NCBI GenBank assembly: GCA_020719775.1
Contig: DYPS01000003.1
Span: 1-32,836 of the forward strand
Length of the DNA: 32,836 nt
Source: Desulfosporosinus sp.
Lineage (GTDB): Bacteria; Campylobacterota; Campylobacteria; Campylobacterales; Arcobacteraceae
Direction of reading: 5' to 3'
Each line of letters begins with the position of its first letter. Position 1 is the stretch's first letter. The notes beneath the pieces were generated by a model. It did no database searches. It saw only the letters and a program-made list of their open reading frames with translations, and had not been told where the DNA came from. Positions 1 to 32,836 of the stretch are shown in pieces. The position numbers were made by a program, and so were the translations under genes.

Positions 1-2
1 CC

Positions 3-131
3 CTCAAAGAGGATATTATCAAACATCAACACAACTGCAAAGCGACTGGTTTTTGGGTCAAAAAATCAAAAGAGGCAAATTTTTTACTTATCATGCACGA
101 GCATCTGTTTGTTTTTCAAAAAGTTGCATAA
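3..131 (+). CDS. C-terminal fragment of a possible DNA methyltransferase (5' end outside window)
   Basis: An open frame enters from the left edge and ends at TAA 129-131, giving 42 residues. It contains a WVKKSKEANFLLIMHEHLFV stretch. This resembles the last beta strands of N4/N6-type DNA methyltransferases, which often end in a 'hEyhlvFkK' pattern. It is followed by AT-rich DNA and then the helicase gene on the same strand. The identification rests on one short motif from memory, so the family is uncertain. The other two forward frames read as poor-quality sequence here. Confidence 0.4.
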   Translation, partial: LKEDIIKHQHNCKATGFWVKKSKEANFLLIMHEHLFVFQKVA

Positions 132-223
132 ATTGTTTTTACACTAACAAAGCTCCTTTTTTACAAACTTATATTACACTCCGATAAATTAGGTCGATTG
201 TGACCAACACAAAAAGGTACAAA

Positions 224-1636
224 ATGTCATTCTCAAGTTTAGGTTTATCTGCTCCTATTTTAAAAGCACTTCAAGAGGAGGGGTACGAAGCTCCAACTCC
301 AATCCAAGCAAAAGCTATCCCTGTGATACTCCAAAAAAAAGATGTTTTGGCGGGTGCACAAACAGGAACTGGTAAAACAGCTGGATTTACTTTGCCCCTT
401 TTAGAACTTTTAAGTCGTGCTCCAAAAACAGAAGCGAAACCTCATGTAAGAGCTTTGATACTCACACCTACGAGAGAACTTGCAGCTCAAGTTGAGCAAA
501 GCGTGGATACTTATGGAAAATATCTCCCTTTAAAATCTACGGTTATTTTTGGTGGCGTGGGGATAAATCCACAAATTGCGACACTTAAAAAAGGTGTCGA
601 TATCCTTGTGGCAACACCTGGGCGGTTACTTGACCATGTTGGGCAAAAAACAGTTGATTTAAGCAAAGTGGAGTTTTTGATACTCGATGAAGCAGACAGA
701 ATGCTTGATATGGGATTTATCAATGATATAAAAAAGGTTCTTTCAATTTTGCCAAAAAATAGACAAAATCTCCTTTTCTCAGCAACCTTTTCAGATGAGA
801 TAAAAGCTTTAGCGGACAGTTTACTCAACTCTCCTGTTTTACTTGAAGTAGCAAGACGAAATGAAACAGGTGGTGGGATATCTCAAGCACTTTATATCCT
901 TGATAAAGAGAAAAAAAGGGAACTATTAGCTCATCTGATAGAAGATGGAAAATGGACTCAAGTACTTGTTTTTACAAGAACAAAACATGGAGCAAATAAA
1001 CTAAGTGAATTTTTAAGCCAAAGAGGAATAACTTCAGCCGCAATCCATGGAAATAAATCTCAAGGTGCTAGAACCAAGGCTTTAGAAGATTTTAAATCAA
1101 ATAGTGTGCGAGTCTTAGTGGCTACTGATATCGCAGCAAGAGGAATTGATATCGATTTACTGCCTCATGTTGTAAACTTTGAGTTGCCAAATGTAAGTGA
1201 AGATTATGTTCATAGAATCGGACGAACTGGACGAGCTGGAAATGAGGGGAGTGCTATCTCCTTAGTGTGTGGAGAGGAGTTAGAATACCTAAACGGAATC
1301 CAAAGATTGATAAAAAAAGAGATTAAACAGATTTTCCTAGAGGGTTTTACTTCAAAACAAGTCTATGTAGCACCTGAAAAACCAAACAGAGGAAAAGGAA
1401 AAACTCAAACACGAGACCAAAAAATAAGAAGTGAAAGAGATGCTAGAAATGGTGGACAAAGTGGAAAACCCACTTCATCAAGAGATGGTCAAGCGAAAAA
1501 ACCAGATAATCGAGACAAACGACCATGGGAAAAAGATAAAAAAGCTGGAAATAATGATAGTAGAGCACCAAAAAGCTATTCAACAAATACAAGGTCAGAT
1601 AGTGGGCATTCGAGAAAGAGAAATTACGATAAATAG
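224..1636 (+). CDS. DEAD-box ATP-dependent RNA helicase, RhlE-like
   Basis: This is a cytoplasmic RNA helicase for structured RNA, probably acting in ribosome assembly or mRNA turnover. The motifs occur in order: Q motif ([10 protein letters not shown]), motif I AQTGTGKT, Ia [18 protein letters not shown] box, SAT, then the second RecA-like domain ending in HRIGRTGR. The core is about 380 residues, followed by a hydrophilic tail rich in Lys, Arg, Asn and Gly, as in RhlE-type proteins, which probably binds RNA. A GTG at 200 is also in frame, but the ATG at 224 has an AAAAAGG ribosome binding site seven bases upstream, so I place the start there (470 residues). It is convergent with the aroG gene. 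Family assignment is firm; the RhlE subgroup is less certain. Confidence 0.93.
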
Positions 1637-1684
1637 CTAATAACAGCTATTTAAATCTGGGAAGATTAGCAACCCTCCCCTTTT
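1631..1684 (+). terminator. possible terminator region after the DEAD-box helicase
   Basis: A perfect 8-bp inverted repeat (AAATAGCT at 1631-1638, AGCTATTT at 1645-1652) overlaps the helicase stop codon. Beyond it a weaker GGGA/TCCC pair (1660-1663, 1676-1679) is followed by CTTTTTATTT. The two convergent genes end 52 bp apart, so a terminator is expected here. Neither stem alone is strong. Confidence 0.4.
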
Positions 1685-1687
1685 TAT

Positions 1688-3040
1688 TTATCTTGCCTCT
1701 TTCATAGTATCAGCTATCATAAATGCCAATTCTAAAGCTTGGTCTGCATTTAGTCTTGGATCACATTGAGTGTGATATCTGCTTGTCAAATCTTCGGTTG
1801 TAATATTGCAACTCGTACTTCCTGTACATTCAGTTACATCTTGACCAGTCATTTCAAGATGAATTCCACCTGCAACACTTCCTTCAGCTTTATGAATTTG
1901 GAAGAATTGTTTTACTTCGCTTAGAATATTTGCAAAATCTCTAGTTTTGTATCCATTTGATGCTTTTTCAACATTTCCATGCATTGGATCACAACTCCAA
2001 ACAATTTTTTTACCTTCGCTCTCAACTCTTCTAAGTAATTTTGGGAAAATATCAGCAACTTTGTCTGCTCCCATCCTAACTATAAGATTCAGTCTTCCAG
2101 CTTCATTTTCAGGATTTAAAGCATCAATTAGTCTGATCAGTTCATCCTCATTCATAGAAGGACCTACTTTACATCCAATTGGATTTTTTATTCCTCTAAA
2201 ATATTCAATATGAGCGTCTTCTAAACCTCTTGTTCTATCACCAATCCAAAGCATATGAGCAGAACAATCATACCAATCACCTGTAAGACTATCTTTTCTA
2301 GTAAGTGCTTCTTCATAGTTTAACAAAAGTGCTTCATGAGAAGTATAAAGAACTGTTTCGCTTAATTGTGGAGTATTTTGAGAAGTGATTCCACACGATT
2401 CCATAAATTTAAGAGCATCAGATATTTTTGTTGCAAGCTCTTCGTATTTTTCACCTAAAGTATGATTTTTCATATAAGTCAAATTCCATTTATGTACTTT
2501 ATGCAAATCAGCCATTCCGCCTCTTGCAAATGCTCGTAAGAGATTCAATGTTGCAGCACTTTGATTATATGCTTTTAAAAGTTTTTTTGGATTTGGATTC
2601 CTAGCTTTCATATCAGCATCAATATCGTTGATGATATCTCCTCTATAGCTTGGATACTCAACACCATCAATCATCTCAGTATCACTACTTCTTGGTTTTG
2701 CAAATTGTCCTGCGATTCTTCCCACTTTTACAACAGGTTTTCCACCACTAAAAGTCATAACAACAGCCATTTGCATCATCACTTGAAAAAGTGATTTGAT
2801 ATTTTGTGCATTAAATGCATTGAAGCTTTCAGCACAATCTCCACCTTGAAGTAAAAATGCTTTTCCATTTACCACATCCGCAAGACTTGATTTCAGTCTT
2901 CTTGCTTCTTCTGCAAATATCAAAGGGGGATAGGAAGCAAGTTCTTTTTCTACTTTTTTAAGTTTTTTCTTGTCTTCATAATTCGGTTGTTGTTTTATTG
3001 GAAAATCTCTCCAACTATCTGGTGTCCATATTGTATTCAT
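1688..3040 (-). CDS. class II 3-deoxy-7-phosphoheptulonate (DAHP) synthase
   Basis: Catalyses the first step of the shikimate pathway: phosphoenolpyruvate plus erythrose 4-phosphate gives DAHP. It is the plant/Helicobacter-type class II enzyme, not the AroF/G/H class I type. Visible signatures are the N-terminal [17 protein letters not shown] block, [11 protein letters not shown] (metal and PEP site), [18 protein letters not shown], the [11 protein letters not shown] block, VGPSM and WSCDPMHGN. The length of 450 residues is normal for the family. The ATG at 3040 has an AAGGAG site. It lies 19 bp downstream of the transaldolase gene on the same strand, so the two are probably co-transcribed; transaldolase metabolism bears on the erythrose 4-phosphate pool this enzyme consumes. 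Confidence 0.95.
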
Positions 3041-3059
3041 AACACTCTCTCCTTAACTT

Positions 3060-4052
3060 TTAATTTTTTAATTTTTTCAACATTTGAGCAAAAGAAACTT
3101 TAAAAGCTTCCAAACCATCTGTTAGTAATTTGTTACCGACAGCATCTAAATTAATACCATTTTCTTTCAGCAAATCATTGTATTGATCGCATAGCTCTTC
3201 ATTTAAAAGAATTGATTTGCTAAACTGATCTCTTTTTATATACTCTTTAATTGTATTTAGTGGTGCTGTATTCACACTATGTGGGAAAATAAGATTTTCT
3301 ACATAGTAACTTTGTGCAACATCATCGCCTTTTACTCCAGTACTTGCAAAAAGAGTTCTGATATTTTTATTTCCTATTTTTTCAACTTCATGGTAACACT
3401 TTGTGGCATTTACAATTCCAGCTTTCATAGTCTCCAATCCTTGTGCTTTAAGGATATTATCAAGCTCCCTATCAAATCTACTCACAAAAATAGATATTAC
3501 AGCTTTTGTCTCTTTTTTGCTTTTTTCAATCCCAGCATTTAGTGCTTTAGCACATTGAATAGCTTGCACTGGAGTAAAGATTAAAGTTGCATTAACATTT
3601 ATTCCCATTGCAGTAAGATTTTCCATAGCAATATAACCAGCCTCTGTTGCTGGAATTTTTATCATCACATTTGAATACCCAATAGATTGAAACAGTCTGC
3701 TCCCCTCTTCAATTGTCCCCATAGCATCATCACATAATGTTGGATCAACTTCAATAGATATAAATCCATCATCACTGTCTATTTCATGAAGTGTGTAAAG
3801 ATATTCAGCAGCTTTTTTAATATCTGTAATGGCTATCTCTTCATATATTTTTTTGCTTTCATTTGCTTGAAGCATAGAAATTTGCTGAGTATAAGCACTA
3901 CTTGAAGCTATTGCTTGTTCAAATATAGCTGGATTACTTGTAGCTCCATGGATAATCTCATTTTTAATTAGAGTTCCGAATTCGTTTTCCAAAAAGTCTC
4001 TCTCTATAAAATCACACCAAAGTGAAAAATTTATTGTTTTTTTAAAATTCAT
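3060..4052 (-). CDS. tal: transaldolase
   Basis: Transfers a dihydroxyacetone unit in the non-oxidative pentose phosphate pathway, interconverting sedoheptulose 7-phosphate + glyceraldehyde 3-phosphate with erythrose 4-phosphate + fructose 6-phosphate. N-terminal block SLWCDFIERDF...GATSNPAIF and the catalytic Schiff-base lysine region VMIKIPATEAGY are visible, as is FVSRFDRELD. At 330 residues it has the size of the transaldolase subfamily I know from Campylobacterota. Its ATG overlaps the stop codon of the upstream small membrane-protein gene (TAATG), which indicates translational coupling, and aroG follows after 19 bp. Confidence 0.92.
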   Translation of the reverse strand: MNFKKTINFSLWCDFIERDFLENEFGTLIKNEIIHGATSNPAIFEQAIASSSAYTQQISMLQANESKKIYEEIAITDIKKAAEYLYTLHEIDSDDGFISIEVDPTLCDDAMGTIEEGSRLFQSIGYSNVMIKIPATEAGYIAMENLTAMGINVNATLIFTPVQAIQCAKALNAGIEKSKKETKAVISIFVSRFDRELDNILKAQGLETMKAGIVNATKCYHEVEKIGNKNIRTLFASTGVKGDDVAQSYYVENLIFPHSVNTAPLNTIKEYIKRDQFSKSILLNEELCDQYNDLLKENGINLDAVGNKLLTDGLEAFKVSFAQMLKKLKN

Positions 4053-4393
4053 TATTCATTTTCCTTATTTTGTTGACAAATCAAATCTTTATCGACATAT
4101 TGTTTAAAATCTTTTAAGATAAATCCCTTGCAATTTTGATTTGTTGACAAATCTTTAAATTTTACAAAATATTTATATCCTTGTATTTTTGTATCCATAT
4201 TTTCAACATTTGTAACACTGTAAACTTTTACATCACTAATTTGAGTATAGCCAAGCTTATACAAAATTTTTTCAGCTTTTGCTATTTTTCCATTTTCATT
4301 CACAAAAAATATAATAATCCCAGAAACGACAATAGCAACTATCATTGCTATCATTTTTCGACTAATTTTTCTTACTTCTATGTTTTCGTCCAT
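4052..4393 (-). CDS. small membrane-anchored protein of unknown function, coupled to tal
   Basis: I do not recognise a family. The 113-residue protein has a short charged N-terminus (MDENIEVRKISRK), one hydrophobic helix (about residues 14-34) and a soluble, lysine-rich domain of about 75 residues with two cysteines near the end. With a positive-inside N-terminus the domain would be periplasmic. I chose the ATG at 4393 because GGTGG lies 8 bases upstream; an in-frame ATG at 4408 has no ribosome binding site. It overlaps the tal start by one base, so it is translated with tal. A link with sugar-phosphate metabolism is not implied by anything in the sequence. Confidence 0.7.
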   Translation of the reverse strand: MDENIEVRKISRKMIAMIVAIVVSGIIIFFVNENGKIAKAEKILYKLGYTQISDVKVYSVTNVENMDTKIQGYKYFVKFKDLSTNQNCKGFILKDFKQYVDKDLICQQNKENE

Positions 4394-4517
4394 TATGTTT
4401 ACCACCATTTACAATGTATATGAGTTTTTAAGCCAAATATTGTATCTAAACAATAGTTAAAATATATAAAATTAGCATCTTTGGTATTTATAAACATAAT
4501 TAAGCTAAAATAACCAA

Positions 4518-5936
4518 ATGAAAAGAGTATTGATATTATTAGATGGCATTGTTGCAAAGAATTTACTAAAAAGATTAGTAGAGCTTGATACATCACATAG
4601 CGTTTATGATATTGTTTACACAAAAGACTCCTTGTTAAGTATAAAAAAACCATCAAATTTTACATTTTATAAATTTGATCCCACTAGTCTTTCAAAATTA
4701 AAACTCATCATGACGAAAGTTTCTTACAATAATATTCTAGTGGTACTAGGAAATAAAGACGACACAATTTCCGTTATTGAAAATATCAGATCTATCAATC
4801 AGAATATTTTTTTTAATGTTTATAACGAATGGGATATTGATCTAGATGGTAAAAATATTCAAGACTATAATGCAATCGATATCCTTACCAGTGGACTTAT
4901 TGAAAGACTGCCAAATGTTCCTGTAATTGCACAAAATATTGGGTTAAAACAGGGTGAAATTATGGAGATCAAGATCCCTTTTGGAAGTGCTTACGCTTAT
5001 AGGTATATCAGTAGTATCTCTCAAAGGGAGTGGAAAATTTTTGCTCTTTATAGAAACAATGTGATGCTCAATGTAAGACCTGCACTTATCTTAAAACCAA
5101 ATGATATTATTTTAGTTATTGGAAAACCAAAAGTACTTTTGCAGGCTTATGCAGCTATTTCTATCTCATCAGGATATTTTCCTATACCATTTGGAAAAAA
5201 TATTTATGTTTATCTTGATTTGTATCTACAAAGTGAAGATGACGTTCTTAACGCTCTAGAAAAAGGAAAATATTTACAAGAAAGACTCAGCAACACAAAA
5301 CTTGTCGTACGGATTACAAGACCTTCCACTGTTGAAACTATCGAAAAGATAAAAGAGTCAGTAAAGCATATTGAAAATAAAGTTTTAGAATTTGATTATC
5401 ATAATTTAGGTGTTTCAAATCTTATAACTTCAGATATCAAAAAATATGAAATTGGTATGTTTGTTTTAACCAACACTCTTCTTCAAAACAACACAATAGT
5501 TCAAAAAATTCTTACCACAAAAAAACCAATTTTTAAAGTAGGTACAGAAAACATTACCAATGTCAAAACTATCGTAATGGTACTAAATGCCTTGAAAATA
5601 TATGAGCAACTCTCGCCAATTTTATTTGATATCTCTTCTCAATTAAAACTAAAAGTTAATATTATCAATTCAGATCCAACAGGAGATACCGACAGAACAA
5701 AACTTATCCATCATCTTGATAGCTTAGCAAAAATTTTTAATCAAGATATCAAAATAGAGACAAATGAAAAGAATCCAATGAATCTTTTAAAACAAAAAGA
5801 CAATACTTTACAGATACTACCTCTTAAAGAAGGTATGTTTAAAAAAAGACTTATAAGCTTTTTTACAATAGATAGCGATTTACTCTCTTACGACTTAAAA
5901 AATCTTAATCAAATTATTATTCCAATTATCGAATAA
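4518..5936 (+). CDS. TrkA-C (RCK_C) domain protein, COG3400-like
   Basis: Residues 1 to about 125 form a Rossmann-like domain beginning MKRVLILLDG, which lacks the classical GxGxxG of TrkA-N. Residues about 128-210 look like an RCK_C/TrkA-C ligand-binding domain (EIKIPFGSAYAYR ... LKPNDIILVIGKP). The remaining 260 residues form a further alpha/beta region. From memory, proteins of this architecture are widespread in Campylobacterota and annotated as TrkA-C domain proteins. RCK_C domains usually sense small ligands that gate ion transport, but no channel gene is adjacent, so the partner is unknown. It is 30 bp upstream of the aminotransferase gene. Confidence 0.7.
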   Translation: MKRVLILLDGIVAKNLLKRLVELDTSHSVYDIVYTKDSLLSIKKPSNFTFYKFDPTSLSKLKLIMTKVSYNNILVVLGNKDDTISVIENIRSINQNIFFNVYNEWDIDLDGKNIQDYNAIDILTSGLIERLPNVPVIAQNIGLKQGEIMEIKIPFGSAYAYRYISSISQREWKIFALYRNNVMLNVRPALILKPNDIILVIGKPKVLLQAYAAISISSGYFPIPFGKNIYVYLDLYLQSEDDVLNALEKGKYLQERLSNTKLVVRITRPSTVETIEKIKESVKHIENKVLEFDYHNLGVSNLITSDIKKYEIGMFVLTNTLLQNNTIVQKILTTKKPIFKVGTENITNVKTIVMVLNALKIYEQLSPILFDISSQLKLKVNIINSDPTGDTDRTKLIHHLDSLAKIFNQDIKIETNEKNPMNLLKQKDNTLQILPLKEGMFKKRLISFFTIDSDLLSYDLKNLNQIIIPIIE

Positions 5937-5966
5937 TCTACACTGCATAATAAGGAACCACATTCT

Positions 5967-7097
5967 ATGAAATTCGAAAAATATCCATTTGAAAGACTGG
6001 CATTATTGCTTGAAAATATTGAACCAAATAAAGAATTTGAACCAAGTAGCTTAACTATTGGCGAACCGCAATTCGACACCCCTTTGTTTATTCAAGAAGA
6101 GCTTCAAAATACAACTGCTCTTTTAAACAAATATCCTAAAAGTGCGGGAGAAGATTACCTTAAGAATTCTATGAGAGGATTTATCCAAAGAAGATTTAAT
6201 GTTACTATAAATAATGATGAAATTATTCCTGTTTTTGGGACTCGTGAAGTGCTTTTTAATTTTCCTCAATTTTTTCTTTTCAATAAAGAAAATCCAACAA
6301 TTGCTTACACAAACCCCTTTTATCAAATCTATGAAGGTGCTGCTATTGCTTCAAGGGCAAAAGTCATTCATCTTGATTTAACAGAAGAAAACAATTATTT
6401 ACCACAAATAAGCGATGAGGAACTTAAGCTTTGTCATTTGGTTATTTTAAACTATCCAAATAATCCAACAAGTGCGACCATTAAAAAAGAAGAATTAGTG
6501 AAATGGATAAAAAAAGCACTCGAATTTGATTTTGTTCTTATCAATGATGAATGCTATAGCGAACTTTATTTTGGAGAAGAAAAACCAGTGTCTCTTCTAG
6601 AAGCTTGTATAGAAGCTGACAATCATAACTTTAAAAATTGTCTTATTTTAAATAGTATTTCAAAAAGAAGTTCCGCGCCTGGACTTCGTAGTGGTTTTAT
6701 AGCAGGAGACAAAGAAATTTTAAAAGAATATATGCAATATAGAACTTATGTTGGATGTGCATTACCTTTGCCATTACAAAAGACGGCTGCAATCGCTTGG
6801 GATGAAGAATCACATGTAGAACATTTTAGAGAAATTTATAAGCAAAATTTTATTCTAGCACAAGAGATTCTGGGAATTAAAATACCTGAAGCAACTTTTT
6901 ATATTTGGCTTAAAGTTGATGATGAACTAAAATTTACTCAAGAACTTTATAGAACTAAAAATATAAAAGTTCTTCCAGGTAGTTATCTTGGTCGAAATGG
7001 AGTTGGAAAAAATTATGTAAGAATTGCTTTAGTTGAAAATAATATAAAAACAGCCGAAGTGCTTCATAGACTCAAAGATTTTATAAAGAACAAATAA
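5967..7097 (+). CDS. class I/II PLP aminotransferase, probable succinyldiaminopimelate aminotransferase
   Basis: A fold-type I aminotransferase of 376 residues. Visible motifs are YPKSAGEDYLKNSM near the N-terminus, NYPNNPTSATI, NDECYSELYFGE and the PLP-lysine segment SISKRSSAPGLRSGF. Campylobacterota homologues are annotated as the DapC activity of the lysine/meso-diaminopimelate branch. The nearby murC, which uses L-alanine before diaminopimelate is added to peptidoglycan precursors, fits that role. In Helicobacter pylori I recall the same neighbourhood of aminotransferase, an unknown gene and murC. Substrate specificity cannot be read from the sequence, so no symbol is given. Confidence 0.8.
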   Translation: MKFEKYPFERLALLLENIEPNKEFEPSSLTIGEPQFDTPLFIQEELQNTTALLNKYPKSAGEDYLKNSMRGFIQRRFNVTINNDEIIPVFGTREVLFNFPQFFLFNKENPTIAYTNPFYQIYEGAAIASRAKVIHLDLTEENNYLPQISDEELKLCHLVILNYPNNPTSATIKKEELVKWIKKALEFDFVLINDECYSELYFGEEKPVSLLEACIEADNHNFKNCLILNSISKRSSAPGLRSGFIAGDKEILKEYMQYRTYVGCALPLPLQKTAAIAWDEESHVEHFREIYKQNFILAQEILGIKIPEATFYIWLKVDDELKFTQELYRTKNIKVLPGSYLGRNGVGKNYVRIALVENNIKTAEVLHRLKDFIKNK

Positions 7098-7115
7098 AGA
7101 AAGGAAATATACAAA

Positions 7116-7697
7116 ATGACTGAAACAGAATTGATGCAAGCACGAACAAATCCTGAATTTTTAGGATTTTTAGAAGAGAAAGAAAAAAATGCAATGGAGA
7201 GCAAGAATATAGCAGAACTTTACGAAGTACTTGATAGTTTATTGATTCTTGATCTTGATGATAATAGAATTAACAAAGTTTATGAAACTATTTTAATGAT
7301 AGCGTTTAATACTGTCCAAACTAAACTAGATAATCATACAAAATTCTCACTTCAAGGTGATGATTTTTTTTACATAAGAGCTTTTTATGAGCATGCAATT
7401 GAAAAATGGAGTTACAAAAATTTTCAAGGAGCAAAAGAATTACTTTTTGTATTATCTCAAATTATAGATGATGAACTTTTAACTGAAGCTATTTATGTAA
7501 AACTATTAGCATGTGATCAAGAAGTTGATCTTGACAATTTTTACTCTTCAACAGTAATGCATCAACAAACAGCTAGAGATGAAAAATATGCTTATTTTAT
7601 TTTAGATTTTAAATTTGATACAAAAAATTATTTAGCAAGTAAGGCGAAAGAATTATCAGAACTACATGAGAAACTAAAGCATCTTTTACAAGTATAA
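7116..7697 (+). CDS. conserved hypothetical protein between the aminotransferase and murC
   Basis: A 193-residue soluble, acidic and probably all-helical protein with no signal peptide, transmembrane segment or cysteine cluster that I can use. An AAGGAA site precedes the ATG. It sits 18 bp after the aminotransferase gene and 58 bp before murC on the same strand, so it is probably part of that operon. I recall an unknown gene in the same position in Helicobacter pylori. No function can be assigned. Confidence 0.7.
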   Translation: MTETELMQARTNPEFLGFLEEKEKNAMESKNIAELYEVLDSLLILDLDDNRINKVYETILMIAFNTVQTKLDNHTKFSLQGDDFFYIRAFYEHAIEKWSYKNFQGAKELLFVLSQIIDDELLTEAIYVKLLACDQEVDLDNFYSSTVMHQQTARDEKYAYFILDFKFDTKNYLASKAKELSELHEKLKHLLQV

Positions 7698-7755
7698 TTA
7701 TTTCTCAAAAAATGTTGATTTTAGATTATTTTAAATTTTTGAATTGGAGGACTTA

Positions 7756-9051
7756 ATGAGAGTTCATTTTATTGGAATTGGTGGTATTGGGCTTTCGGCA
7801 CTTGCAAGATTTCTAAATTTTAGAGGATATGAGGTAAGTGGAAGTGATATCAAATCGACACCTATCACTAAGGGGTTAGAAGCTGAAGGGATAAAAATAA
7901 CCATCCCCCATTGCAGCAGTGCGATTCATGGGCAAGATTTAGTAATTTATAGTGCAGCAGTAACAACAACAAACACAGAAAGATTGGAAGCAATGAAGCA
8001 AAATCTTACTATTGTACCACGAAAAGATGCTTTGCCTATTATTATGAAAGATACAAAAAATTATTGTATCTGTTCTGCTCATGGGAAAAGTACTACAAGT
8101 GCGATGTTATCAAGTATTTTAGGCTCAAGTGCTTTAATTGGAGCGATTAGCAAAGAGTTTGGAAGCAACTTTAGATATGTTGATGATACTTTGGTTTTTG
8201 AAGCTGATGAGAGTGATGCGAGTTTTATCCTTTCGAATCCATATTGTTCTATTGTTATGAATACAGAGCCCGAACATATGGAGTATTACAACTATGATCT
8301 TAAAAAATTTTATGCAGCATATAAAAAGTTTTTAGATATCGCAACAATTAGAGTGATTAACTGTGAAGATCCATTTTTGGCAAGTTATCAAGGGGAGGCG
8401 ACAAGACTCTATCCATCAACTGATATTAAAAATATTGAGTTTTTCCTAAAAGATGGGGAACCATTTACAAAGTTTAACCTCAAAGATTTTGGAACATTTG
8501 AAATATGGGGATTTGGAGAGCATATCGCACTTGATGCGAGTATGGCTATCTTAGTAGCACTTCAAACTTTATCTCTTGAAAAGATTAGAGAAAATATGAA
8601 ACTCTATAAAGGGATCAAAAAAAGATTTGATGTTGTTAAAAATAGTGGGGATTTGATAATTATCGATGATTACGCACACCATCCAACTGAAATAAAAGTA
8701 ACTATGAAATCAATCGAGCTTTATAAAAATCTAATATCAGCTACTAAAAATATCGTTGTATGGCAACCGCACAAATATAGCCGAACAAGAGACAACCTTG
8801 AAGCTTTCAAAACTTGTTTTGCTGGATGTGATGAGCTTATTATTCTCCCCGTTTGGACAGTCAATGAGCCTATTTTAGATATAGATTTTGTGCATGAATT
8901 TGCTGCATACAATCCAATATTTGCAGATAATGTCAAAAGATATGGTGATGTTTTAGAGGTTTGGAAAGATGAGCATATTACCATGACTATTAAAAATGGA
9001 ATAGTACTTGGAGTTGGAGCTGGAGATATTACATATCAATTAAGGAATTAA
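7756..9051 (+). CDS. murC: UDP-N-acetylmuramate--L-alanine ligase
   Basis: Adds the first amino acid of the peptidoglycan stem peptide in the cytoplasm, using ATP. The N-terminal nucleotide-sugar domain starts VHFIGIGGIGLSALARFL and is followed by GSDIKSTPIT. The ATP-binding region is altered from the usual GTHGKTTT to SAHGKSTTS. Later blocks are FEADESDASF, NTEPEHMEYY, RRFD-equivalent IKKRFDVV, DDYAHHPTE and WQPHKYSRT. I start at ATG 7756 because a perfect GGAGG lies 5 bases upstream (7746-7750); an upstream in-frame TTG at 7744 overlaps that site. The protein is 431 residues, slightly short for the family but with all three domains. The Ala at the Thr position of the P-loop is a small departure from the textbook motif. 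Confidence 0.95.
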   Translation: MRVHFIGIGGIGLSALARFLNFRGYEVSGSDIKSTPITKGLEAEGIKITIPHCSSAIHGQDLVIYSAAVTTTNTERLEAMKQNLTIVPRKDALPIIMKDTKNYCICSAHGKSTTSAMLSSILGSSALIGAISKEFGSNFRYVDDTLVFEADESDASFILSNPYCSIVMNTEPEHMEYYNYDLKKFYAAYKKFLDIATIRVINCEDPFLASYQGEATRLYPSTDIKNIEFFLKDGEPFTKFNLKDFGTFEIWGFGEHIALDASMAILVALQTLSLEKIRENMKLYKGIKKRFDVVKNSGDLIIIDDYAHHPTEIKVTMKSIELYKNLISATKNIVVWQPHKYSRTRDNLEAFKTCFAGCDELIILPVWTVNEPILDIDFVHEFAAYNPIFADNVKRYGDVLEVWKDEHITMTIKNGIVLGVGAGDITYQLRN

Positions 9052-9117
9052 AACTTTATAATGAAAAAAGTTACTATAAAAATATTTCAATAAAAATTAG
9101 ATTTATCAACACTAGAA

Positions 9118-9152
9118 TTTTTAATAAGCTAACTAATATTGCTTATTAAAAA
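9118..9152. repeat. perfect 12-bp inverted repeat downstream of murC
   Basis: TTTTTAATAAGC at 9118-9129 pairs with GCTTATTAAAAA at 9141-9152 around an 11-base loop. Neither strand has a T-run after the 3' arm, so it is not a standard intrinsic terminator. It lies between the convergent murC and heme d1 operons and borders the candidate small RNA, whose U-rich 3' end overlaps one arm. Confidence 0.6.
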
Positions 9153-9243
9153 ATAAATACTTAAAAATTGAAATAACTCTTTATTTTAGGAGGAGGAGTT
9201 TTAGTGAAGTTTTTAAATTATTCGTGACTTTCAATTTTTAATT
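9150..9243 (-). ncRNA. candidate small RNA with an anti-Shine-Dalgarno C-rich loop
   Basis: The predicted transcript starts at 9243, 7 bases after a TAGAAT -10 (9250-9255) that is preceded by an FNR-type box at 9278-9291. Its ends form a perfect 13-bp A/U stem (TTAAAAATTGAAA at 9161-9173 against TTTCAATTTTTAA at 9229-9241). The enclosed region carries CTCCTCCTCC (minus strand, about 9190-9199), presented by a smaller AACUC/GAGUU stem (9196-9200 with 9175-9179). The tract is complementary to AGGAGG-type ribosome binding sites. A U-rich run (minus strand 9158-9148) follows the outer stem. No protein-coding frame explains the region. This is entirely sequence inference; the 3' end is uncertain, and the outer stem has no GC pairs at its base, which makes it a weak terminator. 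Confidence 0.4.
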
Positions 9244-9291
9244 ACTAGAATTCTATCCTATTACCATAAAAATATCTTTGACTTCCATCAA
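9243..9291 (-). promoter_or_regulatory. FNR-type box and -10 hexamer for the candidate small RNA
   Basis: Read on the minus strand, TTGAT-GGAA-GTCAA (9291-9278) is followed after 22 bases by TAGAAT (9255-9250), predicting a start at A 9243. The box is then centred at -41.5, the same geometry as the nirC, trpD2 and nor-nir promoters in this window. It matches the TTGAC-N4-GTCAA palindrome at 9 of 10 positions. It lies just beyond the 3' end of the heme d1 operon, so it cannot serve that operon. Confidence 0.45.
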
Positions 9292-9322
9292 GTTTGATTT
9301 TATTCTATAAAACATCTTCCAT

Positions 9323-9685
9323 TTACTCTACTATGCATCTTGCTGCATGAAAACCTCTTTCATGCTCATTTGAGACAAAAATATCCCCTTCAAGCTTCCA
9401 GCCAAGTTCTTGATTTATAATTATAGTTTGAGCAACTTTACGAATAGCTCTACTTTCACAAATTATATTACTTCCACTTTCAAATGTCACTTTAACTTCT
9501 TCCATCCTCGCCATCGTTATAAAATAATGCAAAAGTATTGCCAACGTCAAAAAACTTCCAACAGATAACATTCCTTTTTTAAAACTATTTTTAGCCATAA
9601 AACTTCTTGTAGTAACAAAAGCTGTTATTACAAGAGTAAATATGGCTATCGCCAAATAACCACCTTCAAGTTCAAGAAATTGCAT
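9323..9685 (-). CDS. membrane protein of unknown function, last gene of the heme d1 operon
   Basis: A 120-residue protein with two predicted transmembrane helices (about residues 8-27 and 38-57) followed by a roughly 60-residue soluble domain containing two cysteines (ICES and ARCIVE). I do not recognise a family. The ATG at 9685 is chosen because GGGAG lies 7 bases upstream; an in-frame ATG at 9712 lacks a site. It overlaps the end of the nirDL-type gene by 14 bp, so it is translationally coupled to heme d1 synthesis. Membrane or periplasmic handling of heme d1 is a guess from context only. Confidence 0.7.
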   Translation of the reverse strand: MQFLELEGGYLAIAIFTLVITAFVTTRSFMAKNSFKKGMLSVGSFLTLAILLHYFITMARMEEVKVTFESGSNIICESRAIRKVAQTIIINQELGWKLEGDIFVSNEHERGFHAARCIVE

Positions 9686-10673
9686 ATTTTTTCTCCCATA
9701 CCAAAAATTCATTACTAAAATAAATTATTCGAACTTTTTTAAATTCTTGCAAAGAGTGCAAAATCATATTTGATTTGAACTCTATCTCAGAAGCTATCAA
9801 ATTTATAGTATTTTGAAGCTCATCAGATGAGCCTGCATGTATCATTGTGAAAAGATTATATTTCCAATTTGTAAAAGTAGGTCGTAGATAACAATGGCTC
9901 ACAGCACTAAAGCTAGCTGCAATTTGTCCAATCTCATCACCTTTATTTTCATCAATCTCCCAAACAACCATCGCATTTGCGTTAAATCCAGCTTTTTTGT
10001 GATTTAAAATCGAAGCAAATCTTCGCATTACTCCACTATCTTTTAATTCATTAACGAGTTCAAAGAATTTTTCATAAGTAATGTTAAGCTTATCTTTCAT
10101 CTCTAAAAAAGGTTCATCAATAAATTTTATATCTTGCTGTAAAAGCTCAATCACTCTAAAATGTTCATCAGTCAAAGTCAACTCTTTATGTGCTCTTTTT
10201 ATAACTTCTTCTTTATGTGACAGTTGTTTTGTTGTATCAAGTTTAACAGAAATTTTAAACATTTTAAGAGTTGGAAGTATCAAATAATCATTTGTTTTTG
10301 TAAGTTCAGCAATAAGCTTAACTGTTTTTTCTAATCCAAAAAGAGAGTTTGGCGGTACTGCTAAAGTAAACCAAATATTAAACTTATGACTTCTTAAATA
10401 ATTATGCGAGATACCTGGATGAGAATTGATAATTTTTACAGCTTCCTCAATCTTGTCTTCATCCATATCAAAAGCCACTAACGAAGAGCTATACCCTAAT
10501 CGTTTTGTATCAAAGATAGCTGATGTCTGCCTTATAATTCCATTATCTTTTTGAGCTTGCAGAATTGCCAAAACCTCATCTTTGTCGATATGAAACTTTT
10601 GAGCAATTGCTTCAAAAGGTCTAGGAATAAGTGGAAAATTATGCTGGATTTCAAGCAAGATTTTATTTTTCAT
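9672..10673 (-). CDS. fused siroheme decarboxylase (NirDL-type, two AsnC/Lrp-like halves)
   Basis: Siroheme decarboxylases turn siroheme into 12,18-didecarboxysiroheme on the way to heme d1. The 333 residues contain two AsnC/Lrp-like units. Each has a winged-helix part (PLIPRPFEAIAQKFHIDKDEV; KFIDEPFLEMKDKLNITYEK) and a ferredoxin-like part with the signature pairs GISHNYLRSHKFNIWFTL and AVSHCYLRPTFTNWKYNLFT. In Pseudomonas aeruginosa nirD, nirL, nirG and nirH are separate; in others nirDL is fused. Here one fused gene is the only decarboxylase in the window. The helix-turn-helix could suggest an Lrp regulator, but the SH-x-YLR motifs and context favour the enzyme. It overlaps both neighbours, by 4 and 14 bp. 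Confidence 0.88.
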   Translation of the reverse strand: MKNKILLEIQHNFPLIPRPFEAIAQKFHIDKDEVLAILQAQKDNGIIRQTSAIFDTKRLGYSSSLVAFDMDEDKIEEAVKIINSHPGISHNYLRSHKFNIWFTLAVPPNSLFGLEKTVKLIAELTKTNDYLILPTLKMFKISVKLDTTKQLSHKEEVIKRAHKELTLTDEHFRVIELLQQDIKFIDEPFLEMKDKLNITYEKFFELVNELKDSGVMRRFASILNHKKAGFNANAMVVWEIDENKGDEIGQIAASFSAVSHCYLRPTFTNWKYNLFTMIHAGSSDELQNTINLIASEIEFKSNMILHSLQEFKKVRIIYFSNEFLVWEKKYAIS

Positions 10674-11059
10674 CTATTTTCCTTTAGTTCAAAATAAGTT
10701 TTTACAAACTCTTTTTCTTTTATATTCTCAAATTCTATTTCATTGACTATTGTTTTATTTTGATCCAAAACTACAATAGAGTTTGCTTTTAAAAGCAAAT
10801 GTTTTTTCCCCCAAAACTTATCAATACTCTCTACTTTTGAAAAGAATTCACTATTGTTTGGCTTCACTTTCTCTTCTGTATCTTTGAAAACTATCGTAAG
10901 CCCACCAACTCGTTTTTCAATATTATACGGAAAATGCTGACTAAGTATTTTATAAATTCTCTCTTCTTTCCCTTTTGGCTTAGCATCTTGAAATGTCATT
11001 ATTCCTAAACCAAAAAAAGTTAATATCAAAACTACAAATACAAGAGTTGAATTTTTCAT
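10670..11059 (-). CDS. membrane-anchored periplasmic protein of unknown function in the heme d1 operon
   Basis: A 129-residue protein with an uncleaved-looking N-terminal hydrophobic helix (residues 5-23) and a lysine/glutamate-rich domain of about 100 residues predicted to face the periplasm. There is no heme motif and no cysteine. I do not recognise a family. Its stop overlaps the nirDL-type start (ATGA) and its start overlaps the precorrin-2 dehydrogenase gene by 4 bp, so it is made stoichiometrically close to those enzymes. With the gene at 9323-9685 it is one of two unknown membrane-attached proteins flanking the siroheme decarboxylase. Confidence 0.75.
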   Translation of the reverse strand: MKNSTLVFVVLILTFFGLGIMTFQDAKPKGKEERIYKILSQHFPYNIEKRVGGLTIVFKDTEEKVKPNNSEFFSKVESIDKFWGKKHLLLKANSIVVLDQNKTIVNEIEFENIKEKEFVKTYFELKENR

Positions 11060-11640
11060 TTTTTATTTTCCCCTTCTTTTCCAATATTTTGGAAATATTC
11101 ACTTGCCAAATTACTAAGATATTCCATTCTTTCTTTCCCCTTTGGTAAACTATTTCTAAGGTTATCCATGTAGTTTAAGAACTCTTCGATATCGTCTGGT
11201 ATTTTTTCCCCTATATATTTTTTGACATGTTTAGCAACAGCTGGAGATTTCCCACTTGTAGAAATCGATACAGTAAGGCCACCTTTTTTGATATATGCTG
11301 GAAATATAAAATTACAATAATCAACACTATCCACAGAATTACAAAGCTTATTATACACTTTACATTCTTCAAAAATCTCTTTTTGAAGAGTCAAATCATC
11401 AACAGCTACAACAATGATATCAAACTCTTTAATATCATTGTTTATATATTTTCGCATCAAAAAAGGAAGATTGTTTTTCTCTATATATTCTCTTGCTTTA
11501 TCACAAATAAATGGGGAGATAATCGTAATATCTGTCGTAAAATCAAGTATTTTTTCAAGTTTTTCAGTTGCAATATTTCCACCACCAACAATCAAAACTT
11601 TAATTTTATCCATTTTTAAATAAAGCGGAAAATATTTCAT
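11056..11640 (-). CDS. precorrin-2 dehydrogenase / sirohydrochlorin ferrochelatase (CysG N-terminal / Met8-like)
   Basis: Oxidises precorrin-2 to sirohydrochlorin with NAD+ and may insert iron to give siroheme. The N-terminus MKYFPLYLKM...VLIVGGGNIATEKLEKIL is the Rossmann dinucleotide motif of the CysG-N/Met8 family, and SVDYCNFIFPAYIKKGGLTVSISTSGKSP is the conserved active-site block. At 194 residues it is the stand-alone domain without the methyltransferase half. That half is the next gene upstream (11637-12374), overlapping by 4 bp, so together they equal a split CysG. In this operon its siroheme feeds the decarboxylase for heme d1, and perhaps sulfite or nitrite reductases elsewhere. Confidence 0.9.
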   Translation of the reverse strand: MKYFPLYLKMDKIKVLIVGGGNIATEKLEKILDFTTDITIISPFICDKAREYIEKNNLPFLMRKYINNDIKEFDIIVVAVDDLTLQKEIFEECKVYNKLCNSVDSVDYCNFIFPAYIKKGGLTVSISTSGKSPAVAKHVKKYIGEKIPDDIEEFLNYMDNLRNSLPKGKERMEYLSNLASEYFQNIGKEGENKK

Positions 11641-12374
11641 TTTGTTTCAAACCACTGAAGTTTCTCTCTAAAATTGACAACTTCCCCAATTATAAACATT
11701 ACTGGGGAGCTCAAATGTGCTGAAAGTTCAACTATATTTTCCAAAGTTCCTACAACAACTTCTTGTTCCATTGTTGTCCCTTTACTAATGACTGCTATCG
11801 GCGTAGTAGCACTTTTTCCAACTTTTTGTAATTTTGTACAAATTGATTTAAGTTTATGAAATCCCATTAAAAATACCAAAGTCTCTTCATCTTTCATACA
11901 TTCCCAATTTATCTGAGATTTTTCTTTATTTGCTGATTCATGTCCAGTTATCACTTTAAAAGAAGTTGCTACATTTCTATGTGTTACAGGGATCCCAGCA
12001 TAAGCAGGAGCCGCAATAGAAGAACTAATACCTGGAATAATCTCAAATTTTACACCCCTATCATAAAGATATAAACCTTCCTCTCCGCCTCTACCAAATA
12101 CAAAAGGATCTCCCCCTTTAAGTCTTACAACCGTTTCATATTCCAGTGACAATTGATATAAAATTTCATTTATCTCTTCTTGAGGAACGAGATGATGGCC
12201 ATCTTCTTTTCCAACATTTACAAATTCACAACCATCTTTACAAAGATCTAATATTTTCGGATTTGCCAATCTATCATAAACTAAAGCATCAGCTTCCTGT
12301 ACTAACCTATACGCTTTCATTGTCATTAATTCAATATCTCCAGGCCCTGCTCCAGTTAAATATACTTTTCCCAT
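11637..12374 (-). CDS. uroporphyrinogen-III C-methyltransferase (SUMT, NirE/CobA type)
   Basis: Methylates uroporphyrinogen III twice with S-adenosylmethionine to give precorrin-2, the branch point to siroheme and heme d1. Family blocks are VYLTGAGPGDIELMTMKAYR, VVRLKGGDPFVFGRGGEE, IPGISSSIAAPAYAGIPVTHR and SFKVITGHE. The length of 245 residues is typical for a single-domain SUMT. It starts where nirF ends (shared base, TAATG) and overlaps the dehydrogenase gene by 4 bp. Within a dedicated nir operon the name nirE would fit, but sequence alone does not separate NirE from CobA. Confidence 0.93.
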   Translation of the reverse strand: MGKVYLTGAGPGDIELMTMKAYRLVQEADALVYDRLANPKILDLCKDGCEFVNVGKEDGHHLVPQEEINEILYQLSLEYETVVRLKGGDPFVFGRGGEEGLYLYDRGVKFEIIPGISSSIAAPAYAGIPVTHRNVATSFKVITGHESANKEKSQINWECMKDEETLVFLMGFHKLKSICTKLQKVGKSATTPIAVISKGTTMEQEVVVGTLENIVELSAHLSSPVMFIIGEVVNFREKLQWFETK

Positions 12375-13450
12375 TATTTTTTCTCCCTATAGATAAATAT
12401 TCCAGATGGTTTTTTAACACCAAAAATTTCTTTACTAACAAACCAATCATTTGTATTAATAACAGCTATTTTATTTGTATCATTTACAGATACATAAAGA
12501 TGAGGTTTTTCTTCACTCCATCGTACATGTAAAACTTTGCCATCAAAATTAAACTCCTTCAAAACTTCTAGTGTTTTGGTATCTATTATTTGAATAACTG
12601 GAAATTTTTCTCCACTAAAAGTAACAGCTAAATATCTTTTGTCAGGGCTAAGTGCTGTAAAAACTGGTAATCCAATTGTTGTAATATTCTTGATAAAGTT
12701 AAACTTATTATCATAAACCAAAACTTTATTATCTCCAACTGCTGGAATAAACACTTGTTGTCCTCCTAAACTCCAAAAACCAAAATGAGGTACTTTTAAT
12801 ACCGGTTGATTATTTTGAGTCAAGATCTTTATTTGTGAAAAATTCATCTTTTCTAAATCAATCACACCAAAATAAGGACTCTTGAAAAAACCAACAATAT
12901 AGTTTTGATTGTCAAGCATCGCATCAAATGGCATAATCCCAACATCCTCAAATTCTTTAAAAGGTACAAAGAATGGTTTTCTCTTCGGATCCCTTTTTAA
13001 AATAGTGAGTTTATCAGTATCCATTTGAGCAAAAACAAGATAGTTTTTATAAGTTTTAATTCCTACATTTCTTGAATTTGTCACTATCTTCTGGAGTGGC
13101 TTGAGGTCTTTTGTAAGTATATCAACACTTTTGTCATCATAGTTTGCCACAGCTACAAAATCATCTTCCACAACAAAGCCAATAGCACTTTTACTTGTTT
13201 TGTATTCATTTAAAATTTTGTTAGTTTGTGGATTAAATCGTAACACATATCCATCTCTTGTGATAGCATATCCATCTTTAGCATGAAATTTAACAACACC
13301 ATGATTCATATCTTTCATATTCACAATGCGTTCAGTCACTTTACTCTCTTCAATAATAGCCAAAGATGAATTTTCTCTTTCAACTATAAAAAATTTTTCT
13401 GTTCCAAAAAGGCTTACCACAAAGCCAAACAATACAATCCATTTTTTCAT
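12374..13450 (-). CDS. nirF: heme d1 biosynthesis protein NirF
   Basis: NirF acts late in heme d1 synthesis in the periplasm as a dihydro-heme d1-type dehydrogenase and is related to the eight-bladed propeller of NirS. The 358-residue protein begins with a signal peptide (MKKWIVLFGFVVSLFG). It continues as repeating beta-propeller blades such as GYAITRDGYVLRFNPQTNK, FVAVANYDDKSVDIL, KRYLAVTFSGE and VIDTKTLEVLKEF-like segments. Pseudomonas NirF is a lipoprotein; here no cysteine follows the signal region, so this one is probably soluble or held by an uncleaved signal. It shares one base with each neighbour, in the order nirJ-nirF-SUMT. Confidence 0.88.
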   Translation of the reverse strand: MKKWIVLFGFVVSLFGTEKFFIVERENSSLAIIEESKVTERIVNMKDMNHGVVKFHAKDGYAITRDGYVLRFNPQTNKILNEYKTSKSAIGFVVEDDFVAVANYDDKSVDILTKDLKPLQKIVTNSRNVGIKTYKNYLVFAQMDTDKLTILKRDPKRKPFFVPFKEFEDVGIMPFDAMLDNQNYIVGFFKSPYFGVIDLEKMNFSQIKILTQNNQPVLKVPHFGFWSLGGQQVFIPAVGDNKVLVYDNKFNFIKNITTIGLPVFTALSPDKRYLAVTFSGEKFPVIQIIDTKTLEVLKEFNFDGKVLHVRWSEEKPHLYVSVNDTNKIAVINTNDWFVSKEIFGVKKPSGIFIYREKK

Positions 13451-14580
13451 CAGATCTCCTTTTGTGATTTTTTGATTAATTCAAGATAACAACTTGGATC
13501 TTCTGCCCATAAATCATCATAAATCGCATTAGCTCTACTTCTACTACCACCATTACAAATATTTAAATATTCACAACTTTCACAACTTCCACCCAATTTT
13601 CTTGGAGTCATTCTAAGATTTTCCAAAATACTATTTTTTTTGTTATTCCAAATATTTGTAAAGCTATCTTCTAAGATATTTCCTATTGTTTGCGGAAAAA
13701 ATGGATCAGGCTTCACATTTCCTACGCTATCAATATTTAATAATTTTCTACCAGCACTATTTCCGCCCCATGCAATAAGTTTGTCTTTAACTATTTCTAC
13801 AAGATATGGGTATCTTGCTTCAATTTCTTGTAAAAATAAAATGGCATCAACTTCCATATTTCCTGTAACAATTTCAATATCATTATCTATTTTTTGATAT
13901 TCAAAAGCCTTATCCATAATATATTTAACAGCCTTGATTCGTTCCTCTTTTGAGATATCCATGGCTAAATTTTCTAGGCCTCTTCCGCTATAAACAAGAT
14001 GTGAGATATAAATCTTTGCAAAATTTTCTTTTTCAGATAGTTCAAAAATAAAAGGGAGCGATTTTAATGTTTGTTTTGTCAAAGTAAATCTAATTCCGAC
14101 TTTTCCCCCCGCTTTTTGGATAAGTTTCATCGCTTCAATTGATTTTTTAAATGAACCTTTCAACCCTCTAAACATATCATGAGTTTCCTCATCTCCATCA
14201 ATACTTACCCCTATATAATCAAAGGTTTCTACTATTTTTTGAGCATTTGAGTTATTTATATAAAGACCGTTTGATGACAAATAAGTGACAATCCCTTTTT
14301 CTTTTGCATACAATGCAATTTCAAAGATATCTTTTCGTACCAATGGCTCACCGCCAGAAAAAATTATAAATTTTATTTTATTTTGAACAAACTCATCAAT
14401 TGTTTGCTTAATGATTTCAGTAGTTAAAACGTCAACGCTATCTAAACTTGCTTTTGAATAACAATGTAAACACGAAAGATTGCAACGATTTGTAAAATTC
14501 CAAATAACAATCGCGCCGTCAAGAACTCGAGATGGCCTTGCATCAATTGAAGTTTTTAATAAATTTGATAATCTAAACAT
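13450..14580 (-). CDS. nirJ: heme d1 biosynthesis radical SAM protein NirJ
   Basis: NirJ is a cytoplasmic radical SAM enzyme that removes propionate side chains from didecarboxysiroheme. The radical SAM cluster motif is CNLSCLHC (C33, C37, C40) after the typical VIWNFTNR lead-in. FSGGEPLVRKD, SSNGLYI and GVSIDGDEETHD follow. The C-terminal region carries a SPASM-like cysteine set (GGSCESCEYLNICNGGSRSRA, quoted in part: CESC, C at ICNGG, and C near the end in DPSCY) for an auxiliary cluster. Length 376 is normal. Its ATG is 1 bp after the nirC stop, and its stop overlaps nirF. Confidence 0.94.
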   Translation of the reverse strand: MFRLSNLLKTSIDARPSRVLDGAIVIWNFTNRCNLSCLHCYSKASLDSVDVLTTEIIKQTIDEFVQNKIKFIIFSGGEPLVRKDIFEIALYAKEKGIVTYLSSNGLYINNSNAQKIVETFDYIGVSIDGDEETHDMFRGLKGSFKKSIEAMKLIQKAGGKVGIRFTLTKQTLKSLPFIFELSEKENFAKIYISHLVYSGRGLENLAMDISKEERIKAVKYIMDKAFEYQKIDNDIEIVTGNMEVDAILFLQEIEARYPYLVEIVKDKLIAWGGNSAGRKLLNIDSVGNVKPDPFFPQTIGNILEDSFTNIWNNKKNSILENLRMTPRKLGGSCESCEYLNICNGGSRSRANAIYDDLWAEDPSCYLELIKKSQKEI

Positions 14581-14581
14581 C

Positions 14582-14887
14582 TTATTCCTTTTTGATTGAT
14601 TTGTATGACAAAATATAGTCGCTTAATGCCTCATACTCAGCTGAAGAAAGTTGAAATGCTGGCATCACAGTTCGTTTATAACCTAAATTTCGAAAACTTT
14701 CTTGTGGATTATTAATATGAGCTATAATTTCCCCACTTGTACGATGATTTGCTATCTCTTCAAATGAGGGTCCAAAGGCAAGTGAAGTTTGATGATGGCA
14801 ACCCCAACAGTATTTTTCAAAAACTATCTTTCCATCAAGACAAAAAGCAGATGAAAACACAACAAAACAAGTAAATATAACTTTCAA
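14582..14887 (-). CDS. nirC: NirC-like monoheme cytochrome c, first gene of the heme d1 operon
   Basis: A 101-residue periplasmic c-type cytochrome with a short signal peptide (about residues 1-16), one heme site CWGCH (C27, C30, H31) and a likely distal methionine in TVMPAF (M75). NirC delivers electrons to NirS or acts in heme d1 maturation. The start is an unusual TTG at 14887, supported by AAGGAG (minus strand 14898-14893) at 5-base spacing and by the absence of any other start before the heme motif. The predicted mRNA leader is only 14 bases from the FNR-box promoter start at 14901. Confidence 0.85.
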   Translation of the reverse strand: MKVIFTCFVVFSSAFCLDGKIVFEKYCWGCHHQTSLAFGPSFEEIANHRTSGEIIAHINNPQESFRNLGYKRTVMPAFQLSSAEYEALSDYILSYKSIKKE

Positions 14888-14900
14888 AAAAACTCCTTAA

Positions 14901-14949
14901 TTGAAAAATTTTATCATAATATAAGAATATTTAAATTGACTTTGGTCAA
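14901..14949 (-). promoter_or_regulatory. FNR-type operator and promoter of the nirC heme d1 operon
   Basis: The palindrome TTGAC-TTTG-GTCAA at 14936-14949 is followed on the minus strand after exactly 22 bases by TAAAAT (14913-14908), predicting a start at A 14901. The box is centred at 14942.5, that is -41.5, the class II activator position. The same box serves the divergent trpD2 promoter, so one dimer site could activate both directions. Confidence 0.75.
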
Positions 14950-14984
14950 ACACAACACAGTAACCCTTAGTTATAATACATAAT
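14936..14984 (+). promoter_or_regulatory. FNR-type operator and promoter of the trpD2-like gene
   Basis: The shared palindrome TTGAC-TTTG-GTCAA (14936-14949) is followed on the plus strand after 22 bases by a perfect TATAAT (14972-14977). The predicted start is 14984, which also puts the box centre at -41.5. The leader to ATG 15009 would be 25 bases. Confidence 0.75.
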
Positions 14985-15008
14985 AAGATATTGAAAGTTG
15001 GATTACAT

Positions 15009-15905
15009 ATGGTTGATTTTTTAAAATACATAAAAGCAGTTGGAACTGGTCCTCGGCATAATAGAGACTTGTCTAAAGAAGAGTCATTTGATGCGATGAA
15101 TCAGATTTTAAGGGGTAACGTTCCAAATGAAATTATTGGAGCTTTTTTACTCGGATGGAGAGTAAAAAGTGAAACAGCGGGAGAGTTTATTGGAGCTGTT
15201 GAAGCATTTGATAGCTTTATAAAAAAATGTGAAATTCCAAATTCAATAGAATTAGGTTATCCATATGATGGAAAGAATGATAATCCATATTTATTTACAC
15301 TTATAGCATCTTTTTTGGAAAAATTTGAGATAAATTTAGTACTTTGTGGAGACAATCTAGACCATGCAAAAAGTGGGCTTACAGTCAAAGAAGTTTGCGA
15401 CAATACAAAACTTAAGGAAAATATTTTTTATTTTAATAGGGATGAGATTTTTCCAGCATTATCAAAGTTAAATAGTATTAGAGAAAATCTACAAATTAGA
15501 ACTTCACTAAATAGCATCGAAAAACTAACAGGTTTTGCTTCTAGTGAAGTAGGGATTTTAGGAGCTTTTCATAAACCTTTTGTGGACAAATATATCCAAA
15601 TTTATAAAAATCGTTATAAAAAATTTGCCGTTATCAAAGGAAGCGAAGGAAGTCTTGAAATATTTGGAAAATGCAAAATTTGGATTTGTAAAGGGGAACA
15701 AATAGAAGAACTAACTATCGATCCTGCTGATTTTGGCGTAACTTACCAAAAATCTTGGGAGAAAATTACGATGGAAGAATCATTAGAGATGATAGGAAAT
15801 CCAAGTGATGAACTTTTAAAACTCGCTAAACTCAATACAGCTGTAATATTGTATATTTACAGTGATAATTTCAAAAGCATCGAAGAGGTATTCGCTTTAT
15901 TATGA
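15009..15905 (+). CDS. TrpD2-like anthranilate phosphoribosyltransferase-family protein (YbiB type)
   Basis: The N-terminal helical domain FLKYIKAVGTGPRHNRDLSK...GAFLLGWRVKSETAGEFIG and the following alpha/beta domain place it in the TrpD2/YbiB branch of the nucleoside phosphorylase/TrpD fold. That branch lacks the catalytic GTGGD of true TrpD; here the position reads YPYDGKNDNPY. Characterised TrpD2 proteins bind nucleic acid rather than make tryptophan. I place the start at ATG 15009 (298 residues); a TTG at 14991 is also in frame, but it would leave only a 7-base leader from the predicted transcription start. It diverges from the heme d1 operon and shares its FNR-type box. Its part in denitrification is unknown. 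Confidence 0.75.
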   Translation: MVDFLKYIKAVGTGPRHNRDLSKEESFDAMNQILRGNVPNEIIGAFLLGWRVKSETAGEFIGAVEAFDSFIKKCEIPNSIELGYPYDGKNDNPYLFTLIASFLEKFEINLVLCGDNLDHAKSGLTVKEVCDNTKLKENIFYFNRDEIFPALSKLNSIRENLQIRTSLNSIEKLTGFASSEVGILGAFHKPFVDKYIQIYKNRYKKFAVIKGSEGSLEIFGKCKIWICKGEQIEELTIDPADFGVTYQKSWEKITMEESLEMIGNPSDELLKLAKLNTAVILYIYSDNFKSIEEVFALL

Positions 15906-15997
15906 TTCTTCATTTGCTTTGGAAGATTCTCTCAATCTTTTAAGCTTTTTTACAGTTTTCTCATCTTTTCCGGTCATTTGATTTGCTTATTACCAAT

Positions 15998-16039
15998 AAA
16001 AATTATTGATTGTTGTCATTTTCAAAAACAATAATTTTT
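15998..16039. repeat. perfect 11-bp inverted repeat around the pentaheme cytochrome promoter box
   Basis: AAAAATTATTG (15998-16008) and CAATAATTTTT (16029-16039) are exact reverse complements separated by 20 bases. The left arm overlaps the degenerate FNR-type box. On the plus strand the right arm ends in TTTTT, so it could also act as a weak terminator for the trpD2-like gene. Confidence 0.55.
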
Positions 16040-16054
16040 AATATTATTCTCAAA
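16006..16054 (+). promoter_or_regulatory. degenerate FNR-type box and -10 before the first pentaheme cytochrome
   Basis: TTGAT-TGTT-GTCAT (16006-16019) matches the TTGAC-N4-GTCAA palindrome at 8 of 10 positions. It is followed after exactly 22 bases by TATTAT (16042-16047), predicting a start at A 16054 with the box at -41.5. A GGAG site (16064-16067) precedes the ATG at 16073. The geometry is the main support; the box itself is imperfect. Confidence 0.45.
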
Positions 16055-16072
16055 AATTAATTTGGAGTTTCC

Positions 16073-17146
16073 ATGAAATATATTTTGTTCATTCCGCTTT
16101 TTATTACTAGCTTATTGTCTTCGAATCTTGACAATGCCTGTAAAAGTTGTCATCTTAATATTTATACAGAATATTATGGTTCGATTCATGCCACATCAGC
16201 TCCAAAAGATGATGCGATCCATAAAGCAGTTTGGGACAAACACCCAAACAAAGATAAAAATGACTACACTTGTAAAGAGTGTCACACTCCAAATGAAGTA
16301 GAAAAAAGTATCTCTTGTGTTGATTGTCATACAATTTCTAGCTTCAAAGAAGACAAAATTCATAATCATAATATCAAAACTACAAAAGAAAAATATTTTT
16401 ATTCAGCTGATATTGCACAAAAAGGAAAAATACAAAACTTTAAAAAAGAAAATGGCTTTATGGGATTTTTTAACAAAAGTAATGGCTCTCCTTATCATTC
16501 AATAGATTATACAAATGAAAATTATTATAATAGTAAAATGTGTATGGGTTGTCATTCACACAACACAAATGACAAAGCAATTGATGCTTGTAGAATAGCA
16601 ATGCCCACAACAAAAGAAACTAATTGTATCACTTGCCATATGCCTCAAGTCAATGGAAGTGCTACTTCGATCAAGATTACCAAAACACATGCGTATCATG
16701 GTTTTGCTGGAGTCCATAATGCTCCTCAAATGTTAAGTAAATATTTGGAAATAAAAATATCACAAACAAAAAATGGTTTTGATGTATCGTTACACAATAC
16801 TTCTCCTCATCCATTTTTGCTTCAACCCCTCAGAGTTGCAAAGCTCACCATCAAAATAAATAGTAAAAAACTTTCTCCTATTCTTTTTGCAAGAATTTTA
16901 GGTGATGAGAAAAATAACCCTACAATGCCTTGGGATGCTACAAAAGTTTTGAGCGATACGATGCTTAAAGCAAACGAAAAGAGAAGTTTTCATTTTAGTG
17001 AAAACCTAAAAAATGGTGATATGGTAGAAGCTGAATTTGGTTTTTTTGTGCTTAATCCAAAAGCAAAAGAGAAACTAGAGCTCCAAAATAATGAAACAGC
17101 AAATAAGTTTACGGTTTTTAAATCTGAGATATTAAAAATAAAATAA
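16073..17146 (+). CDS. periplasmic pentaheme cytochrome c, first of two paralogues
   Basis: A signal peptide (residues 1-17) is followed by five CxxCH sites: CKSCH (23-27), CKECH (67-71), CVDCH (82-86), CMGCH (157-161) and CITCH (185-189). The first heme is followed by a block (IYTEYYGSIHATSAPKDDA) with the look of the cytochrome c554 / multiheme family. After residue 190 a heme-free beta-rich domain of about 165 residues begins, containing SPHPFLLQPLRVAKLTI. The spacing and the C-terminal domain match the protein at 18624-19727. It may move electrons to NirS/NorBC or reduce a nitrogen oxide itself; neither can be read from the sequence. The hemerythrin-PAS gene follows after 10 bp. Confidence 0.85.
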   Translation: MKYILFIPLFITSLLSSNLDNACKSCHLNIYTEYYGSIHATSAPKDDAIHKAVWDKHPNKDKNDYTCKECHTPNEVEKSISCVDCHTISSFKEDKIHNHNIKTTKEKYFYSADIAQKGKIQNFKKENGFMGFFNKSNGSPYHSIDYTNENYYNSKMCMGCHSHNTNDKAIDACRIAMPTTKETNCITCHMPQVNGSATSIKITKTHAYHGFAGVHNAPQMLSKYLEIKISQTKNGFDVSLHNTSPHPFLLQPLRVAKLTIKINSKKLSPILFARILGDEKNNPTMPWDATKVLSDTMLKANEKRSFHFSENLKNGDMVEAEFGFFVLNPKAKEKLELQNNETANKFTVFKSEILKIK

Positions 17147-17156
17147 AGGGTATAGA

Positions 17157-18140
17157 GTGAGTGAATTTTTAGGAAAAGCTCAAAAATCACAGTTTGATGG
17201 ACAATTTCCAGATGGACATCCTGTGAGGGTGTATCTGGAAGAAAATATCTTAATAAGAGATTTGATTGAACAACTTATACATATAAATGTGCAAGAGGAT
17301 TTTGAAAATTTTGAAAAAGTATTTATGAAGCTCTCATCAGTTGAAAAACATTTTGCACGAAAAGAAAATCAACTTTTCCCATATCTTGAAAAATACGGCT
17401 GGACTAGCCCAAGCCAAGGTATGTGGTCGTTTCATGATCAAATTCGTGAAAATATAAAACTCGTAAAAATAGCACTTGAAAATAAGGATATTATTGATAT
17501 TTGTAATATATTTCAAACTGTCACAGTTGAGTTAGAGCAAATTATGCAAGTGGAAGAGAAGAGATTACTTCCTCGAGCAATGGAACTTCTAAGTGTTGAT
17601 GATTGGAAAGAGTTTAGAGAAGGAGATACAGAAATAGGATGGATGTTTGATAATCCGCCAACATCCTATCCAGAACCTGAATATATCCATCCAAAAGATG
17701 ATACAAAAAAACGAAAACTTCCATTTACTCTTGAAGATAAAACACATTTTGATGAGGGATATTTGACACCACAGCAAGTAAATAATATTTTCAAATACCT
17801 TCCTGTTGATATTACTTATACAGATGAAAATGATAGAGTTGTTTTTTACAATCGCGGAGATGAACGAATTTTCCCAAGGAGTGCTGGCATTATAGGTCGT
17901 GAAGTCAAATTTTGTCATCCACCAAAAAGTGTAGGCCAGGTTCTTCGAATCCTTAGTGAATTTAAAAAAGGAACTCGCGATGTAGCTGAATTTTGGATAC
18001 AGTTTAAAGAAAAATTTATCCATATTCGATATTTTGCCGTTCGTGAAGATGGTGTGTATAAAGGTGTGATTGAGATGAGTCAAGATGTTACAGAGATAAA
18101 AATACTTGAAGGTCAAAAGAGATTATTGGAGTGGGATTGA
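17157..18140 (+). CDS. hemerythrin-like and PAS domain protein (DUF438/PAS_10 type)
   Basis: A 327-residue cytoplasmic protein with a GTG start (AAGGG 6 bases upstream). Residues about 14-145 form a hemerythrin-like four-helix domain with candidate iron ligands H21, H65, E70, H93, E123 and E124 (motifs FPDGHPVR, HFARKENQLFP, FHDQIREN). The second H-x3-EE position has Ile119 instead of His, which I believe is normal for this subfamily. Residues about 200-315 form a PAS_10 domain (VQ-type CHPPKSV, EFWIQF, FIHIRYFAVR, MSQDVTEI). Such proteins are thought to sense O2 or NO through the diiron site, or to protect against nitrosative stress. There is no kinase or DNA-binding output domain. It lies between two cytochrome genes of the denitrification locus. 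Confidence 0.85.
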   Translation: MSEFLGKAQKSQFDGQFPDGHPVRVYLEENILIRDLIEQLIHINVQEDFENFEKVFMKLSSVEKHFARKENQLFPYLEKYGWTSPSQGMWSFHDQIRENIKLVKIALENKDIIDICNIFQTVTVELEQIMQVEEKRLLPRAMELLSVDDWKEFREGDTEIGWMFDNPPTSYPEPEYIHPKDDTKKRKLPFTLEDKTHFDEGYLTPQQVNNIFKYLPVDITYTDENDRVVFYNRGDERIFPRSAGIIGREVKFCHPPKSVGQVLRILSEFKKGTRDVAEFWIQFKEKFIHIRYFAVREDGVYKGVIEMSQDVTEIKILEGQKRLLEWD

Positions 18141-18144
18141 TAAA

Positions 18145-18164
18145 TTTGAAGTCACCTCTTCAAA
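18145..18164 (+). repeat. 7-bp inverted repeat after the hemerythrin-PAS gene
   Basis: TTTGAAG (18145-18151) and CTTCAAA (18158-18164) are separated by TCACCT, directly after the stop codon at 18140. No T-run follows, so it is an mRNA hairpin candidate rather than a terminator. Confidence 0.4.
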
Positions 18165-18276
18165 CAAAGTTGTGGAGAAAAGAGAAGCAGCTTAATCTTT
18201 AAAAGGTAACTTTTTTAGAATTTAACTGCCAAATTTTAGAATTCGTTTGAAATCATCAAAAAATATGGAGAAAAAT

Positions 18277-18606
18277 ATGCCAGTAAAAATGATTATAAGT
18301 TTATCAATGTGTGCCATGTGTTTAGAAGGTAGTGTTAAAAATGGAAAAACTATCTATGAAGTTAATTGTGCAAATTGTCATAGTATTAATATGAGTGGGG
18401 GGATGGGAAAAGATTTTAATTTGGTTTCATATGCTAGAAAGAAGGAGGATATCAAAGCTTATGTACAAAATCCATCTGGAGAGTTTAGACGATTTGGCTA
18501 TACATCAAATGCGATGCCAAAATTTGATATAAGTGATGAAGATGCGACAGATGTAGCAGAATTTATTGACTCACTTCAGCCCTTTAAAGAATGGATGAGA
18601 AAATAA
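18277..18606 (+). CDS. second NirC-like monoheme cytochrome c
   Basis: A 109-residue secreted cytochrome with a methionine-rich signal peptide (about residues 1-17), heme site CANCH (C31, C34, H35) and likely distal Met80 in NAMPKF. Its C-terminal half (FRRFGYTSNAMPKFDISDED) parallels the nirC product at 14582-14887 (FRNLGYKRTVMPAFQLSSAE), so the two are paralogues. I chose the ATG at 18277 because GGAG lies 6 bases upstream (18267-18270); earlier in-frame TTG 18247 and ATG 18265 lack a site. A periplasmic electron donor to NirS or a heme d1 maturation partner is plausible. It is convergent with the second pentaheme cytochrome gene. Confidence 0.85.
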   Translation: MPVKMIISLSMCAMCLEGSVKNGKTIYEVNCANCHSINMSGGMGKDFNLVSYARKKEDIKAYVQNPSGEFRRFGYTSNAMPKFDISDEDATDVAEFIDSLQPFKEWMRK

Positions 18607-18623
18607 ACTTGAAGATATATATC

Positions 18624-19727
18624 TTAGTAGATTATTTGAGTTTTTATCCCCTCATAAATTTTTAAAAATTCACCTTCTAGTCTTAACTCTTTTGCTAATT
18701 CAGGTCGAACAATCAAAGAATACCATTGTGTAATTATCTTATCCCCTTTTTGAAGAGGAAATTCATAATGGATAGTTTTTGATTGGTTTGCCCCTAAATT
18801 ATTTTTAAATAAGACTCCTTTTGCTTGTGGAGGTAAAACTTCAACTCCAGCATCATTTTTATAAGTAACCGTAAATGTTGCTTCTTTGTCTTCAAGCGGA
18901 GATGCTTTAAAGTTTTTCCAAATAATGTTTCCATCTCTCTCAATGGTAGTTTGTCCATATTTGAGTCTCATTGGTTGTAAAATAAGGGGATGCCCCATTT
19001 TATTTTTGATTGTTAAATCAAATCCTTTCTTTGTTTTGATAAGTTTTAACTCTACTGCTTTTTTAATCATTTCATTTGAACGAATACCTAAAAAATCATG
19101 AGTCGCATAATTTGAACGACCCTTTTTATCTACTTTAACGGGGCTTCCATTTGTTTTTGGCATATGACAACCAACGCAATCACTTTGCGGCTCTATTGGC
19201 TCACTTTTTGTATTACAAATTTCAACACCAAAACTATTGTATTTATGAGAATGACACCCCATACAAACTCTAGAATTTTGATATATTTCATTCGATTGAC
19301 TATCGTGTTTATCACTCATATCAGGATCTTTGATATTCGCAAAGAAAGTTGGTTTTCCACCACTGTAATTATAAAAATTGATGTTTTGATGTTTTGCTTC
19401 CATCACTTTTGTAATTTGATGACAATAAAAACAACTTACTCCATCATTTTCTTCTGTACTTTTATAATTTGGCTTCTCTTCCCCATTTTTTAATGCAAGA
19501 AGATTAGAAGCAACAGGCGAATGACAAAAAGCACAATCATATTTTTCAAGGGTTGTTTTTTCTTTAACTGCTCTATGAAAAGGGTCTTTGTGGATTGATG
19601 ATAGATGATGCATGGAACCTTTATGCTCTTCATAAATATTGTCGTGGCATTCAGCACAACTTTTTGAGTCTAAATAATTTCCAGTAAGAGATTTAAAAAC
19701 TAAAAAACAAAATATAAAAATTTTCAT
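18624..19727 (-). CDS. periplasmic pentaheme cytochrome c, second paralogue
   Basis: Signal peptide (residues 1-16), then five CxxCH sites: CAECH (24-28), CAFCH (65-69), CFYCH (99-103), CMGCH (155-159) and CVGCH (184-188). The same order, the same MCMGCH/VCMGCHSH block, an extra non-heme cysteine between hemes 4 and 5 (C172 here, DAC in the paralogue) and a similar heme-free C-terminal domain (MGHPLILQPMRLKYGQT) tie it to the gene at 16073-17146. It lies downstream of nirS, but an intrinsic terminator sits 29 bp before its start, so expression would depend on read-through. Role unknown: electron transfer or N-oxide reduction. Confidence 0.85.
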   Translation of the reverse strand: MKIFIFCFLVFKSLTGNYLDSKSCAECHDNIYEEHKGSMHHLSSIHKDPFHRAVKEKTTLEKYDCAFCHSPVASNLLALKNGEEKPNYKSTEENDGVSCFYCHQITKVMEAKHQNINFYNYSGGKPTFFANIKDPDMSDKHDSQSNEIYQNSRVCMGCHSHKYNSFGVEICNTKSEPIEPQSDCVGCHMPKTNGSPVKVDKKGRSNYATHDFLGIRSNEMIKKAVELKLIKTKKGFDLTIKNKMGHPLILQPMRLKYGQTTIERDGNIIWKNFKASPLEDKEATFTVTYKNDAGVEVLPPQAKGVLFKNNLGANQSKTIHYEFPLQKGDKIITQWYSLIVRPELAKELRLEGEFLKIYEGIKTQIIY

Positions 19728-19756
19728 CAGAAATCCTTTTTTACTTTTGAGTTTTT

Positions 19757-19783
19757 AAAAAATCTTCCCCAAAGAGGGGAAGA
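19757..19783 (-). terminator. intrinsic terminator after nirS
   Basis: On the minus strand TCTTCCCC (19783-19776), loop TCTTT and GGGGAAGA (19770-19763) form an 8-bp GC-containing stem followed by six T (19762-19757). It begins 8 bp beyond the nirS stop codon and precedes the second pentaheme cytochrome gene. Confidence 0.85.
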
Positions 19784-19791
19784 AAGAGAGA

Positions 19792-21420
19792 TTAAGCACC
19801 AGGAATAGTTTGTCTGTGCTCAACAGAATAAGTAAATGTAGGAGTTGTAAGTCCTTCAATATATTTTACAAATTCACCAGTATGAGAATCATAGATACCT
19901 ATTCTTCCAGCATTCCATTCACTTATCATTGTCCATTGACCATGATTTGCAGGTTCTGCGTGAAGAATTCTAGGAACTACAGCTTTACCATCTTTATCTT
20001 TTACAGTTGGAACTTTCCAAGTTTTAAGAACTTTTTTAGTTTTACCATCTATAAGTTGCCCTTCAGTAGTACCAACTTTGATAATTCTAGCAGTTTCAAG
20101 ATGTTGTTTGTCTATTAAATGTACTTCATTCCAAACAGCAGGGCTTCCAAGAACATTATCTGCCCAAATATATGGTGTATGCTCACTTGTTCCAACGAAC
20201 AATGCTCCACCACCTGTTGGGATGTGTCTTACGATATCCCAGTTGTTATCCCAAATAGAAACACTTCCAACATTCATATTTACAGTTGCATGAAGTTGTC
20301 CATATTTTTCATTTAACCAGCTTGAACCTTGACCTGGATGTGGTTTACTTCCAGCACCTGTATAAACTTTAGATACAAGTGATTTTGTTTTAAAGTCAAC
20401 AATACCAACAACATCACTTCCTTGAGAAGCGATCATATAGTATCTTCCCATCTCTTTACCTTCATTCAAGAATGCATCATGAAGAATTTTTCCAATTCCT
20501 GGGATATCCCCAACGATAGGGAAATCTGGTTTTGAATAATCGATGATATAAACATGTCCAGCATCTTTAAGTGCCATAGCAAAATAAGGACCGTATGGAG
20601 TATCTGCAATTGAAGCTACCCTACTTTCACCAATATTTCCATCCATATCAATAACACTTGATGTTGGATACACTTTTAAAGGCTCAAGAGTCATAGCATC
20701 AAGCATAACAGCTCCACCTGGAGTATAATTTCCAGCTAATAAATATTTTCCATCTGGAGAAACACCAAGTCCACGAGACTCACTTCCAACTCTAACTTCA
20801 GCAATTTTTTGTTGACCTGGAGTATTTAAGTCATACATTGTTACAAGTCCATCTCTTGAGATAGAATAAGCATATCGTGGCATTCTTTTATTTGTAACAG
20901 TTACATGCACAGCGAAACCAGCTGGATGTCTTGATAAAATTTTCCCAGTTGTTCCATCAATAAAAGTTACTTTTGAAGCATCTCTTTCAGTTACAAATAC
21001 GATATCCATTACATTTTTAACATCTTTAGGATCTGGATATTTTTTTGCTAAATCAGCAGCTTTATTGAATGTTCTCCATTTTGATTTTACATTTGGTAAA
21101 GTTAGAACATCTATCTTTTTCCCAGCAAATTTTTGAAGATAATCAACCATTTGTGACGCTTCTTGTTTAGACAGAGAACCTTTAAATGGAGGCATTGCAG
21201 TTCCAGATCTTCCTTCCATAATTACATCTGCTAAAAACATTGAAGTTTTATCTTTAAGTTTTTCTGGTCTAATATCACTACCAACACCACCTTGATGCAT
21301 AGGACCATGACAGCCTTGACACTCTAATTCGTATACTTTTTCAGCATCAAAACCAGCACCAGATAAGCTCATACTACCTAAAACTACAACTGAAGCAACT
21401 GCACTTAAAAACTTTTTCAT
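19792..21420 (-). CDS. nirS: cytochrome cd1 nitrite reductase (NO-forming)
   Basis: Reduces nitrite to nitric oxide in the periplasm using heme c and heme d1. A signal peptide (about residues 1-22) is followed by a cytochrome c domain with CQGCH (C34, C37, H38) and the Met-containing SGTAMPPFKG. From about residue 115 the eight-bladed d1 propeller begins (FVTERDASKVTFIDGTTGK, FAVHVTV, RDGLVTMYDL). KPHPGQG, LHATVNMNVGSVSIWD and HTPYIWAD carry candidate active-site histidines, and the end is the usual VYN-like TYSVEH segment. Length 542 is typical. The ribosome binding site is AAAGGAATTAGG just before the ATG. It is the last gene before the terminator of an operon that begins with the NO reductase genes. 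Confidence 0.97.
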   Translation of the reverse strand: MKKFLSAVASVVVLGSMSLSGAGFDAEKVYELECQGCHGPMHQGGVGSDIRPEKLKDKTSMFLADVIMEGRSGTAMPPFKGSLSKQEASQMVDYLQKFAGKKIDVLTLPNVKSKWRTFNKAADLAKKYPDPKDVKNVMDIVFVTERDASKVTFIDGTTGKILSRHPAGFAVHVTVTNKRMPRYAYSISRDGLVTMYDLNTPGQQKIAEVRVGSESRGLGVSPDGKYLLAGNYTPGGAVMLDAMTLEPLKVYPTSSVIDMDGNIGESRVASIADTPYGPYFAMALKDAGHVYIIDYSKPDFPIVGDIPGIGKILHDAFLNEGKEMGRYYMIASQGSDVVGIVDFKTKSLVSKVYTGAGSKPHPGQGSSWLNEKYGQLHATVNMNVGSVSIWDNNWDIVRHIPTGGGALFVGTSEHTPYIWADNVLGSPAVWNEVHLIDKQHLETARIIKVGTTEGQLIDGKTKKVLKTWKVPTVKDKDGKAVVPRILHAEPANHGQWTMISEWNAGRIGIYDSHTGEFVKYIEGLTTPTFTYSVEHRQTIPGA

Positions 21421-21451
21421 CCTAATTCCTTTTTGATTTAATTCAATCTAA

Positions 21452-21476
21452 ATAGCCTCATAATGATTGAGGCTAT
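21452..21476 (-). repeat. intercistronic hairpin upstream of nirS
   Basis: A perfect 9-bp stem (ATAGCCTCA 21452-21460, TGAGGCTAT 21468-21476) with a 7-base loop lies between the 50-residue membrane protein gene and nirS. On the transcript it is followed by only UUU, so it is a poor terminator. It could protect a processed nirS mRNA or partly uncouple nirS from norCB. Confidence 0.6.
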
Positions 21477-21479
21477 CAC

Positions 21480-21632
21480 CTATTTTTCGTTTTCTAATCT
21501 TTTTTTCTCTTGAGCATATATCCAAAACATCGGTAAAATAATCACCGTATGTAAAAATAAAGTCAATGTCATAGGTCCTTGGTTGAGCATAGCAAAAAAG
21601 CTAGGCACAACATCTGTTAATGGTTCAATCAT
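21480..21632 (-). CDS. small single-helix membrane protein between norB and nirS
   Basis: Fifty residues: an acidic N-terminal part (MIEPLTDVVPSFFAMLNQGP), one transmembrane helix (TLTLFLHTVIILPMFWIY) and a charged tail (AQEKKRLENEK). The start at ATG 21632 has AAGGAG six bases upstream; the frame is open further upstream but overlaps norB. It starts 11 bp after the norB stop. Small single-helix subunits often accompany heme-copper oxidases (CcoQ, for example), so an accessory NO reductase subunit is a reasonable inference; I know no named family for it. Confidence 0.75.
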   Translation of the reverse strand: MIEPLTDVVPSFFAMLNQGPMTLTLFLHTVIILPMFWIYAQEKKRLENEK

Positions 21633-21642
21633 CTCGTTCTCC

Positions 21643-23061
21643 TTATCTTGTGTGAATTTTAGATTTACCAATAGTTAGTAAATCTAAAATCAAATAAACA
21701 AATCCAATAAATGTCACAACACCCATAGCAAGCCTCCAAGCCATACCTTGTAGGAACCAAAGAGCATCTTGAGATACAAAGTATCCTTCCCATGTAGCTC
21801 CCATTTGAGCTCTCTCAACTAAAACTTGTCCGTATCCTGCGATAGTTAAAGATATTGTCATACCCATAACACCAAAAGTAATTAAACCTAGTGCCATTTT
21901 TGATGCAAAAGTAGATCTCATAGCTTTAATACCATTTGTCCCTTGAACACCTAAATAAAACATACCAATTAAAATAGTTGCATATGCTCCAAAGAATGCC
22001 AAGTGTCCGTGTGCTGAAGTAAATTGTGTACCGTGAGTATAAATATTTACTTGTGGTAATGTGTGGAAGAATCCCCAAATACCAGCACCCAAAAAGTTAC
22101 CAAAAGCATTTGTAACAAACCAAGCAAATGCTGGAGAGTTATTTTGTGTAGCTTCTTGTCCTTCTGCATGTTTCGCTCCTGTTTCTTTTCCCCAGTCATA
22201 AACAACATGGACAAACATAGCTACAAGAGGAACAGGCTCAAGTGCACTAAATAATGCCCCGATTTCCCACCAGTATTCAGGTGTTCCGATCCAGAAGTAA
22301 TGGTGTCCAAGACCTAAGATTCCAGAACCAAATAGCATAGCAACTTCAATCCATAACCACATCTCAACTACTTCTCTTCTTGCACCTATCATTTTGATAA
22401 GACCCCAAGCAGCAAGTGCACCAACGAAAACTTCCCAAGTAGCTTCAACCCATAAGTGGATTACCCACCACCACCAAAATTGGTCAACTGAGACATTATC
22501 TGTAAAGAACATACCTGCAAGATAAAGTCCAGCAAGGGCCATCAAGTCTGCCATAATAACAGTCATAATTCCTGTTCTTTCCCCTTTAATTGCTGTTGCG
22601 AACGTATTGTAAACGAAAATAAGAACAACAACAGTAATACCAAGATCGGCCCATCTTGGAGCTTCAAGATATTCCCTTCCTTCATTAATTAACCAAATAG
22701 TACTTTCACTTGCCGGTCCAACTTGCACTAAAATATATACCAAAACAACAACTGTAACAGCAGCTGTTAGCACATAAAATCCTAATTTTCCAAGTTTTAT
22801 CCCAACTGTTTCAATACCAGTTTCATCAGGTAACAAAAAGTACACAGACCCAATCATTGCATACAGCATCCATACTACAAGAGCATTGATATGTACCATT
22901 CTTGCAACACTAAAATCAAACAATTCAAACAAAAAGCTAGGATATATGAATTGAACTGCTGCAATAAGCCCCATCAAAAGTTGAGCCCCAAAAAGTACAG
23001 CTGCAACTGTAAAATACATAATTCCTAATTTTTGTGATTCGTATTTAAGATTACTTGCCAT
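21643..23061 (-). CDS. norB: nitric oxide reductase large subunit NorB
   Basis: A heme-copper oxidase-family membrane protein that reduces NO to N2O at a heme b3/non-heme iron centre. The 472-residue product is almost entirely hydrophobic, with about 12 helices. It shows RMVHINALVVWML, WWWWVIHLWVEATWEVF with the Glu and His residues of the binuclear site, LGIGHHY-type LGLGHHYFWIG and TSAHGHLAFFGAYA. I choose ATG 23061 because AAGGAG lies 6 bases upstream; this overlaps the end of norC by 11 bp. A frame start at 23112 would overlap more and has no site. The partner norC shows it is the cytochrome c-dependent type, not the quinol-oxidising qNor. Confidence 0.96.
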   Translation of the reverse strand: MASNLKYESQKLGIMYFTVAAVLFGAQLLMGLIAAVQFIYPSFLFELFDFSVARMVHINALVVWMLYAMIGSVYFLLPDETGIETVGIKLGKLGFYVLTAAVTVVVLVYILVQVGPASESTIWLINEGREYLEAPRWADLGITVVVLIFVYNTFATAIKGERTGIMTVIMADLMALAGLYLAGMFFTDNVSVDQFWWWWVIHLWVEATWEVFVGALAAWGLIKMIGARREVVEMWLWIEVAMLFGSGILGLGHHYFWIGTPEYWWEIGALFSALEPVPLVAMFVHVVYDWGKETGAKHAEGQEATQNNSPAFAWFVTNAFGNFLGAGIWGFFHTLPQVNIYTHGTQFTSAHGHLAFFGAYATILIGMFYLGVQGTNGIKAMRSTFASKMALGLITFGVMGMTISLTIAGYGQVLVERAQMGATWEGYFVSQDALWFLQGMAWRLAMGVVTFIGFVYLILDLLTIGKSKIHTR

Positions 23062-23707
23062 GTATTGCTCCTTGCATTCTTCCAAAGTTTCTAGGGAAAC
23101 CATTTGTATCAATTGAAGACATATGTTTTAAAAATGCCACAAGTCCTTTTGCTTCTTCCGCTGTAATACCAAGATCTGGCATCATTCTTTCATGTGTAGG
23201 ATATTTTGATGGATTCATTAAAAATTCTGCCATCGCTTCTTCTTTGGTTTGTTTTCCTGTTAAAGCCATCATAGAACCTTCTGGTCCCCAAGCTGGATCA
23301 AGCCAGGCTTTAGTTAAGTCTGGTGCATAATACGCTCCATTTCCAAGTATCGTATGACAATTCATACAGTTTTTAGCTTGACTTCCTAATTTTCCCAAGT
23401 GTAATAAATCAGCAGCTTCTTGCTCACTATAATCATCTCTACCAAAGAATTTTTCTTTTTCACCAATTACTGGCACCTCATGTCCTCTTTTATCACTCAT
23501 CTCGTAAGTGATTTTATAATTAATAACCGTAGGAGCTGGAACTCTTTTTGTTACTTTATTTTGCAAGTCACTCTCCGTTCCCATTGCAATTTGACTTGAC
23601 GTATCAAACGTAAGCCAAATCAACAAAATTGACGAAAACCCAGTTACCCAAGCAGCTGATCTTGCCCAAAATCGATTGTCTGTCCATACGGAAACTTGCT
23701 TAGACAT
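23051..23707 (-). CDS. norC: nitric oxide reductase cytochrome c subunit NorC
   Basis: Passes electrons from periplasmic cytochromes to NorB. One N-terminal transmembrane helix (about residues 17-36, AAWVTGFSSILLIWLTF) anchors a periplasmic domain with heme site CMNCH and the Met-containing HERMMPDLGI. The family core ends FLKHMSSIDTNGFPRNF. At 218 residues it is longer than the roughly 150-residue proteobacterial NorC; the extra part is a region before the heme motif (about residues 40-105). ATG 23707 is preceded by AAGGAG; earlier in-frame ATGs up to 23746 overlap the upstream gene and are less likely. Confidence 0.95.
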   Translation of the reverse strand: MSKQVSVWTDNRFWARSAAWVTGFSSILLIWLTFDTSSQIAMGTESDLQNKVTKRVPAPTVINYKITYEMSDKRGHEVPVIGEKEKFFGRDDYSEQEAADLLHLGKLGSQAKNCMNCHTILGNGAYYAPDLTKAWLDPAWGPEGSMMALTGKQTKEEAMAEFLMNPSKYPTHERMMPDLGITAEEAKGLVAFLKHMSSIDTNGFPRNFGRMQGAIHGK

Positions 23708-23723
23708 ATGCTTCTCCTTTTTT

Positions 23724-24050
23724 TTAATTTTCATATCTTTCATCAACTCTTTGATTGAGATAATAATACAAATGTGGTAAAGTAAGATAAGCGACCATTG
23801 ATACCATCAAAGCTTTGACTGTAAAAGGCTCACTTCCTATCTTCGTTGCCATATAATACATACAATATGTTTGTAAACCCCAAAATAAATATGCAAAAGG
23901 CATATATATACCTTTAAGCACTTCCATTTTAACAAGTGTATAAATAGCTACAAAAAAAAGTCCGAACAAAAGTACGAACGACGCCGATAAAAAAATTGGT
24001 AAGAAATCGTTAACCGCTATTTCCGGTCTTATGATAGTTGCTTCTAACAT
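23724..24050 (-). CDS. three-helix membrane protein at the head of the nor-nir operon
   Basis: A 108-residue protein with hydrophobic helices at about 18-41, 48-68 and 78-97. I do not recognise the family. It is the first gene after the FNR-type promoter (predicted leader 28 bases, AGGAG site 9 bases before ATG) and ends 16 bp before the norC start. Position suggests an NO reductase accessory or assembly protein, as small membrane proteins accompany nor genes in other denitrifiers, but no motif supports a specific role. Confidence 0.75.
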   Translation of the reverse strand: MLEATIIRPEIAVNDFLPIFLSASFVLLFGLFFVAIYTLVKMEVLKGIYMPFAYLFWGLQTYCMYYMATKIGSEPFTVKALMVSMVAYLTLPHLYYYLNQRVDERYEN

Positions 24051-24077
24051 GACATATTCTCCTAAAATCTTTATCTT

Positions 24078-24126
24078 AATTGCTATTATAAAGAAATAAT
24101 TAAGATATTTACTTGACCATGGTCAA
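24078..24126 (-). promoter_or_regulatory. FNR-type operator and promoter of the norCB-nirS operon
   Basis: The perfect palindrome CTTGAC-CATG-GTCAAG contains TTGAC-N4-GTCAA at 24113-24126. On the minus strand it is followed after 22 bases by a perfect TATAAT (24090-24085), predicting a start near 24078 and a box centre at -41.5. It begins 15 bp after the end of the 66-residue protein gene, separating the regulator unit from its likely target operon. Confidence 0.8.
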
Positions 24127-24140
24127 GTAAATTAAATATT

Positions 24141-24341
24141 TTAAAAATATAAAAATGAAGCCAGAAGAGTTGCTATAAATAGCGTAAAAAAGCCTATACA
24201 TAGGTTGGTTTTGGAAGATGTTAAATTATATTTTACTTGGCATTTTGAACCAAGCCAAATTGCAGGAGAGAGAGAAAACACTATTAAGACAAAAATAAAA
24301 ACTAAAAAAATTACTATATTTGTTATTGAATCTAATTGCAT
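24141..24341 (-). CDS. small two-helix membrane protein downstream of the FNR-family regulator
   Basis: Sixty-six residues with two hydrophobic helices (about 8-30 and 46-65) joined by a polar loop containing two cysteines (SKCQVKYN, TNLCIGF). I do not recognise a family. It overlaps the 3' end of the regulator gene by 10 bp, so it is translated from the same mRNA, and it ends just before the nor-nir operator. A role in sensing or respiration is not shown by the sequence. Confidence 0.6.
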   Translation of the reverse strand: MQLDSITNIVIFLVFIFVLIVFSLSPAIWLGSKCQVKYNLTSSKTNLCIGFFTLFIATLLASFLYF

Positions 24342-24970
24342 AATATTTTAAGTCCATTCAAATCTTTGATAACTATTGGATTTGTTGATTCTAAGAAAGT
24401 ATTCTGTTTAAATTTTTTTAAAATTCTAGAGATAGTTTCAGCAGTTGTATTAAGTTCAAAAGCAATATTTTTATGTTTCATAGTACTAATAGTTTGTGCA
24501 TTATTTATTATAAATTTTGCAAGTTTAAAATCTATGCCAAGCGAGGTTTCTCGTTCAAATGAATTCATAAGATACTTCACCTTCATACTGAGAGATTTAA
24601 TAATTGCTTGTAATAAAACGACATCACTAAAAAAATATTTCATAAATTTCTTTCTATCTATAACTAAAACTTCACACCCTTCTAGAGCCTCAGTTGTAGC
24701 TGGATAATTCATTTGTTCAAACATAGTGACTTCAGCGATAATTACCCCTGGAGACATAGTGTGAATATAAACTTGCTTCAAGCTTCCTTGGTTTTTTAAA
24801 ATTTTAAGATAGCCTTTTCTTAGATAATAAATATAATCCGGCTTGTCTCCTTCATAAAATAAAATTTCACCTGCTGAAAGATTCTTTATGGTACAAATTT
24901 TACTTAATTCTTCTAGTTTTAAATCATCAAAAGATGCAAAATATCGTATCTCTCTTAATATTTCTTTCAT
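24332..24970 (-). CDS. FNR/CRP-family transcription regulator, probable NO-responsive activator of the locus
   Basis: A 212-residue regulator. Residues about 10-115 are a cyclic-nucleotide-binding-like beta barrel (GEILFYEGDKPDYIYYLRKGYLKI); then comes the dimer helix and a C-terminal winged helix. The recognition helix reads TAETISRILKKFK, with E178, S181 and R182 as in FNR (ETISR), which reads a TTGA half-site. That matches the TTGAC-N4-GTCAA boxes found here. Only three cysteines occur (about 26, 99, 211) and there is no FNR-type N-terminal cluster, so a 4Fe-4S oxygen sensor is unlikely. Dnr/NnrR-like NO sensing, or similarity to Campylobacter NssR, is the best inference. AAGGG precedes the ATG. 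Confidence 0.88.
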   Translation of the reverse strand: MKEILREIRYFASFDDLKLEELSKICTIKNLSAGEILFYEGDKPDYIYYLRKGYLKILKNQGSLKQVYIHTMSPGVIIAEVTMFEQMNYPATTEALEGCEVLVIDRKKFMKYFFSDVVLLQAIIKSLSMKVKYLMNSFERETSLGIDFKLAKFIINNAQTISTMKHKNIAFELNTTAETISRILKKFKQNTFLESTNPIVIKDLNGLKILCN

Positions 24971-25031
24971 GAATTCCCTTTTATTAAGTTCTATTTAACA
25001 AAATTATACTAAATAAATGTTAAAATCAAGA

Positions 25032-25138
25032 ATGTATTTAAATCATTGAAAACAAATACATAAATCTCACATATACTTTGGATTTATGTGTTTATTAATA
25101 TTATTAAGACTTATGCTATTCATAAGCTTCAATAATAT
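25032..25138. repeat. stacked inverted repeats in the regulator-ccoG intergenic region
   Basis: Three arms can pair in alternative ways: ATGTATTT (25032-25039) with AAATACAT (25054-25061), or the longer AAATACATAAATC (25054-25066) with GATTTATGTGTTT (25081-25093, one G-T wobble). A separate dyad centred on 25118 (25098-25115 against 25121-25138, loop CTATT) pairs 16 of 18 positions including one G-T. A TATAAT at 25138-25143 adjoins the last dyad. They could be operators between divergent genes or an RNA leader of ccoG; no TTGAC-type box is present. Confidence 0.5.
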
Positions 25139-25169
25139 ATAATTTTAATTATTATAGGGGGAGTATAAA

Positions 25170-26552
25170 ATGAAAGAAAAAGTTAAAGAAACATCATATC
25201 GTATAAAAAGATATTGGGCTTATCTTATTGCGACTATTATATCTGTGGGTTTACCATTTATCCAAATTGGTGGAAATCAAATATTTTTGTTATCGTTTGA
25301 TAAAAAACAACTTCATTTAATGGGTACAGTATTTGATATGCAAGAACTTTATCTTATGCCTTTTTTATTAATGTTGCTGTTTTTGGGTATTTTTGCTGTT
25401 ACTGCCATTGGAGGACGCGCATGGTGTGGATGGGCATGTCCTCAGACAATTTTCAGGGTTGTTTATAGAGATTTTATTGAATCAACACTGTTAGGAATGA
25501 GAAGAATTAAGAATAAGCAAAAAGATCCTGATTATACTAAGTCAGGGATGAAAGTAAAAAAAGCAATAGCGATTATCATTTGGTCTGTTATAGCTCTATT
25601 GGCTGCTGCAGACTTTATATGGTTTTTTATCCCTCCTGCGGACTTTTTTGCATATTTAGCAGATCCTGCTGAACATACTACAATGATTGGATTTGTTTTA
25701 GGTATCGCTGCATTTTTAGTGTATGATGTTGTATTTTTACAAGAAAACTTCTGTGTTTATGTATGCCCTTATTCAAGAGTTCAATCTGTGCTTTATGATG
25801 ATGATACAGTTCAAGCCATTTATAATCCGCATAGAGGTGGTGAGATTTATGATACTCAAAAGCAAAAAATTGTTTTTAAAGCTAAAGATTTAGCAAATCC
25901 AACTGATGAATGTACGGCTTGTGAGAGTTGTGTAACTGTTTGTCCTACACATATTGATATTAGAAAAGGTACTCAGCTAGAATGTATCAATTGCCTAGAG
26001 TGTGTTGATGCCTGTACTACAGTTATGGGGAAACTCGGGAAAGAGAGTCTTGTGCAATGGTCGAGCACTAATGATGTTATTAACAATAAAGGGTTGAACC
26101 TCATCAGAGGGAAAAGTATTAGCTATGCGATTGCTCTTTTAGTAATTATTGGGATGTTATTTGTTATGGGTGGAAAAAAAGAATATATGCTTTTAAATAT
26201 AAACAAAACAACTCAATTATATAAAATTAATGAAGGAAATGAAGTTACAAATAGTTTTTTATTATTATTTCAAAACACCCAAAAAGAGAGTTATACTTAT
26301 AACTTAGAGGTAATTGGTGCCTACAAAGGAAAAATTGAAATTCAACGATTTGAACCATTCAAATTAAGTAAAGGGAAATTAGCCAAAAAAGTTATTAAAC
26401 TTTCAACAAAAGAATTATTAGTTGATAATATGAGAAAAGATACTCCTATTACAATTACTTTAAAAGCTTATGCTATTGAAAATCCAACAAAAGTGATGGT
26501 AACAAGAGAAGCTGTATTTATTTTTCCAAGAAGTGATAAATTAAAGAAATAA
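25170..26552 (+). CDS. ccoG: cytochrome c oxidase accessory protein CcoG (FixG/RdxA type)
   Basis: A membrane ferredoxin-like protein implicated in copper delivery to and assembly of cbb3 oxidase. The 460 residues include a helix at 16-35, the CxxxCP pair GGRAWCGWACP (81-91), further helices, FCVYVCPYSR (194-203) and a dicluster ferredoxin domain with C248, C251, C254, C258 and C272, C275, C278, C282. The C-terminal part after a last helix (about 316-332) is a periplasmic immunoglobulin-like domain. A GGGGG-type site precedes the ATG. It is transcribed away from the FNR-family regulator; cbb3 structural genes are not in the window. It could also serve heme-copper NorB, which is speculation. 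Confidence 0.93.
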   Translation: MKEKVKETSYRIKRYWAYLIATIISVGLPFIQIGGNQIFLLSFDKKQLHLMGTVFDMQELYLMPFLLMLLFLGIFAVTAIGGRAWCGWACPQTIFRVVYRDFIESTLLGMRRIKNKQKDPDYTKSGMKVKKAIAIIIWSVIALLAAADFIWFFIPPADFFAYLADPAEHTTMIGFVLGIAAFLVYDVVFLQENFCVYVCPYSRVQSVLYDDDTVQAIYNPHRGGEIYDTQKQKIVFKAKDLANPTDECTACESCVTVCPTHIDIRKGTQLECINCLECVDACTTVMGKLGKESLVQWSSTNDVINNKGLNLIRGKSISYAIALLVIIGMLFVMGGKKEYMLLNINKTTQLYKINEGNEVTNSFLLLFQNTQKESYTYNLEVIGAYKGKIEIQRFEPFKLSKGKLAKKVIKLSTKELLVDNMRKDTPITITLKAYAIENPTKVMVTREAVFIFPRSDKLKK

Positions 26553-26574
26553 ATTTCTTAAGAATTGAAACTAC

Positions 26575-26607
26575 AAGCCTGAGTCAAATAGGACTTAGGC
26601 TTTTTTT
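26575..26607 (+). terminator. intrinsic terminator after ccoG
   Basis: AAGCCTGAGTC (26575-26585) pairs with GACTTAGGCTT (26592-26602) over 11 positions with one G-T, around a 6-base loop, and runs into seven T (26601-26607). It lies 23 bp beyond the ccoG stop and ahead of luxS. Confidence 0.92.
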
Positions 26608-26644
26608 GTTAAAATACATTTGTATAAAATAAAAAGGAAGAGAA

Positions 26645-27160
26645 ATGCCAGTATTAGATAGTTTTAAAGTTGATCATACTATTATGACAGCACCTGCTGT
26701 TAGAATTGCTAAGAAAATGAAAAGTAAAAGTGGAGATGATATAACTGTATATGATATCAGAATCCACAAGCCAAATGAGGACAAAATGACAGGAAAGGGG
26801 ATGCATACACTTGAACATCTTTTTGCTGGTTTTATCAGAGAACATCTCAATGGAGATGATGTTGAAATTATTGATTGTTCACCGATGGGATGCAGAACTG
26901 GCTTTTATATGAGCCTTTTAGGAAGTCCAACTGCTAAGGAAGTTGCAAAAGCTGTTAAAAAAGCGATGAAGGATGTACTAAAAGTTAAAAGTGAAGCAGA
27001 TATTCCAGAACTTAATGTTTATCAATGTGGAACATACAAAATGCATTCTTTAAAAGATGCAAAAAAAACAGCCTCGTATGTGATAGCCAATGGTGTTGGC
27101 GTAATGGATAATGATTTATTATTATTAAGCGATGATAAAATAAGAGAACTAGGGATCTAA
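26645..27160 (+). CDS. luxS: S-ribosylhomocysteine lyase LuxS
   Basis: Cleaves S-ribosylhomocysteine to homocysteine and the autoinducer-2 precursor DPD in the activated methyl cycle. The iron/zinc site is formed by H54 and H58 in [11 protein letters not shown] and C128 in [11 protein letters not shown]57 and C83 ([10 protein letters not shown]) are the catalytic residues. At 171 residues it is full length. An AAGGAAG site precedes the ATG; a candidate -10 TATAAA lies at 26623-26628 after the ccoG terminator. The next gene begins immediately at its stop codon. Confidence 0.97.
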
Positions 27161-27610
27161 ATGATTAGTCAACAAGAGATACTATTTTTTCAAGACTTAT
27201 TTCAAAAAGCTCCAAATAGTATTTTTTTACATATTGATAACAACTGTTCCGATATTAAAAAAATACTTGAAGATTTTATAGGTATCATTGATGGTGTACT
27301 CAAATATAAAGATTTTCAAACTTTAAATCTTGAAAGATTTCGATTAACGGCTAGGGATTTTGAATATGTCGTAGTATCAAATTGTTTGAAAGATTTAACA
27401 AATAAAGATAAATTTATTCAAGAAATTTATCATTCACTTGAAAATTCAGCAAATATCATATTGATAGAAGAGAAGAAGAATAATAATTTATTGGAAATGA
27501 TAGGTATACTAGATAGAAATGATTTTAGAGCAACAAATTCCATTGATATTTTTGAAAATTTCAATCTTGCAATAGCCAAAAAAATGCATATGTGGGGCAA
27601 TGGACTATAG
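27161..27610 (+). CDS. small methyltransferase-like protein of unknown function after luxS
   Basis: A 149-residue soluble protein abutting luxS (TAA-ATG). Its middle resembles the C-terminal half of a class I SAM methyltransferase: FEYVVVSNCLKDLTNKDKFI, then SLENSANIILIEEKKN and a final FNLAIAKKMHMWGNGL strand. The glycine-rich SAM loop expected at the start is absent, so it is either a divergent or a non-catalytic member. Its last 11 bases overlap the mnmD-type gene, indicating coupling. Function unknown; a partner of the following methyltransferase is conceivable. Confidence 0.65.
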   Translation: MISQQEILFFQDLFQKAPNSIFLHIDNNCSDIKKILEDFIGIIDGVLKYKDFQTLNLERFRLTARDFEYVVVSNCLKDLTNKDKFIQEIYHSLENSANIILIEEKKNNNLLEMIGILDRNDFRATNSIDIFENFNLAIAKKMHMWGNGL

Positions 27611-28346
27611 AATAACAAACGATGGAAGTAAAACACTATTTTCATCAAAATATAATCAAACTTTTCATAGCATACAAGACGGTGCTTTAAGTGAAGCACT
27701 TCATAAGCATATTCTTCCTGCTTTTGCATTATTTGAAAAAGTTGAAAAACTCCATATTTTGGATATCTGTTTTGGATTAGGATACAATACTTTTGGAACA
27801 ATTTATCATTTATTGGAAAATAATTTAACTCAAAAAGTAAAATTTTATTCTCCTGAATTTGATGAAACTTTAATCAGCTCACTTAAAGGATTTGAATATC
27901 CAGAACAATTTAGTTCAATTAAACATATTATAAATGAACTATCAGAAAATAAGTATTATAAAGATGAGCAATTTGAAATTGAACTTTATATAGGTGATGC
28001 CAGGGGATACATTCAGCAACTTAGTCAAATAGATATTATTTATCAGGATCCATTTAGTAGTGATATCAATAAAGAACTTTGGACGAAAGAATACTTTTTC
28101 GATATTGCTAAAATTTGCTCGCGAAGATCTGTTATTACAACTTATTCTATAGCTTCACCCGTAAGAATGTCAATTTATGAAAATAATTTCTACATTTATG
28201 AATATCAATCAAACACAAAAAAGAAAAGCACAATAGCCTCAAATTTCAAAATTGAAAGTGACTCAAACATAGAAGTCAAATGGATAAATATGGAAAAGAA
28301 ACAATTAAACAGTCCAAATGCTATCTCGTTATCAGATTATAAATAA
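27600..28346 (+). CDS. MnmC methyltransferase-domain protein (MnmD/DUF752 type)
   Basis: Probably the SAM-dependent step that makes 5-methylaminomethyl-uridine at the tRNA wobble position. Visible blocks are TNDGSKTLFSSKYNQTFHS, DGALSEALHKHI, LDICFGLGYNTF (SAM loop) and IIYQDPFSSDINKELWTKEYF, equivalent to the 'DgFaPakNPelW' block of MnmC. At 248 residues it is the stand-alone methyltransferase without the FAD oxidase domain of enterobacterial MnmC. The usual motif D-x-F-x-P appears as QDPFSS. It completes the luxS operon, where SAM use and homocysteine recycling meet. Confidence 0.8.
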   Translation: MDYRITNDGSKTLFSSKYNQTFHSIQDGALSEALHKHILPAFALFEKVEKLHILDICFGLGYNTFGTIYHLLENNLTQKVKFYSPEFDETLISSLKGFEYPEQFSSIKHIINELSENKYYKDEQFEIELYIGDARGYIQQLSQIDIIYQDPFSSDINKELWTKEYFFDIAKICSRRSVITTYSIASPVRMSIYENNFYIYEYQSNTKKKSTIASNFKIESDSNIEVKWINMEKKQLNSPNAISLSDYK

Positions 28347-28358
28347 AATATTTACAAT

Positions 28359-29201
28359 TTATCTCTTCGAATCATTAGCCATTTCTTGAATTGCTTTTTT
28401 CATAAGTTCAATATGATAATTTTCTTGATAATTTATAAATTCAAAGAACTTTGATAACTCATCATCTTTAACCGCAAGAGCTAACTTTTGGCATTCTTCT
28501 TTAGCCATTTTTTCTTCTTCAATACCATCAATAAGAAATTGTTCAATATCATTTCTTTGATAAATTTCTCTCAAAAGTGTTCTTGGAATAGCCAATATAC
28601 CCATAATTGCAAGCATATTTCCAAAACATTTCAAATGATAGTGCGACTCATCGATTAGATCCTGATAGACATTATATAACATGATTTCATTTGTATAATT
28701 TTGCATATAAGAATAAACCATAATCAGCTCATATTCTTTATAGGTTTCTTCAAAAAGAAAGATTGTAAGAGCGTCAACAGATTCTTTAGTTAAAACTTTA
28801 TCTTGGTAAATCCTCTCTTTACTAAAAGCTGTAATAGATTGATCATCTGATACTACAAGAAATCTATTGAGTTTAGTAATAAAATAATACTCATCACTTA
28901 ACATTCTTGCAAATAAAGGATTTTCAAGATCATAATTTTTAATCATCAATTGAATCTCATCGATAATATAATTGAAAGCATTAAAAAAAGTCTTTTTTGC
29001 AAAGTCAATTGCATATCTATCATAATTATATGAAATATCCTTGTCTCTTAACTCATTTCCCAACCACTTAAGATGACGAAATTCGATTTGAGACATTTCA
29101 TAGAGTTCATTTTTAATATTTTCATCAGAAATCGAGAAAGAAGTAAAAAGTATTTTTAACCACAATTCATGTTTTAATTGGTATATTTCATTTAATTTCA
29201 T
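28359..29201 (-). CDS. tandem ferritin-like (diiron) helical protein
   Basis: An all-helical 280-residue protein with repeated ferritin/rubrerythrin-type iron-ligand patterns: YEMSQIEFRHLKWL near residue 35, FEETYKEYELIM with DESHYHLKCF in the middle, and EEEKMAKEECQKLA with YQENYHIELMKK at the end. Two diiron four-helix units in tandem explain the length. There is no rubredoxin CxxC domain, so it is not a full rubrerythrin. It overlaps the upstream IscU-like gene by 14 bp, suggesting linked iron handling. Enzyme, iron store or peroxide scavenger cannot be distinguished. Confidence 0.7.
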   Translation of the reverse strand: MKLNEIYQLKHELWLKILFTSFSISDENIKNELYEMSQIEFRHLKWLGNELRDKDISYNYDRYAIDFAKKTFFNAFNYIIDEIQLMIKNYDLENPLFARMLSDEYYFITKLNRFLVVSDDQSITAFSKERIYQDKVLTKESVDALTIFLFEETYKEYELIMVYSYMQNYTNEIMLYNVYQDLIDESHYHLKCFGNMLAIMGILAIPRTLLREIYQRNDIEQFLIDGIEEEKMAKEECQKLALAVKDDELSKFFEFINYQENYHIELMKKAIQEMANDSKR

Positions 29202-29679
29202 TTTCTTTCTCCCCTTCGTTAAAACTTTCCATCCCCTCGCAAGATTCTTTTAATTCTAAAGAACACATATCTTCAGTACCCCCAGCTTCTTTATTTATTT
29301 TATGTAGCAATGATGCTTCAAAAGCTTTAATTACCATCATCGAGCAAGCCCGTTGCCTTTCTGGAGCATCTGCAAGTTTTATTTCAAGTCTTTTGGCTGC
29401 TTCTGATGCATAAATTAAATCCATTCCTTTAATCATTTCAGTAAACAGTGATCCAGCGATTACGGTATCCTGACAAGCATTACACCCATATTTTATATCC
29501 GATATCATATCTTCGTTACTTAATTGAAGATAAATTAAAGCAAACTCACCTGTTTTAGTATCAACTCCCATTCCAGTGCAAGTTGGATTTTCCATTTGCC
29601 CATAATTCTTTGGAGCCATCATGTGTTCAAGTATTTCAGCAGTCACATTTTGAATCTGATGTTCATTTAAATCTACCAT
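29188..29679 (-). CDS. IscU/NifU-N-like iron-sulfur scaffold protein
   Basis: A 163-residue cytoplasmic protein with an IscU-type domain. The three scaffold cysteine positions are kept: C34 in NPTCTGMGVD, C66 in YGCNACQDTVIAGS (with an extra C69) and C112 in QRACSMMVIKAF. An acidic tail of about 35 residues with two more cysteines (DMCSLEL, ESCEGM) follows the domain. The LPPVK HscA-binding motif of classical IscU is missing, replaced by KLADAPERQR. It may build or carry a cluster for a special target, perhaps the ferritin-like protein whose gene overlaps it. It is 14 bp downstream of hemC. Confidence 0.8.
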   Translation of the reverse strand: MVDLNEHQIQNVTAEILEHMMAPKNYGQMENPTCTGMGVDTKTGEFALIYLQLSNEDMISDIKYGCNACQDTVIAGSLFTEMIKGMDLIYASEAAKRLEIKLADAPERQRACSMMVIKAFEASLLHKINKEAGGTEDMCSLELKESCEGMESFNEGEKENEIK

Positions 29680-29693
29680 TCTTTTTCCTTAAA

Positions 29694-30653
29694 TTAAATT
29701 CTTTCTGGTCTTGTATCTTTGAATGCTAAAGATGGAGCTTTTTGAAGTATATCCAATGCCCCCTTGTCTATCATGAGTTGAGCCATCTTAACTCCTAGAA
29801 TTTCATATTCATTTAGATTGACAGTGAGGCTTTCCTTGATAACATTTGTCCCATCAGGATACCCTATCATGGTTTGTAAAGTGATATTGTCCTCATTAAT
29901 GATTGCATTACAAGCAACTGGCGCAGAACACCCAGCATGTATCGCGGCAATAAAATCCCTCTCTACCTTTGTACATACAAAAGTTGGCACATGATTTAAA
30001 ATCATAGCAATCTCTCTGACTTTTTCATCTTGAGAAATAATCTCTATTCCAAGAGCTGCTTGACCCATCGGCGGTATCATCATATCTAAAGGAAGTTTTT
30101 GTACATAAGGAATATCTTTAAGCAAGTCCAACCTATAAAGGCCAATATAAGCTAGGATAATTGCATCATATTGATCTTCTGCAAGTTTTCTCAATCTTGT
30201 ATTGACATTTCCTCTCAAATCCTCCACTTTCAAATCAGGTCTAATTTTTAGTAGCTGCATTCTTCTTCGTAAACTTGTTGTTCCTACAACAGCACCAACT
30301 GGAAGTTCTTCTAATGAATTATATTGATGAGATAAAAATACATCACTCTGATCTTGTCTTTCAGTAATTGCCACAAGCTCCAATCCTTCAGGAATAAATG
30401 TAGGAACATCCTTAAGGCTATGCACAGCCATATGAGCATTTCCAGCTAACATTTCATCTTCAAGCTCTTTTGTAAAATGACCCTTACCACCTATTAAAGC
30501 AAGTGGCTTATCTAACACTTTATCACCATTTGAGGTAATTAAATTAAGTTCAACTTCAATATTTGGATATATGGTCTCTATTTGTTCTTTGACAAAATAT
30601 GCTTGCCAAAGGGCTAAATCACTTCTTCTTGTTGCTATTACTATTTTATCCAT
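29694..30653 (-). CDS. hemC: hydroxymethylbilane synthase (porphobilinogen deaminase)
   Basis: Condenses four porphobilinogens into hydroxymethylbilane, upstream of uroporphyrinogen III and so of heme, siroheme and heme d1. Family blocks are IATRRSDLALWQA, GGKGHFTKELEDEML, AVHSLKDVPT, VGTTSLRRRMQL, LRGNVNTRLRKL and IHAGCSAPVACNA, where the Cys in GCSAPV holds the dipyrromethane cofactor. Length 319 is normal. It overlaps the end of the DsbC-like gene by one base. I recall hemC near an FxsA-like gene in Campylobacter too. Confidence 0.96.
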   Translation of the reverse strand: MDKIVIATRRSDLALWQAYFVKEQIETIYPNIEVELNLITSNGDKVLDKPLALIGGKGHFTKELEDEMLAGNAHMAVHSLKDVPTFIPEGLELVAITERQDQSDVFLSHQYNSLEELPVGAVVGTTSLRRRMQLLKIRPDLKVEDLRGNVNTRLRKLAEDQYDAIILAYIGLYRLDLLKDIPYVQKLPLDMMIPPMGQAALGIEIISQDEKVREIAMILNHVPTFVCTKVERDFIAAIHAGCSAPVACNAIINEDNITLQTMIGYPDGTNVIKESLTVNLNEYEILGVKMAQLMIDKGALDILQKAPSLAFKDTRPERI

Positions 30654-31495
30654 TATTTTATTTTTCCTTTGTATTTAGTTCTTGCCACATCTACTTCACC
30701 ATTTAAAAACAGTATCGGTGTTCCATTGATAAATGCCTTGTCTGCTAGATTTATCTCCTCTTCCAAACTTTTTGTAATAGTTATATTATTCAGTTCATTG
30801 AGAGTAAATGCTGTTTTGAATACTTTATTAAAAGCATCTAATGCTTTCTGATTATCTTTAAGTTCATAAGGGTCAAAAAACTTCTCAAAATTTGCAGTAT
30901 AAAGTCTATATGTTACATCTTTTAGTCCTTTAGCTTCTGCTAATTTACTTGCTTTTGTAATAGTTTTTGCTGTTGGATGCATATCAAGTGGAAATGAAAA
31001 ATAGTAAAGTGCAAAAATTGTAGGATTTGCTTTGACTATTTTTATAATTTCTGACATATCAACAATACAATTTGGACACAATGGATCACTAAAGATAACT
31101 AATTTATTTTTAGCATTGATATTTCCAGCAATGAGTCTTTTTTTATCATAATACTCAGCACTTAAAGTAGGATGCATCAACCTTTTGTAATCAAAACCAG
31201 TAAGCTTTTTTAATTCGCTTGTGATTTCAGTTCCATTTGAAAATAAAATATCATTCGTATTAACATTTTTTCCTTGATAAACTAATGCGATAGAAAAAAG
31301 ATATCCTGTCCAATTATTCTCTAATTTTTTAGAAAATACCAATTTTAAATCTTTGAGTTGAACTACTGGATTATCGTTTATCCTTTGTTTTTCATAAGAG
31401 TAAACTTTTTTTTCTACACCCCCATTTGCCTGAACACTAATGGTTAATAGACTTACTATCGTCAATAACTTCAACATCGATAATCTCATCATCAT
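30653..31495 (-). CDS. periplasmic DsbC/DsbG-like thiol:disulfide oxidoreductase
   Basis: A 280-residue exported thioredoxin-fold protein. The signal peptide is MMMRLSMLKLLTIVSLLTIS with likely cleavage after VQA. An N-terminal dimerisation-like region precedes the active site FSDPLCPNCIVDM (CPNC) near residue 140. GTPILFLNGEV carries the cis-proline loop. It could isomerise disulfides or reduce apocytochrome cysteines, useful to the many c-type cytochromes in this window. ATG 31495 is chosen for an AAGGAG site 5 bases upstream. This start lies inside the fxsA frame, a 59-bp overlap. Confidence 0.8.
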   Translation of the reverse strand: MMMRLSMLKLLTIVSLLTISVQANGGVEKKVYSYEKQRINDNPVVQLKDLKLVFSKKLENNWTGYLFSIALVYQGKNVNTNDILFSNGTEITSELKKLTGFDYKRLMHPTLSAEYYDKKRLIAGNINAKNKLVIFSDPLCPNCIVDMSEIIKIVKANPTIFALYYFSFPLDMHPTAKTITKASKLAEAKGLKDVTYRLYTANFEKFFDPYELKDNQKALDAFNKVFKTAFTLNELNNITITKSLEEEINLADKAFINGTPILFLNGEVDVARTKYKGKIK

Positions 31496-31916
31496 CGTAT
31501 CTCCTTCTTTTTTGTTTATATGTAAATTGTTGTTCTTGATATTCAGAAAAACTCCCGTTGGAATTGGTTTTTGAGGCAATCTTAAATTTGAAAATCTTGG
31601 TTAGAATCCTCGTAAGTATCCCAAATTGAAGTAATATTCCTACTATATCAGTTAAAAATCCAGGGATAATAAGTAAAATAGCCCCGATAGCATTTGCAAC
31701 ATTTTGTTTGATAAAATCCTCTTGAGTTGTCTCCCCTTTTGTAAGGCTTTTGATATTCATCATTAGGGAATATTTGAAATTTTTAAGCAAAAACATCCCA
31801 ATAAAAGCGGAAATCACTATCTCCAAAAATGTATACAATCCACCAAGCATAGAAGCAAAATAAGTAGAAACTATCACTTCTAAAAATAGATATAAAAAGA
31901 TATAAATCACTCTCAA
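31437..31916 (-). CDS. FxsA-family membrane protein
   Basis: A 159-residue membrane protein with the FxsA pattern: hydrophobic helices at the start (FLYLFLEVIVSTYFASMLGGLYTFLEIVISAF), the amphipathic segment MNIKSLTKGE, then IGAILLIIPGFLTDIVGILL and a polar tail ending DVEVIDDSK. FxsA of E. coli relieves exclusion of phage T7 by F plasmids when overexpressed; its normal role is unknown. It heads the fxsA-DsbC-like-hemC-IscU-like-ferritin-like series on the minus strand. Confidence 0.85.
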   Translation of the reverse strand: MRVIYIFLYLFLEVIVSTYFASMLGGLYTFLEIVISAFIGMFLLKNFKYSLMMNIKSLTKGETTQEDFIKQNVANAIGAILLIIPGFLTDIVGILLQFGILTRILTKIFKFKIASKTNSNGSFSEYQEQQFTYKQKRRRYDDDEIIDVEVIDDSKSINH

Positions 31917-31996
31917 GTACCCCTTTGTTTTTTAAACTTTGATTGTACCAAAAAAGATTTAAAGTTTGAGATTGAAAGGTTTTGTCGTGAATCTTT

Positions 31997-32836
31997 TTAG
32001 TAAATCACAGCACTTGTATATCCAACAACCCTTGTATCATCTTTTGTGACATCAGCACTTGTACGATAGTCAAGAAGTCTACTTTTGAGCCCTTTTCTTT
32101 TACTTACTTCAATAAGTGCTTTTACCCCAACTCCTCCACAAGCTTCGCAACCTTTTTCCCAAATAGTAAGGTCTAATGTGGCAATGGCTTCAAGGCAGAT
32201 GCTATCAAGTTGATTTGCTTTTGACTGGTGATAAAAATGGCTTAAATCAGTGCTAATGACCACAAAAGTATCGCTATCTTTGAGGGCAAATTCTATCACT
32301 TTTGCGATAGATTCATAATCCACTCGACCATAAACAATCTCAACGATTTTACTATTTGGAAATGCTTTTTGGATAAATAAGCTTTGTGTTTCTGTTGAGT
32401 GTTCATTGTGAGCATCGAGATTAAAATGTAAAAAAGGAAATTGTTTTAAAAGGAGAGTTCCATAGTTCTTATCAATAACTATATCCCCACAAACAGTTGT
32501 ATATCTATCAAACATCGCCACACTTCCACCATCAAATGCAACTCTATGCGATGGTCCTATGAGCAAAACTCTTTTTGGGTTGAGATTTTTCACTACACTA
32601 TAAGCTATATTTGCAGTAAATCCACTATAAATATATCCAGCATGTGGCACTATAATAGCAAGTGGCTCGATATTTGTTGGTGCTTTAAAATCTGAATTTT
32701 GAAGCATAGTGTCAAAATGTGCAAATTGTTTCTCTATTTCAGTGCAACTTGCACTATAAAAAGTTCCAGCAAAACTCATATCTCTAGTGGTATAAAACAC
32801 ACCATCAAGTTTTTCACCACATTTTTGGCAAAGAAC
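31997..32836 (-). CDS. AmmeMemoRadiSam protein, Memo domain, apparently fused to an upstream radical SAM domain (partial)
   Basis: The Memo (AmrB) domain begins at about MSFAGTFYSASCTEIEKQF (M at 32779) and shows the family blocks IVPHAGYIYSGFTANIAY, LIGPSHRVAFDGG, DAHNEHSTETQSLFI, VISTDLSHFY and ACGGVGVKALIE; its histidines resemble those of LigB-type dioxygenases. The frame stays open upstream to the window edge (32836) and reads VLCQKCGEKLDGVFYTTRD. The CxxCG-x-x-x-x-GVF pattern is how AmmeMemoRadiSam radical SAM proteins end, so the protein is probably a radical SAM-Memo fusion whose N-terminal part lies outside. No ribosome binding site is evident before the internal ATG. The family's function is unknown. 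Confidence 0.85.
   Translation of the reverse strand, partial: VLCQKCGEKLDGVFYTTRDMSFAGTFYSASCTEIEKQFAHFDTMLQNSDFKAPTNIEPLAIIVPHAGYIYSGFTANIAYSVVKNLNPKRVLLIGPSHRVAFDGGSVAMFDRYTTVCGDIVIDKNYGTLLLKQFPFLHFNLDAHNEHSTETQSLFIQKAFPNSKIVEIVYGRVDYESIAKVIEFALKDSDTFVVISTDLSHFYHQSKANQLDSICLEAIATLDLTIWEKGCEACGGVGVKALIEVSKRKGLKSRLLDYRTSADVTKDDTRVVGYTSAVIY

Follow-up and report, generated by a model that had tools for sequence, protein, structure and literature searches.

In Neisseria, the small RNAs AniS (meningococcus) and FnrS (gonococcus) are FNR-dependent, and Helicobacter pylori, the host of the small RNA RepG, belongs to the same phylum as the organism analyzed here. FnrS of Escherichia coli is activated by FNR in low oxygen and represses genes that are dispensable without oxygen (review PMC8139620). 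AniS and gonococcal FnrS are described as being made under oxygen limitation, and the sibling RNAs NmsRA and NmsRB of Neisseria meningitidis as repressing translation through UC-rich single-stranded anti-Shine-Dalgarno regions (PMC5362039). RepG pairs through the C/U-rich loop of its terminator hairpin with a G-rich mRNA leader (PMC8295292). FNR-linked small RNAs are named in these sources for E. coli, Neisseria and others, and RNAs with anti-Shine-Dalgarno or C/U-rich loops for Neisseria and Helicobacter (PMC8139620, PMC5362039, PMC8295292). In the open-access literature on this phylum no FNR-controlled small RNA was found, and a scan of the window (the whole stretch of 32,836 nucleotides that was analyzed) and of ten loci with homologues against Rfam 15 gave no match above the gathering threshold. 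The locus described below points to a new small-RNA family of a known kind, the FNR-family-activated base-pairing RNAs.

Direct reading of the sequence placed murC on one side of a 271-bp gap (9052-9322) and, on the other, a minus-strand operon for heme d1 synthesis that codes for siroheme decarboxylase NirDL, NirF-like and NirJ-like proteins. For this gap the initial annotation had proposed a small RNA under FNR-type control whose loop is complementary to Shine-Dalgarno sequences. Its box, its TAGAAT -10 hexamer, its predicted start at A 9243 of the minus strand and the 22-nt spacing between box and -10 were all correctly located, and folding reproduced the perfect 13-bp stem around CTCCTCCTCC (Table 1). 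With 22 nt between box and -10, the centre of the box falls near -41.5, as in class II activation. Identical spacing was found in the window at 14936, in both directions, and at 24113 on the minus strand. A palindromic FNR box (TTGACTTTGGTCAA, window 14908-14977) serves both directions, the -10 being exactly 22 nt away on each side, and is flanked by genes for a cytochrome c (minus strand) and a trpD-like protein (plus strand). In the window the predicted RNA is followed by nothing but the 3' end of murC, in antisense and about 190 nt from the predicted start site. Behind the RNA there is also an inverted repeat, TTTTTAATAAGC/GCTTATTAAAAA, of 12 perfectly matched bp and an 11-nt loop (window 9118-9152); it was rejected as a terminator for its wrong polarity and for the lack of a U-run on its 3' side, on both strands.

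Table 1. Coordinates of the predicted small RNA, its promoter, its surroundings and its closest homologue (window positions unless another contig or locus is given)
Feature	Position	Strand	Basis or remark
FNR/Crp-family box TTGATGGAAGTCAA	9278..9291	-	read directly; exact TTGAYN4RTCAA match
-10 hexamer TAGAAT	9250..9255	-	22 nt past box, class II geometry
Predicted small RNA, ~85-95 nt	9158..9243; 3' end about 9158-9145	-	G001 homologue and covariance-model matches in G008, G017, G117
5' arm of end-to-end stem UUAAAAAUUGAAA	9229..9241	-	fold; compensatory changes in homologues
3' arm of end-to-end stem UUUCAAUUUUUAA	9161..9173	-	fold; compensatory changes in homologues
55-nt loop, predicted largely single-stranded	9174..9228	-	fold; homologue loops of similar length
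Anti-Shine-Dalgarno element CTCCTCCTCC	9189..9198	-	within loop; identical in G001 homologue
U-rich stretch AGUAUUUAUUUUUU, putative weak terminator	9145..9160	-	read directly; 3' of stem
murC	ends 9051	+	convergent with predicted RNA
Last gene of heme d1 operon	ends 9323	-	
Cytochrome d1 protein gene (Nir)	19792-21420		in window
NorB-like gene	21643-23112		in window
Crp/Fnr regulator gene	24332-24970		in window
G001 homologue	L099:1117-1210; promoter contig 55, position 3358	+	longest 5'-terminal stem, rank 1/71

The promoter was analyzed as the pattern TTGAYN4RTCAA-N22-TANNNT, with the same pattern reversed as a control. The source genome contained 12 matches versus one for the control, and the eight genomes of the genus 74 versus nine. 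Nearly all of the 74 genus sites were retrieved for inspection of the sequence downstream, and almost all have a start codon between about +0 and +90. From sequence features we take the genes behind them to be those of Nap, Nor, cytochromes, denitrification, Moa, hemerythrin-like, FmdE-like and Crp/Fnr-type proteins. Because of the 74 versus nine matches, and of sites that point at respiratory genes, the window site is assigned to a genuine promoter class; it is among the very few sites of this class without a gene behind.

The two arms of the stem pair perfectly over 13 bp and close the first 83 nt of the predicted RNA. Such a 5'-terminal helix was rare in Markov shuffles (p = 0.0015) and, of the 71 promoters of class II geometry that the genus contains, only one has a longer one. 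The folding energy is ordinary (z = -0.87), since the stem consists of A/U pairs and the loop is long. The loop is C/U-rich. Termination, which had been flagged at the outset as the weak point, remains uncertain for the window copy because the stem is A/U-rich and the U-tract imperfect; the difficulty is eased in relatives, which have stems richer in G/C and/or U-rich sequence after the stem.

A plain DNA search with the whole gap against 41 relatives gave no convincing match, and the short A/T-rich matches that it returned were dismissed as chance. A homologue in G001, the sister species, surfaced only via the promoter search. It lies at a different locus from that of the window RNA, between a chemoreceptor gene and one for a membrane sensor, part of which resembles histidine kinases. 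Local alignment restricted to the two RNAs scored 72, whereas none of 5000 shuffles exceeded 46, and the CTCCTCCTCC loop element is identical in both. All 13 stem pairs are kept: two have changed on both sides, from U-A to C-G, and one has gone from A-U to G-U. RNA, box and -10 are about equally well matched (67/92, 11/14 and 4/6 identical positions, respectively), and the U-rich UUUCUUUUGUUGU that follows the G001 stem makes a better terminator than that of the window.

The syntenic site in G001 (contig 35, behind a 129-aa gene) has an FNR promoter and a different 14-bp stem-loop, the loop of which carries CCUUCUAAAAUAAC, with a Crp/Fnr gene at +166. It is possibly an autoregulated structured leader of that gene. 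At the same place (L052:4985-5199, minus strand) a second, perfect 13-bp hairpin, ahead of the Crp/Fnr gene, hides CCUCC/GGAGG. The initial annotation had also named loss from close relatives with intact flanking genes as grounds against the proposal, and in part this was observed: in G003, a member of the same genus, the 129-aa gene is followed by neither box nor RNA. The close homologue of G001 lies elsewhere. No match to the RNA was obtained in the remaining genus members, a weak form of evidence given the limited number of candidates scored per genome. The state of G003 suggests an RNA that moves or is readily lost.

A covariance model built from the window RNA and the G001 homologue (R1) matched in two further genera, upstream of a Crp/Fnr gene in G008 and between napA and an NnrS gene in G017. 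When the four members were aligned to the model, double changes affected seven of the 13 stem pairs and 98% of cells were paired, both values being biased upward by the fitting of the alignment to the structure. A second model (R2) added a member in G117. A motif search brought up one further copy each for G008 and G117 as well as a form in genus g10; this search demanded CTCC at the appropriate position, so that the presence of CTCC in the second copies and in all g10 sequences is partly built in. The third model (R3) found the g10 form in 11 genomes, all of them g10, and its two weak matches L220 and L221 were rejected as ordinary promoters with genes.

In the g10 form a small hairpin at the 5' end precedes a stem of 12-16 bp around CCCCUNAAUCUCUCCUAA; the stem mostly has one bulge or mismatch, and in several genomes a U-tract comes after it. 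Ten g10 sequences were aligned with MAFFT without regard to structure. Double changes were seen in nine of 15 pairs and 89% of cells were paired, compared to 33-42% when the partner column was slid by 1 to 3 positions as a control. Mean column identity was highest in the loop (0.89), lower in the two stem arms (0.73 and 0.79) and lowest in the promoter spacer (0.67); judged from these sequences, a stem that varies but stays paired and a loop that stays constant are what should be expected of a base-pairing regulator. A common ancestor of the g10 form and the others and a parallel origin are both possible.

Including the source genus, the family comprises four genera, with the same promoter type in all. 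The whole combination of promoter, stem and loop is met again at unrelated positions, in most cases beside FNR-regulated genes, and two copies per genome are present in G008, in G117 and probably in G001. Under a looser score that allows one defect, stem shuffles gave p <= 0.01 in 17 of 18 members and 0.015 for the window. The members show CUCC or CCUCC in the loop, with the exception of G001 contig 35, which has CCUUC alone, and between genera the loops differ outside the CUCC core. The loops at L146, L193 and L199 (G008 and G117) contain CACCUCC(C/U)UUG, which matches the 3' tail of 16S rRNA fully or nearly so; a copy in G008 and one in G117 carry CACCUCCUUU, equal to the anti-Shine-Dalgarno tail. 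The comparison with related genomes, which had been set beforehand as a test, thus found the C-rich loop conserved and stem positions covarying, and with promoter, stem and loop conserved in relatives the interpretation first put forward gains support in outline.

Searches were extended to 399 genomes of the order. R2 returned nothing beyond the bacterial family at E <= 0.05, an absence that counts as weak evidence as few candidates were scored per genome. The pattern box-22-(-10)-N30-60-CTCCTCC had, besides the window, just two matches outside the bacterial family, and these look like coincidences. Model matches in G062, G044, G063, G116, G110 and G111 were set aside, since the FNR-type promoter there leads into a short hairpin and an ordinary gene. 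At these loci (L147, L149-L153) the promoter is conserved and the short 5' hairpin, such as AAAAAGCCACTTTTTAAGTGGCTTTTT, abuts the ribosome-binding site of a gene for an NnrS-like membrane protein, which makes it a leader structure distinct from the long-loop RNAs. Another FNR-driven leader, L161 (G001 contig 41, 7612-7722, minus strand), has the 5'-terminal stem ACCAAATA/TATTTGGT, a loop without a C-rich motif and a small gene at +86; the insert is absent from its G007 counterpart.

Taken together, promoter class, homologous RNAs, conserved loop and covarying stem, all of them computed, argue for a free-standing small RNA that is activated by an FNR-family protein and most likely represses translation by base-pairing, a reading to which we assign a probability of roughly 0.77. 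Several other readings were weighed against it. The element could be a detached mRNA leader, that is, the FNR promoter and structured 5' UTR of a relocated Crp/Fnr or FmdE-like gene. This would fit the syntenic G001 site, where promoter and stem-loop precede a Crp/Fnr gene that in the window lies elsewhere, as well as the FmdE-like gene found at about +60 to +130 in g10, and a leader role is possible for the other g10 genomes and for G001 contig 35. Yet the FmdE-like gene behind the RNA in G008 and G117 has a second box-22-(-10) promoter of its own, which makes the RNA a transcription unit in its own right there; the G001 RNA closest to that of the window has no same-strand gene directly downstream on contig 55; and the window RNA runs just towards murC, in antisense. 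In G070 the RNA does not precede the FmdE-like gene, an assignment that is itself weak by Pfam (22.2 bits versus a cut-off of 22.9). Homologues at unrelated loci, a covarying stem and no conserved open reading frame characterize a predicted free-standing non-coding unit, and a detached leader appears unlikely. An effect in cis alone, by an antisense or interfering transcript into the 3' end of the convergent murC with the stem-loop incidental, would suit the direction of the transcript and its distance to that gene; it is very improbable, because homologues adjoin quite different genes and a murC-specific role cannot explain their conservation.

Read on the plus strand, AGGAGGAGGAG could be the ribosome-binding site of a short peptide (GTG AAG TTT TTA AAT TAT TCG TGA), and its spacing to GTG in the window is good. 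The G001 homologue, however, reads GTC as start and does not keep the frame, the promoter faces the other strand and it is the stem pairing that is conserved, so this reading deserves hardly any credence. Doubtful, in our view, is a real RNA whose loop binds a protein or titrates a partner other than Shine-Dalgarno sequences. Target searches that gave no convincing target and loops that differ between genera except for the CUCC core would agree with such a role, but CUCC or CCUCC, exposed in the loops of members other than that of G001 contig 35, is the classical anti-Shine-Dalgarno motif, and the window loop is devoid of the GGA motif typical of CsrA binding.

From these computed features we infer transcription, induction and repression by base-pairing of the free-standing small RNA, which may act as follows. 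In low oxygen or in the presence of NO or nitrite, a Crp/Fnr-family activator bound at 9278-9291 would recruit RNA polymerase from the class II position, and the minus strand from 9243 to about 9150 would be transcribed as a free-standing small RNA. Its 5' end would pair with its own 3' end in the 13-bp stem, so that both ends are sealed, which would confer stability, and the ~55-nt loop is left single-stranded. The loop would display CUCCUCCUCC(U)AAAAUAA, able to pair with target mRNAs at their G-rich Shine-Dalgarno regions and so to block translation.

By analogy with FnrS, genes for aerobic or microaerobic respiration are plausible candidate targets. GGAGGAG before ATG was modestly enriched in G000 (41 versus 19 in controls) and not in G001 (15 versus 13). 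The sole site seen to be common to orthologous genes in both genomes is GGGAGGAG, identical in the two, before a gene that we name ccoO (cbb3-oxidase subunit) from its sequence. As a target ccoO was not retained, since the same site occurs in G005 and G007 and a nearly identical one in G003, three genomes in which no RNA was found. Predicted duplexes with the loop reached -19.1 kcal/mol for ccoG, identified by NCBIfam, and -17.7 kcal/mol for ccoO. The suggestion that local AAGGAG sites are targets gained no specific support: the ccoG duplex, the strongest among window genes, was equalled by one in 100 shuffled loops, and neither duplex is significant after 33 tests. Both genes are thus weak target hints. 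The start region of ccoG (TATAGGGGGAGTATAAAATG, window 25140-25170) is unusual, and the gene is divergent from the Crp/Fnr gene. A rather speculative option, which we hold to be improbable, is that the family acts as a broad translational dimmer of low-oxygen growth, with loops that mimic the 16S rRNA 3' tail, have flanks tuned in each genus and rival the ribosome at the strongest Shine-Dalgarno sites, rather than acting on a few specific mRNAs.

Compared to the described systems, the predicted RNA would share with FnrS of E. coli the logic of FNR-type activation and differs from it in being one end-to-end hairpin with an anti-Shine-Dalgarno loop and without an Rfam match. AniS and FnrS of Neisseria belong to another phylum and have another architecture, and the Rfam scan indicated no relation. 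The occurrence of sibling copies, here in G008, G117 and probably G001, recalls NmsRA and NmsRB; by contrast, these have three stem-loops instead of one sealing stem, and the part of their description used here mentions no FNR control. The g10 members, with their CCCCUAAAUCUCUCC loop and, in several cases, a U-tract after the stem, come closest to RepG, a resemblance in function only; RepG targets homopolymeric G repeats, and no FNR-type promoter is described for it in the sections of the source considered.

These results indicate that promoter-anchored comparison can reveal small RNAs missed by plain DNA searches. The architecture is simple, a sealed stem of variable sequence and a constant loop directed against ribosome-binding sites, and makes the function testable by a few loop mutations. 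Judged by Rfam and the open literature, this would be the first described FNR-type-controlled small-RNA family in this denitrifying group, and, if the reading is true, it would link the control of denitrification to post-transcriptional repression.
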